NCBI GenBank assembly: GCA_016874295.1
Contig: VGUH01000003.1
Coordinates: 1-64,000 of the forward strand
Direction: 5' to 3'
Length of the DNA: 64,000 bases
Source: Gammaproteobacteria bacterium
GTDB taxonomy: Bacteria > Pseudomonadota > Gammaproteobacteria > Steroidobacterales > Steroidobacteraceae
Shown one piece after another: positions 1-64,000 of this stretch. Numbering within the stretch: position 1 is the first letter of the stretch; each line of letters opens with the position of its first letter. A program made the translations under genes and the position numbers. The notes beneath the pieces were generated by a model. It was not told the DNA's origin, searched no databases, and saw nothing but the letters and a program-made list of their open reading frames with translations.

Positions 1-1
1 G

Positions 2-67
2 GCGTCGTTCTATCGACTTCGTCGGGCGGGCGCCTTCAAACGCTGGAACGACGCTGTTGCGGCGTGA
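2..67 (+). CDS. possible 3' end of an unidentified gene
   Basis: An open frame enters from the window edge and ends at TGA 65-67, giving the residues ASFYRLRRAGAFKRWNDAVA(A). The basic, Arg-rich end could be a real C-terminus, but 21 codons cannot be assigned to a family. It would be transcribed towards the tRNA-Ser gene on the other strand. The next 210 bases, to the tRNA, hold no convincing gene. Confidence 0.25.
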   Translation, partial: ASFYRLRRAGAFKRWNDAVAA

Positions 68-136
68 GGTTCGGTGGCAAGCTTCACCTCGCCCGGTGAC
101 GTTAACTTGTCAATGCCGTCGTGGTACCTCAACGCT

Positions 137-176
137 CACCGGTCTGGTACCACGAATAAGTACCACGACACCGGTG
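137..176. repeat. imperfect inverted repeat downstream of tRNA-Ser
   Basis: CACCGGTCTGGTAC (137-150) faces GTACCACGACACCGGTG (160-176) across a 9-base spacer and forms a bulged stem. A second GTGGTACC lies at 121-128. A smaller perfect stem, GACAGC/GCTGTC, is at 251-266. Neither is followed by a T-run, so a terminator role for the tRNA is only possible. The tRNA 3' end is not duplicated here, so there is no sign of an integration site. Confidence 0.3.
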
Positions 177-280
177 AACTACCCCGAAACAATACGAAAC
201 GCCATGCGCTCGGAACACCCGGAGATTCAAGGGAATTTCCGGTATTCCGAGACAGCATGAGCTGTCATGGAAATGATAAT

Positions 281-371
281 TGGCGGAGAGAGAGGGATTC
301 GAACCCTCGATGGGCTTTTGACCCATACACCCTTAGCAGGGGTGCGCCTTCGACCACTCGGCCATCTCTCC
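281..371 (-). tRNA. tRNA-Ser (anticodon GCT)
   Basis: Read on the minus strand, the gene starts GGAGAGATGGCCGAGTGG and ends CTCTCTCCGCCA. It has a G-A-A-G-G-type D stem, the anticodon loop CTGCTAA (anticodon GCT, decoding AGC/AGU), a long variable arm as expected for class II serine tRNAs, and GGTTCGAATCC as the T arm. CCA is encoded (TGG at 281-283). It lies downstream of csrA on the same strand, the usual gammaproteobacterial position (alaS-lysC-csrA-tRNA-Ser). Confidence 0.97.
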
Positions 372-429
372 GAAGGGCGCAAATGATACGCACCGGCCGG
401 AAAGCCGGCAAAGAAGTTGCGGTAACCGG

Positions 430-645
430 TCAGCCGATCGCGGGAGCCGCGGAATCCTTGCTGTTCTCGGCAGGCTCGCGCCTCTCGCTGGAGATGCGCT
501 CGTAGATTTCTTCGCGATGCACGCCCACGTCCTTCGGCGCGAGTACACCAATGCGCACCTGGTTGCCCTTGATGCCGAGGACCGTGACGGTGACGTTGTC
601 ACCGATCATCAGCGCCTCGCCAGCGCGACGCGTCAGGATGAGCAT
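430..645 (-). CDS. csrA: carbon storage regulator CsrA
   Basis: CsrA/RsmA is a dimeric RNA-binding protein that recognises GGA motifs in mRNA leaders and controls translation and stability of carbon, motility and biofilm transcripts. The 71-residue product begins [16 protein letters not shown], the canonical beta-1/beta-2 region. It also has the [17 protein letters not shown] segment, which contains the family's RNA-contacting Arg. The tail after residue 50 (Ser/Glu/Ala-rich) is about 10 residues longer than in E. coli CsrA. The ATG at 645 was chosen because the sequence matches the family from that Met and GGGGAAGGG lies just upstream. A longer frame to 684 adds unrelated residues. It follows lysC by 83 bases and precedes tRNA-Ser, the classical order. 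Confidence 0.97.
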
Positions 646-728
646 GCCCTTCCCCCAGCTAGGCGTTTCCGGTCGAACGTGCAAAAAATGATAGCATAAG
701 GTTTCAGGCTCTAGATTATGTCAAATAG

Positions 729-1949
729 TCAGGGTTGAGCGCGGTCAAGTCCGAATGCCGCGTGCAGCGCCCGGACGCCCCGCTCGAGATCTTTCTCCGC
801 CACCAGCACGCTGACCTTGATCTCCGATGTCGAGACCAGGCGTACCTGGATGCCTTCGTCCGCGAGCGTCGCGAACAGCTTCGCAGCGACGCCGGCGTGC
901 GAGCGCATGCCGGAGCCGACGATCGCGAGTTTCGCCACGCGATCATCGACGGTCACGGCGGCGCCCGCGTATTTCGCTGCGGCGTTGCGCGCGAGTTCGA
1001 GCGCGCGCGCGTAATCGTCGCGGTGCACGGTGAAGGTGAGGTCCACCCGCCCGCCGCGCGGCGCCGCGATCACGATCATGTCCACCTCGATCGATGCCGC
1101 GGCCACCGGCGCGAGCAGCGCATGCGCGACGCCCGCCTCGTCCGGCACCTGGGTCAGGGAGATCGCGGCCTCGTCGCGGTTGAAGGCGATGCCGCAAACG
1201 ACAGGGGCTTCCACGTTCGGGTTCTCCTCGCAGATCAGTGTGCCGGGTCCCGGCTCGAAGCTCGACAGCACGCGCAGCCGCATGCCGTGGCGCGCGGCGA
1301 ACTCGACCGAGCGCAGGTGCAGCACGCGCGAGCCTTGTCCGGCGAGCTCGAGCATCTCCTCGAAGCTGACCGTCGGCAGGCGGCGCGCCTCGGGCACCAT
1401 GCGCGGGTCGGTCGTGTACACGCCGTCCACGTCGGTCAGGATCTGGCATTCGTCGGCGTCGAGTGCGACGGCGAGCGCGACCGCGGTCGTGTCCGAACCG
1501 CCGCGGCCGATGGTCGTCAGATCGCCGTTTTCCGCGCGGCCCTGAAAGCCGGCGACGACCGGCACCACGTCCTCGGCGAGGTCGCGTTTCAAGCCGTCGC
1601 AGCCGACGCGCGCGATGCGCGCGCGGCCCGCCGGACCGGTCGTCTCGAGCGGCATCTGCAGCGCGTTCCAGGAGCGCGCCCGGCAGCCGGCATTGCACAG
1701 CGCCATCGCGAGCAGCGCGGTGGAGACCATCTCGCCGGTCGCGAGCAGCGCGTCGAGTTCGCGCGCGTCCGGCTGCGCGCAGACCTCGCGCGCGAGCTCG
1801 ACCAGCCGATCGGTCGAATCGCCCATCGCGGAGACGACCACGGCCACCTCCTGCCCCGCTTGCCGCAGCGCGATGATCCGGTCCGCCACGGCATGGATGC
1901 GCGCGACGGAACCGACCGAGGTTCCGCCGTACTTCTGGACGATCCGCAT
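729..1949 (-). CDS. lysC: aspartate kinase (monofunctional)
   Basis: Phosphorylates aspartate, the first step to lysine, diaminopimelate, threonine and methionine; in a Gram-negative cell it also supplies mDAP for the MurE encoded later in the window. The 406-residue protein opens with the kinase signature MRIVQKYGGTSVGS and has GRGGSDTTAVALA around residue 150 and TDVDGVYTTDPR about 20 residues on. The last 150 residues carry two ACT domains (for example VSTSEIKVSVLV near the end), the feedback-inhibition module of the Pseudomonas/Xanthomonas-type enzyme. Start ATG at 1949. An Lrp-family regulator gene ends 14 bases upstream, so the two are probably cotranscribed. This differs from the common alaS-lysC neighbourhood and may put lysC under amino-acid-responsive control. 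Confidence 0.95.
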   Translation of the reverse strand: MRIVQKYGGTSVGSVARIHAVADRIIALRQAGQEVAVVVSAMGDSTDRLVELAREVCAQPDARELDALLATGEMVSTALLAMALCNAGCRARSWNALQMPLETTGPAGRARIARVGCDGLKRDLAEDVVPVVAGFQGRAENGDLTTIGRGGSDTTAVALAVALDADECQILTDVDGVYTTDPRMVPEARRLPTVSFEEMLELAGQGSRVLHLRSVEFAARHGMRLRVLSSFEPGPGTLICEENPNVEAPVVCGIAFNRDEAAISLTQVPDEAGVAHALLAPVAAASIEVDMIVIAAPRGGRVDLTFTVHRDDYARALELARNAAAKYAGAAVTVDDRVAKLAIVGSGMRSHAGVAAKLFATLADEGIQVRLVSTSEIKVSVLVAEKDLERGVRALHAAFGLDRAQP

Positions 1950-1963
1950 GCGTCTGGATTGTT

Positions 1964-2437
1964 TCAGGTTTCGGCGGGGATCGGCAGGGCGGTCGCGAAC
2001 TTCAGGCGCTCCATCGAGAACAGCGCCGAGACGTCAGCGAGACTCGGCAGGCGCGCGATCAGGTCCTTGTAGGTGCGGTCATAGCCGGCCATGTCGGCGA
2101 CTACGACCTTGAGCAGGTAATCCACGTCGCCGCCGATGCGGTGACACTCCTGGATCTCGGGCATGGCCGCGATCACCTCGTTGAGCCGGCGCGCCCAGTC
2201 GGCGCTGTGCTCACGCGTCTTCACGCGCACATAGACGGTGAGGCCGAGCCCCACCTTCTCCGGGTTCACCAGGGCGACGCGCCCCGCGATGACGCCCGCC
2301 GCCTCCATCTGGCGGATGCGTCGCCAGCAGGGGTTCACGGACAGCCCTACCTGTTCGGCGATCTGCTGAATGGGGAGCGAGGCGTCTTCCTGCATCAGGG
2401 CGAGAATCTGCCGGTCGATGCGATCCAGCTTGGACAT
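1964..2437 (-). CDS. Lrp/AsnC family transcriptional regulator
   Basis: A 157-residue protein with an N-terminal winged helix-turn-helix (LDRIDRQILALMQEDASL, then IQQIAEQVGLSVNPCWRRI) and a C-terminal RAM/ligand-binding domain (residues ~65-145, including IGGDVDYLLKVVV). This is the exact layout of leucine-responsive/AsnC regulators, which bind amino acids as octamers and wrap DNA. It is encoded directly upstream of lysC (14-base gap), so control of lysC and of itself is plausible (inference). The effector cannot be read from the sequence. The AT-rich 79-base gap to the divergent DUF6356 gene contains a palindrome that could be its operator. The protein is close to the size of E. coli Lrp (164). 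Confidence 0.92.
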   Translation of the reverse strand: MSKLDRIDRQILALMQEDASLPIQQIAEQVGLSVNPCWRRIRQMEAAGVIAGRVALVNPEKVGLGLTVYVRVKTREHSADWARRLNEVIAAMPEIQECHRIGGDVDYLLKVVVADMAGYDRTYKDLIARLPSLADVSALFSMERLKFATALPIPAET

Positions 2438-2483
2438 CCAAGAAGAATAGCATAATTTCCCACGTTCTTAAACAAAATACGCA

Positions 2484-2501
2484 AAATATGGGACAATATT
2501 T
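2484..2501. promoter_or_regulatory. palindrome in divergent promoter region, candidate Lrp-type operator
   Basis: AAATAT-GGGACA-ATATTT is a perfect 6+6 inverted repeat in an AT-rich island between the divergent Lrp-family gene (start 2437) and the DUF6356 gene. Lrp/AsnC proteins bind AT-rich inverted repeats of about this length and usually autoregulate. The assignment rests on position and symmetry only. Confidence 0.4.
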
Positions 2502-2516
2502 GAATTGGACGCAAGT

Positions 2517-2789
2517 ATGCTGCCGACTATGAGTGCCTTCAACCGGTTGTTCACCGATCACCCGGCGACCGTCGACGAGACCTACCGGCAGCACTTCCTC
2601 ATGGCCCTGGGGTTCGGTCTGCACATGATCTGGGGCGGACTGCAGTGCCTCGTGCACGCCTTCGTCCCGGGACTGTTCGAGAAGAGCGGCAGCAACATGA
2701 TTCGCGAGCTGCACGAGCGGATGGTGGTGAACCGCCACCGCACCGCGCAGCCGCAGGCGTTGCCGCTGGAGACGCGCAAGGCGGCGTGA
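2517..2789 (+). CDS. DUF6356 family small protein
   Basis: A small protein of about 90 residues with the opening FNRLFTDHPATVDETY, followed by a hydrophobic stretch (FLMALGFGLHMIWGGLQCLV) that is probably one membrane-associated helix. This pattern is typical of the DUF6356 family of unknown function found in many proteobacteria. The start is uncertain: ATG 2517 has a GGA seven bases upstream, ATG 2529 (MSAFNRLF) fits family starts best, and TTG 2505 is also in frame. It is divergent from the Lrp-family gene and convergent with the protease gene, whose stop begins two bases after this stop. No function can be proposed beyond possible control by the neighbouring regulator. Confidence 0.7.
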   Translation: MLPTMSAFNRLFTDHPATVDETYRQHFLMALGFGLHMIWGGLQCLVHAFVPGLFEKSGSNMIRELHERMVVNRHRTAQPQALPLETRKAA

Positions 2790-2790
2790 C

Positions 2791-3735
2791 TCAGCTCCGG
2801 CGCAGCTTGACCTGAAGCTCCTTGCGCCGGTAGTCGATGATCAGCGTGTCGAGGAGTCCGAGCACGTCCATGCCGATCAGCATGGCGGGCTCATTCGTCA
2901 TCTGCCAGTGCTCGAAGATCGCGAAATCCGCGAAGGTCATCGCGGGATTGCGCACCCACACTTCTCCGAGCGCAAGCGCCGGCGTGTCCAGCCGGTCGCC
3001 GAACTGCACGTCGAGGGTCGAGCTGATCACCTTGTCGGGCAAGGCCGCCTGGTCCTGGCGCCGGCGGCGTTCGGCGAGCGCAGCGCGCAGCGCCTCGTTG
3101 CCGAGCGTTGCCTGCCCGCCCGTGTCGATGATGGCCTTGACCGGCACGCCGCCCATATGGGCGTCCGTGACCAGCAGCCGGCCGCGCAGGAACTTCACCG
3201 GGATGGTCATGAATCCGCCCGCCGCACGCTGGTTCTTCGAGCGCATGATGGTGATACTGTCGCGGCGGAAATCGATGTGGATGCGCTTGTTCGCGAGGCC
3301 GTCCATGCCGAGCACGCCCTCGGCACCGCCGAGGGCATCGGGGATCACCGGCAAGTGCCGCGGTTCCAGCAGGAGGTCGCCGTACTCGAGCGTCCGCACC
3401 GGCACCATCGGCACGCTCACGGAGCCGGTCACGCCGCGCAACATGACCCTGTTCGTGTCGTCCAGGCTGATGCCGATCGCTTCGGCGACCCGCGGCGTCA
3501 GCGCCGAGTGACTCGCGCCGGTGTCGAGAACCAGGCGGAACGGGCCATGCCCATTGACGAGGACCGGAGCCCAGATGCGTCCGATCCGGTCGCGCCGCGT
3601 CGGCGCGACATACCGCGGCTCGTCGGCCGTGACGGCAAGTTCATCGAGCGTGGTCGCAGGCAACGGTTCCTGCGCAGCCGGCTGCGCGACCGCCTGCGCG
3701 AGCATGACCAGAATCGGCAGGGCGAACACTCCCAT
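2791..3735 (-). CDS. secreted retropepsin-like aspartic protease (two DTG motifs)
   Basis: A 314-residue protein with a short hydrophobic N-terminus (GVFALPILVMLAQAVAQPAA) that looks like a signal peptide, then two repeated aspartyl-protease half-domains. The first motif is LVLDTGASHS (Asp71-Thr-Gly) and the second AIIDTGGQAT (Asp204-Thr-Gly). Retropepsin-like bacterial proteins usually carry one DTG and dimerise; two in one chain suggests a pseudo-dimeric, self-contained active site. GMDVLGLLDTLIIDY near the C-terminus resembles the family's glycine-containing second motif. It lies 26 bases after alaS on the same strand, so readthrough from alaS is possible, and is convergent with the DUF6356 gene. 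The substrate is unknown; a periplasmic location is inferred. Confidence 0.8.
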   Translation of the reverse strand: MGVFALPILVMLAQAVAQPAAQEPLPATTLDELAVTADEPRYVAPTRRDRIGRIWAPVLVNGHGPFRLVLDTGASHSALTPRVAEAIGISLDDTNRVMLRGVTGSVSVPMVPVRTLEYGDLLLEPRHLPVIPDALGGAEGVLGMDGLANKRIHIDFRRDSITIMRSKNQRAAGGFMTIPVKFLRGRLLVTDAHMGGVPVKAIIDTGGQATLGNEALRAALAERRRRQDQAALPDKVISSTLDVQFGDRLDTPALALGEVWVRNPAMTFADFAIFEHWQMTNEPAMLIGMDVLGLLDTLIIDYRRKELQVKLRRS

Positions 3736-3761
3736 GTTACCTCCGACTGCCCTACCCGGGT

Positions 3762-6389
3762 TCAGGTTCCCCCGAGTTGCCGGGCGACGAGTTGGGGCAC
3801 GGCCTCGAGGGCGGCCTCCAGCTTGGCCGGGTCGTTACCCCCGGCCTGGGCGAAGTCCCGCCGCCCGCCGCCGCGCCCGCCGACGATCTTAGCCACTTCC
3901 CCGATCAGGGTCCCCGCACTCACTTTGTCGGACACGGTGGCCGATACGGAGGAAACGAGCGAGACCTTGTCGACCGCGAGCTGGGCGCCCAGCACGACGA
4001 CCGAGTCGCCGAGTCGGCTCCTGTAGCGGTCGGCTGCGTCGCGCAGCGACTGGGCATCCGCACCCTCGATCTTCGCGGCCAGGACGTTCACGCCGTTGAC
4101 CTTGACCGCCTGGGCAGCCAAGTCGGCACTGCCGCCCGCAGCGAGCCTGGCGCGCAAGCCTGCCATCTCGCGCTCGAGCTTCTTCTGCTGCTCGAGGAGC
4201 TGCGCGACCTTGCCCTCGAGCTCGGCCGGCGTCGCGCGCAGGGACCCGGCGACTCGCTTCAGCGTCGCCTCGGCCGCGCGCACCGCTTCCAGCGCGCCTT
4301 CGCCCGTCACCGCCTCGATGCGACGGATGCCGGAGGCGATGCCGCCCTCGCCCGTGATCTTGAACAAACCGATGTCGCCGGTGCGCTGCACGTGCGTGCC
4401 GCCGCAGAGCTCGGTGGAGAATTCGCCGAACGACAACACGCGTACCTCGTCACCGTACTTCTCGCCGAACAGGGCCATGGCGCCCGCCTTGATCGCGTCG
4501 TCGTAGGCCAGGTGGCGGATCTGGCCCGCGCGGTTCGCGCGGATCTCAGCATTGACCATCCGCTCGATCGCCTCAAGCTCGGCGGGCGTCACCGGCTGCG
4601 TGTGCGAGAAGTCGAAGCGCAGCCGGTCCGGCGCCACCAGCGAGCCTTTCTGGATCACGTGCGCCCCGAGCACCCTGCGTAGCGCCGCGTGCAGCAGGTG
4701 CGTCGCAGAGTGGTTGAGCACCGTCGCCTGGCGGGTCGCCGCATCGACGCTCGCGGTGACCACGTCGCCCTTGCGGAAGCTGCCAGCCTCGACCGCGCCG
4801 ATGTGCAGATGGGCGTCGCCGAGCTTTTTCGTGTCGGTCACGCGAAACCGGGCCGCGCCATTTGTGAGCGTGCCGACGTCGCCTATCTGGCCGCCGGACT
4901 CCGCGTAGAACGGCGTACGGCTGAGGACGATCTGGGCCGCCTCGCCAGCGCTCGCGAACTCGACTTCCGCACCGCCTTTCAGGATGGCCACGACCTTGCC
5001 TTCGTCACGCAGGTGCTCGTAGCCCGTGAACTTGCTCTCGGCATCGATCGCCTCCGGAGCCCGCAGATCGACGCCGAACTTGCTCGCGGCGCGCGCCCGC
5101 TCGCGCTGGGCCTCCATCGCCCGCTCGAAGCCTGCCTGGTCGATGGCGAGCCCGCGCTCACGCGCGATGTCGGCCGTGAGGTCGACCGGAAAGCCGTAGG
5201 TGTCGTACAGCTTGAAGACCGTGTCGCCCGCGATCGTCTTGCCCTCGAGCTTGCCGATCGCCTCTTCGAGCAGCGCCATGCCGACCTCAAGCGTTTCGGC
5301 GAAGCGCGCCTCTTCCTGTTGCAGCACGCGCACGACGTGATCAGCGGCCTTCGGCAGCTCCGGGTAGGCCGCGCCCATCTCGGCGGCCAGTGCCGGCACG
5401 AGCGCATGGAAGAACGGCCGATTCTGGCCGAGCTGGTAGCCGTGACGGATTGCGCGGCGGATGATGCGCCGCAGCACGTAGCCGCGCCCGTCGTTGCCCG
5501 GGATCACCCCGTCGACGATCAGGAATGCGCAGGCGCGGATGTGGTCGGCGATCACGCGCAGGCTCGGACTCGCGAGGTCCTGCGCGCGCGTCGCGTCGAC
5601 CGCGGCGCGGATCAGCTTGCGGAACAGGTCGATGTCGTAGTTCGAGTGCACGCCCTGCATCACGGCGGCGGTGCGCTCGAGTCCCATGCCGGTGTCCACC
5701 GAGGGTTTCGGCAGACGCGTGAGGATCCCGTCGGCCGAGCGTTCGAATTGCATGAACACGAGATTCCAGATCTCGACGTAGCGGTCGCCCTCCTCGTCCT
5801 GCGAGCCGGGCGGGCCACCGGCGATTTCCGGGCCGTGGTCGTAGAAAATCTCCGAGCACGGGCCGCAGGGGCCGGTGTCGCCCATGGCCCAGAAGTTCGA
5901 CTGCTCGCCCATGCGCGCGAAGCGCTGCGGGTCGATCCTGATCCGCTTCAACCAGAGGTCGGCCGCCTCGTCGTCGTCCTTGTAGACGGTGACCCAGAGT
6001 TTTTCTGCGGGGATCTTCAGCGTGCCGGTCACGAAGTCCCAGGCGTACTCGATCGCCTCGGCCTTGAAGTAGTCGCCGAAGCTGAAGTTGCCGAGCATCT
6101 CGAAGAAAGTGTGGTGGCGCGCGGTGTAGCCGACGTTCTCGAGGTCGTTGTGCTTGCCGCCCGCGCGCACGCAGCGCTGGCTCGTGACTGCGCGCCGGTA
6201 GCTGCGCTCGTCCTTGCCGAGGAACACGTCCTTGAACTGCACCATGCCGGCGTTGGTGAACAGCAGCGTCGGGTCGTTGCTGGGGACGAGCGGTGCGGAG
6301 GGCACGATGGCGTGGCCGCGCGCGCGGAAAAACTCCAGGAACGCCGCCCGGAGTTCACCCGTGCCCATCGCCGCCGCCTTCTTCGCCAT
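3762..6389 (-). CDS. alaS: alanine--tRNA ligase
   Basis: Charges tRNA-Ala and hydrolyses mischarged Ser/Gly-tRNA-Ala. The 875-residue length equals the E. coli enzyme. Domains in order: class II catalytic core ([20 protein letters not shown], then [20 protein letters not shown]), tRNA-recognition helices, the editing domain with the zinc-site [13 protein letters not shown] and [13 protein letters not shown], and a C-terminal coiled-coil/C-Ala region ([16 protein letters not shown], later [15 protein letters not shown]). ATG 6389 is the family start ([14 protein letters not shown]); its A is also the last base of the recX stop (TGATG). The frame is open further upstream but those residues overlap recX. 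recA-recX-alaS is the expected order. Confidence 0.98.
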
Positions 6390-6860
6390 CACGCCTCGTA
6401 CTCGTTGCCGACCGCCGCCCGGACCTGGTCCGCGCTGAAGCCGCGCTGGGTCAGGAACCGCGCCTGGCGGCCCTTCTCGGCCCAAGTCGCAGGGAGTTTC
6501 GCGCCGAAACGCTTGCGCCGGACCTCGGCGCAGCGCCGACGCCAGTCCGGGCCGTCGGCATCCACCACCGCCGCGATCGTGTCCGCCGGGACGCCCGCCT
6601 CGCGCAGGCGGTGGGCAATGCCGACCGGTCCCCGGCCCCGGTTGGCATGATACGCGACGAAGTGCTCGGCAAAGCGACCGTCGTCCACCAGGCGCTCCGT
6701 ACGCAGCTCCTCGATAGCCGCCTCGGCCGCGGGACGGGTGAAGCCGCGCGCGACCAAGCGCTCCGCGAGCTCGCGGGCGCCGTGGTCACGGCGGTTCTGG
6801 AGTTTCAGGGCCGCGAGGCGCGCCGCCCGCGGATCGTCCGGGGCGGCGAGCGCAGCCGGG

Positions 6861-6880
<20 letters not shown>
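6389..6880 (-). CDS. recX: regulatory protein RecX
   Basis: RecX binds RecA filaments and limits their extension, modulating recombination and the SOS response. The 163-residue product has the usual three repeated three-helix units, with family-like stretches such as [30 protein letters not shown] and [13 protein letters not shown]. It starts at GTG 6880, 17 bases inside the 3' end of recA in another frame, implying translational coupling, and ends on the first base of the alaS start. Length matches E. coli RecX (166). Confidence 0.94.
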
Positions 6881-7898
<1,018 letters not shown>

Positions 7899-7955
7899 GC
7901 GTTTCGTGCCTCCGGGGCTGGTCCGATTATTCCACAACCGGCCCGGCTCGCCGTC

Positions 7956-7970
7956 GTCAAATGTTTTGAC
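7956..7970. promoter_or_regulatory. palindrome upstream of recA, candidate SOS operator
   Basis: GTCAAA-TGT-TTTGAC (6-3-6, perfect symmetry) lies in the recA upstream region. On the recA strand it overlaps TTTGACG, which could serve as part of a -35 element. It does not match the E. coli LexA box (CTG-N10-CAG), but LexA targets vary between proteobacterial orders. Assigned by position and symmetry only. Confidence 0.4.
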
Positions 7971-8045
7971 AACGTTGAAATTGTCCTGCGGCCGGTCCGT
8001 CATGGGCGGCAGTGTGTGCCAGCGGCTGGCTCAAGCGGTGACCTA

Positions 8046-8127
8046 GGTGCCGGGTCGCACTTATCGCACTTATTGGCGGGCCTGCCGCTAAGAACCCCAA
8101 CAAGTGCGATAAGTGCGACCCGGCACC
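8046..8127. repeat. family A palindromic repeat, copy 1
   Basis: The left arm 8046-8075 starts GGTGCCGGGTCGCACTTATC; its reverse complement is at 8098-8127 with one mismatch and a 22-base loop. Near-identical elements occur at 17604-17668 and 41651-41706. On the right it is followed by a 14-base tandem duplication (GCACCGTACTTCAG at 8123-8136 and 8137-8150) that contains the thpR stop codon. No gene lies between recA (7898) and thpR (8147). The size and hairpin form are those of REP/BIME-type elements mobilised in trans by REP-associated tyrosine transposases. It may also terminate thpR transcription. Confidence 0.9.
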
Positions 8128-8146
8128 GTACTTCAGGCACCGTACT

Positions 8147-8707
8147 TCAGGCGAGCGGCCAGTCGGCCAGCGGCTTGTAGCGGACCCCGCCGGGGTAGGA
8201 GCTCGACTCCACGAGGGCCAGGCGCCAGGCGGGCCCGGGTCCACGCCCGGCAAATGGAGCTATGTCGAGGTCGTCGGGCGGCGGCCGGCGGATGCGCCGC
8301 ACCAACGTCAGGTGCGGTTGCCACGGCCGCTGCTCGCGCTGGAATCCCAGTGGCTCGAGTCCCTGCCAGAGTCGGTCGACCATCGCGCACCCGGCTGCCG
8401 GAACCTCGGACGGCAGTGCGACAAGCACTTTCGGCTCCACCCAATACTCGATCCGCGCGAAAGCAAGCTCGACAGCGGGCCACGTTCCCCGACCTCCCAC
8501 GGAGACCAGATCTCCGAGACTACGGCCTGGCACCATGCCGAGGAAGGCTAGGGTGACGTGCAGGTTGCCAGGCGGGACGGGCTGGCCAACGACCTGGGCG
8601 ATTGCCGGGGCGGCCGCTGCCGCAAGCGCCGCGCAGCAGCCGTCGTTCGGCCACAGGGCATAGAAGAGCCGGAGCGTTCGTGTTCCGCGTTCGCCGGCCC
8701 AGTTCAC
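8147..8707 (-). CDS. thpR: RNA 2',3'-cyclic phosphodiesterase (2H family)
   Basis: Opens 2',3'-cyclic phosphate RNA ends to 2'-phosphate; the same family was first described as a 2'-5' RNA ligase. The 186-residue protein has the two catalytic H-x-T motifs: HVTLAF (His50/Thr52) and HLTLVR (His132/Thr134). Length is close to E. coli ThpR (176). It starts at GTG 8707, which overlaps the pncC stop (GTGA), so it is translated after pncC. Its last codons lie in a 14-base duplication next to repeat A copy 1. Confidence 0.92.
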   Translation of the reverse strand: MNWAGERGTRTLRLFYALWPNDGCCAALAAAAAPAIAQVVGQPVPPGNLHVTLAFLGMVPGRSLGDLVSVGGRGTWPAVELAFARIEYWVEPKVLVALPSEVPAAGCAMVDRLWQGLEPLGFQREQRPWQPHLTLVRRIRRPPPDDLDIAPFAGRGPGPAWRLALVESSSYPGGVRYKPLADWPLA

Positions 8708-9213
8708 GACTCCAGCAGGCCCTTGAGTGCCGCGACCACGGTCCAGCGCCGGACTGTGTCCCGACCGCCGCTGAACCGATAACCGGTCGCGTACACGCGG
8801 TTGCGGCCCTCGCGCCGGTAGCCCCAGGCGATCCAGACGAGGCCGATGGGCTTGCTGGGGCTGCCGCCGGCGGGGCCTGCGATGCCGGTCACCGCAACCG
8901 CGTGGTCGGCGACCGAGTGCTCGAGCGCTCCTCGAACCATCGCGAGCGCGACGGCCTCGCTCACGGCGCCGTGCCGGGCAAGCGCCTTCGGCTCCACGCC
9001 GAGCTCCGCCTGCTTGGCGGCATTCGAATACGTGATCCAGCCCCGCTCGAACCAGTCCGAACTGCCCGGCAGGTCGGTCAGCACCTTGGCGATGAATCCG
9101 CCGGTGCAGGATTCCGCCGTGACGAGCGTTTCGCCCGCGGCGCGCAGGCGCTTGGCAACCCGCGCCGCAAGCCGGCGCAGCGCCAGATCATTGACGGCGG
9201 TCTTTGCGTTCAT
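8704..9213 (-). CDS. pncC: nicotinamide-nucleotide amidohydrolase (CinA C-terminal domain)
   Basis: Deamidates NMN to NaMN in pyridine nucleotide recycling. The 169-residue product matches the stand-alone CinA domain: LVTAESCTGGFIAKVLTDLP, then GWITYSNAAK, AVAVTGIAGPAGGSPSKPIG and a closing FSGGRDTVRRWTV. ATG 9213 overlaps the upstream oxygenase stop (ATGA); the frame continues 10 codons upstream without family similarity. In many gammaproteobacteria pncC sits next to recA; here thpR and a repeat separate them. Products of pncC and nadE (30.6 kb) act in the same NAD pathway. Confidence 0.93.
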   Translation of the reverse strand: MNAKTAVNDLALRRLAARVAKRLRAAGETLVTAESCTGGFIAKVLTDLPGSSDWFERGWITYSNAAKQAELGVEPKALARHGAVSEAVALAMVRGALEHSVADHAVAVTGIAGPAGGSPSKPIGLVWIAWGYRREGRNRVYATGYRFSGGRDTVRRWTVVAALKGLLES

Positions 9214-10346
9214 GAGACCTCCGCGAGCCGGGATTTCAGCCATTCATGGAATTCGTGCAGGGCGGCCTCCTGCGGCATCAGCACGCCCTCGCGATGCCGT
9301 CGCGAGCGCAGGCCCTGCTGGTTGAGCTCGCAGACTCGGCCGTCCTGGGCGACGACGAGCCGGCCGAGTTCGCACATGCGCTCGATTTCGCCGGGATGCG
9401 CCTCCGCGACGCCGGCCGGCAGCAGCCAGTCCACCGTCAGCTCGACGCACTCAGGGCCGCGCGGCAGGATGCGGACGCTGCGCACGTAGTCCGGGTGCGC
9501 GATGATGATGAGGCTCGACGCAAACGAGACGAACACGACGCCGAGCGCCCGGTCTGCCGCACTCGGGCCCTCGATGAGCGGCAACCTGGTCTGGCCGTCG
9601 AGGGTCCAGGTCACGTAGCCCGGCGCCACACGCTCCCGCATGTCCCCGGCCATTCCCGGTGATGGCGCCGTACGGCTGTCCGCATAACTCGTCACGCCCT
9701 CCCGGTACAGCGGCATGACGCGGCACAACTCGGGATGCACGCCGGGGCAGTGGTAGCACTCCGAGTAGTTCTCCCAGTACACCTTCCAGTTGCAGGCAAG
9801 CGTCGTCACCTCGCGGCGCACGGACACGAGCGAGGCCAGCGGCCAGCGCTCGACGTTTTTCGCTTCCACACCGAGAAACCCGGCGAGCGTCGCGGCCGGC
9901 CGCTCGGCCAGGTTCACGAACAGGAAACCGCCCCAGGTATCCGCGTGCACCGCGTACAGCGGGTAATCCTCGCGCCGGAAATCGGATGGCAGCTGCATCT
10001 TCGGCGTGGCCGCCAGCTCGCCCGACAGCGCGTAGCTCCAGGCGTGGTACGGGCAGACGATCCGACCGCCGGCGAACCGCCCGCGCGGCTCCGTGCAGAG
10101 CGTCGAGCCGCGGTGCCGGCAGGTGTTGTGGAAGGCGCGCGGCCGGCCGTCGCGGTCGCGGGTCACGACCAGCCGCTCGCTGCCGACTTCGGCGAGGAAG
10201 TAGTCACCCGGCTCCGGCAGGTCCTCGAGCCGGCCGACGCAGACCCAGTCGCGGTACCAGACCGCCTCGAGCTCGCGCGCATATTGCGCCGGATCGTAGT
10301 ACCAGGCGGCAGGCAGCGACGCGGTCGTGCGCTCCAGCATGGCCAT
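9210..10346 (-). CDS. Rieske non-haem iron oxygenase, alpha subunit
   Basis: A 378-residue aromatic-ring-hydroxylating-dioxygenase-type subunit. The Rieske [2Fe-2S] ligands are C76-x-H78 (NTCRHRG) and C98-x2-H101 (CPYHAWSY). The catalytic iron region is [17 protein letters not shown] with His199 and His204. The ENYxECYHCxxVHP form is typical of the subgroup containing glycine-betaine/choline and related amine monooxygenases (GbcA-like) rather than classical benzene dioxygenases, so a quaternary amine or small aliphatic substrate is possible (inference). No reductase or ferredoxin partner and no beta subunit lie nearby. It overlaps pncC by 4 bases and follows the enoyl-CoA hydratase by 5, forming a four-gene run with thpR. 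Confidence 0.88.
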
Positions 10347-10351
10347 CTCGG

Positions 10352-11116
10352 CTACTGGACCTTCGAGAAGTCCGGGGCCCGCTTTTCGAGAATTGCCGCG
10401 ATCGCCTCGCGCGCTTCGGCGCCCGCGAGCCGCGGACCGAAATACGAGGCTTCGCGGAAGATCGCGTCTTTCACCGCGGAACCGAGCCCGTCGCGCAGCA
10501 GCTTCTTCGTGTCGCGCACCGCCCCGGGCGGGAGCCTGGTGAACGCGCGCGCCACCTGCTCGGCGTGCGCCAGCACCCCGGCGGACGGCAGCACGGCATT
10601 GGCGAGGCCCATGACCACCGCTTCGTGCGCCGGGAAGGGTCTGCCGAGCAGGAGCTTCTCCGCGGCGCGAACCCGTCCCGCGATCTGCGGCAGGAGCAGC
10701 GTCGAGGCGAACTCCGGCACCAGCCCGAGATTCGTGAATGGCATCGAGAAGGTCGCGTCGTCGGCGGCGTACACGAGGTCGCAGTGCAGCAGCATCGTGA
10801 CACCGATGCCGACGGCCATCCCCTGCACCGCCGCGACCGCGGGCTTTTCGAAAGTGGCAAGCCCCTGCATGAAGGACAGCACCGGCGAGTCCGGCTGCGC
10901 GAACTTCGGATTCGAAAAATCCTTGAGATCGTTGCCGGCCGTGAATGTGCCGCCCGCGCCGGTGACCAGCACTGCCCGTACGGCTGGGTCGGCGGAGGCC
11001 TGCTTCAGGCCCGCGACGAACTGTTCGTACATCTCGGCCGTGATCGCATTCTTCTTGGCCGGGCGGTCAAAGGTGAGCCGGGCGATGCCCTGGTCCGACT
11101 GGTAGGTGATGCTCAT
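10352..11116 (-). CDS. enoyl-CoA hydratase/isomerase family protein
   Basis: A crotonase-fold protein of 254 residues with [18 protein letters not shown] at the N-terminus, the first oxyanion-hole segment [13 protein letters not shown], and the second [29 protein letters not shown]. The Glu pair of classical hydratases is not clear: the relevant region reads [22 protein letters not shown], as in delta3-delta2-enoyl-CoA isomerase-like members, so isomerase or hydratase activity cannot be decided. ATG 11116. First gene of the run to thpR, divergent from mutS. A much longer open frame on this strand through mutS is antisense shadow. Confidence 0.88.
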
Positions 11117-11188
11117 GTGTCGTCCTCGTTCCGGGCCGTCATAATGCCCCAAATGAGGAACCCGGAAACCAGGCCGGAGACGGTGCCG

Positions 11189-13621
11189 ATGTTCGAGGGG
11201 CTCGAAGCCCACACGCCCATGATGCAGCAGTACCTGCGCATCAAGGCGGAGAACCCGGACGTGCTCCTGTTCTACCGCATGGGGGACTTCTACGAGCTCT
11301 TCTACGACGATGCGCGGCGCGGTTCGAAGCTGCTCGACATCGTCCTGACGCAGCGCGGCGAGTCCGGCGGCGCGGCGATCCCGATGGCGGGCGTGCCGGT
11401 CGAGAAGCTCGACAGCTATCTCGCGCGGCTGGTCCGCCAGGGCGAGCAGGTCGCGATCTGCGAGCAGACGGGCGTCGTGGGCAGGGCCAAGGGTCCCGTC
11501 ACCCGCGAGGTCGTGCGCATCGTGACGCCGGGCACCGTCACGGACGAGGCGCTGCTCGATGCGCGCCGCGAGAACCTGCTGGCCGCGCTCGCGGCGGACG
11601 GCGAGCGCTTCGGCCTCGCCTGGCTCGACCTCGCGGCGGGCCGCTTCAGCGTGCTCGAGGGCGAGGGCCGCGAGTCGCTCGCCGCCGAGCTCGAGCGCCT
11701 CAGGCCGGCGGAGATGCTGGTCCCCGAAGGCGTCAAGGCAGCGGTCGCGGCCCGCGTCGTCGAGCGGCCGCCCTGGCATTTCCTCGGCGAGACGGCGCGC
11801 CGGGCGCTCACCGCGCAGTTCGGCACGCAGGACCTGGCGGGCTTCGGCTGCGAGGATCTGACGCTCGCGATCGGCGCGGCCGGCGCCCTGCTGCAATACG
11901 CGCGCGACACGCAGAAAGGCGCCCTGCCCCACCTCACCGGCCTCGCGCGCGAGTCGCGTGACGAGGCGCTGGTGATGGACGCCGCGACCCGGCGCAATCT
12001 CGAGCTGGACACCAGCCTCGCCGGGCGCGAGGACGCGACCCTCGCAGGCGTCATCGACCGCACGGCGACCGCGATGGGAGCGCGGGAACTCAGGCGCTGG
12101 ATCCGCCGCCCGCTGCGCGACCGCGCGCCGCTCGAGGCGCGCTACGACGCCGTCGAGTCGCTGATCCACGCCGATCGCTACGACCGCCTGCACGGGATCC
12201 TGCGCGGCATCGGCGACGTCGAGCGCGTGCTCGCGCGCATCGCGTTGCATTCGGCGCGGCCGCGCGATCTCGCGGCGCTGCGCGCGGCGCTCGCCGCGCT
12301 GCCGGATCTGCAAACCGCGCTCGCCGGACTCGACGCGCCGCTGCTCGCCTCGGCGGCGCGCGACCTCGCGCCGCGCGAGGCACTGCACGCGCTCCTGACA
12401 CGCGTCATGGTCGCCGCGCCGCCCGCGCTGCTGCGCGAGGGCGGCGTCATCGCCGCGGGCTACGACGCGGCGCTCGACGAGCTGCGCTCGATCGCGACCG
12501 GGGCGGACCGGCACCTGCTCGAACTCGAGGAACGCGAGCGCCGGCGCACCGGCATCGCGCAGCTCAAGGTCGCCTACAACCGCGCGCACGGCTACTACAT
12601 CGAGCTGCCGCGCAGCCAGTCCGAGCGCGCGCCGCTCGACTGGCAACGCCGCCAGACCGTCAGGAACGCCGAGCGCTACATCACGCCCGAGCTCAAGCAG
12701 TTCGAGGACAAGGTGCTCGGCAGCCGCGACCGCGCGCTGGCGCGCGAGCGCGAGCTGTTCGACGGCCTACTCGATGCGCTGATCGCCGAGCTCGCCTCGC
12801 TCAAGCGCCTGGCCGCGGCGCTCGCGCTCGCGGATGTGCTCGCGAACCTGACCGAGCGCGCGGTGAGCCTGCGCTACGTACGCCCCGAGCTCGGCAAGGA
12901 GCCGGGGCTTCGCATCGAGGGCGGCCGGCACCCGGTGGTCGAGTGCGTGCTGGACGATCCCTTCGTGCCGAACGATCTCGAGCTCACGGACGCGCGCCGC
13001 ATGCTGGTGATCACCGGCCCGAACATGGGCGGCAAGTCGACGTACATGCGGCAGGCGGCGCTGATCCTCGTGCTCGCCTCGATCGGCAGCTTCGTGCCGG
13101 CGAAGCGCGCGGTGATCGGGCCATTCGACCGTATCTTCACGCGCATCGGCGCCTCCGACGACCTCGCCGGCGGCCGCTCGACCTTCATGGTGGAGATGAC
13201 CGAGGCCGCCGTGATCCTGAACGCAGCGACCGAGCGCAGCCTCGTGCTGATGGACGAGATCGGCCGCGGCACCAGCACCTACGACGGGCTGTCGCTCGCC
13301 TTCGCCTGCGCCATGCACATCGCGCGGTCATTGCGGGCGTTCACGCTGTTCGCGACCCACTACTTCGAGCTGACCGAGCTCGCCGACCGGGTTCCGGCGG
13401 TCGCGAACGTGCACCTCGACGCCACCGAGCACGCCGACGGCATCGTGTTCCTGCACGCGGTGAAGCCCGGGCCGGCGAGCCGCAGCTACGGGCTCGCGGT
13501 CGCGCAGAAAGCCGGCGTGCCGCGTGCGGTCATCGAGAGTGCGCGGAATTACCTGGAGAAGCTTGAGCAGCGTCACCGCGGAGGGGTCAGTCCCCTTCAG
13601 CGAAAAGCTGGCGACGACTGA
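11189..13621 (+). CDS. mutS: DNA mismatch repair protein MutS (short C-terminus)
   Basis: Recognises mismatches and recruits MutL. The 810-residue product has the mismatch-reading [15 protein letters not shown] (Phe-x-Glu), core and clamp domains, Walker [14 protein letters not shown], Walker [14 protein letters not shown] and the [11 protein letters not shown] segment. ATG 11189 ([12 protein letters not shown]) is preceded by GGAG nine bases upstream; ATGs at 11153 and 11144 are in frame but lack a site. E. coli MutS is 853 residues, with a clamp-binding motif and a tetramerisation tail after about residue 800. Here the protein stops shortly after [11 protein letters not shown], and its last ~13 codons and TGA lie inside repeat B copy 1. 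The tail appears replaced by the repeat. Confidence 0.95.
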
Positions 13622-13652
13622 CCGGACGGCGGTGCTGAAGGGAACAGACCCC
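13583..13652. repeat. family B palindromic repeat, copy 1 (overlaps mutS 3' end)
   Basis: GGGGTCAGTCCCCTTCAGC (13583-13601) faces GCTGAAGGGAACAGACCCC (13634-13652), which has two changes. Each arm holds a smaller GGGG-tcagt-CCCC palindrome. The left arm and the spacer encode the end of MutS ([12 protein letters not shown]) and its stop. Other copies are at 30574-30642 (perfect arms) and 37102-37116 (single arm). It sits between convergent mutS and the methyltransferase gene, where it may terminate both. Confidence 0.88.
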
Positions 13653-13666
13653 GCTGCAGTCCCGAT

Positions 13667-15082
13667 TCAGGCAGAACGCTTGCGCGCCAGATAGAGGACG
13701 CGGCCGTTCGGAAGTTCGTGCCTGCGCTCGACCTGGAAACGTTCCAGCAGCGTCGCCTCGAACACCAGCCGCTCGCAGTCGCCGTAGAGCGGCTCGCGGC
13801 CGCGCGCAAGAGCGGCGAACATCGGGTCCGTCACCGGCACGAATTCGACCAGCAGGTGCCGCCGCGTGATCGCGCCGACGGCGTCGAACTGCTCGGCGAC
13901 CGGCACGCCCTCGGTGACGCGCAGGTGGTGCACCACGGCGAGCATCAGCACCAGGTTGAAGCTGCCCGCCGCGCGCCCGAGCAGGGACGGGAACTCGCGG
14001 TTGCGCCAGCCGAGTGCGGGCATCGGCCGGCCGAAGTTGCCGACCAGCGGCAGGATCGGGAGCTTGCCGGCGCGCGCCCGCGCCCAGATGGCGGCGATCG
14101 AGCGCTCGTCGATGTCGAGGGCAACGACCTCGCCCGCCCGGGCCGCAATCTCGCTGAATTGCCGGTGTTCGCGCCGATATCGAGTGTGCGCCGCGGTCGC
14201 GTGCCGGCGACTGCGTCGGAGACGAAGTGACACTTGGCCTCCAGGTCGGCGCTGCCGTAGTGCGCGCGCGTCGACGTATAGCGATGCCAGTGCGAACTCT
14301 GCGCCTGCAGCCGCGAAACGCAGCGGCCCACCTGGCGCTCGAGGACCGCGAGCGAGCGCTCCAGGGTGTACAGCGCCCGCGCGTCGCTCGAGGCCTTTCA
14401 GGCCGCGAGGCGTCGTGCCCCGCGCCGCCTGCGCGGCGAGCGCGGCCGGCAGCGCCACCGTGCGCCAGAGACGGGGCTTGATCCAGCGGCGCGCGCCGAG
14501 GATGCGGGCGAGCGCTTCGTGCGAGAGTCCGGCGACGGGATTCGCCAGCATCCACGCGATCGGCAGCCCCGCTTCGACCGAGGCAATGAGCGGCAGCAGG
14601 AAGGTCGTCTCGAACTGGTGCCTCGCGATCCAGAGGCAGCCGCCCGGCTCGCGGGGGACGATCGACGGCAGGTCCGCGAATACCGGCTCGGAATCGCGGA
14701 ACAAGACGTTCGCGGGCGTCGCGTCCTTCAGCTGCCATCCGTGCGGCAGCAATGCACGGCTGAGTCCGAGCGTGAAGGACGCGGCCGCCGCCAGCATTTC
14801 CGGGGCCCATTCGGCGGGCTGGCTGACGAACGGGATGCGTTCGTGCTCGAAGCACTCGCCGCCAAAGTCGCCGAACTGCGGCGGAGAATCGATGCGCGAC
14901 AGCGGCCGCGTGCGGACGATGCGCCCGTCGTCCATCCAGCGCCGGACCAGCGGATCATCGAGCATGCGCCGGAACGAATCGAGCGCGTGCCCGCGCACGG
15001 CGCGGATCAGCCGGCCGTCATGCTTGACGAGCGTGGCGTCCGGATCGCGGAAGGAAAGGGGGCTCGCGAGCGCCGGCGTCAA
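13667..15082 (-). CDS. class I SAM-dependent methyltransferase with two compensating frameshifts
   Basis: The nominal 471-residue frame has an N-terminal half with a kinase-like loop (HGWQLKDATPANVLF, then PVFADLPS) and a C-terminal methyltransferase half (EVVALDIDERS, SFNLVLMLAVVHHL). The SAM-binding motif I, TLDIGANTGN, is absent from that frame and is encoded in another frame at 14161-14395, between TTT 14396-14398 (one extra base) and TT 14159-14160 (one base short). Reading the shifted segment gives a continuous, family-like protein of the same length (ALYTLERSLAVLERQ, then TLDIGANTGN, then FSEIAARAGEV). The two changes are either sequencing errors in homopolymers or real compensating indels. 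It starts at TTG 15082, overlapping the upstream stop. The acceptor is unknown; neighbours suggest a surface glycan. Confidence 0.8.
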   Translation of the reverse strand: MTPALASPLSFRDPDATLVKHDGRLIRAVRGHALDSFRRMLDDPLVRRWMDDGRIVRTRPLSRIDSPPQFGDFGGECFEHERIPFVSQPAEWAPEMLAAAASFTLGLSRALLPHGWQLKDATPANVLFRDSEPVFADLPSIVPREPGGCLWIARHQFETTFLLPLIASVEAGLPIAWMLANPVAGLSHEALARILGARRWIKPRLWRTVALPAALAAQAARGTTPRGLKGLERRAGAVHPGALARGPRAPGGPLRFAAAGAEFALASLYVDARALRQRRPGGQVSLRLRRSRRHATAAHTRYRREHRQFSEIAARAGEVVALDIDERSIAAIWARARAGKLPILPLVGNFGRPMPALGWRNREFPSLLGRAAGSFNLVLMLAVVHHLRVTEGVPVAEQFDAVGAITRRHLLVEFVPVTDPMFAALARGREPLYGDCERLVFEATLLERFQVERRHELPNGRVLYLARKRSA

Positions 15083-15339
15083 CGGGGCGCGTCGCCGGAG
15101 GGCGCGTCGGAGCCGTCCTCGGCCGCAGTCGCCCCGCGTCGCGTGAACATCGCAATGAGCTTCATCCTGAGCTCGCGGAAGTAGAAGATCGCGCCCGCGA
15201 TGCCGGCACCGATCATCTGCAGCAGCATCGAGCCCGTGCCAGGGTCGATATAGGCCTGCGCGGGACCCACGGCGCCGAGGGCCAAGGCCGCCGCCATGGC
15301 GGCGTGGCGGAGGATGCCGGGTTTCGACGCGATGCCCAT
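15079..15339 (-). CDS. small membrane protein with YIDPGTGS motif
   Basis: An 86-residue protein with a cleavable-looking signal (MAAALALGAVGPAQA), then YIDPGTGSMLLQMIGAGIAGA, which begins immediately after the predicted cleavage and runs into one membrane helix. A basic patch (RELRMKLIAMFTRRG) and a polar tail follow. Proteins with this YIDPGSGS-like motif often accompany membrane sulfatases in exopolysaccharide regions (recalled association; function unknown). ATG 15339 chosen; it lies 64 bases after the sulfatase gene, and its stop overlaps the methyltransferase TTG. Confidence 0.75.
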   Translation of the reverse strand: MGIASKPGILRHAAMAAALALGAVGPAQAYIDPGTGSMLLQMIGAGIAGAIFYFRELRMKLIAMFTRRGATAAEDGSDAPSGDAPR

Positions 15340-15403
15340 GGTCAGACCTCGCTGGCGATGCCGAATCAGACCACTGGCGCCATCGCCCGCCCCGCCGATT
15401 ACG

Positions 15404-16978
15404 TCACATATTGTCGGCCGGGCGGGCCTCGGGCACAACCGGCTGGCCGTCCCGGTCGACTTCCGTGAAGTCGAACGGCCGGCGGTACTCGGAGACAAAA
15501 AGCCGGTCCGGAAGCGGCGGCAGGTCCGCGCCGAACAGGTGCCGAAGCACGATCCGCAGCAGGTTCACGTTGGAAACGTCCTCGGTCAGCAGGTCCGCAG
15601 GGGCGCCGGGCAGGCGCACCGCCGACAGGCTGGCAAGCCGCAGCCGGTTGTATTCGGCGCCCCGGATCGCGCGGCGCAGGTTCGGCCCGTGGTCGGAGAC
15701 CAGCAGGATCGTCGGCGGGCGCGGCGAATCCGCGATCAGGCGGTCGATCGCTTCTTCCGGCTTGCGGCTGACGAACACGAGCTGGTCGATGTACGCCGCC
15801 CGGTCCTCCCACAAGAGCTTCTGGAACTCGAACTGATTCGAGAGAGTGGCATTACGCAGCACGTTGCCGTCGCGATCGAACAGGTACGGATGGTGCGGCG
15901 GGACGAAGTGCACCAGGACGAACTTGGGCCCGGGCTCGCGCGCAAGCCCGGCCAGTGTCTCGAAATTCCGCAGGTGGCAGCTCGCAAGGTCCACCGAGGC
16001 GCGCGTTCCGAGCGCGCGCAACCAGCTCACTTCCGCGATCGCCAGCAGGTAGTCGTCGCGGAACGGTCCGCCGCCGCAGGCGCGGAAATCGTCGGCATAC
16101 GGATTGCTGCCCGTGCCGCCCCACGTGGACTGCAGGTGCACGAACCGGTAGCCGCGCTCGCGCAGGAAGGCCGCCGCCCGGTTGTCGCGCAGCAGCCGGT
16201 ACGCGTCCTCGCGGCCGACGCCGGCCGGGTCGAGCCGGTCGCCGAGCAGCGCCGGCAGGTAATCCATGTTGAGCGTCGAGGCGAGCGAGAGGAATGTCCA
16301 GCCGTAATTCGCCTGGCTCGCGTCGGCCACCTGGAACCCGCGCGCCTCGAGGCGCCGCAGGAACGGCCCGTTGTCCCAGGCATAGTGCTGCGCCAGCATG
16401 TCGGCGCGCGCGTAGCCGTCGAGCACGATGAAATAGATGTCGGGCGTGCCATGTACCGCGTCGCCCTGCACCCGGCCCGGTTCCGGCCCGCCACCCTTGC
16501 CGTCGCGTCCGGCGAGCCATTGAGCGAGCGCCAGCCCGATCAGCAGCACGGAAACGAGATTCAGTGCCGCGGGCAGCCGCCCGAGCGGCCGCTTCAGGCG
16601 GCGCAACCACGACCAGCCGAGCGCGAGCAGCAGGAGCCAGACAATGGAATGGATGAGCTGCAGGTTTCTGGCCGCCCAGCCGACGACGGCCACGCCCTCG
16701 TCGGCGTCACCACCCGTCCCGTCGAATGCGGCATTCACCGGGTCGTAGCCGAAGAACAGCAGGAGAAACCAGATGACGCCGAGCCCGGCGCGCGGCCAGT
16801 CGCCGAACAGCAGCCGCAGCAAAGCGAGCAGCGTCGCGCTCGCCGCCGCCGCGACGGCGAGCGTCGGGACCAGCGAGCCCGCGCTGACCTGCCCAGGGTT
16901 GGTGACGGCGATGAAAATCAGCGGATAAAGGGCAAACGCGATCGCGGACCAGGGCCAGCGGCGGAACCCGTCGGGCAT
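15404..16978 (-). CDS. membrane-anchored sulfatase / phosphotransferase superfamily protein
   Basis: A 524-residue protein with five hydrophobic helices in the first ~160 residues (for example AIAFALYPLIFIAVTN, VIWFLLLFFGYDPVN, IVWLLLLALGWSWL) and a large periplasmic alkaline-phosphatase-fold domain. Metal-site landmarks are DIYFIVLDGYARADM at its start and ILLVSDHGPN late. The candidate nucleophile region is FLSLASTLNMDYL. The family includes enzymes that move or remove sulfate or phosphoglycerol-type groups on surface polymers. It forms a same-strand cassette with the small YIDPGTGS protein and the methyltransferase, pointing to cell-surface glycan modification (inference). Lipase gene 6 bases upstream. 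Confidence 0.82.
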   Translation of the reverse strand: MPDGFRRWPWSAIAFALYPLIFIAVTNPGQVSAGSLVPTLAVAAAASATLLALLRLLFGDWPRAGLGVIWFLLLFFGYDPVNAAFDGTGGDADEGVAVVGWAARNLQLIHSIVWLLLLALGWSWLRRLKRPLGRLPAALNLVSVLLIGLALAQWLAGRDGKGGGPEPGRVQGDAVHGTPDIYFIVLDGYARADMLAQHYAWDNGPFLRRLEARGFQVADASQANYGWTFLSLASTLNMDYLPALLGDRLDPAGVGREDAYRLLRDNRAAAFLRERGYRFVHLQSTWGGTGSNPYADDFRACGGGPFRDDYLLAIAEVSWLRALGTRASVDLASCHLRNFETLAGLAREPGPKFVLVHFVPPHHPYLFDRDGNVLRNATLSNQFEFQKLLWEDRAAYIDQLVFVSRKPEEAIDRLIADSPRPPTILLVSDHGPNLRRAIRGAEYNRLRLASLSAVRLPGAPADLLTEDVSNVNLLRIVLRHLFGADLPPLPDRLFVSEYRRPFDFTEVDRDGQPVVPEARPADNM

Positions 16979-16984
16979 GGGCGG

Positions 16985-17620
16985 TCATCCAAAGCGACCA
17001 GTGGCGAGGAACTTTACCGCCGACTCCGCGACCACGGACGAGAACAGCATGCCGGTGTGACTGATGTCATGCACGATTCGTGACGTCGCGCCCGGAAGCG
17101 CGGTCTCCGCGACGCTGACCGTGCCGTCATTCGGCTGCGGCAACTCCGCGAAGGCGCGACCGATGCCGATCGGCAGCGAGCCGGCGATGACGCCGACCTC
17201 GCGCGACAGCGGCGACATGGGCTTGCGCTCGCGCGCGAGTTCGGCGAGCGCGAGCGGTCCGAGCGCCGCCGGCCCGAACCAGTGCGAGGCGACGGCCCGC
17301 GCGGTTCGCGAGCCGCGGATCGGCGAGCCCATCAGGACGACGCGCCCGGTCGGCAGGTCCGGGTGACGCGCGTAGGCCTCACAGGCGACCAGCCCGCCGA
17401 GGCTGTGGGCGATGACGTGCACTGTCGCGCCGAGATCGCGCAGGCACCCGGCGAGCTCGTCGCCGGCGGCAGGGAGCGTCGCGTGCATCGAGTGGTAGTG
17501 AAATACCGAGGGCGCAAAACCCGCGCGCCGCAGCCGGTCGCGCAGCAGGAAGAACTCGAGCCCGTTGAGCCAAAGGCCGTGAACGAGAACAACGGGAACA
17601 ACGGGTGCCGGGTCGTACAT
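16985..17620 (-). CDS. alpha/beta hydrolase (lipase-like), start inside a repeat
   Basis: About 211 residues with the oxyanion strand VPVVLVHGLWLNG near the N-terminus, the nucleophile elbow VIAHSLGGLVA, LMGSPIRGSRTA and a C-terminal His in VHDISHTGML, the layout of small triacylglycerol-lipase-like hydrolases (EstA/LipB type). No signal peptide is visible, so it is probably cytosolic or its signal was lost. Both possible ATG starts (17641 and 17620) lie inside repeat A copy 2; the family-like part begins only at VPVVLVHG. The repeat seems to have landed at, or replaced, the original start. Translation may depend on readthrough from aspS, whose stop is 61 bases upstream. Confidence 0.75.
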   Translation of the reverse strand: MYDPAPVVPVVLVHGLWLNGLEFFLLRDRLRRAGFAPSVFHYHSMHATLPAAGDELAGCLRDLGATVHVIAHSLGGLVACEAYARHPDLPTGRVVLMGSPIRGSRTARAVASHWFGPAALGPLALAELARERKPMSPLSREVGVIAGSLPIGIGRAFAELPQPNDGTVSVAETALPGATSRIVHDISHTGMLFSSVVAESAVKFLATGRFG

Positions 17621-17668
17621 ATCGCACTTATTGTCCTGCAATAAGTGCGATATGTGCGACCCGGCACC
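17604..17668. repeat. family A palindromic repeat, copy 2
   Basis: Arms 17604-17633 and 17639-17668 pair over 30 bases with a 5-base loop and one mismatch (GTACAT against GCACAT). The consensus is shared with copies at 8046 and 41651. On the right a tandem CCGTCATGG (twice between 17666 and 17685) includes the aspS stop codon. The left part provides the start codon(s) of the lipase gene. Confidence 0.9.
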
Positions 17669-17680
17669 GTCATGGTTCCG

Positions 17681-19444
<1,764 letters not shown>

Positions 19445-19495
19445 GAGTAAAGCGCGCGATGTTACGTGCCGCGCGGCGACGCTGGCAACCGCCGA

Positions 19496-19885
19496 TTAAC
19501 GCCGCACCGGACGTCGCCGGGCGGCCTTCGGCCGGGCCGGCTTCGGCTTCCTTGCCGGCGGCGAGGCCTTGGCGGCGGGCGCCGCTTCGGGCTTCTTGTC
19601 GGCCGGCTTGGCGTCCGCCTTCTCGTCCTTCGGCTTCTCAACCGCCGGGCCTTCGCCAGCGGCAGGCTCCTTGTCCCCGGCGATGTTCCGTTTCGCTTCC
19701 TTATCGTGCTTGAAGTCGGTCTCGTACCAGCCGCCGCCCTTCAGGCGGAAGACCGGCGCGGAGACCAGCCGCTTCAGGGACGGGCGGCTGCAGGCCGGGC
19801 ACTTGCGCAGCGCCCGGTCCGAGACCTTCTGCAATTCCTCGTGGTGGTGCCCGCAGGCGGCACACTGGTACTCGTAGAACGGCAT
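19496..19885 (-). CDS. FmdB family zinc ribbon protein with basic tail
   Basis: A 129-residue protein. Residues 1-45 are the FmdB zinc ribbon (MPFYEYQCAACGHHHEELQK, then CPACSRPSLKRLVSAPVFRL) with the four cysteines in two CxxC pairs, followed by the usual GGGWYETDFK. From about residue 62 it becomes a Lys/Ala/Pro/Arg-rich low-complexity tail ending ARPKAARRRPVRR, like histone H1-type nucleoid proteins. FmdB proteins are thought to be regulatory or nucleic-acid binding; the role is not established. Located between clpB (7-base gap) and aspS. Confidence 0.88.
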   Translation of the reverse strand: MPFYEYQCAACGHHHEELQKVSDRALRKCPACSRPSLKRLVSAPVFRLKGGGWYETDFKHDKEAKRNIAGDKEPAAGEGPAVEKPKDEKADAKPADKKPEAAPAAKASPPARKPKPARPKAARRRPVRR

Positions 19886-19891
19886 CGCTGG

Positions 19892-22465
<2,574 letters not shown>

Positions 22466-22666
22466 CGCTTCGCTCCGCGGCGAGTGCCTGCCGGCTTCAT
22501 GAGGCCGGTTGGCACTGATTCAACCCGAAGACCGTGAAATTTAATGAGATTTTCAAGGCTTTGCGCGCGCAACCCGGGCGCCGGGTAGAATCGCGAGTGG
22601 CGCGGACCTCCCTCGCGGAGGCCGTGACCGGTTGTGGACGAGCGTTGATTTCGAGGGACTTGATCC

Positions 22667-23443
22667 ATGGGACAGGTACCCGCTGACCGCCCGGATTCCG
22701 GGTCGTCGCCCTACGGTTTCGTCGGGGATGGCCGCCTCTCGCGGCATTGGCGCCACTATTTCACGAGCCTCGGCCTGCCGTGGAGGCTCTGGTCGCGCCG
22801 TCACGCGCGCCCGAACGGCAAGCCGGGCGTGAGCGCGGCCGAGGCGCTCGCGGACTGCCCCGTCATCCTGCTCGCGGTCTCGGACGATGCGATCGCGCCG
22901 GTCATGGACACGTTGCGCGCCGAAGGCTTCCGCGACCGCCGCTTCGTGCACTTCTGCGGCGGGCGGAACTTCGCGGGCGCCTTCGGCGCCCACCCGCTCA
23001 TGAGCTTCTCGACGACGCTGTACGAGCCCGCCTTCTATCGCGACATACCCGTGTTCGTGGACCAGGACGCGGCGCACCCGGAGCCGCTCGCGGAGTTCCG
23101 GCGCCTGTTCCCGCGCCTGCCGAATCCCTGCTTCCCGCTCAGGACGGAGGACAAGGCGTACTACCACGCGCTCTGCGCGCTGGCCGGGGGCTTCACCGCC
23201 GTGCTGTGGCGCGACTTCTTCGCGGCGATGGAGTCGCGCTTCGGCGCGCCGCGCGGCGCGCTCGCGGCCTATCCGCGCCGCATCATCGAGAACGTCATCG
23301 CCTCCAGCGACGGCGCGCTGACCGGCCCGGTGGCGCGCGGCGACACCGAGACGATCGCGATGCACCTCGATGCGCTCGATGGCACGCCGCTCGGGTACGT
23401 GTACCGGGCCTTCATTTCGGCGGCCGGGAGGGAACGCGCATGA
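22667..23443 (+). CDS. panG: DUF2520 Rossmann-like protein, probable ketopantoate reductase PanG
   Basis: A 258-residue protein with an N-terminal NAD(P)-binding fold (GFVGDGRLSRHWRHYF; G20-x-G22, His27, His30) and a C-terminal DUF2520-type helical domain beginning near the HPLMSF motif (109-114). The domain pair is that of PanG, an alternative ketopantoate reductase described in Francisella, with activity also reported for relatives in Coxiella, Enterococcus and Clostridium (recalled literature). No PanE is visible in the window. Being first in a run with panB, panC, coaC, coaB and coaX strongly supports reduction of ketopantoate to pantoate, the step between PanB and PanC. ATG 22667 has GAGGGA upstream; the stop overlaps panB (ATGA). 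Confidence 0.8.
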   Translation: MGQVPADRPDSGSSPYGFVGDGRLSRHWRHYFTSLGLPWRLWSRRHARPNGKPGVSAAEALADCPVILLAVSDDAIAPVMDTLRAEGFRDRRFVHFCGGRNFAGAFGAHPLMSFSTTLYEPAFYRDIPVFVDQDAAHPEPLAEFRRLFPRLPNPCFPLRTEDKAYYHALCALAGGFTAVLWRDFFAAMESRFGAPRGALAAYPRRIIENVIASSDGALTGPVARGDTETIAMHLDALDGTPLGYVYRAFISAAGRERA

Positions 23444-24234
23444 AATCGGTGCTCGAATTCGCGGCGGCCAAGGCCGCCGGGCGCAAGATCTCCATGATCA
23501 CCTGTTACGACTCGAGCCTCGCGCGCGTCGCCGAAGCCTCGCAGGTCGACAGCATCCTGGTCGGCGACAGCGCGGCGATGGTCGTGCACGGCTACCCGGA
23601 CACGCTCGCCGCCACGGTCGAGATGATGGCGTGGCACACGGCGGCCGTGCGGCGCGGCGCGCCGACGCGCTTCCTAATCGGCGACCTGCCGTTCCTCTCG
23701 TTCCGCAAGGGCGTGCCCGCCGCGCTCGACGCGGTGGCCGCGCTGGTGCGTGCCGGCGCGCAGGCCGTGAAGCTCGAGGGCGTCGCGGGGCACGAGGACG
23801 TCATCGAGGCGATCGTCGGCTCGGGGGTGCCGGTCATGGGCCACCTCGGGCTCACGCCGCAGTCGGTCAACGCGCTGTCCGGTTTCCGGGTGCAGGGCCG
23901 CCTCGATGACGACGCCGCGCGCATCGTCGAGGACGCGAGGCGCCTCGAGGCGCTCGGCTGCTTCTCGATGGTGCTCGAGTGCGTGCCCTCGGCGCTCGGC
24001 GCGCGCATCACGCGCAGCCTGCGGATCCCGACCATCGGCGTCGGCGCAGGCCCGGACTGCGACGGCCAGGTCCTGGTCCTGAACGACCTGCTCGGCTTTA
24101 CCGGAACCCATCGGCCGCGGTTCGTGCGCGCCTATGTCGACGGCAACGGCATCGTGCGCGACGCCCTCGACCGCTTCGACGCCGACGTCAAGCAGGGCCG
24201 GTTTCCGACCGCCGCCGAGAGCTACGACGCATGA
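23440..24234 (+). CDS. panB: 3-methyl-2-oxobutanoate hydroxymethyltransferase
   Basis: Makes ketopantoate from ketoisovalerate and methylene-THF. The 264-residue TIM-barrel protein shows KISMITCYDSSLARV, the metal-site VDSILVGDSAAMVVHGY, KLEGVAGHEDVIEAIV, VPVMGHLGLTPQSVN and PTIGVGAGPDCDGQVLVLND, all standard PanB blocks. ATG 23440 overlaps the panG stop and its own stop overlaps panC (ATGA at both), indicating coupled translation. Length equals E. coli PanB. Confidence 0.97.
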   Translation: MKSVLEFAAAKAAGRKISMITCYDSSLARVAEASQVDSILVGDSAAMVVHGYPDTLAATVEMMAWHTAAVRRGAPTRFLIGDLPFLSFRKGVPAALDAVAALVRAGAQAVKLEGVAGHEDVIEAIVGSGVPVMGHLGLTPQSVNALSGFRVQGRLDDDAARIVEDARRLEALGCFSMVLECVPSALGARITRSLRIPTIGVGAGPDCDGQVLVLNDLLGFTGTHRPRFVRAYVDGNGIVRDALDRFDADVKQGRFPTAAESYDA

Positions 24235-24995
24235 TGATCGTCGCGGACGTCGCCGGGCTCGTCGATCACCGCCGCGCGCGCGGCGCGGGCGCGACCGGCT
24301 TCGTGCCGACGCTCGGCACCCTGCACGCGGGCCACCTGTCCCTGCTGCGGCGCGCGAAGTCGGAGAACGCGCGCGCCTGGGTAAGCATCTTCCTGAATCC
24401 CGCCCAGTTCAGCGATCCGGCCGACCTCGCGCGTTATCCGCGCACGCTCGAGCGCGACCTGGACATCCTGCGCGGCGCGGGCTGCGACCTCGTGTTCCTG
24501 CCGCGCGCGGAGGAGATTTACCGCGACGGCTACCGCTATCGCGTGACCGAGAACTCGCTGAGCCTGCAGCTCGAGGGCGCCGCGCGCCCGGGGCACTTCG
24601 ACGGCGTGCTGACCGTGGTCCTGAAGCTGCTGCTCCTGATGCGGCCCGACCGAGCCTATTTCGGCGAGAAGGACTTCCAGCAACTCGAGCTGGTCGAGGG
24701 GCTGGTGCACGCTTTCTTCCTCGATACGCGCATCGTCCGCTGCCCGACGCTGCGCGAGCCGGACGGCCTCGCGATGAGCTCGCGCAACCGGCTGCTGACG
24801 CCGGCCGAGCGGGCGCGCGCGCCGGCCCTGCATCGCGTGCTCGCACGCAGCCTGGCCGAGCGGCTGGCGCCGGCCGAAACCGCCGACGCACTGGCGCGCG
24901 AGGGCTTTGAAGTGGACTATGTCGCGGACCGCGACGGCCGCCGCCTGGCAGCCGTGCGGCTCGGCAACGTGAGGCTGATCGACAATGTCGAGTGA
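24231..24995 (+). CDS. panC: pantothenate synthetase
   Basis: Joins pantoate and beta-alanine using ATP. It has a nucleotidyl-transferase fold with the HIGH-like VPTLGTLHAGHLSLLRRAK and the KMSKS-like LAMSSRNRLLTPAER, plus YFGEKDFQQLELVE and the substrate loop VSIFLNPAQF. At 254 residues it is about 30 shorter than E. coli PanC, through a compact C-terminal domain; catalytic motifs are intact. ATG 24231 overlaps panB; a second ATG follows directly. The end overlaps coaC by 11 bases. No panD, the source of beta-alanine, is in the window. Confidence 0.96.
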   Translation: MMIVADVAGLVDHRRARGAGATGFVPTLGTLHAGHLSLLRRAKSENARAWVSIFLNPAQFSDPADLARYPRTLERDLDILRGAGCDLVFLPRAEEIYRDGYRYRVTENSLSLQLEGAARPGHFDGVLTVVLKLLLLMRPDRAYFGEKDFQQLELVEGLVHAFFLDTRIVRCPTLREPDGLAMSSRNRLLTPAERARAPALHRVLARSLAERLAPAETADALAREGFEVDYVADRDGRRLAAVRLGNVRLIDNVE

Positions 24996-25545
24996 AGCGG
25001 ACCGCAAAATCCTGTTCCTGCTGACCGGTTCGATCGCCTGCTTCAAGGCCTGCGAGCTCGTCTCGCGGCTCGCGAAGCGCGGCATCGCCGTGCAGACGGT
25101 CGCGACCGCGGGCGCGCTGCGCTTCGTCGGGGCCGCGACGCTCGAGGGCCTCACCGGGCGCACGCCCTTCACGGATCTCTACGAGGCCGGCCGCACGATG
25201 GATCACATCCGCCTCGCGCGCTGGGCCGACCTCGCGCTGGTCTGCCCCGCGACCGCGAACTCGCTCAACCGCATGGCCGCGGGACTCGCCGACGACGTGA
25301 TCGGCGCCCTGTTTCTCGCCTGGGAAATCGGGCGAAAGCCCTGGCTGGTCGCGCCCGCCATGAATGCGACCATGTGGGAACACCCGGCGACGCGCGCTGC
25401 GCGCGAGCGGCTCGCCGGCTTCGGCGCGCGCCTGCTGCCGGTGGGCGACGGCCCCCTCGCCTGCGGCGAGCAGGGCGAAGGCCGCCTGCTCGAGGTGGAC
25501 GAACTCGAGAAGCACGTGCTCGCGGCACTGGAAACCGGCCGATGA
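24985..25545 (+). CDS. coaC: phosphopantothenoylcysteine decarboxylase (stand-alone CoaC)
   Basis: An FMN-dependent decarboxylase making 4'-phosphopantetheine. The 186-residue HFCD flavoprotein has the nucleotide-fold start LFLLTGSIACFKACEL, the catalytic His74 in MDHIRLARWADL, PAMN at 124-127 and the substrate-clamp Cys160 in LACGEQGEGRLL. Most bacteria fuse CoaC to CoaB; here the chain ends at LEKHVLAALETGR and CoaB starts as a separate gene in another frame with a 4-base overlap. ATG 24985 lies inside the panC end. The split looks genuine because the CoaB partner belongs to a different subtype (see coaB). Confidence 0.93.
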   Translation: MSSEADRKILFLLTGSIACFKACELVSRLAKRGIAVQTVATAGALRFVGAATLEGLTGRTPFTDLYEAGRTMDHIRLARWADLALVCPATANSLNRMAAGLADDVIGALFLAWEIGRKPWLVAPAMNATMWEHPATRAARERLAGFGARLLPVGDGPLACGEQGEGRLLEVDELEKHVLAALETGR

Positions 25546-26204
25546 AAGCCAGGGTCGTGGTCACCTCGGGCGCGACACGCGAGCCGATCGACAGCGTGCG
25601 CTTCATCTCCAATTTCAGCAGCGGCCGGACCGGCGCCATGATCTGCGAGGCGCTGGTCGAGCGCGGCTTCCACGTGACGCAGCTGGCGGGCGCGGACTCC
25701 ACGCAGGCTGCCGGCGTCGCGCGCCGGGAGGCATTCACGGATCACGCCTCGCTCGACGCGGCCCTGCGCCGCCTCGTCCGCGACACGGCCTGCGCGGCCG
25801 TGGTCCACGCGGCGGCGGTAAGCGACTTCGCGGTCGTTGATCCGCAGGCGAACGCGAAGATCCCCTCGGGCAGCGAGCTGTCGGTGAAGCTGCGGCCGAC
25901 CCACAAGATCATCGAGCGCATCATGGGCTACGCCGGCAACCCGGACCTGGTCCTGGTTGGCTTCAAGCTGACCCATGAGCCGGACGCGAGCGCCCAAGCG
26001 CGGGCCGCGCGCGACCTGCTGAAGCGCAGCCGCGCGCGCTACGTCGTGCAGAACGACGTCTCGACGCTCGCCGAGGGCGAGGAGCATGTCTTCTTCGTGC
26101 ACGAGAACGGCAGCAGCCGGGTGCGGCGCTATGCCGGGCGCGAGAAACTCGCCACCGCCCTCGCCGCCCTGCTCGAGGAACAGGTCAAGGCGGCGGCGCG
26201 ATGA
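25542..26204 (+). CDS. coaB: phosphopantothenate--cysteine ligase (stand-alone CoaB)
   Basis: Couples cysteine to 4'-phosphopantothenate. The 220-residue protein opens VVVTSGATREPIDSVRFISN and has FSSGRTGAMICEAL, HAAAVSDFAVVD (90-100), AKIPSGSEL (105-113), GFKL (140-143) and NDVS (171-174). AKIPS...KII...GFKL follows the monofunctional streptococcal/enterococcal CoaB, whereas fused CoaBC proteins have AAVADY...VGFAAET. This argues for an independent CoaB rather than a broken coaBC gene. ATG 25542 overlaps coaC (ATGA); the end overlaps coaX (ATGA). The nucleotide used (CTP or ATP) cannot be read from sequence. Confidence 0.9.
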   Translation: MKARVVVTSGATREPIDSVRFISNFSSGRTGAMICEALVERGFHVTQLAGADSTQAAGVARREAFTDHASLDAALRRLVRDTACAAVVHAAAVSDFAVVDPQANAKIPSGSELSVKLRPTHKIIERIMGYAGNPDLVLVGFKLTHEPDASAQARAARDLLKRSRARYVVQNDVSTLAEGEEHVFFVHENGSSRVRRYAGREKLATALAALLEEQVKAAAR

Positions 26205-26971
26205 TCCTGGTGCTCGACATCGGCAACAGCCAGGTCTACGGCGGCGTATTCGATGATGATCGCCTGGCACTGCAATTCCGCCGCGCGACGCGCGCCGAGA
26301 GCACGTCGGACGAGTTCGGCCTGTTCTGCCGGCAGGTGCTGCGCGAAAACGACGTGGATCCCGCGGCGATCACCACGGCCGCGATCTGCTCGGTCGTGCC
26401 GGACATGGTCCACTCGGTGCGCAACGCGAGCTTGAAGTACTTTGGCCTGCGCCCCTTCCTGCTCGAACCCGGCGTGCGCACCGGGCTGAACATTCGCTAC
26501 CGGAACCCGCTCGAGGTCGGCAGCGACCGCATCGCGGGCGCGATCGCGGCGGCGACGCTGTTCCCCGGCCAGAACGCGATCATCGTGGACTTCGGCACGG
26601 CGACGACGATCGACGCGCTCACCGGCGGGCGCGACTACCTGGGCGGCGTGATCCTGCCGGGCCTCAGGCTTGCAATGGAAAGCCTGGACGCGCGCACGGC
26701 ACGGCTGCCGAAGGTCGAGATCAGGAAGCCCCCGGAGCTGCTCGGCCGCTCGACGGTAGAAAGCATCCAGGCGGGGCTGTACCACGGCAACATCGCGATC
26801 CTGAAACATCTCTGCGCGGAGATCCGCGCGCAGTACTTCGCGGGCAAGCCGACCGTCCTGATCGGCACCGGCGGGTTTGCGCGGCTGTTCGAGGACGAGA
26901 AGATCTTTGACGCGCATGTGCCGGAGCTGGTGCTCATCGGCCTGCGCGAGGCGCTCCGCCTCAACTCGTAG
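26201..26971 (+). CDS. coaX: type III pantothenate kinase
   Basis: Phosphorylates pantothenate, committing it to CoA; type III enzymes are not feedback-inhibited by CoA. The 256-residue ASKHA-fold protein has the phosphate-1 motif MILVLDIGNSQVYGG, NPLEVGSDRIAGAIAA, IVDFGTATTIDALTGG and GGVILPGLRLAMESL. ATG 26201 overlaps coaB. Last gene of panG-panB-panC-coaC-coaB-coaX, so this one operon covers everything from ketoisovalerate to phosphopantetheine except beta-alanine supply; coaE is at 35.5 kb. Followed by a repeat-filled gap. Confidence 0.96.
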   Translation: MILVLDIGNSQVYGGVFDDDRLALQFRRATRAESTSDEFGLFCRQVLRENDVDPAAITTAAICSVVPDMVHSVRNASLKYFGLRPFLLEPGVRTGLNIRYRNPLEVGSDRIAGAIAAATLFPGQNAIIVDFGTATTIDALTGGRDYLGGVILPGLRLAMESLDARTARLPKVEIRKPPELLGRSTVESIQAGLYHGNIAILKHLCAEIRAQYFAGKPTVLIGTGGFARLFEDEKIFDAHVPELVLIGLREALRLNS

Positions 26972-27005
26972 TCGCGCGCGTACTTCGCCGCCGGGCATCG
27001 CGCTG

Positions 27006-27200
27006 CGCGCTTCGCCGGCCGGGGGCCTCGCTCGTTCCGCCGGAACTTTAGTCACTCGCTCGGGCACCCGGCCGGCCGGCGCGCGCGTGAACCGCCGCGG
27101 CGTATGGCGCGCGTGCGAGCCGTTGCGGGACACCCGAGCGAGCGAATGCGGTCGCCGCCCTGAGCGAGCGAGGGGTGTCCCGCCGGCGAAGCACGCGCGC
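27006..27200. repeat. family C composite hairpin repeat, site 1
   Basis: Two related hairpins in tandem fill most of the gap between convergent coaX and the ZIP gene. The first has arms GCGCGC..GCCGGCCGGG (27006-27024) and CCCGGCCGGCCGGCGCGCGC (27067-27086). The second has arms 27107-27131 and 27177-27200 enclosing CCCGAGCGAGCGAATGCGGT and GAGCGAGCGAGGGG. The core of the first hairpin, read on the minus strand, has the same CCCGAGCGAG...GAGCGAGG plan. The second hairpin recurs at 52193-52285. No gene is seen in 26972-27234. It may end both transcripts. Confidence 0.85.
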
Positions 27201-27234
27201 AATCCGCAGTGCGCCGGGTCCCGCGCGCGGGTGT

Positions 27235-28008
27235 CTAGTGCGCGAAGCCGTGCGAGAGTGCGATGACGACGATGCCGAACGCGATGAGGACGACCTGCCG
27301 GATCGAGGTGCGCGCGTCCACGCGGCGGTGCAATCCCGGGATCAGGTCAGCGACCGCGACGTAGAGGAAGCTCGCCGCGGCGATCGCTAGGGCGTATGGC
27401 AACGCATCGAGCGCCTGCGCCAGCAGGTACCAGGCGATCACCGCGCCGGCAATCGAGGTCAGGCTCACCGCGACGTTGAGCGCCAGCGCCTTCCGGCGCG
27501 TCATGCCGCCATTCAGCAGGATCGCGAGATCGCCGACTTCCTGCGGGATCTCGTGCGCGAACACGGCCACCGTCGTGACGACGCCGAGGTGCGGATCCGT
27601 GAGGAAAGCGGCCGCGATCAGCACGCCGTCGAGCAGGTTGTGGAAGGCGTCGCCCCACAGGATCAGCGTCGCCGAGGCGCGGTCGCGGTGGTGATCCTCC
27701 GGACCGTGCGCCTCGCAGCGATCCGCGTGACAGTGCCGCCACAGCACCAGCTTCTCGAGCACGAAAAACGCGATAATGCCGGCCGCCAGCGCGATGCCGA
27801 TGCCGTGCGCGCCGGCACCGGAATCGAGCGCGTGCGGCAGCAATGCGAGCAGCGCTGCGCCGAGCAGTGCGCCGGTCGCGATGCTGACCAGGTGCGGCAG
27901 GAGGGCATCGCGCCAGGCTGCGGGCAGCAGCATGAAGCCGCCGGCGACCAGCGCCGAAAGCGCGCCGCAAGTCGCGGTGAGAAGGATGATCGCCGGGAGC
28001 GTCGACAC
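27235..28008 (-). CDS. ZIP family metal transporter
   Basis: A 257-residue inner-membrane protein with about eight hydrophobic helices. The metal path is marked by WGDAFHNLLDGVLIA (helix 4) and FAHEIPQEVGDLAIL (helix 5), the two signature His motifs of ZIP carriers. The loop HCHADRCEAHGPEDHHRDR between helices 3 and 4 is His-rich, as usual. Zinc is the likely cargo, other divalent metals possible. GTG start 28008, 15 bases after pgeF, so probably cotranscribed as rluD-pgeF-zip. Confidence 0.92.
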   Translation of the reverse strand: MSTLPAIILLTATCGALSALVAGGFMLLPAAWRDALLPHLVSIATGALLGAALLALLPHALDSGAGAHGIGIALAAGIIAFFVLEKLVLWRHCHADRCEAHGPEDHHRDRASATLILWGDAFHNLLDGVLIAAAFLTDPHLGVVTTVAVFAHEIPQEVGDLAILLNGGMTRRKALALNVAVSLTSIAGAVIAWYLLAQALDALPYALAIAAASFLYVAVADLIPGLHRRVDARTSIRQVVLIAFGIVVIALSHGFAH

Positions 28009-28023
28009 GGGCGACAGCCTACA

Positions 28024-28758
28024 TCACGCGAGCCAGGCGAGCGCGGCCATGCGGCCGGTCGCGCCGTCGCGGCGGTAGGAGTAGAAGCGCGACGGATCCG
28101 CATGCGTGCAGAGCCCGCCGCCATGCACGGCGGTGACGCCGGCCGCGGCGAGCCGGCGCCGCGCGAGCGCCGGTAGGTCCGCGAACAGGCGGCCCTCGCG
28201 TCCCGGCCGGAACGCCTGCGCGGCGACCGGATCCCGGGCCAGGAATGCAGTGCGCACTTCCGGGCCGACCTCGAAGGCATCGGGCCCGATCGACGGGCCG
28301 AGCCAGGCGACGAGCGAGCCGGGCGCGCAGGCGAGTGCCTGCACCGTGGCCTCGACGACGCCGGCCGCGAGCCCGCGCCAGCCCGCGTGCGCGATGCCGA
28401 CGCGATCGCCGGCGCGGCTCGCGAGGAAGACCGGCAGGCAGTCAGCGACCAGTACGGCGCAGACGTTGCCCGGCAAGAATGTCACCGCGGCGTCGGCCGG
28501 CCCCTGCTCCGGTCGCGGCAATACGGCGACGCCGGTTCCATGTACCTGTTCGAGCCAGGCCGGCTCCGCCGGCAATCCGAGTGCGTGGCGCAGCCGGTGG
28601 CGATTGGCTGCAACCGCCGCAGCGTCATCGCCCACGTGCGCGCCGAGGTTGAGGCTCGCGTAGCAGCCGGCGCTCGCGCCGCCGCGCCGCGTCGTCACGC
28701 ACGCATGCACGCCGGGCGGCACCGGCCAGTCGGGCGCCAGGAACTCCGGCGCGGTCAT
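28024..28758 (-). CDS. pgeF: purine nucleoside phosphorylase / peptidoglycan editing factor (YfiH family)
   Basis: A 244-residue DUF152 (laccase-domain) protein. Metal/active-site landmarks are LEQVHGTGVAVL, VLVADCLPVFLA, GIAHAGWRGLAAGVVE and the C-terminal LCTHADPSRFYSYRRDG. Members have been linked to removal of misincorporated serine from peptidoglycan precursors and to adenosine/purine nucleoside phosphorylase activity; which applies here is unknown. ATG 28758 shares a base with the rluD stop (TGATG). rluD-pgeF is a conserved pair, commonly followed by clpB, which in this genome lies elsewhere in the window. Confidence 0.94.
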   Translation of the reverse strand: MTAPEFLAPDWPVPPGVHACVTTRRGGASAGCYASLNLGAHVGDDAAAVAANRHRLRHALGLPAEPAWLEQVHGTGVAVLPRPEQGPADAAVTFLPGNVCAVLVADCLPVFLASRAGDRVGIAHAGWRGLAAGVVEATVQALACAPGSLVAWLGPSIGPDAFEVGPEVRTAFLARDPVAAQAFRPGREGRLFADLPALARRRLAAAGVTAVHGGGLCTHADPSRFYSYRRDGATGRMAALAWLA

Positions 28759-29723
28759 CAGCCGGCCGCCGCGTCGCGGTCGCGCTTGAGGCAGGCGATG
28801 AGCCCGCGGAAATCCGCCGGCAGCCTGGATTCGACCTCGATGGTGCGGCCGCCGCGCGGGTGCGGAAAAGCGAGCTTCGCGGCGTGCAGCGCCTGGCGCC
28901 GGAATCCGCGTAGCGCCGCCGCCAGCTCGGGCGTCGCGCCGCGCGGGATGACGAGCCGCCTGCCGTAGACCGGGTCGCCGACCAGCGGGTAGCCGGCGTG
29001 GGACAGGTGCAGCCGGATCTGGTGCGTGCGCCCGGTTTCGAGCGTCACGCGCACCCAGGTGTGGCGCCGGTAGCGTTCGATCACACGGTAGTGGGTGACG
29101 GCCTCGCGACCGCTCGAGCGGACCGCCATGCGCAGGCGGTCCACCGGATGGCGGTCGATCGGCGCATCCACCTTGCCGCCGGCGGTCATGACGCCGACGC
29201 ATACGGCCTGGTACTCGCGGTAAATGGCGCGGGCCGCGAGCGCCGCCGCAAGCGCGGTGCGCGCAGGCTCGTTGCGCGCGACGATCAGCAGGCCCGAGGT
29301 GTCCTTGTCGAGGCGGTGCACGATCCCGGCGCGCGGGAGCTTCGCGAGTTTCGCGTCGTGCGCGAGCAGCGCATTCTGCAGCGTGCCTGCCGGGTTGCCG
29401 GCGCCGGGGTGCACGACCAGGCCCGCGGGCTTGTCCACGACCAGCACATCGCGATCCTCGTAGGCGATCGCCAGCGCGATGTCCTCCGCCGGCGGCGGCA
29501 CTGCGTCTTCATCCGGCGCGTCGAGCACGATGCGCTCACCGCCGGCGACAAGGTCGCGCGGGCGCGGGACGCGACCGTCGACGCGCAGCATCCCGTCGTC
29601 GATCCAGCGCTTCAGCCGCGAACGCGAGAACTCCGGCAGGGCATCGGCGAGCGCCTGGTCGAGGCGCCGGCCGGCCGACTGCGGCGCCAGGCGCAGCTCG
29701 CGGTGGAGACGGGTGGAACTCAT
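28758..29723 (-). CDS. rluD: 23S rRNA pseudouridine synthase RluD
   Basis: Forms pseudouridines in helix 69 of 23S rRNA. The 321-residue protein has an N-terminal S4 RNA-binding domain (RRLDQALADALPEFSRSRLK) and the RluA-family catalytic domain with the Asp motif HRLDKDTSGLLIVARN, TGRTHQIRLHLSHAGYPLVGDPVYG and a C-terminal RQALHAAKLAF. ATG 29723; the frame is open far upstream but those residues overlap bamD antisense. Divergent from bamD with a 62-base gap, the classical arrangement. Length fits E. coli RluD (326). Confidence 0.95.
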   Translation of the reverse strand: MSSTRLHRELRLAPQSAGRRLDQALADALPEFSRSRLKRWIDDGMLRVDGRVPRPRDLVAGGERIVLDAPDEDAVPPPAEDIALAIAYEDRDVLVVDKPAGLVVHPGAGNPAGTLQNALLAHDAKLAKLPRAGIVHRLDKDTSGLLIVARNEPARTALAAALAARAIYREYQAVCVGVMTAGGKVDAPIDRHPVDRLRMAVRSSGREAVTHYRVIERYRRHTWVRVTLETGRTHQIRLHLSHAGYPLVGDPVYGRRLVIPRGATPELAAALRGFRRQALHAAKLAFPHPRGGRTIEVESRLPADFRGLIACLKRDRDAAAG

Positions 29724-29785
29724 GAGGGTGGGGAGCGGTCTTTTGCCGCTATACTGCGTCGTTCCAGCAGCCGGGGTCCAGTCCT

Positions 29786-30571
29786 TTGCAGACAGCCAGT
29801 TACGGGGTGCGCGCCCTGGTCGTCGCATGCGCCCTGCTCGCCATCGCGGGGTGCGCGAGCAAGGACCGTGCGGCCGAGGATCTGCTCCCGGACCGCATTT
29901 ACGAACGGGGCCACACCCTCCTGATGGGCGGCGACTACCGTGGCGCAGTCCGCTATTTCGAAGCGCTCGAGGCGAACTACCCATTCAGCGAGGAGGCCAG
30001 GCAGGCACGACTCGACATCATCTTCGCGTATTACCGCGCCGGCCAGCAGGAATCGGCCATCGACGCGGCCGACCAGTTCATCCGCGAGAATCCGACGCAC
30101 CCGCGCGTGGACTACGCGATGTACCTGAGGGGTCTCGTCTACTTCGAGCGCTCTCCGAACTTCCTCGAGCGCTGGTTCAACACCGACCTCACCGAGCGGC
30201 CCCCGCAGGACGTGCGCCGCGCGTTCGACGCCTTCGACCGGCTCATCAAGGAGAAGCCGAACAGCGTCTATGCGCACGACGCGCGGCAGCGCATGATCTT
30301 CCTGCGCAACCGCCTGGCGGACTACGAGATCCACGTCGCGCAGCACTACCTGCGCCGCCAGGCCTATGTCGCCGCGATCGCCCGCGCGCGCTACACGATC
30401 GAGAACTACGACGGCGCGCCCGCGGTGCGCCAGGCGCTCGAGATCATGATCGACGCGTACCGGGGGCTCGGTCTCGACGACCTCGCGGAACGCTCGCAGG
30501 AAGTCTTTGCGCTCAACTTCCCCGACGCCCGGCCGGAGTCGCAGACCCGGCGCTGGTGGTGGCCCGATTAG
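29786..30571 (+). CDS. bamD: outer membrane assembly lipoprotein BamD
   Basis: Essential partner of BamA in folding outer-membrane proteins. The 261-residue precursor has a lipoprotein signal (LVVACALLAIAGCASK; lipobox AGC, Cys23) and TPR repeats (GDYRGAVRYFEALEANYPFS, then ARLDIIFAYYRAGQQESAID, NPTHPRVDYAMYLRGL). TTG 29786 is the only start giving a full signal peptide upstream of the Arg; GTG 29807 would shorten it. The tail QTRRWWWPD is unusual. The TAG is two bases from repeat B copy 2, a probable terminator shared with the convergent nadE. Confidence 0.93.
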   Translation: MQTASYGVRALVVACALLAIAGCASKDRAAEDLLPDRIYERGHTLLMGGDYRGAVRYFEALEANYPFSEEARQARLDIIFAYYRAGQQESAIDAADQFIRENPTHPRVDYAMYLRGLVYFERSPNFLERWFNTDLTERPPQDVRRAFDAFDRLIKEKPNSVYAHDARQRMIFLRNRLADYEIHVAQHYLRRQAYVAAIARARYTIENYDGAPAVRQALEIMIDAYRGLGLDDLAERSQEVFALNFPDARPESQTRRWWWPD

Positions 30572-30573
30572 GA

Positions 30574-30642
30574 GGGGTCAGTCCCCTTCAGCCCCGCGTC
30601 GGTTCAGTTGCTGCGATCCTTGCGCTGAAGGGGACTGACCCC
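30574..30642. repeat. family B palindromic repeat, copy 2
   Basis: GGGGTCAGTCCCCTTCAGC (30574-30592) and its perfect reverse complement (30624-30642) are separated by 31 bases. It lies exactly between the convergent stops of bamD (30571) and nadE (30649), suggesting use as a bidirectional terminator as well as a mobile repeat. Confidence 0.92.
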
Positions 30643-30648
30643 TTCGTG

Positions 30649-32274
30649 TTACGACTCGCCGGGCCGGTAGCCTGACGTGATCGGGTACCGCCAGTCCCTC
30701 CCGAACGCGCGGCCGCTGACGCGTACGCCCGGCGGCGCCTGGCGCCGCTTGTACTCGCTGCGCTTCACAAGTTCGAGCACCCGGGTGACCGTCGCGCGCT
30801 CGAACCCCAGGGCGACGATCTCGTCCACCGAGCGGTCGTCCTCGATGAACGCCTCCAGGATCGGGTCGAGCACGTCATAGGGCGGCAGGCTGTCGGTGTC
30901 GAGCTGGCCCTCGCGCAGCTCGGCCGTCGGCGGCCGGTCGATGATCCGCTGCGGTATCACCACGCCCGGACCGCGGGCATTCCGCCAGCGCGCGAGCCGC
31001 CAGACCAGGGTCTTGCTGCAGTCCTTGATCGGCGCGTAGCCGCCCGCCATGTCACCGTAGAGCGTCGCGTAGCCGACCGCCATCTCGCTCTTGTTGCCGG
31101 TCGTCAGCACCATGCGGCCGGTCTTGTTCGAGATCGCCATCAGCAGCATGCCGCGGCAGCGCGCCTGGATGTTCTCCTCGGTCGCGTCCGGCGCGCGGCC
31201 GCGGAACTCGCGCTCGAGCGCCGCGAGCGTCGCCTGGTACATGCCCTCGATCGGGATCACCGAGTACTTGACGCCGAGCCCGCGCGTCATCGCGGCCGCG
31301 TCCTTCTCGGACATCGAGGACGTGAAGCGCGAGGGCATCATGACCGCGTGCACGCGCGCGGGGCCGAGCGCGTCGCAGGCGAGCGCCAGCACGACCGCCG
31401 AGTCGACGCCGCCGGAAAGCCCGATGACGACGTCCTGGAAGCGGTTCTTTTCCACGTAGTCGCGCACGCCAAGCACGATGGCACGCCAGATGCTCTCCTC
31501 GTCCTGCGGCAGCGGCGCGAGGCTCTCCGGTTCGAGGTCGTAACCGCGCTCGGCCTGCACCAGGTCGACCGTGGTGAGCGATTCCTCGAACGCCGGCGCG
31601 CGGTGCACGACGCGCCCGCTCGCGTCGACGGCGAAGCTGCAGCCGTCGTACACGATCTCGTCCTGGCCGCCGACCAGATTGAGATAGACGAGTGGCACGC
31701 CGTTCTCGCGCGCGCGGGCGGCGAGATTGGCCTCACGCTCGGCCTGCTTGCCGCGCTGGTAAGGCGACGCATTGAGGGAGAAGATCAGGTCGGCGCCGGC
31801 ACGGCGCGCGCCGGCAACCACGTCCGGATGCCAGATGTCCTCGCAGATCACCGGGGCGACCCGCGCGCTCCCCAGCTCGACCGCGGCGTACGAATCGCCC
31901 GGCGCGAAGTAGCGCTTGTCGTCGAAAACCTGGTAGTTCGGCAGCCGTTGCTTGCGGTAGTTCGCGAGCCGCCGGCCGTCGCGAATCCAGGCCGCCGTGT
32001 TGAACAGGGCGCCGTCCGAATACTCCGGGCAGCCGACCAGGAGGTCGATGCCGCGCGCCGCCTCCGCGAGCCGCGCCAGCGATTCCTCGATGCGGCGGCG
32101 AAACCCCCGGTGGAACAGCAGATCTTCCGGCGGATAGCCCGAGAGCGCGAGCTCCGGCGTCACGACCAGCTGCGCACCCGCGCGGCGCGCTTCCTCCACC
32201 CGCTCGGCGATGCGCGCGGCGTTGCCCTGCACGTCGCCGACGGTGGGATTGATCTGGGCGAGCGCGATGCGCAC
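30649..32274 (-). CDS. nadE: glutamine-dependent NAD(+) synthetase
   Basis: Final step of NAD synthesis. The 541-residue, two-domain protein has an N-terminal nitrilase-type amidase with Glu (VVTPELALSGYPPEDLL), Lys (RKQRLPNYQVFDDKRYF) and Cys (PVICEDIWHPD), then a synthetase domain with P-loop VIGLSGGVDSAVVLALA and LTTGNKSEMAVGYATLYGD. It releases ammonia from glutamine and channels it to deamido-NAD. GTG 32274 is four bases past the sucD stop; a longer frame upstream is antisense. Cotranscription sucC-sucD-nadE is likely. Confidence 0.96.
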   Translation of the reverse strand: MRIALAQINPTVGDVQGNAARIAERVEEARRAGAQLVVTPELALSGYPPEDLLFHRGFRRRIEESLARLAEAARGIDLLVGCPEYSDGALFNTAAWIRDGRRLANYRKQRLPNYQVFDDKRYFAPGDSYAAVELGSARVAPVICEDIWHPDVVAGARRAGADLIFSLNASPYQRGKQAEREANLAARARENGVPLVYLNLVGGQDEIVYDGCSFAVDASGRVVHRAPAFEESLTTVDLVQAERGYDLEPESLAPLPQDEESIWRAIVLGVRDYVEKNRFQDVVIGLSGGVDSAVVLALACDALGPARVHAVMMPSRFTSSMSEKDAAAMTRGLGVKYSVIPIEGMYQATLAALEREFRGRAPDATEENIQARCRGMLLMAISNKTGRMVLTTGNKSEMAVGYATLYGDMAGGYAPIKDCSKTLVWRLARWRNARGPGVVIPQRIIDRPPTAELREGQLDTDSLPPYDVLDPILEAFIEDDRSVDEIVALGFERATVTRVLELVKRSEYKRRQAPPGVRVSGRAFGRDWRYPITSGYRPGES

Positions 32275-32278
32275 GGCG

Positions 32279-33181
32279 TCAGCGCTCCGGCTTGCGCCTG
32301 CGCCGGCGGCGTGCGGCCAGCGCATGCTTCATTGCGACGCCGAGGTCGGCGGCCGAGCGCACCGTGCGCACGTTGGCCTCCTCCAGCGCGGCGTACTTGT
32401 CCGCCGCCGTGCCCTTGCCGCCCGCGATTACCGCGCCCGCGTGGCCCATGCGCTTGCCGGCCGGCGCCGTGACGCCCGCGATGTAGGCGACCACCGGCTT
32501 TTCCACGCTGCGCCGGATGTACTCGGCGGCCGCTTCCTCGTCGCTGCCGCCGATCTCGCCCACCATGATGATTCCGGCGGTGTCCGGGTCCCGCTCGAAC
32601 AGCGCGAGCGCCTCGATGAAGTTGAGGCCGCGCACCGGGTCGCCGCCGATGCCGACGCAGGTCGTCTGGCCGAGGCCGGCACTCGTGGTCTGGAACACGG
32701 CCTCGTAGGTGAGCGTGCCGGAGCGCGAGACGATGCCGATGCTGCCCTGCCGGTGGATGAAGCCCGGCATGATGCCGACCTTGCACTCGCCGGGCGTGAT
32801 CACGCCCGGGCAATTCGGGCCGACCAGCCGGCTCCTGCCGCCGGCGAGCGCGGCCTTGACGCGCACCATGTCGTTGACCGGGATCCCTTCCGTGATGCAG
32901 ACCACGAGGCGGATGCCGGCGTCGGCCGCCTCGAGGATCGCGTCCGCCGCGAACGGCGCCGGCACGTAGATCACGCTCACGTCGGCGCGGGTTGCCTGCA
33001 CGGCGTCGTGCACGGTGTCGAACACCGGCCGGTCGAGGTGGCGCGTGCCGCCGCGGCCCGGTGTCACGCCGCCGACGAGATTGGTGCCGTAGGCGATCGC
33101 CTGCTCGGAATGAAACGTGCCCTGCCTGCCCGTGAAACCCTGGCAGATCACGCGGCTCCTGCGGTTGACGAGGATGCTCAA
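32279..33181 (-). CDS. sucD: succinate--CoA ligase, alpha subunit
   Basis: Binds CoA and carries the phosphohistidine of the TCA-cycle enzyme. The 300-residue protein shows [78 protein letters not shown] and the active-site His in [18 protein letters not shown]. The Arg-rich end ([10 protein letters not shown]) is more basic than usual. TTG start 33181 overlaps the sucC stop (TTGA); no ATG or GTG fits better. Confidence 0.96.
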
Positions 33182-34356
33182 CGCCGGCTTCCCGCCTGCG
33201 CGAGGCGCACGGCCTGTGTGGCGGCATCCGACAAGTCCCTCGCCACGGTGATGGCAAGCCTGCTCGCGGCGAGCAGCGCGCGCGCCGTGTCGGCGTTCGT
33301 GCCCTCGAGGCGGACGACGACCGGCAGGTTGACGCCGGCGCTCTTCACCGCCTGGACGATGCCCTCGGCGATGACGTCGCAGCGCACGATGCCGCCGAAG
33401 ATGTTGACCAGGATCGCGCGCACGCGCGCATTGGACAGGATCAGGCGGAACGCCGCGGTCACGCGTTTCGCCGTCGCCGTGCCACCGACATCCAGGAAGT
33501 TGGCGGGCTCGCCGCCGTGCAGCTTGATGAGATCCATGGTCGCCATCGCGAGGCCGGCGCCATTCACCATGCAGGCGATGTTGCCGTCCAGCGAAACGTA
33601 GTTGAGCTCGTGCTCCGAGGCCTCGCGCTCCATCGCGTCTTCCTGCGCGGGATCGCGCAGCGCGACCAGCTCGGGCTGGCGGAACAGCGCATTCGCGTCG
33701 ACGTTGATCTTCGCGTCGAGCGCGACCAGCCCGCCCTCCCGGGTGACGATCAGCGGGTTGATCTCGATCAGCGCCAGGTCGCGCTCCAGATACAGCCGGT
33801 AGAGAGCGCGCGCGATGCGCTCGAACTCGGCGATCTGCCTGCCTGCGAGGCCGAGTCCGAATGCGAGCCGGCGGCACTGGTAGCCCTGCAGGCCCACCGC
33901 CGGGTCGACGTCGACGCGCAGGATCTTGTCCGGCTCCCGGGCCGCGACTTCCTCGATGTTCATGCCGCCCGCGGCCGAGGCGATGAAGGCGATTCGGCCG
34001 CGCTCCCGGTCGAGCAGAGGGCTGAGATAGATCTCGCGCGCGATCGCGCTGCCCGACTCGACGTAGACCTGGTTGACTGGCAGGCCCGTGCTGTCCGTCT
34101 GCGGCGTCACGAGGCGCCCGCCGAGCATGCCCTTCGCCGCGGCGCCCACCTCGGCGGCCGAATGGCACAGCTTGACGCCGCCCGCCTTGCCACGGCCGCC
34201 CGCGTGCACCTGCGCCTTGACCACCCAGACCGGCCCCGGCAGTTCCCGGGCGGCCGCAACGGCTTCGGCCTCGGTCGCGGCAACCTTGCCGGCCGGCACC
34301 GGTATGCCCGCCTCGGCGAAGATGCGCTTCGACTGGTATTCGTGGAGATTCATCAT
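33178..34356 (-). CDS. sucC: succinate--CoA ligase, beta subunit
   Basis: ATP-grasp subunit that sets nucleotide specificity and contributes to succinate binding. The 392-residue protein begins [20 protein letters not shown] and has [71 protein letters not shown] and [18 protein letters not shown]. Two adjacent ATGs (34356 and 34353) are possible. It faces pilD across about 85 bases. In Xanthomonas-type genomes sucC faces pilS at this point, which bears on the pilD entry. Confidence 0.97.
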
Positions 34357-34441
34357 GACATTCTACCGGCTGTCATGAACCGCGTCGCAAACGCGGCCCG
34401 CGCGCCGGGTGACCGCAAACCCGCGTGCTAGAGTGAAGGGC

Positions 34442-35455
34442 GTGAAAACGCCGGCGGCAACCGAGAGAACGGCGGGCGATCCGGAACTCGCCTGGCGCGT
34501 GCTCGGGCTGCTCAACCTCTACCGCCTGGTCGTCCCCTCGGTACTCGTGGCGCTCGCGCTACTGGCGGCGCGCTTCCAGCTGCTCGCGGCCAGTCCCGCC
34601 CTGTTCACGGCGGTGGCGGGGCTCGTCGGGCTCGCCATCGGCAGCTTCCTGAACGTGGTCATCCACCGCCTGCCGCTGGTGCTCGAGCGGCAGTGGCGCG
34701 CGCGGGCGGCGGAACTCGAGGGGCGGCAGCCCGCGGCGCCGACCGAGGCCTATGGCCTCGTGCGGCCACGCTCGCGCTGCCCCGCCTGCCAGGCGCCGAT
34801 CCGCGCCGTGCACAACGTCCCGGTCGTGAGCTGGCTCCTGCTGCACGGCCGTTGCGCCGCCTGCGGCGCGCCAATCTCCGCGCGCTACCCCCTGGTCGAA
34901 CTCGCGACCGGCGCCGCCTTCGCCGTTGTCGCCTGGCATTTCGGCTTCGGCATGGCCGCAGTCCTCGGCTGCGTCTTCACCGCTTATCTGGTCGCGCTCA
35001 CCGGCATCGACCTCGACCGGCAGCTGCTCCCCGACATCCTCACGGTGCCGCTCCTGTGGATCGGCCTGATCGCGAGCGCCTGGTTCGGAGCCGGCGAAGC
35101 TCCGCCGCCCGCGGTCCTCGGCGATGCCGTGATCGGCGCGGTCGCCGGCTACGGATTCCTGTGGCTCGTGTTCCACCTGTTCCGGCTGATCACCGGCAAG
35201 GAGGGCATGGGTTACGGTGATTTCAAGCTGTTCGCCGCGATCGGCGCCTGGCTCGGCTGGCAGATGCTGCCGCTGGTGCTGCTGCTCGCGGCCTTCGTCG
35301 GCGCCGCGGTCGGCATCGCACTGATGGCGGCACACCGGCTCGGGCGCAGCGTGCCGATACCATTCGGACCCTATCTCGCCGGCGCGGCCTGGATCGCGCT
35401 GCTGTGGGGACCCGGACTCGTCGAGCGCTACCTGCGATTCGCCGGGCTCGGCTGA
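34442..35455 (+). CDS. pilD: type IV prepilin peptidase PilD with PilS-like N-terminal segment
   Basis: PilD cleaves and N-methylates type IV prepilins and type II secretion pseudopilins. With this GTG start the protein is 337 residues. Family landmarks: GLAIGSFLNVVIHRLPL, zinc cysteines C113-x2-C116 and C138-x2-C141, catalytic Asp190 (TGIDLDRQLLPD) and Asp260 (GMGYGDFKLF). Residues ~13-44 (ELAWRVLGLLNLYRLVVPSV...) are not PilD-like but match the opening of the sensor kinase PilS, adding one membrane helix before the normal start region (FQLLAASPALF). It looks like a deletion fusion of pilS to pilD. GTG 34409 and 34433 are alternative starts. coaE follows 7 bases later. Confidence 0.88.
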   Translation: MKTPAATERTAGDPELAWRVLGLLNLYRLVVPSVLVALALLAARFQLLAASPALFTAVAGLVGLAIGSFLNVVIHRLPLVLERQWRARAAELEGRQPAAPTEAYGLVRPRSRCPACQAPIRAVHNVPVVSWLLLHGRCAACGAPISARYPLVELATGAAFAVVAWHFGFGMAAVLGCVFTAYLVALTGIDLDRQLLPDILTVPLLWIGLIASAWFGAGEAPPPAVLGDAVIGAVAGYGFLWLVFHLFRLITGKEGMGYGDFKLFAAIGAWLGWQMLPLVLLLAAFVGAAVGIALMAAHRLGRSVPIPFGPYLAGAAWIALLWGPGLVERYLRFAGLG

Positions 35456-35462
35456 GCGGGCG

Positions 35463-36062
35463 ATGTTTCGCATCGGCCTGACGGGCGGCATCGCGAGCGG
35501 CAAGACGACGGTTGCGAACCTGTTCGCGGCCCGCGGCGCAACGGTGCTCGACACCGACGTGATCGCGCGCGAAGTCGTCGTCCCGGGCAGCCGTGCGCTC
35601 GCCGCGCTGGTCGCCGCGCAGGGCGGCGGCATCCTCGACCGGCAGGGCAGACTCGATCGCGCGGAACTGCGCCGCCGGATTTTCGCCGACCCGGCGACTC
35701 GCCGCGAAGTGGAAGCCATCCTCCACCCCGAGATCCTCGCCGAGCTCCAACGCCAGGCGGCGCGTGCGCCCGGTCCCTACCAGGTCTTCGTCATTCCGCT
35801 CCTGGTCGAAGCCGGACTCGAGCATCTCGTGGACCGCGTGCTGGTCGTCGACTGCACGGAACAGGAGCAGATCCGGCGGCTCGCGGTGCGTGACGGGGAG
35901 TCACGGCAAGACGCCCTGCGCATGCTCGAGACGCAAGCCACTCGCGAGCAGCGCCTCGCTGCCGCCAACGACGTGATCGACAATGGCGGTGCCGCGGCGG
36001 GCCTGGCGGCCCGGGTGGCCGAGCTCGACCGCCTGTATCGCGATCTGGCCCGGAAACATTGA
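35463..36062 (+). CDS. coaE: dephospho-CoA kinase
   Basis: Last step of CoA synthesis. The 199-residue P-loop kinase begins MFRIGLTGGIASGKTTVANLF and has VLDTDVIAREVVVPGS, the DRAELRRRIFADP segment, EAILHPEI and VIPLLVEAGL, and DNGGAAAGLAARVAEL at the end. ATG 35463 is 7 bases after pilD. pilD-coaE-zapD-yacG is the conserved gammaproteobacterial order; the enzyme completes the pathway of the 22.7-27 kb operon. Confidence 0.97.
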   Translation: MFRIGLTGGIASGKTTVANLFAARGATVLDTDVIAREVVVPGSRALAALVAAQGGGILDRQGRLDRAELRRRIFADPATRREVEAILHPEILAELQRQAARAPGPYQVFVIPLLVEAGLEHLVDRVLVVDCTEQEQIRRLAVRDGESRQDALRMLETQATREQRLAAANDVIDNGGAAAGLAARVAELDRLYRDLARKH

Positions 36063-36113
36063 GGATTTCGCACTCCAAGCGTGCCGGGCGTCACACCGGC
36101 AAGGTTTACGCCC

Positions 36114-36938
36114 ATGGAACCCCTGCCGCAAAATAGGCCCATGTTCGAGGCCGCGCCGGAACAGAGGCACGATCCGGAGCCGATCGTGTACGAACAGCCG
36201 CTCAATGAGCGGATGCGCGCCTTCATGCGCCTCGAGTTCCTGTGGCAGCAGCTGTCCCACCACGCCGGCGTGCCGAACGCCTGGTCGAGCCGCGCCGCCG
36301 TCGCGTGCCTGCTCGAGATCCTCGCCATCACGGCGCGCGGCGACTCGCGCGGCGACGTGCTGAAGGAACTCGAACGGCAGATGTCGGCGCTGCGCGATTT
36401 CCAGAACCGGCCGGGCGTGGACGGCGCGCGCCTGCGCGCCGTGCTGTCCGCGTTGATGCGCCGACGCGAGGAATTGAATGCGACCGGCGCGAACTTCATG
36501 CAGAAGCTGCGCGAATCGGAGTTCCTGAATGCGATCAAGCACAGGAGCGCGATCCCGGGCGGCACCTGCGAATTCAACCTGCCGGATTTATACCACTGGC
36601 TCTCGCTCGATCCGGACACGCGCGAGGCCGACCTCGCCGCCTGGATTGCGACCATCCGGCCGCTGTGCGAGTCGATCTCGGAGCTCCTGTGGATCACGCG
36701 CGAGAATGCGCGGCCGAGCGAGGAGAACGCGCCTGGCGGCAGCTTCCAGATCGTGTTCGAGCGCGATCGGCCGGTGCAGCTGCTGCGGATCACGCTGCCG
36801 GGCGGTTCGCATCTCTACCCGGAGGTGAGCGGCAGCCACCACCGCTCGTCGCTGCGCTTCCTGCGCTGGAACAGCGTGCACAGCCGCCCGGCCCAGGCGA
36901 ACGAGGACGTGCGGTTCGTGCTCGCGATCTGCTACTGA
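36114..36938 (+). CDS. zapD: cell division protein ZapD
   Basis: ZapD (DUF1342) cross-links FtsZ filaments at midcell through the FtsZ C-terminal peptide; ftsZ is at 47.9 kb. The 274-residue product shows VYEQPLNERMRAFMRLEFLW, FQNRPGVDGARLRAVLS, GTCEFNLPDLYHWLS and VRFVLAICY at the end, all conserved in the family. ATG 36114 has AAGG nine bases upstream; GTG 36081 and ATG 36141 are alternatives. The first ~30 residues are a non-conserved extension compared with E. coli ZapD (247). Confidence 0.93.
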   Translation: MEPLPQNRPMFEAAPEQRHDPEPIVYEQPLNERMRAFMRLEFLWQQLSHHAGVPNAWSSRAAVACLLEILAITARGDSRGDVLKELERQMSALRDFQNRPGVDGARLRAVLSALMRRREELNATGANFMQKLRESEFLNAIKHRSAIPGGTCEFNLPDLYHWLSLDPDTREADLAAWIATIRPLCESISELLWITRENARPSEENAPGGSFQIVFERDRPVQLLRITLPGGSHLYPEVSGSHHRSSLRFLRWNSVHSRPAQANEDVRFVLAICY

Positions 36939-37101
36939 GCCGGATGGCGCGCGAAATTCCCTGCCCGCGCTGCGGCACGCGCCACGAGTGGGACGGCAAT
37001 CCCTGGCGCCCGTTCTGCAGCAAGCGCTGCAAGCTCATCGATCTCAGCGGGTGGCTGACGGGGGAGAACACGATCGCCGGGGAAGCAGCAGACATTTCCG
37101 G

Positions 37102-37116
37102 AGGGGACAGTCCCCT
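37102..37116. repeat. family B palindromic repeat, copy 3 (single arm)
   Basis: AGGGGACAGTCCCCT, a 7-1-7 palindrome preceded by GG, corresponds to one arm of the family B element (GGGGTCAGTCCCC) with an A for T change. It lies in the yacG frame, 19 bases from the stop of the convergent peptidase gene. The second arm is absent. Confidence 0.65.
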
Positions 37117-37134
37117 GCGTGCCGTCGCTCGACG

Positions 37135-39315
<2,181 letters not shown>

Positions 39316-39376
39316 CGAGGCGCGAAGTCTAACAAACCGGCCGACGGCCGAACCCGGCTTGAGACAGGACGGAGCC

Positions 39377-41626
39377 ATGATGCGTTCACTCGTGGTGGTG
39401 CTGACGGCGGCGCTTTGCGCCGCGGACGCCGGGGCGCGCGACCTGACGGTCGAACGGCTCTACGACGCTCCGGACCTGCGCGGCCCCGCGCTGCGCCTGA
39501 CGCGCTTCTCGCCGGACGGAAAGCTCGTGAGTTACCTGCGCGCGCGCGACGACGCGCCGATGGTCTCGGATCTCTGGGCGTACGACGTCGCGCGCGGCGA
39601 GCACCGGCTGCTGGTCGACGCGCGCTCGCTCGTGCCGGAAGAGGGCGCGCTCTCCGCCGAAGAGGAAGCGCGCCGCGAGCGGCAGCGCACCGCGGCCCTG
39701 CGCGGCGTCGTGGAATACGAGTGGGCGCCGGACTCGCGCGCGCTGCTGGCGCCGCTCGCGGGCGACCTCTATGTCTACGACTTGGCGCGCCCGGCGGCGG
39801 ATGCGGTGCGGCGCCTGACCGACACGGCGGCCTATGAAACCGACGCGAAATACTCGCCGCGCGGCCGCTACGTGAGCTTCGTCCGCGACCAGGATCTCTA
39901 CGCGATCGAGGTCGCCACGGGTGCGGAACGCCGGCTCACCGCGGGGGGCGGCGGCACGATCAGCCACGGCGTCGCGGAGTTCATCGCGCAGGAGGAGATG
40001 GGGCGCACGACGGGCTACTGGTGGTCTCCGGATGACCGGCGCCTTGCCTACCTGCGCGTGGACGAGTCGCCGGTCGCGGAACTTGAGCGCTTCGAGATCG
40101 CCGCCGATGGCATCGCCGTCGTGCGCCAGCGCTACCCGGCGACCGGCGAGGCGAATGCGCGCGTGACCCTTGCGGTGCTCTCACTCGACAGCGGCGGGGC
40201 AGCACCCGTCGATCTCGGATCGGAGGACCAGTACCTCGCGCGCGTCGACTGGTTTCCCGAAGGCGACCGGCTGCTGGTACAGCGCCAGTCGCGCGACCAG
40301 AAGCGCCTCGACCTGATCGCCGTTCCGGCGAGCGGCGGCGCGGGGCAGCTGCTGTTCACGGAGAGCAGCCCCACCTGGGTCGAGCTGCACGACGATCTGT
40401 ACTTCCTGCGCGCGCGGCGCGAAATCCTCTGGGCATCGGAGCGCAGCGGGCACAGGCACCTGTATCGCTACGGCTACGACGGCGCGCTGAAGGGTGCCGT
40501 CACGGCCGGCGACTGGGACATCGTCGCCGAGGACAACGGGCGCGCGGTCGCCGGTATCGACCGGCGGCGCGGCAAGGTCTACTTCACGGCCAACCGCAAG
40601 ACGCCGATCGAGCGTCAGCTCTTCGTGGCTGACCTCGACAGCGGCGATGCGCGGGAGCCCGTCGCGCTGACATCGGGCGATGGCTGGAGCGAGGTCACGA
40701 TGTCGCCGGATGCGCGGCGATTCGTGCGTACCTACAGCGACCCGTCGCAGCCGCCGCAGGTTTCGCTGCACGATGCCGGGGGCCGGCGCCTCGCTTGGCT
40801 GGTGGAGAACCGGCTCGACGCCGACCATCCCTATGCGCCCTATCTTGACCGCCATGTGCCGCCGGTATTCGGCACGATTCCCGCCGCCGACGGCACGCCG
40901 CTGCACTACCAGCTGTTCAAGCCCGCGGGTTTCGAGCCGGGCCGGCGCTACCCTGCGGTACTGATCGTGTACGGCGGGCCCGGCGTGCAGTCGGTGAAGC
41001 GCCGCTGGAGTGCGGGCGGCAGCCGCCAGACGGCGCAGCTGCTCGCGCAGCACGGTTACGTCGTGTTCCAGCTCGACAACCGCGGCGCGACCGGGCGCGG
41101 CCGCGTGTTCGCCGAGGCGCTCTATCGCCGCTTCGGTGGCGTCGAGGTCGAGGACCAGTTGCGGGGCGTCGCCTGGCTCAAGTCGCAGCCGTTCGTGGAT
41201 CCCGCGCGCATCGGCGTCTTCGGCTGGAGCTACGGCGGCTACATGACGCTGATGCTGCTCGGCCAGTCACCCGGCACATTCAAGGCGGGTGTCGCGGGTG
41301 CGCCGGTGACCGACTTCCGATTGTACGACACGCATTACACGGAGCGCTACCTCGACACGCCGGCGCAGAACCCGGAAGGCTACCGGCTCTCGAACGTGCT
41401 CACCTACGCTGGCGCGATCCGCGACCGGCTGTTGATCATCCACGGCATGGCAGATGACAACGTGCTGTTCACCAACACGACGCTGCTCATTCCCGCCTTG
41501 GTAGCGAGCGGCCAGCCGTTCGAGCTCGTGCCCTACCCCGGCAGCAAGCACGCCGCGCTCAATTTCCGAGACACCGGCATCCACGGCTGGAAGACGATCC
41601 TCGACTTCTTCGACCGCAGTCTCTGA
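39377..41626 (+). CDS. secreted dipeptidyl peptidase IV family protein (S9B)
   Basis: A 749-residue exopeptidase with signal peptide (MMRSLVVVLTAALCAADAGA), a beta-propeller containing the double-Glu substrate anchor (GVAEFIAQEEMGRTTGYWWS), and an alpha/beta-hydrolase domain with triad Ser618 (FGWSYGGYM), Asp693/694 (HGMADDN) and His725 (GSKHAAL). The Glu pair implies removal of X-Pro or X-Ala dipeptides from free N-termini. ATG 39377 follows GGACGGAG; the adjacent ATG is also possible. Divergent partner of the S9A enzyme, together able to degrade proline-rich peptides in the periplasm or medium. TGA is next to repeat A copy 3. Confidence 0.95.
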   Translation: MMRSLVVVLTAALCAADAGARDLTVERLYDAPDLRGPALRLTRFSPDGKLVSYLRARDDAPMVSDLWAYDVARGEHRLLVDARSLVPEEGALSAEEEARRERQRTAALRGVVEYEWAPDSRALLAPLAGDLYVYDLARPAADAVRRLTDTAAYETDAKYSPRGRYVSFVRDQDLYAIEVATGAERRLTAGGGGTISHGVAEFIAQEEMGRTTGYWWSPDDRRLAYLRVDESPVAELERFEIAADGIAVVRQRYPATGEANARVTLAVLSLDSGGAAPVDLGSEDQYLARVDWFPEGDRLLVQRQSRDQKRLDLIAVPASGGAGQLLFTESSPTWVELHDDLYFLRARREILWASERSGHRHLYRYGYDGALKGAVTAGDWDIVAEDNGRAVAGIDRRRGKVYFTANRKTPIERQLFVADLDSGDAREPVALTSGDGWSEVTMSPDARRFVRTYSDPSQPPQVSLHDAGGRRLAWLVENRLDADHPYAPYLDRHVPPVFGTIPAADGTPLHYQLFKPAGFEPGRRYPAVLIVYGGPGVQSVKRRWSAGGSRQTAQLLAQHGYVVFQLDNRGATGRGRVFAEALYRRFGGVEVEDQLRGVAWLKSQPFVDPARIGVFGWSYGGYMTLMLLGQSPGTFKAGVAGAPVTDFRLYDTHYTERYLDTPAQNPEGYRLSNVLTYAGAIRDRLLIIHGMADDNVLFTNTTLLIPALVASGQPFELVPYPGSKHAALNFRDTGIHGWKTILDFFDRSL

Positions 41627-41650
41627 CGGTGCCGTCTGACGGCGTCTGAC

Positions 41651-41706
41651 GGTGCCGGGTCGCACTTATTGCTCCGCAATAAGTGCGATAAGTGCGACCC
41701 GGCACC
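41651..41706. repeat. family A palindromic repeat, copy 3
   Basis: The left arm 41651-41671 (GGTGCCGGGTCGCACTTATTG) lacks one internal ~9-base TCGCACTTA unit; the right arm 41677-41706 is complete; loop 5 bases. Upstream, TCTGACGG occurs three times between the peptidase stop (41626) and the element (around 41622, 41635 and 41645), repeating the stop-codon region. It lies between convergent S9B peptidase and mutT genes. Confidence 0.9.
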
Positions 41707-41725
41707 GTTCTCCCGTTCTCCGTCC

Positions 41726-42607
41726 TCACCGCCGCACTGCGCACCCATGCGCGCCGAGCTGCTGCAGCCGCTCGAGTCGCCGCGCGTCGGGATACCAGCC
41801 GGCGAAGACGGGTCGGCCGACCACGTAGCACAGGCGCTCGAGCAGGCGCTCCGGCAGCGGCCGGACCGACGGCGCCATGACCAGGAAATGGGCGCCCTCC
41901 GCCACCGCCCGCACGGCGCTCTCGGCGTCCTCGCAGTGCACGCCGACGAGGAACGCGCCACGGCGGTCGACATGCAGCTGCTGCCCGGACCAGCGCAGTA
42001 CGACACCGTCGCAGCCTGCCGTCGCCGCGACGCGCACTGCGTCGACGTCCGTGCCCAGCATGAAGACCCGATGACCGGCACCGCGCGCCGCGCTGACCGC
42101 CTCGGGCATCGGTTCGACCCCGCCTTCGTCGACCGTGGGCAGCAGCAGCGTCTGCGCCGCGCTGCCGCGAATGGACAGCAGCGACTCGCCGGATGACAGC
42201 ACCCGCGCGAGCCGCGGGAGCCGGAGCGCCGTTACGATCGCCTGGTCGGCTTCGATCAGGTCGTGCTGCGGCAACTCGTCGGGCCTCGCCCAGGCGAGCG
42301 CCTGCGACTCACGGGCCTGCGGCTCGCCGTCGAAAGCGGTGATCTGCCAGACGTCGAGGAAGACGCGCCGGTCCGGATAGCGGTGCCGCAGGCGGATCAG
42401 CGGCCGGGCGGCACGCACCGTGACGCCGAGTTCCTCGGCGAGCTCGCGCTGCAGGCCGGCATACGGCTCTTCGCCCTCCGCCAGCTTGCCGCCCGGAAAT
42501 TCCCAGCGGCCGGCCATGTGGCGCCCGCGCGGCCGCTGCGCGATGAGGACGCGGCCTTGCGCGTCGGCGATCGCGCCGGCAACGACATGGATTTCTGGTG
42601 AGTTCAC
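41726..42607 (-). CDS. mutT: MutT-type Nudix hydrolase fused to thiamine-phosphate-synthase-like domain
   Basis: Residues 1-135 are a MutT Nudix domain, removing 8-oxo-dGTP from the nucleotide pool; the Nudix box GGKLAEGEEPYAGLQ-RELAEELGV fits GX5EX7REUXEEXGU. Residues ~150-293 resemble a degenerate ThiE/TenI barrel (HRVFMLGTDVDAVRVAA, GCDGVVLR, FLVGVHCEDAESAVRA, VFAGWYPDARRLE). The same fusion is known in Pseudomonas and other gammaproteobacteria; the C-terminal activity is unproven. GTG 42607 is 10 bases past the secA stop, keeping the secA-mutT order of E. coli. The full frame upstream of it is antisense to nothing useful and is ignored. Confidence 0.92.
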   Translation of the reverse strand: MNSPEIHVVAGAIADAQGRVLIAQRPRGRHMAGRWEFPGGKLAEGEEPYAGLQRELAEELGVTVRAARPLIRLRHRYPDRRVFLDVWQITAFDGEPQARESQALAWARPDELPQHDLIEADQAIVTALRLPRLARVLSSGESLLSIRGSAAQTLLLPTVDEGGVEPMPEAVSAARGAGHRVFMLGTDVDAVRVAATAGCDGVVLRWSGQQLHVDRRGAFLVGVHCEDAESAVRAVAEGAHFLVMAPSVRPLPERLLERLCYVVGRPVFAGWYPDARRLERLQQLGAHGCAVRR

Positions 42608-42617
42608 CGGGAGAAGT

Positions 42618-45395
<2,778 letters not shown>

Positions 45396-45499
45396 GAACC
45401 TGGGACCTCGGGGCGCAGGGGCGCAAAAACAAGCCGCCCCGGCCGGAAAAGCCGATAGTTTACTACGAGAGGGATGGGAAACTACGTTCGCGGGCGGGG

Positions 45500-46363
45500 T
45501 TACCGGCGCACGAATGACAGCGGGTTCATCGGCTTGCCATTGTGCAGCACCTCGAAGTGCAGGTGCGTGCCGGTCGAGCGGCCGGTGGAACCCATGAGCG
45601 CGATCGGGTCGCCACGCTTCACGGTTTCGCCCGGTTTCACGAGCAGCGCCGCGTTGTGCGCGTAGCGCGTGACATAGCCGTTGCCGTGCGTGATCTCGAC
45701 CTGGCGCCCGTAGCCGCCGTCGGTGCCGGTGTAGCTCACGATGCCGTCGGCCACCGCCAGTACCTGCGTGCCCGCGGCGCCGGCGAAGTCGATGCCGTGA
45801 TGACTCGCCCGATTGCCGTCGAAGGGATCCGTGCGCTGGCCGTACAGCGAGGAGATGTAGCCGGACTCGACCGGGCGCCCGCCCGGGATGATCTGGCGCG
45901 CGAGCTCGCGCGTCATGATGAGGCTCTGCAGCGCGGTCAGCTGCCGGCGGCGGTCGTCGATCTGCGCATCCATCGAGTCGAGCATCGCGTCGAGGGTCGG
46001 CACCACCGGCACCTCGCCCGCGGTCTCCGGACCGCCGAGCGCCGGCGGCTGGTCAAAGTCGAATTCGCCACGCTTGAGCTTGGCGACATCCGTGAGCTGC
46101 TTGCCGAGGGCATCGAGGCGGATCAACTGCGCCTGCATGCGGCCGACGCGCGTCGCGAGCGCCGCGACCTGGCCGTCCACGTCCCGCTCGATGCGGGCGA
46201 GCTGCTCGCTCTGCGCCGCGAGGTCCGCGTCCCAGCGCGCCAGCGTTAACTCGCCGAGCGGCCCGCCCTGGGCCCAGCGCCCGCCCGCCAGGAATGCGCC
46301 GGCAACCAGGGCGCAAACAGACACCGCAGCGGCCGTGTACGCGAGCAGTCGCTTCCTGGTCAT
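45500..46363 (-). CDS. M23 (LytM-domain) metallopeptidase
   Basis: A 287-residue envelope protein with one N-terminal membrane anchor ([20 protein letters not shown]), a coiled-coil stretch ([20 protein letters not shown], later LVSLQ-type heptads in [15 protein letters not shown]) and a C-terminal M23 domain. Zinc ligands are visible in [10 protein letters not shown] (His, Asp) and THLHFEV (His), so it should be an active endopeptidase on peptidoglycan crosslinks rather than an EnvC-like degenerate activator. ATG 46363; the frame continues upstream without anchor-like sequence. An M23 gene between lpxC and secA is common in this class. Confidence 0.92.
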
Positions 46364-46459
46364 AATGCGGGGCGGCCTCTCGGCCGGAAAGATTCCGCGC
46401 ACCTTGCCAAAAAAAGCCTTGCGCCTCAAGTACTTTGATCACCGTTTCAGGGGTCGGAA

Positions 46460-46774
46460 TTGACCATCCGGAAAAAACCGACCCCCGTCAGTCACTTGCT
46501 GGAACAAGGCGAGGGGATTCTCAAGAGGCTGCGCGCGGGCACGCTCGAGGCCGAGCGCAGCCTTGCGGCGCTGCGTGCCGTTCTGCCCCCCGAACTGGCC
46601 CGGGAGGTGTGGAGCGCGACGCTGCGCGGGACCACGCTCACGGCCTTCGTGTCGACCGCCGCCTGGGGCACCCGCCTGCGTTATGTAGCGCCCAAGCTCG
46701 CCGGGGCGATCGCCGATGGGCTCGGCGCGCCGGTCGAGGACATCAAGGTCAAGGTGCGGGCAAGACCGCGCTAG
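46460..46774 (+). CDS. dciA: DnaB helicase loading/ DNA replication factor DciA (DUF721)
   Basis: A 104-residue DUF721 protein. DciA is the ancestral bacterial factor that interacts with replicative helicase DnaB and stands in for DnaC/DnaI loaders. Family features: [15 protein letters not shown] at the start, [40 protein letters not shown], and a short basic tail. TTG 46460 with AGGGG upstream. Divergent from the M23 gene and convergent with lpxC: the two stop codons overlap by 4 bases (CTAG). This lpxC-dciA-secA neighbourhood is typical of non-enteric gammaproteobacteria. Confidence 0.9.
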
Positions 46775-47682
46775 GCGGTGGCCGCCGCGGCAGCGTAGGA
46801 GATCGGTGCGTCGCCGTCATCCCGGAAGGTGACTTCCTCCCAGGCTTGCTGCTCCGCGAGCAGCGTGCGCAGCAGGCGGTTGTTCAGACCGTGACCCGAC
46901 TTGTAGGCCGTGTACTCGCCGATCAGCGAATGGCCGAGCAGGTACAGGTCGCCGATCGCGTCCAGGATCTTGTGCCGCACGAATTCGTCCTCGAAGCGCA
47001 GCCCGTCCTCGTTCAGGATCCGGTAGTCGTCCAGCACGATCGCGTTGTCGAGCGTGCCGCCGAGCGCGAGGTTGCGGCCGCGCAGGTGTTCCATGTCGCG
47101 CATGAACCCGAAGGTGCGCGCACGGCTCACTTCCTTGAGGAAGCTCGCGGTCGAGAAATCCATCGTCGCCTGCTTCGCGTGGCGCCGGAAGACCGGGTGG
47201 TCGAACTCGATCTCGAAATTGACGCGGAAGCCCTCGTAGGGCGTGAAGCGCGCCCACTTGTCGCCGTCTTTCACTTCGACGGGCTTGCGCACACGCACGA
47301 ACCGCTTTGGCGAGTTCTGCAGCTCGATGCCGGCCGACTGCACCAGGAACACGAACGGGCCCGCGCTGCCGTCCATGATCGGCACCTCGCCGGCCGTCAG
47401 CTCGACGAACAGGTTGTCGATGCCAAGCCCGGCGAGCGCCGACATCAGGTGCTCGACGGTCGAGACACCCGCTGCGCCGGCAGCGAGTGTCGTTCCGAGC
47501 GTCGTCTCGGTGACATTCGTCGCGCGGGCTGGGATGTCGACCGGCGGCTCGAGGTCGGTGCGGCGGAACACGATGCCGGTATTGGGCGGCGCCGGCCGCA
47601 GCGCCATCAGGACCTTGCGGCCGGTGTGCAGGCCGATGCCGGTGGACCGGATCGAGTCCTTTATCGTGCGTTGCTGCGCCAT
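46771..47682 (-). CDS. lpxC: UDP-3-O-acyl-N-acetylglucosamine deacetylase LpxC
   Basis: The committed, zinc-dependent step of lipid A synthesis. The 303-residue protein (E. coli 305) has [20 protein letters not shown], the first zinc His in [43 protein letters not shown] and the second site [15 protein letters not shown] (His, Asp, catalytic His). The Ala-rich end (SYAAAAATA) overlaps the dciA stop. ATG 47682. It follows ftsZ by 222 bases, the dcw-lpxC order, and with bamD confirms an LPS-bearing outer membrane. Confidence 0.97.
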
Positions 47683-47722
47683 TGCCGTACCTCATTCGAA
47701 GTTACCACATCACGCGGGTCAC

Positions 47723-47756
47723 CGGCCGCCGGCCAGCGGAGTAAGGCCGGCGGCCG
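47723..47756. terminator. GC-rich hairpin between ftsZ and lpxC
   Basis: CGGCCGCCGGCC (47723-47734) and GGCCGGCGGCCG (47745-47756) form a perfect 12-bp stem with a 10-base loop. It lacks a following T-run, so it would be a weak intrinsic terminator, an mRNA processing site or another small repeat. It is the only structure seen in the 222-base ftsZ-lpxC gap. Confidence 0.45.
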
Positions 47757-47904
47757 CGAACCCGTTGTCATTGCGAGGTTCCAGGCAGGTCGCGCTCCCG
47801 CTCCCGCCCGGCACGACGGCCCGCCGCGCGCCGCCGCGCCCTGAGGCGCAGCAGCGCGTGTCGCAGGCCCTGGCGCTCCGGGCGCGGGCGGGACACGTCG
47901 CGTC

Positions 47905-49101
47905 TCAGTCCGCCTGGCGCCTGAGGAACGACGGGATGTCGAGCAGTTCCTCCGAGCCAAAGCTGGCGCGCAGTCCGTCGCCCACCGCGCGCGGCTGCCG
48001 CTGCGCGGTCGGCTGGTCCAGATGCCGGTAGTCCGGAGCCGCGGCGCGCGGGCGCTGCGCGACGATCTTCACCTCGCCTGGACGGCGGCCCGCCGCGGGA
48101 ACCTGCGCCGCCGCCTGCTGCGGGGGCGCAGCGACCCTCGGCTTGCTGCGGTTGAGGCCGGTCGCGACGACCGTCACCCTGAACTCGCCTTGCATCTCGG
48201 GCTCGATGACGGTGCCGACCACGACGGTCGCGTCCTCGGCCGCGAACTGCTTGATGGTATTGCCGACTTCCTCGAACTCGCCGATCGACAGGTCGAGTCC
48301 CGCGGTGACGTTCACGAGGATGCCGTGCGCGCCCGCGAGGTTGATGTCCTCGAGCAGCGGCGAGGACACCGCCATCTCGGCCGCGACCCGCGCGCGGTGC
48401 TCGCCGGTGCCGATTCCGGAGCCCATCATCGCCAGCCCGGTCTCGGACATCACGGTGCGGACGTCCGCGAAGTCGACGTTGATGAGGCCGGGGCGGGTTA
48501 TCAGCTCGGCGATGCCCTGCACCGCGCCCTGCAGCACCTCGTTGGCGCGCTTGAACGCCTCGAGCAGCGTGGTCTGGCCGCCCAGCACCTGCAGCAGCTT
48601 CTGGTTCGGGATCGTGATCAGCGAGTCGACGTGCCGCGAGAGCTCCGTCATGCCGGATTCCGCGACCGACGCACGCTTGCTGCCCTCCATCGTGAACGGC
48701 CGCGTCACCACCGCGACCGTCAGGATGCCGAGCTCGCGCGCGACCTGCGCGACGACCGGTGCCGCGCCCGTGCCCGTGCCGCCGCCCATGCCGGCGGTGA
48801 TGAACAGCATGTCGCAACCCTCGATCAGCTCGATGATCCGGTCACGGTCCTCCATCGCCGCCTGGCGCCCGACTTCCGGGTTGGAGCCGGCGCCGAGGCC
48901 CTTGGTGATGTTGGCGCCGATCTGCAGCGAGGTCTTCACCTGCGAGTGCTTGAGCGCCTGGGCGTCGGTATTCACGCAAATGAAATCCACGCCCTCAATC
49001 CCGCACTTGGTCATGTGCGACACGGCGTTGCCGCCGCCGCCGCCCACCCCGACCACCTTGATCACAGCCGTCTGGCTGAATGAATCCATCAATTCGAACA
49101 T
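47905..49101 (-). CDS. ftsZ: cell division GTPase FtsZ
   Basis: The tubulin homologue that forms the Z ring. The 398-residue protein has [17 protein letters not shown], the GTP signature [14 protein letters not shown], the T7-loop region [12 protein letters not shown], a variable Pro/Ala/Arg/Gln-rich linker (~320-385) and the C-terminal peptide [13 protein letters not shown] that binds FtsA, ZipA and ZapD. ATG 49101, 18 bases after ftsA. The extended N-terminus [15 protein letters not shown] is normal for the group. Confidence 0.98.
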
Positions 49102-49119
49102 GTCCTCTCCTCCGCTAGG

Positions 49120-50352
49120 TCAGAAATATCCCTGGAACCACGACTTCATCCGCTCCGTCACCGTCTTCACGCCGTCGCCGATGAGCTTCGGCGCCGCCTG
49201 GCCGGCATTGGCCCGGCCGAATAGCAGGAGACCCACGCCCGTGGCGTGGATCGGGTTCTTCACCACATCGCCGAGCCCGGTCACGCCCGCGGGACTCCCG
49301 AGGCGGACGGGCATGTGGAAGATCTCTTCGGCGAGCTCGACGGCGCCCTCCATTTTGGCGCTGCCGCCGGTGAGCACGACGCCCGCCGCGACCGACTCCT
49401 CGAAGCCGGAGCGGCGCAGCTCGTCGCGGATCAGCATGAACAACTCTTCGTAGCGCGGCTCGACGATCTCGGCGAGCGTCTGGCGCGCAAGCCGGCGCGA
49501 GGGCCGGTCGCCGACCGAGGGCACCTCGATGGTCTCGTCGGGGTTCGCCAGCTGCGAGAGCGCGCAGGCGTAGCGGATCTTGATCTCCTCCGCGTACGGC
49601 GTCGGCGTGCGCATCGAGACCGCGATGTCGTTCGTGACCTGGTCGCCGGCGACCGGGATCACGGCCGTGTGGCGGATCGCGCCGCCCGAGAACACCGCGA
49701 TGTCGGTGGTCCCGCCGCCGACGTCCACGAGGCAGGCGCCGAGTTCCTTCTCGTCGTCGGTCAGGACCGCGAACGAGGACGCGAGCTGCTCGAGCACGAT
49801 GTCCTCGACCTCGAGCCCGCAGCGCTGCACGCACTTGACGATGTTCTGCGCCGCGCTCTCGGCGCCGGTCACGATGTGCACGCGCGCCTCGAGCCGCACG
49901 CCCGACATGCCGACCGGCTCGCGGATGCCTTCCTGCCCGTCGATGATGAATTCCTGGGGCAGGACGTGCAGGATCTTCTGGTCGGCGGGAATCGGCACCG
50001 CCTGCGCGGCATCCATGACCCGCGCGACGTCGCCGCCCGCGACCTCCTTGTCCTTGATCGCGACGATGCCGTGCGAGTTGAGGCTGCGCACGTGGCTGCC
50101 GGCAATGCCGGTGAACACGCTGCGGATCTCGACCCCGGCCATGAGCTCGGCCTCCTCGACCGCGCGCTGGATCGACTGGACGGTCGAGTCGATGTTCACG
50201 ACCACGCCCTTCTTCAGGCCGCGCGAGGGATGCGAGCCGAGGCCGATGACCTCGAGGCTGCCGTCGGCGTGCATCTCGCCGACCAGGGCCACGACCTTCG
50301 ACGTGCCGATGTCGAGGCCCACGATCAGGTTGCGGTCGGAGCGCTTAGCCAT
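49120..50352 (-). CDS. ftsA: cell division protein FtsA
   Basis: An actin-like ATPase that tethers FtsZ to the membrane and recruits later division proteins. The 410-residue product has NLIVGLDIGTSKVVALVGE, ACLVDVGGGTTDIAVFSGG, VVLTGGSAKMEGAVELAEE and the amphipathic C-terminal helix (VTERMKSWFQGYF). ATG 50352 overlaps the ftsQ stop by 8 bases. Standard ftsQ-ftsA-ftsZ order. Confidence 0.97.
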   Translation of the reverse strand: MAKRSDRNLIVGLDIGTSKVVALVGEMHADGSLEVIGLGSHPSRGLKKGVVVNIDSTVQSIQRAVEEAELMAGVEIRSVFTGIAGSHVRSLNSHGIVAIKDKEVAGGDVARVMDAAQAVPIPADQKILHVLPQEFIIDGQEGIREPVGMSGVRLEARVHIVTGAESAAQNIVKCVQRCGLEVEDIVLEQLASSFAVLTDDEKELGACLVDVGGGTTDIAVFSGGAIRHTAVIPVAGDQVTNDIAVSMRTPTPYAEEIKIRYACALSQLANPDETIEVPSVGDRPSRRLARQTLAEIVEPRYEELFMLIRDELRRSGFEESVAAGVVLTGGSAKMEGAVELAEEIFHMPVRLGSPAGVTGLGDVVKNPIHATGVGLLLFGRANAGQAAPKLIGDGVKTVTERMKSWFQGYF

Positions 50353-51163
50353 CGATTCCCGGCTCTCCCTGCGGCTGGTGGGCCACGAACGCCGGCCGCG
50401 CGGGACCCTGCGGGCGCTTGCCGCGCCAGCCGATCGCGAAGCCATTCGAATAGCGCATGTCCACGTAGCGGACTTCTGCCGACCGGCCCGAGATCACGGG
50501 CGCGCCGAACTGCACGAAGCGGTCCATGCGCTCGTCGACCTGGCGGCGGCCGAGCCGCACGGTCACGCCGGCCGAAAGGTCGAACTCCCAGGCGCCGCGC
50601 GCATCGAGGCGCAGCGCTGCGATCTGGAATCCGAGCGGGCTCAGCCGGTCCTGGATCGCGAGGTAGCGCTGTGCAACCTGCCCTTCCGCGCCCTGCGGCC
50701 CGTCCAGGCGCGGCAGCTCCGGCGGCACCAGCCGGACGCCGCTCGCGAACAATTCACCGCGCGTGTTGAGCAGCCCGTCGTCGCCCCAGCGGGCGGCCGC
50801 CTGCTGCTCCACGATCTCGATCCGGATGCGGTCCGGCCACAGCCGCTGCACCCGCGCGCGGTCCACCCAGGCGAGCGCCTCCACCGACTTGCGCAGCCGG
50901 TCGAGATCCGCGCTGACGATGCCGCCTCGCAGCGCGCCGACCGCGGCTTGCTGGACCTCGACCGCCGCGACCCGCTGGAACGGGCCGTCGATCACGATGC
51001 TGCGCACCGGCTGGTCGAGCCTGACGGCCAGCAGCACGCCAAGCGCGGCGAGCGCGGCGAGCATGCCGGCGACGCGGCCCAGGCGCGGCCATTCCAGCTT
51101 TGGCCATTCGAAGCGTGCGCCGCCCGCTTTCTTCCTCCGGTTGCGCCTGCGCAGGAATCTCAT
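50345..51163 (-). CDS. ftsQ: cell division protein FtsQ
   Basis: A bitopic divisome scaffold linking FtsA/FtsK to FtsB-FtsL. The 272-residue protein has a very basic cytoplasmic head (MRFLRRRNRRKKAGG), one membrane helix (VAGMLAALAALGVLLAV), a POTRA domain starting SIVIDGPFQRVAAVEVQQAA with WVDRARVQRLWPDRIRIEI, and a beta domain with FDLSAGVTVRLGRRQVDERM. ATG 51163, two bases before the ddlB stop. The tail after the beta domain is longer than in E. coli and Pro/Gln-rich. Confidence 0.94.
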   Translation of the reverse strand: MRFLRRRNRRKKAGGARFEWPKLEWPRLGRVAGMLAALAALGVLLAVRLDQPVRSIVIDGPFQRVAAVEVQQAAVGALRGGIVSADLDRLRKSVEALAWVDRARVQRLWPDRIRIEIVEQQAAARWGDDGLLNTRGELFASGVRLVPPELPRLDGPQGAEGQVAQRYLAIQDRLSPLGFQIAALRLDARGAWEFDLSAGVTVRLGRRQVDERMDRFVQFGAPVISGRSAEVRYVDMRYSNGFAIGWRGKRPQGPARPAFVAHQPQGEPGIDG

Positions 51164-51165
51164 GG

Positions 51166-52134
51166 CTAGGCCCTTTCCCGTGCGAAGCTGGTCTCGAGGA
51201 TCCGCCAGCAGAGATCCTCGAAGTCGATGCCTGCGGCGCGCGCAGCCATCGGCACGAGGCTGTGACTGGTCATGCCAGGCACGGTATTGATCTCGAGCAG
51301 GAGCGCGCGACCGTCTTCGGCAGTCACGAAGTCGACTCGCCCCCAGCCCGAGGCACCGGTCGCGGCGAAGGTCGCGAGCGCCGCGCCCTGCAGGGCCGCC
51401 TCCGCGGCCGGCGGCAGACCGCAGGGGATCAGGTAGCGCGTATCGTCGGCGAAGTACTTCGCCTGGTAGTCGTAGAAGTCCCGCGGCGTCTCGATCCGGA
51501 TCGCCGGCAGCGCCTCGCCCTGCAGCACGCCGACAGTGAATTCGCCGCCGGTGATCCAGCGCTCGGCGATCACCACCGGGTCGAGCGCCGACGCAGCCCG
51601 CCAGGCGGCTGGCAGGTCGGCGGCGCTCACGACGCGGCTCATGCCGACGCTGGAGCCCTGGGTCGCGGGTTTCACCGCGAGCGGCAGTCCGAGATCGGCC
51701 ACCGCGCGCTCGAAGTCGGCGGCGCCCGTGAGCTCGATCCATGGCGGGGTCGCGACGCCTGCGGCCTGCGCCAGCCGCTTAGTGCGCAGCTTGTCCATGC
51801 CGACCGCGGAGCCGAGCACGCCGCTGCCGGTGTACGGCAGGCCCTGCCATTCGAGCGCGCCCTGCAGTGCGCCGTCCTCGCCGCCCGGGCCGTGCAGCGC
51901 GACGAACGCGCGCTCGAAGCCCTCGGTCACGAGCTCGCCGAGCGCACGCTCGGCCGGATCGAATGGCGTGGCCTCGATGCCGCGCGCGGCGAGCGCCTCG
52001 GTCACTGCCTTCCCGGTCAGCAGCGAGATCTCGCGCTCGGCCGAGTCGCCGCCCTGCAGCACGGCGACGCGACCGAACTCGGCCGCGCTCGTGACGCGCC
52101 GGAATTCCACGCCCGTTGCCCGCAGCCGGCTCAT
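51166..52134 (-). CDS. ddlB: D-alanine--D-alanine ligase
   Basis: An ATP-grasp enzyme making the D-Ala-D-Ala end of the pentapeptide. The 322-residue protein has VAVLQGGDSAEREISLLTG, HGPGGEDGALQGALEW, LPYTGSGVLGSAVGMDK, KPATQGSSVGMSRV, and the metal-site region WGRVDFVTAEDGRALLLEIN-TVPGMTSHSLVPMAAR. ATG 52134 chosen; an upstream extension of the frame runs through repeat C and is not coding. It is the one dcw gene separated from its upstream neighbour (murB) by a large gap, occupied by the repeat. Confidence 0.96.
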   Translation of the reverse strand: MSRLRATGVEFRRVTSAAEFGRVAVLQGGDSAEREISLLTGKAVTEALAARGIEATPFDPAERALGELVTEGFERAFVALHGPGGEDGALQGALEWQGLPYTGSGVLGSAVGMDKLRTKRLAQAAGVATPPWIELTGAADFERAVADLGLPLAVKPATQGSSVGMSRVVSAADLPAAWRAASALDPVVIAERWITGGEFTVGVLQGEALPAIRIETPRDFYDYQAKYFADDTRYLIPCGLPPAAEAALQGAALATFAATGASGWGRVDFVTAEDGRALLLEINTVPGMTSHSLVPMAARAAGIDFEDLCWRILETSFARERA

Positions 52135-52149
52135 CGCGCACCCTCCGGC

Positions 52150-52285
52150 CACCCGGCCGGCCGGCACGCGCCGGGACGCGCTGCGGCGTATCGCGTGCGT
52201 GCGAGCGCGGCGGGACCCCCGAGCGAGCGAATGCGGTCGCCGCCCTGAGCGAGCGAGGGGCGTCCCGCCGCGCTCGCACGCACGC
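52150..52285. repeat. family C hairpin repeat, site 2, inside the dcw cluster
   Basis: A perfect 24-bp inverted repeat (52193-52216 and 52262-52285; arm starts GCGTGCGTGCGAGCGCGGCG) encloses the core CCCGAGCGAGCGAATGCGGT...GAGCGAGCGAGGGG seen at 27107-27200. The left flank CACCCGGCCGGCCGGC (from 52150) matches 27065-27080. It fills most of the 166-base murB-ddlB gap in a cluster whose other genes overlap or nearly touch. Confidence 0.9.
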
Positions 52286-52300
52286 AGTAATCGCGCACGT

Positions 52301-53200
52301 TCATGCGGCCTCCCCGATGACGCGGACTTCCGGAACGAGCCGGACGCCGTGCACACGCTCGACCGTCGCCTGCACGTGCCGCACCAGCGCCTCGAGATCC
52401 GCCGCCGTCGCCTCGCCCTCGTTCAGGATGAAGTTCGCGTGCTTCTCGGAGACCGCTGCGCCGCCGATCCGGAATCCCTTGAGCCCGGCGCGCTCGATCA
52501 ATTCGGCCGCGTGGCCACCCGGCGGATTGGTGAACACCGAACCACAGCTCCACGCGCCGATCGGCTGGCTCGCATGGCGCTTCTCGAGCAGGCGCCTGAT
52601 GGAGTCGGTGCTCGCGTCGGGCCGCGCCTCGAAGCGGAATGTCGCCGCCAGGTACCACTCACCCGGTGCCGGCGGGGTGACGCTGCGGTAGCCGTAGCGG
52701 TACGCGGCGGCCGCGCGGCGGTGCCGTTCGCCCGCGCGGTCGATGGTCTCGACCGCGACGACGTGCGGCCAGGTCTCGCCGCCCCAGGCGCCGGCATTCA
52801 TCGCCAACGCGCCGCCGACGGTACCCGGGATGCCGGCGAAGAAGTCCGCGGGCCCGAGCCGCCACTTCGCGCACTGCCGCCCGAGCCGCGCGCACGGCAC
52901 GCCGGCCTCGGCGCGCACCTGCGTGTCGTCCACGCGCTCGAGCGCGTTCAGGATCCCGTGCACCGAGATCACGACGCCGCGGATGCCGCCATCGCGCACC
53001 AGCAGGTTGCTGCCGAGCCCGACCCAGGTGACCGGCACTTCGGCCGGCAGCGCACGCAGGAATGCCGACAGGTCCTCGACGTCGCGCGGCGAGAACCAGG
53101 CGTCGGCCGGCCCGCCGACGTGCCAGGACGTGTGCCGCGACATCGGCTCGTCGCGCTGCACGCGGTCCATGAATTCGCCGGCGATCGCGAGCCCGCTCAT
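52301..53200 (-). CDS. murB: UDP-N-acetylenolpyruvoylglucosamine reductase
   Basis: An FAD/NADPH enzyme making UDP-MurNAc. The 299-residue protein has [55 protein letters not shown], the acid/base Ser loop [20 protein letters not shown] and [19 protein letters not shown], the shorter type II-like form common with a dcw-located murB. ATG 53200 overlaps the murC stop (ATGA). Confidence 0.96.
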
Positions 53201-54615
53201 CGCCTGGCCCTCGCGCTGGTCACGCCGAGGCGCGCCGCCAGTTTGTGCGCGATGGTGCCAATGCTGCCCGCGCCCATGGTCAGCACGATGTCGCGGTCGG
53301 CGATCACGCCGGCGAGCGCCCGGTGCAGCTCGCGCACGTCCTCGACGAACACCGGCTCGAGCCGGCCGCGGCCGCGCACCGCGCGGCAGATCGCGCGCCC
53401 GTCGGCATTCGCGATCGGCTCCTCGCCCGCGGCGTAGATCTCGGTCACGAGCAGCGCGTCGGCGGCCGACAATGCGCGGCCGAAGTCGTCGATCAGGTCG
53501 CGCGTACGCGTATAGCGGTGCGGCTGGAACGCGAGCACCAGGCGGCGTCCCGGCCAGGCCTGGCGCACGGCGTCGATGGTCGCCTCGATTTCGGTCGGGT
53601 GGTGGCCGTAGTCGTCGACCAGCGTCACGCGGCCGGCACGCGTCGCGACCTCGCCGATCACCTCGAGCCGCCGGCCGATCCCCTGGAATCCGGCGAGCGC
53701 GCGCTGGATCGCCGCGTCGTCGACCTCGAGCTCGGTCGCGACGGCGATCGCCGCCAGGGCGTTGCGCACGTTGTGCAGTCCCGGCAGGTTGAGCGCGACC
53801 GGCAGCGGGTCGCGGCCGGCGCGAGTCACCTCGAAGCGCGTCGTGCCGCCCTCGCGTGCGAGCCCGGAAGCGCGCACATCGGCTTCCTCGCCGAGACCGT
53901 AGCGCACGGTCGGTCGGCCGACCTGGGGCAGGATTCCGCGCACCACCTCGTCGTCGCTGCACATCACCGCGAGGCCGTAGAACGGCAGGTTGTGCAGGAA
54001 CTCGACGAAGCTCTGCTTGAGCTTCTCGAAGTCGCCGCCGTGCGTGCCGAGGTGATCGTTGTCGATGTTGGTGACGATCGCGATCACCGGCTGCAGGTGC
54101 AGGAACGAGGCGTCGCTCTCGTCCGCCTCCGCGACCAGGTAGCGGCTGGTTCCGAGCTTCGCGTTGCTGCCGGTGCTCTTCAGCAGCCCGCCGATGACGA
54201 ATGTCGGGTCGAGCCCACCCTCGGCGAGGACCGAGGCGACCAGGCTCGTGGTCGTCGTCTTGCCGTGCGTGCCGGCGACCGCAATGCCCTGGCGGAAGCG
54301 CATGAGCTCGCCGAGCATCTCGGCGCGGCGCACCACCGGGATGCGCGCCGCCTGCGCCGCCAGGAGCTCCGGGTTGTCCGCGGCGACGGCAGTGGACACG
54401 ACCACGACGCTCGCGCCCGCGACCTGCGCGGCGTCATGCCCGATGAAGATGCCGACGCCCATCGCCGCGAGCCGTGCGGTGACCGCGTTCGCGCGCAGGT
54501 CCGAACCCTGCATGGCGTAGCCGAGGTTGACCAGCACTTCGGCGATGCCGCCCATGCCGGCGCCGCCGATGCCGATCAGGTGGATGAGGCCGACACGGCG
54601 CATGCGGTCGCTCAC
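53197..54615 (-). CDS. murC: UDP-N-acetylmuramate--L-alanine ligase
   Basis: Adds L-Ala to UDP-MurNAc. The 472-residue Mur ligase has [21 protein letters not shown]-loop [39 protein letters not shown], and the C-terminal [19 protein letters not shown] and [15 protein letters not shown] 54615 is preferred: GGGAGG lies 5 bases upstream and it overlaps the murG stop (GTGA). ATG 54603 is the alternative. Confidence 0.97.
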
Positions 54616-55697
54616 CGGTTCCTCCCTTCCGCCAGCAGGCAGAGCTCGGCCATGCGGCGCGCGGCTTCCGGCTGCGCCTGGGCGCGGGCGGTCTCGGCCA
54701 TCGCGAGCAGGCGCGAGCGCCCGTTGCCGAGCAGCGTCGCCAACCGGTTCGCGAGCTCGGGTGCGGTGAGCCCTGCTTCCGAAACGACCTGCGCGGCGCT
54801 GACCCGGCCGAGCCACTCGGCGTTCTGGGTCTGGTGGTCGTCGACCGCCGCGGGAAATGGCACGAGGATCGCGCCGACGCCGGCGGCGGCCAGCTCGGCG
54901 ACGGTGAGCGCGCCGGCGCGCGACACGACCAGGTCCGCCTCGCCGTACGCGGCCGCCATGTCGTCGATGAACGCGCGCACGTCCGCCTGCACGCCGGCGG
55001 CGCGATACGCGGCCTCGGTGGCCTCGCGGTCCGTGGCGCCCGTCTGGTGCAGCACCTGCGGCCGCCACGACTCGGGCAGCAGCGCGATGGCTGCAGGCAC
55101 GAGCCGGTTCAGCGCCGATGCGCCCTGGCTGCCGCCGAACACGAACAGCCGCGCGGGGCCGGTGCGCGTTTCGAAACGCTGGCGCGGCGGCGGCAGCGCC
55201 GTGATCTCCGGCCGTACCGGGTTGCCGACGTAGCGCGCACCCTGGCCGGCCGGGAAGCTGCCAGGGAAGCCCTCCGCAACCTGCGTGGCCAGGTGCGCGA
55301 GCCAGCGGTTGGTGAGCCCGGCGACGGCGTTCTGCTCGTGGATCACGAGCGGCGTGCCCGCAAGCCAGGCGGCGATGCCGCCCGGCCCGGAGGCGAAACC
55401 GCCAAGGCCGAGCACCACGCCGGGCTGCCGGCGGTGCAGCGCGCGCCGCGCCTGGGCGACCGCGCGCAGCAGGCGGACCGGGGCGCCGAGCCAGCGGCCG
55501 ATGCCCTTGCCGCGCAGCCCTTCGACCTCGATCCACTCCGTCGCATAGCCGGCAGCCGGCACGAGTCGCGCTTCGATGCCGCGCTCGGTCCCGAGCCAGA
55601 CGATCTCGCGCACGCGCGAGAGCTCGCCCGCAATCGCGAGTGCCGGAAACACGTGACCGCCGGTGCCGCCCGCCATGATCATGACCGGGCGGCTCAC
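54612..55697 (-). CDS. murG: lipid II synthase MurG
   Basis: The GT28 glycosyltransferase that adds GlcNAc to lipid I on the inner membrane. The 361-residue protein has [76 protein letters not shown] and the UDP-binding [27 protein letters not shown] 55697 overlaps the ftsW stop (GTGA); ATG 55682 is the alternative. Confidence 0.96.
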
Positions 55698-56881
55698 TGC
55701 GCCCGCCCCTCGGGCGGGAGCGCACTCTTGCCGGACACGGCGACCTCGTGGTGGACGCGCAGCAGCATGCCGACCCACGCGAGCGTCACCAGCATGCTCG
55801 AGCGGCCGTACGACAGGAGCGGCAGCGTGAGGCCCTTGGTGGGCAGGAGCCCCAAGTTGACGCCGATGTTCAGGAACGCCTGCAGCCCGATCCACACGCC
55901 GAACCCGGCGGCGAGGCAGGCGTGCAGCGGCATGCCGGCGTCGGCAGCGAGCCGCGAGAGGCGCAGGCTGCGCAGCACGATCACCAGAAAGCCGAGCACG
56001 ACCACGAGCACGCCCACCAGGCCGAATTCCTCGGCCAGCACCGCAAATACGAAGTCGGTGTGCGCCTCCGGCAGGTAGAAGAGTTTCTGGATGCTCGATC
56101 CGAGGCCGACGCCGAACCATTCCCCGCGGCCCACTGCGATCAGCGACTGGGTCAGCTGGAAACCGCTGTCGAACGGATCCGACCAAGGATCGAGGAAGGC
56201 GAGTATGCGTTTCAGGCGGTACGGGCTGAGCACCGCGAGCGCAGCGACGCCCGCGGCGCCCACGCCGCACACCAGGAGAAAGTCGCGCATCCGTGCGCCG
56301 GCGACGAACAGCACGGCCGTGCCGGTGACGCACAGCACGACCGCGGCGCCGAAATCGGGCTCGGCGAGCAGCAACACCGCGGCCAGCCCCAGCACGGCGA
56401 GCGGCTTCCAGAAACCCTGCGCCGAGGCCCGCAGCTCGGTCTGGTGGCGCACGGCGAAGATTGCGATGTAGGTGACCAGCAGCCAGCGCGCGAGCTCGGA
56501 CGGCTGCAGGTTGAGCGGTCCGAGGCGGATCCAGCGGCGGCTGCCGTTGACCTCGTGGCCGATGCCCGGCACCAGCACGATGACGAGCAGCGCGCAGCTC
56601 GCGATCAGCAGCCAGGGCGCAAGGCGCCTCCAGGCGGCGATCGGCACGGCGAGCACGGCGGTCGCGAGCGTGCAGCCGGGCACGACCGACAGGAACTGGC
56701 GCTGGAAGTAGAAGAACGGCTCGACGCCGTTGCGCTCGCTGACGGTGAGAGAGGCGGAAGTCACCATGACCAGCCCGACCAGCAGCAGGCCGAATACCGC
56801 GGTGACGATCACCGCGTCGATCGCGAGGCGCTGCTGGCGGCCCGCCGAGCGCGAGAACTGCAATGCGGCGCTCATGCTCAT
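55694..56881 (-). CDS. ftsW: septal peptidoglycan polymerase FtsW
   Basis: A SEDS-family glycosyltransferase working with FtsI at the septum. The 395-residue, ~10-helix membrane protein shows [44 protein letters not shown] (catalytic Asp region), [40 protein letters not shown] and [15 protein letters not shown]. The start (ATG 56881 or 56875) overlaps murD. The cytoplasmic head is short. Confidence 0.96.
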
Positions 56882-58215
56882 GCCGGCAGCGCCCGCGCGG
56901 CGGCGGCGAAGGCGTCGCCGCGCTCGGCATAGTCGCGGAACATGTCAAAGCTCGCGCAGGCCGGGGACAGCAGCACCGTGTCGCCCGGCTGCGCGAGCGC
57001 GGCCGCGGCGCCAACCGCCTCGTCCATCGAGCCGGCCAAGGTCACGGCGCAGGAATTCGCGAGCGCGGCCGCGAGCAGCGCCGCGTCGCGCCCGATCAGC
57101 ACCGCGTGCCTGACTTTGTCGCGGCAGGCCGCGCCGAGCGGCACGAAGTCCTGGCCCTTGCCCTCGCCGCCGGCGATCAGCACCAGCGGACCGTCGAGAC
57201 CGGCGATCGCCGCGGTCGTCGCGCCGACGTTGGTACCCTTGGAATCGTCGATCCACGCCACGCCCTGCCGGTCGAGGACGTGCTGGGCACGGTGCGGCAG
57301 GCCGCCGAAACGGCACAGCACGCCGGTCATGGTCGCGCGCGGCAGCCCCGCCACGCTGCCGACCGCGAGCGCCGCGAGCGCGTTCGCCGCGTTGTGCCGG
57401 CCCGGCAGGCGCAACGCCGAGCGCGGCAGCAGCGCCTGCCCGGCCTCGGCCAGCCACTCCTCGCCACCCCGCGACAGCAGGCGGAAGTCGGCGTCGCCGC
57501 GCGTGAGGCTGAAGCCGACCCGGCGCTGGCCCGGCCGCGGCATGCGCACCACCAGCGCGTCGTCGAGGTTCACGACCGCGGTCGCCGCGCGCTCGAAGAT
57601 GCGCGCCTTCGCGGCCGCGTACTCGGCGACGCCCGCGTAGCGGTCAAGGTGATCCGGCGTGACATTGAGCACGGCCGCCGCTTCGAGCTGCAGCGAGTGG
57701 GTGGTCTCGAGCTGGTACGAGGACAGCTCGAGCACGTACATGGCGGCGGGCGGTCCCTCGAGCAGGTCGAGCGCCGGCTCGCCGAGATTGCCGCCGACCC
57801 GAACGGCGATCCCCGCGGCCTTTGCGAATTCGCCCACCAGCGTCGTGACCGTGCTCTTGCCATTGGTGCCGGTGATGCCGAGCACGCGGCCGCCCGCCTC
57901 GCGCGCGAACAGCTCGATGTCGCCCACGAGGTCGAGTCCGCGCGCGGCGGCGAGGCGCAGCAGCGGCTCGCCGAGCGAAACGCCCGGCGAGACCACGATC
58001 TGGTCCGCGCCCTCGAGCACCGCCGGATCGAAGCCGCCGAGCGCCGTCGCCGCCTGCGGCACGAAGCGCCGCAAGTCGGCGAGCCCCGGCGGTTCGGCGC
58101 GCGAGTCGGTGACGACCAGCCGATGCCCGCGCGCGGCCAGGTGCCGGGCGGCCGAGAGGCCGGTCCGGCCGAGGCCGACGATCACGCTGCGGGGACTGCC
58201 GGTGGCTTCACGCAT
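56878..58215 (-). CDS. murD: UDP-N-acetylmuramoyl-L-alanine--D-glutamate ligase
   Basis: Adds D-Glu to UDP-MurNAc-L-Ala. The 445-residue Mur ligase has SVIVGLGRTGLSAARHLAAR, VSPGVSLGEPLLRLA, P-loop ITGTNGKSTVTTL, LNVTPDHLDRYAGV and the C-terminal WIDDSKGTNVGATTAAIAGL and LLSPACASFDMFRDYAERGD. ATG 58215 shares a base with the mraY stop (TGATG... on the coding strand). A longer frame into mraY is antisense-free but out of frame with it and is rejected. Confidence 0.97.
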   Translation of the reverse strand: MREATGSPRSVIVGLGRTGLSAARHLAARGHRLVVTDSRAEPPGLADLRRFVPQAATALGGFDPAVLEGADQIVVSPGVSLGEPLLRLAAARGLDLVGDIELFAREAGGRVLGITGTNGKSTVTTLVGEFAKAAGIAVRVGGNLGEPALDLLEGPPAAMYVLELSSYQLETTHSLQLEAAAVLNVTPDHLDRYAGVAEYAAAKARIFERAATAVVNLDDALVVRMPRPGQRRVGFSLTRGDADFRLLSRGGEEWLAEAGQALLPRSALRLPGRHNAANALAALAVGSVAGLPRATMTGVLCRFGGLPHRAQHVLDRQGVAWIDDSKGTNVGATTAAIAGLDGPLVLIAGGEGKGQDFVPLGAACRDKVRHAVLIGRDAALLAAALANSCAVTLAGSMDEAVGAAAALAQPGDTVLLSPACASFDMFRDYAERGDAFAAAARALPA

Positions 58216-59300
58216 CAACGGAGCTTCAGCGTGGCCAGCCCGACCAGGACCAGCATGAAGGAGATGATCCAGAAGCGGACGATGACCTTGGGCTCCGCCC
58301 AGCCCTTCAGCTCGTAGTGGTGGTGGATCGGCGCCATCCGGAAGATGCGCTTGCCGCGCAGGCGGAACGAGGCCACCTGCAGGATGACGGAGACCGTCTC
58401 GAGCACGAACAGGCCGCCCATGATCGCGAGCACGATTTCCTGGCGCACGATCACGGCCACGACCCCGAGCGCCGCGCCGAGCGCGAGCGCGCCGATGTCG
58501 CCCATGAATACCTGCGCCGGGTAGGTGTTGAACCACAGGAACCCGAGCCCGGCGCCGACGATGGTGGCGCAGAAGATCAGCATCTCCCCGGCGCCCGGCA
58601 CGCTCGGGATCTGCAGGTAGGCGGAGAAGTTGACGTGACCGGTGACGTAGGCGAACACGCCGAGGCCGCCCGCGACCATCACGCACGGCATGACTGCCAG
58701 CCCGTCGAGGCCGTCGGTCAGGTTGACCGCATTGCTCGAGCCGACGATCACGAAGTAGGTCAGCGCGACGAATGCGGCGGCGCTCATCGGCAGCGCGAAC
58801 GCCTTGAAGAACGGCACGTAGAGCGCGGTTTCCGCGGCAGTCTCGGCGGTCTGCCAGAGCGCGAGCGCCGCGGCCAGGCCGGCGAGCGACTGCCACAGGT
58901 ATTTCCAGCGCGCCGCCAGCCCGCGCGGGTCGCGCACCACCAGCTTCAGGTAGTCGTCGTAGAAGCCGATCAGGCCAAAGGCGAGCGTGACCGAGAGCGC
59001 AATCCACACGAAGCGGTTGTCGAGGTCCGCCCACAGGAGCGTGCCCGCGCCCACCGCGACCAGGATCAGCGCACCGCCCATGGTCGGTGTGCCCTTCTTG
59101 CCGAGGTGCGAGCCCGGGCCGTCGTCGCGCACCACCTGGCCGATCTGGCGTGCCACGAGCATGCGGATCATTGACGGCCCGACGAACAGGGCGATCGTGA
59201 GCGCGGTGAGCGCGGCCAGGATCGCGCGCAGCGTCAGGTACTGAAATACGCGGAACCCGCCGTAGTACCCCGCCAGCCAGTCGAACAGTTCGGGCAGCAT
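58215..59300 (-). CDS. mraY: phospho-MurNAc-pentapeptide translocase MraY
   Basis: Transfers phospho-MurNAc-pentapeptide to undecaprenyl phosphate, giving lipid I. The 361-residue, ten-helix protein (E. coli 360) has the catalytic [44 protein letters not shown] and [23 protein letters not shown] 59300 is nine bases after the murF stop. Confidence 0.97.
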
Positions 59301-59309
59301 GCTGCTCCC

Positions 59310-60689
59310 TCAGTTCCCGTTGCCGGCTGCGGGCAGAGCGGTTGCAAGCCGCTCCACGACGCGTTCCAGGCAGTTGATGCGTGAGCCCTTCACGAGCGCG
59401 GTGACGCCGGGCTCGAGGCTTGCCGCGAGCGCGTCACCGAGGCGCGCCGGGTCCTCGTACCAGGTCGCGCGCGCACCGAACGCATCCACCGCGTGGCGGG
59501 CCGCGGCGCCGACCGCGAACAGACGCGTGATGCCCGCGCGGCGTGCGTAGTCGCCGACCCCGGCGTGGCTCGCGACGGTCCCCGCCCCGAGCTCGGCCAT
59601 CTCGCCGAGCACCAGCCAGTGCTCTCCCGGCAGCGCGCACAGCACGTCGATGCCGGCGCGCACCGAGCTCGGGTTGGCGTTGTAGGAGTCGTCGATCAGC
59701 CAGGATCCGCGCAGCCCTGTCTTCAGCTGCAGGCGACCCGCCACCGGGCGCATCTTCTCGAGACCCGCGACGATGGCCGGCAGCGGGACGCCGGCCGCAT
59801 GTGCGGCCGCGGCTGCGCCGAGCGCGTTCGACACGTTGTGGCGGCCCGCGAGCGGCAGCTTGACGCGCGCCTGTTCGCCCGCCACCGACAACACGAACGC
59901 GGTGACGAACCCGCCGGCCTCGATCTGGCCGGCGATCGCCTGGGCGCGCACGTCGGCGGGCGCGTCGATCCCGAAGCGCACGATGCGCGCGCCGCGCGGC
60001 GCCATGGTCAGCCACAACTCGCAGAACGGGTCGTCGGCATTGACGACGGCGATCCCGTCCGCACCGAGCGCGGCGAACATCTCGCCCTCGGCGCGCGCGA
60101 CGCCGGCGAGGTCGCCGAAACCCTCGAGGTGTTCGTCGCCGGCGTTGGTCACGAGCGCGATGGCGGGTTTCGCGAGCGCCGCGAGCGCGGCGATCTCGCC
60201 CGGGTGGTTTGCGCCCATCTCGATCACGGCGTAGCGGTGTGCGGGCGCGAGGCCGAGTAGCGTCAGCGGGACGCCTATATGGTTATTGAGGTTGCCGCGC
60301 GTCGCGAGCGTCGGGCCGTGGCCCGAGAGGATGGCAGCGAGCATCTCCTTGCTGGTCGTCTTGCCGTTGCTGCCGCCGACGCCAATCACCAGCGCGCCGC
60401 TCCTGGCGCGCCAGGCCGCGGCCAGCGCGGAAAGCGCGGCCTGCGTGTCGCGCACCACGACCTGCGGCAGCGGCAGCGCGGCAGGCCGCGCGACCAGGGC
60501 GCCGGCCGCGCCACGCGTGCGGGCGGCGTCGAGGAAGTCGTGCCCGTCGAAACGCTCGCCGCGCAGCGCGACGAACAGCATGCCCGGCTCGAGGGTGCGC
60601 GTATCGATCCCGACGCCGGCGAACGCTGCGTCCTCGCCGTGGAGGCGCCCCCCGGTCGCTGCCGCGACTTCCGACATCCGGCCCTTCAT
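59310..60689 (-). CDS. murF: UDP-N-acetylmuramoyl-tripeptide--D-alanyl-D-alanine ligase
   Basis: Adds the D-Ala-D-Ala made by DdlB. The 459-residue Mur ligase has GIDTRTLEPGMLFVALRGER, P-loop GVGGSNGKTTSKEMLA, the carbamoyl-Lys region YAVIEMGANHPGEIAALA, LVTNAGDEHLEGFGDL and WLIDDSYNANPSSVRAGIDV. ATG 60689 overlaps the murE stop (ATGA); ten further open codons upstream are not family-like. Confidence 0.97.
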   Translation of the reverse strand: MKGRMSEVAAATGGRLHGEDAAFAGVGIDTRTLEPGMLFVALRGERFDGHDFLDAARTRGAAGALVARPAALPLPQVVVRDTQAALSALAAAWRARSGALVIGVGGSNGKTTSKEMLAAILSGHGPTLATRGNLNNHIGVPLTLLGLAPAHRYAVIEMGANHPGEIAALAALAKPAIALVTNAGDEHLEGFGDLAGVARAEGEMFAALGADGIAVVNADDPFCELWLTMAPRGARIVRFGIDAPADVRAQAIAGQIEAGGFVTAFVLSVAGEQARVKLPLAGRHNVSNALGAAAAAHAAGVPLPAIVAGLEKMRPVAGRLQLKTGLRGSWLIDDSYNANPSSVRAGIDVLCALPGEHWLVLGEMAELGAGTVASHAGVGDYARRAGITRLFAVGAAARHAVDAFGARATWYEDPARLGDALAASLEPGVTALVKGSRINCLERVVERLATALPAAGNGN

Positions 60690-62170
60690 CGTGCGGCACC
60701 GAGGTGCGCAGCCAGGCACTCACGGTCGCTGAAGCGGCGCCGCTCGTCGCCGACCAGCTGGTAGTCCTCGTGGCCCTTGCCGGCGATCAGCACCGCATCG
60801 CCGGCGCGCGCCCCGGCGAGGGCCGCGCCGATCGCGCGCCCGCGCTCCCGCTCGATGAGCGCGTCTCCCGGGCGGCGCATGCCGCGCAGGATCATTGCGA
60901 CGATGCCGTCCGCATCCTCGCCGCGCGGGTTGTCGTCGGTCACCACCACGCGGTCCGCCAGGCGCTCGGCGACTTCGCCCATGAGCGGCCGCTTGCCGGG
61001 ATCGCGCTCGCCGCCGCAGCCGAAAACCACCGACACGCGGCCGCGCGCGTGCGCACGTACCGCCGCGAGCGCCTTCGCGAGCGCGTCCGGCGTATGCGCG
61101 TAGTCAACCACCGCGAGCGCCCCGTTCGGCATCCGGTAGCTTTCCATGCGACCCGGGGGTGCGGTGCACTCGCCGAGCGCGGCGAGTGCGGCATCGACGT
61201 CGAACTGCCAGGCAGCGAGTGCAGCGAGCGTGACTGCAAGATTTTCCGCGTTGAAATCACCGAGCAGCCGCGAGCGCAGGCGGCGCACGCCGAAGTGGCC
61301 CTGGATCTCGAGCTCGAGACCGCCTTGCGAGGCGATCACGCGACGTACGTGGACGAAGCGCTGCGCTGCGGGCGCCTCGCCGCCGACCGCCACCGCAGTC
61401 AGTTCGACGCCGGGCGCGAGCGCAGCGGCGAAACGCGACCCGACCGGATCGCCGACATTGATCACCGCGTGCTCGAGGCCCGGCATCGCGAACAGGCGCC
61501 GCTTCGCCTCGGCGTAGCGTTCCATCGACCCGTGGTAGTCGAGGTGGTCGCGCGTAAGGTTGCAGAACGCCGCGACCCGCATGCGCACGCCGTCGACGCG
61601 CCGCTGGTCGAGCGCGTGCGAGGAGACCTCCATGGCGACGTGGGTCGCGCCCGCATCGGCGAACGCGCGCAGCTGGCGGTGCAGCGTGATGACGTCTGGC
61701 GTCGTCAGGGGCGCGCCCTCGACAGCAGGCGGGAAGCCCGCGCCCAGCGTGCCGAGGTAGGCACCGCGGCGCGCGAGGCGCTCCACGGCCGAAGCGAGCA
61801 GCCACGCGCAGGTCGTCTTGCCGTTGGTGCCGGTCACGCCTGCGACGGTGAGACGCGACGAAGGCATGCCGTAGAAGCGGTCGGCGATGGCACCCAGTCG
61901 GTCGCGGAGGCCCTGCACCGCCACGAACGGCACCTGCGCGCCGGCGCTGCCGGGCTCGCGCCGCTCGGCCGGGTCCCACAGCACGGCCGGTGCGCCGCGC
62001 GCGATCGCCTCGCCCGCATGGTCGAGGCCGTGACTGCGCGTGCCGGCGAGCGCGACGAAGGCGTCGCCGAGCGCGACCGCGCGCGAGTCGAGCGTGAGCC
62101 CGGTGATCGGCAGGCGGGGCGCCGCTGCGACGCCCGACAGCAGCTCGTCGAGGGCGAGGCGCGCGGTCAC
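60686..62170 (-). CDS. murE: UDP-MurNAc-tripeptide synthetase (mDAP-adding)
   Basis: Adds the third residue of the stem peptide. The 494-residue ligase has LTLDSRAVALGDAFVALAGT, P-loop GVTGTNGKTTCAWLLA, EVSSHALDQRRVDG, LTRDHLDYHGSMERY and VVTDDNPRGEDADGIVAMIL. The DNPR motif is the meso-diaminopimelate-specific form, so this organism uses mDAP. GTG 62170 overlaps the ftsI stop (GTGA). Confidence 0.97.
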   Translation of the reverse strand: MTARLALDELLSGVAAAPRLPITGLTLDSRAVALGDAFVALAGTRSHGLDHAGEAIARGAPAVLWDPAERREPGSAGAQVPFVAVQGLRDRLGAIADRFYGMPSSRLTVAGVTGTNGKTTCAWLLASAVERLARRGAYLGTLGAGFPPAVEGAPLTTPDVITLHRQLRAFADAGATHVAMEVSSHALDQRRVDGVRMRVAAFCNLTRDHLDYHGSMERYAEAKRRLFAMPGLEHAVINVGDPVGSRFAAALAPGVELTAVAVGGEAPAAQRFVHVRRVIASQGGLELEIQGHFGVRRLRSRLLGDFNAENLAVTLAALAAWQFDVDAALAALGECTAPPGRMESYRMPNGALAVVDYAHTPDALAKALAAVRAHARGRVSVVFGCGGERDPGKRPLMGEVAERLADRVVVTDDNPRGEDADGIVAMILRGMRRPGDALIERERGRAIGAALAGARAGDAVLIAGKGHEDYQLVGDERRRFSDRECLAAHLGAAR

Positions 62171-63885
62171 AGCCCCTCCTCCGCGGCCGCGAGCGGCGTG
62201 ACGCGCGCGAGGTCGTCCGGCGCGACCGTCATCAGGCGCAGCGCGCCCGACGTCACTGCCGAGAACACGGGCGCGGCGACGTCGCCGCCGTAATACAGGC
62301 TGCCCTGCGGCTCGTCCACCATGACGACGACCGCGAGGCGCGGCGCGGTCGCGGGCACGACACCCGCGAACACGGACAGGTAGCGGTCCGTCGAGTAGCC
62401 GCCGGACACCGCTTTCCACGCCGTGCCGGTCTTGCCCGCGACGCGGTAGCCGGCGACCGCAGCCTTGGAGCCGGTGCCGGCCGGGGTCACCGCTTCCTCG
62501 AGCAGGCCGATCAGGTCGCGTGCGACGCTCGCCGGCAGCACGCGCTCGCCCGCGACCGGCCCGTCAACACGTCGGAATGTGACCGGCCGGTGCACGCCGA
62601 AGGCGCCGATCGTCGCGTAGGCCTGCGCGAGCTGCAGCGGCGTCACCGAAAGGCCGTAGCCGTAGGATATCGTCGCGACGTTGACCGGCCGCCAGGTGCC
62701 GGCGCCGGTCAGGAGGCCGGCGGATTCGCCAGGGAACCCGCTCGCGGTCACCTCGCCGAATCCGAGCGCGCGCAGCGTCGAGTGGATGTGGCTGCGGTCG
62801 AGGGAGAGCGCGATCTTCGCCATGCCCACGTTGCTCGAGCGCGCGAGGACCTGGCCGACGTCGATCGTGCCGAGGTCGTGCTTGTCGCGTACGGTCAACG
62901 TGCCGACCCGGAACGGCGTCGCGTCGATCGTTGTGTTCGCGCGGTAGCGGCCCGAGGCAAGCGCCGCCGCGACCACGAACGGCTTGATGCTCGAACCGGG
63001 CTCGAAGATGTCGGTGACCGCGCGGTTACGGTAGCGCGCGACCTCGTACTGCCCGCGGTCGTTCGGGTTGAAGGCCGGCTGGTTGACCATCGCCAGCACT
63101 TCGCCGGTCGCGACATCGAGCACGATGACGGTGCCGGCGCGCGCGCGGTGCTGGCGCATCGCGGCCTTCAGTTCGCGGTAGGCGAGGTACTGCACCCGCA
63201 GGTCGATGCTGGTGACGAGGTCCTGGCCCTGGGATGGAGCCTGCACGACCTCGACGTTCTGGATCACGCGCCCGCGCCCGTCCTGCAGCACGCGCTTCTC
63301 GCCGTTGACGCCCTTGAGCGTGCGGTCGAAGGCGAGCTCGAGGCCTTCCTGCCCCTCTTCGTCGAGGCTGGTGAAGCCGAGCAGGTGTCCGGTGACTTCC
63401 GCGTTCGGGTAGAAGCGCTTGTACTCGCGCTGGAAATAAACGCCGGGCAGCGTGAGCTTGCGCACCGCCTCCTTCCTGACGGGATCGACGTGGCGCTCGA
63501 CGTACAGGAACTCGCGGTCGAGGTTGCTCGTAACGCGCTGCTCGAGCCACTGGCGGTTGATGCCGAGGGCGCGCGCGAGCTTCGGGATTCCCTCGCCCGC
63601 TTCCGCGAACTCCGGCGGGTTGACCCAGACGCTCTCGACCGGCGAGCTGGCCGCGAGCGGCTCGCCGAAGCGGTCCTGGATCGCGCCGCGGTGCGCGATG
63701 ATCGGCGCCGTGCGCGCGTGACGCTTGTCCGCCTGCCGCTCGATGAACTCGCGGTCGAGGACCTGAAGCTGGACCGCGCGGCCGACCAGCACCAGCGAGA
63801 CGACAGTGAGCGCTGCCGCGAGGAAGCGCGCACGGCCGCGGAACTGCAGGGCGTCGAACTCGATCTCGCCGTCGCGCCGCCTCAT
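62167..63885 (-). CDS. ftsI: septal peptidoglycan transpeptidase FtsI (PBP3)
   Basis: A class B penicillin-binding protein crosslinking septal peptidoglycan. The 572-residue protein has a short basic head, one membrane helix (LAAALTVVSLVLVGRAVQL), a pedestal domain (APIIAHRGAIQDRFGEPLAA), and the transpeptidase motifs SIKP (EPGSSIKPF), SSN (ARSSNVGMAKIAL) and KTG (AGKTGTAWK). ATG 63885 (MRRRDGEIEFD) overlaps the ftsL stop; the frame is open to 63975 but that part is antisense-free ftsL in another frame. Confidence 0.97.
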   Translation of the reverse strand: MRRRDGEIEFDALQFRGRARFLAAALTVVSLVLVGRAVQLQVLDREFIERQADKRHARTAPIIAHRGAIQDRFGEPLAASSPVESVWVNPPEFAEAGEGIPKLARALGINRQWLEQRVTSNLDREFLYVERHVDPVRKEAVRKLTLPGVYFQREYKRFYPNAEVTGHLLGFTSLDEEGQEGLELAFDRTLKGVNGEKRVLQDGRGRVIQNVEVVQAPSQGQDLVTSIDLRVQYLAYRELKAAMRQHRARAGTVIVLDVATGEVLAMVNQPAFNPNDRGQYEVARYRNRAVTDIFEPGSSIKPFVVAAALASGRYRANTTIDATPFRVGTLTVRDKHDLGTIDVGQVLARSSNVGMAKIALSLDRSHIHSTLRALGFGEVTASGFPGESAGLLTGAGTWRPVNVATISYGYGLSVTPLQLAQAYATIGAFGVHRPVTFRRVDGPVAGERVLPASVARDLIGLLEEAVTPAGTGSKAAVAGYRVAGKTGTAWKAVSGGYSTDRYLSVFAGVVPATAPRLAVVVMVDEPQGSLYYGGDVAAPVFSAVTSGALRLMTVAPDDLARVTPLAAAEEGL

Positions 63886-64000
63886 TGCGCGAGGATCTCG
63901 ACTTCGTCCGGCCGCGGGAACACCATCTCGCGACGGTCCGCGGCCACGCGCTCGACGATCGCGGGATTCGACCACGAGCCCTGCTCGAGCTGATACTGGC
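63882..64000 (-). CDS. ftsL: cell division protein FtsL, C-terminal part (cut by window edge)
   Basis: Thirty-nine codons up to the TGA at 63884-63882 read YQLEQGSWSNPAIVERVAAD and end FPRPDEVEILAQ. The QLEQGSWxxxxxVExxA-type pattern and a position just before ftsI with an ATGA overlap identify the C-terminus of FtsL, the bitopic coiled-coil partner of FtsB and FtsQ. The membrane helix and start lie outside the window. Confidence 0.85.
   Translation of the reverse strand, partial: QYQLEQGSWSNPAIVERVAADRREMVFPRPDEVEILAQ

Follow-up and report, generated by a model that had tools for sequence, protein, structure and literature searches.

How can a gene for the prepilin peptidase PilD come to begin like the sensor kinase PilS? 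The question is raised by a gene in the window, by which we mean the whole 64,000-nucleotide stretch of DNA analysed here; it belongs to a draft assembly of 46 contigs, 98.8% complete, in which pilus families were searched for genome-wide. Very probably, one in-frame deletion fused pilS to pilD, and PilD, probably spared for the type II secretion system (T2SS), is now headed by the promoter, the GTG start codon and the first helix of pilS.

A reading frame made of two genes

The open reading frame at 34409-35455 (+) is present as the preliminary description had it, but its start at 34409 did not stand. Homology to pilS of G004 and G002, two genomes of the same genus, aligns from the first residue, and therefore the frame is best read from GTG 34442, which gives a protein of 337 aa. 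The sequence from this codon, VKTPAATERTAGDPELAWRVLGLLNLYRL, aligns from residue 1 with PilS of G004 (VNRPADIERTSGDPELAWRVLGLLNLYRL) and of G002; in G001, also of this genus, the aligned codon is GTA. Codons 1-44 (34442..34573, +) correspond to the cytoplasmic tail and transmembrane helix 1 of PilS, and residues 1-44 are 75% identical to the PilS N-terminus of G004 (BLAST E about 3e-17), 74% to that of G001 and 59% to that of G002. The Pfam family 6TM_PilS (PF25323) gives a partial match at the N-terminus (E 1.8e-4, 21.7 bits against a cut-off of 27), the score falling below the cut-off because only one of the six helices is present. By the same measure the fusion does not count as a six-helix PilS sensor kinase, and a Pfam search found no histidine kinase domain in the protein. 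The likeness to PilS that had been noticed in the first ~45 residues is thus a significant one.

Where does PilS end and PilD begin? The last PilS-like stretch is ...LVALALLAAR and the first PilD-like one is FQLLAASPALF, the very place from which family-like PilD had been proposed to run, which puts the breakpoint near codon 44-46. Judged against relatives, homology to PilD sets in near residue 46 (56-58 in the numbering of a 348-aa protein), and the junction zone, between the end of PilS similarity and the start of PilD similarity, is placed within about 4 codons at 34565..34582 (+). The PilD-derived part (34574..35455, +) comprises the zinc-binding cytoplasmic domain and the peptidase domain and is essentially complete, as judged from its A24_N_bact and Peptidase_A24 matches and its signature residues. 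That the gene is a PilS::PilD fusion born by deletion is well supported by these alignments; the junction is known from one assembly of a single strain.

On one side, sucC (33178..34356, -) faces the fusion gene, in the arrangement that relatives show with pilS, with ~71% identity to G004 in the overlapping antisense frame (85% for sucD). On the other side the downstream order is retained: coaE (35463..36062, +; 66% identity to G004) starts 7 bp beyond the end of the fusion gene, with which it is probably co-transcribed, and then come zapD (36081..36938, +; 82%) and a yacG-like gene (36944..37111, +; 57%). The flanks are thus syntenic with G004: nadE, sucD and sucC before the gene, and after it coaE, zapD, yacG and a prolyl oligopeptidase-like gene. 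The G004 locus itself is intact, sucC facing pilS-pilR-pilA-pilB-pilC-pilD-coaE, with ~7 kb from pilS to pilD on one strand. The ancestral order supposed at the outset, sucC facing pilS, pilR to pilC between, and pilD-coaE at the end, is found there, except that pilA precedes pilB and not the reverse. Against this locus it is seen directly that a single in-frame deletion explains both the gene order and the protein.

The two parts are separate genes on the same strand also in G002 (~9 kb apart) and in G029, a genome of the same family (~7 kb). When the whole protein was searched against 59 related genomes, the PilD part was met at 64-71% identity in the same genus and the PilS part separately, in ORFs of ~544 aa; PilD of relatives with intact loci does not carry the extension. 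A PilS start and a PilD N-terminal region in one frame occur in 1 of 117 genomes of the order, the present one. Two sets of matches that looked like further fusions were rejected. L032 in G006 (match 15-347) belongs to an intact pilB-pilC-pilD-coaE locus and has a stop before the match, and for the extended matches L037 and L040, the PilD frame in G026 is 317 aa long while PilS has its own frame of 551 aa.

Which start codon serves the fusion? The string TGCTAGAGT at 34426..34434 (+), which resembles an extended -10 element and belongs to the pilS promoter region that the fusion inherited, is identical in all nine bases upstream of pilS in G004, G001 and G002, and reads TGCTAAATT in G029; the full sigma-70 consensus is not matched in this region, and the conserved string is short. 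The motif lies 7 nt ahead of the GTG (34426-34442) and is conserved at pilS in congeners, which suggests that the pilS transcript is leaderless or nearly leaderless in the genus. Alternatively, the fusion might exist in the DNA while translation begins further in, for instance at GTG 34547, so that a nearly ordinary PilD is made and the PilS part is just a 5′ leader. In-frame GTGs are indeed found at residues 20, 36 and 58, and the pilD start codon of G004 is not retained, being replaced by CTG. However, no clear ribosome-binding site precedes the internal GTGs, whereas GTG 34442 coincides in the alignment with the start of pilS in two congeners and comes after the conserved motif; internal initiation is therefore regarded as unlikely. 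Most likely, expression of an active PilD with an extra N-terminal helix, and of coaE after it, now depends on the promoter and start codon inherited from pilS, and the same promoter would probably carry the whole of coaE-zapD-yacG.

The peptidase and its retained clients

Both A24 domains of a prepilin peptidase exceed their cut-offs in the fusion: A24_N_bact (PF06750) with 113.3 bits (E 5.7e-33, cut-off 23) and Peptidase_A24 (PF01478) with 87.5 bits (E 9.4e-25, cut-off 26.5). The zinc site Cys113/116/138/141 (CxxC...CxxC) and the catalytic Asp190 and Asp260 (GID..., GxGD) are intact, and these residues are invariant in 34 sequences. In PilD of Pseudomonas aeruginosa, the active site of the peptidase consists of the aspartates, and methylation requires zinc at the cysteines (PMC3584216). 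No A24 peptidase other than the fusion occurs in the genome. It matched none of the NCBIfam profiles and, in a sequence search, none of the solved structures; by Foldseek against the PDB, the GxGD protease FlaK ranked first with a weak E of 0.22.

How would the membrane accommodate the added segment? PilS of P. aeruginosa has six transmembrane segments (PMC6058289). Hydropathy gives 8 segments for the fusion including the added one, that of the PilS part at 29-47 and the first of PilD at 56-74. There are 4 basic residues in the tail before the added helix, 0 in the loop after it and 11 in the next domain, a pattern which fits a tail and a zinc domain on the inside, with the loop between them on the outside. 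The AlphaFold model (pLDDT 83.5, pTM 0.78), from which a mixed PilS and PilD alignment that misplaced the PilS rows was excluded, has consecutive helices at 14-50 and 52-92, the added helix having modest confidence (pLDDT ~62-79). Judging from the charges and the model, it is plausible that the added helix runs in-to-out, that the first helix of PilD keeps its out-to-in orientation, and that the zinc and aspartate sites stay cytoplasmic.

In P. aeruginosa, according to an excerpt of PMC13170266, PilD is the one pilus gene common to pili and T2SS. Type II secretion genes, whose survival as PilD clients had been raised as a point to check, are retained here: gspC-F and gspG-N are intact, and GspD, E, F, G, I, J, K, L, M and N score over Pfam cut-offs, while GspH was recognised from its N-terminal motif and position and GspC from reading frame and position only. 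GspG, GspI and GspJ carry N_methyl motifs and are candidate substrates for cleavage and methylation by the fusion peptidase.

Dismantling of the pilus

What is left of the pilus itself? Genome-wide, there is no PilB (the T2SSE ATPases are GspE, a PilT, a fragment and one sub-threshold match), no PilC (GspF is the sole T2SSF protein), no PilQ (GspD is the sole secretin) and no PilY1, for which all 5 relatives searched have matches. No PilA was identified among the pilin-like matches of the genome, and there is no second PilS, the fusion being the only 6TM_PilS match. Thus pilB, pilC, pilA and pilS, which the preliminary description wished to see looked for elsewhere, are absent throughout, and PilR is absent from the window, the extent of that search. 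A type IVa pilus machine, taken as PilB, PilC, PilQ and a major pilin, does not exist in this genome. On contig C5, a partial minor-pilin cluster (L131:5278-6851) has a frameshifted fimT-like gene, while its pilV-like and ComP/PilE-like genes are open though the pilus machine is gone.

Four further scars lie on three other contigs (C15, C17 and C18), and all are built alike: what was the 5′ portion of an early gene continues into the 3′ portion of a late one. On C15 (L147:8460-8945), pilM codons 1-~142 run in frame into the last ~23 codons of pilQ, with pilN, pilO and pilP removed and a TAG at codon 131. On C17, the genome's 'pilT', an intact in-frame hybrid of 353 aa (L133:6454-7512), has the N-terminal half of PilT and the C-terminal half of a third PilT-family paralogue: residues 1-160 resemble PilT of G002 (37-40/40 per block) and residues 200-353 the third gene of a pilT-pilU-pilU-like array (33-36/40 per full block), and therefore pilU was lost between the paralogues. 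On the same contig (L133:12507-13481), the junction between pilG and the 3′ end of chpA is out of frame, with both receiver domains and a stop present, and an intact CheW gene follows. Finally, on C18 (L134:5849-6951), adjoining metG, a HEAT-repeat gene runs, out of frame, into the sequence for the C-terminal part of a PilT-like ATPase. Together the scars show one coherent dismantling of the pilus. A dispersed palindromic REP-like repeat with CCGGGTCGCACTTATCG or close variants was also seen, at 8046-8127, 17604-17668 and 41651-41706 of the window and at L147:8960-9090, the last copy directly after the pilM::pilQ scar.

How old are these deletions? At otherwise-invariant sites, the PilS part has 1 unique change in 24 in the fusion against 7 in 30 in G002, and no decay is seen; the pilM relic shows no excess of unique changes (9/125 against 9/125), although one of them is the stop. 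Because the pilM relic has no such excess, the deletions are probably young. The fusion might be a decaying relic, its PilD non-functional and the region kept by continued transcription of coaE alone. With coaE so close downstream, stops or frameshifts in other scars and deletions that look young, such a state can be imagined, but it is quite unlikely, for the PilD signature residues are all intact in the only prepilin peptidase of a genome whose T2SS, pseudopilins included, is intact. Since the relics have hardly diverged, the intactness of the fusion is weak evidence of selection; the contrast between the open fusion and scars with stops or frameshifts is suggestive of retained function, the pilT hybrid being open too.

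The PilS helix takes part in pilin sensing and polar targeting. It is very doubtful that the captured helix gives PilD a new property, such as pseudopilin recruitment or polar placement, and that the fusion was selected as a protein and not only for promoter capture; as the deletions look young, conservation of the PilS leader does not speak for selection acting on it. A chimeric junction produced by assembly or binning, with an intact pilus locus in the living organism, is hardly credible even for a draft in 46 contigs, since pilB, pilC, pilQ, PilY1 and a PilA are missing throughout a 98.8% complete genome, the junction is in frame within a 142-kb contig with syntenic flanks, and independent scars at four unrelated pilus loci on several contigs make an artefact unlikely.

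The fusion by deletion would thus have proceeded as follows. From an ancestor with sucC facing pilS-pilR-pilA-pilB-pilC-pilD-coaE, a single in-frame deletion removed the DNA from pilS codon ~44 to about pilD codon 3, as the comparison with sister species shows. At least four more deletions took part in dismantling the type IV pilus of this lineage. Presumably, PilD was spared as it also processes pseudopilins of the T2SS, a system that is present. The loss of pilR to pilC would have taken any internal promoter of pilD and coaE with it, so PilD may have been kept for the T2SS, and coaE 7 bp downstream along with it, by a junction that left the pilS promoter and the frame in place, with the pilS promoter, GTG and first transmembrane helix now heading PilD.

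Relation to known systems

That pilus genes can be deleted, and that deletions can fuse genes, is already known. Neither the literature searched nor any other of the 117 genomes of the order yielded a PilD headed by PilS. The locus amounts to an experiment of nature on a shared enzyme, in which one of two PilD-dependent machines was lost and the other kept; it shows that one deletion can supply a new promoter, a start codon and a membrane anchor in a single step, and from five similarly laid-out scars in a single genome the way in which the pilus was lost can be read.

The excerpt of PMC13170266 reports in P. aeruginosa a phage-selected deletion of 7,559 bases spanning pilS-pilY1. As here, one deletion takes several pilus genes including pilS; in contrast, that one was selected in the laboratory and concerns another gene set, and no pilS-pilD fusion is described in the excerpt. 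With the sensor kinase PilS, the fusion shares the N-terminal tail, the first transmembrane helix, the start codon and the upstream motif, but it lacks five helices and all kinase domains, so that signalling is impossible. With PilD/XcpA of the P. aeruginosa type it has in common both domains, the four zinc cysteines and the two catalytic aspartates including GxGD, as well as coaE downstream and T2SS pseudopilins as likely clients, and it differs in its extra PilS-derived N-terminal segment and in adjoining sucC, without pilB or pilC.
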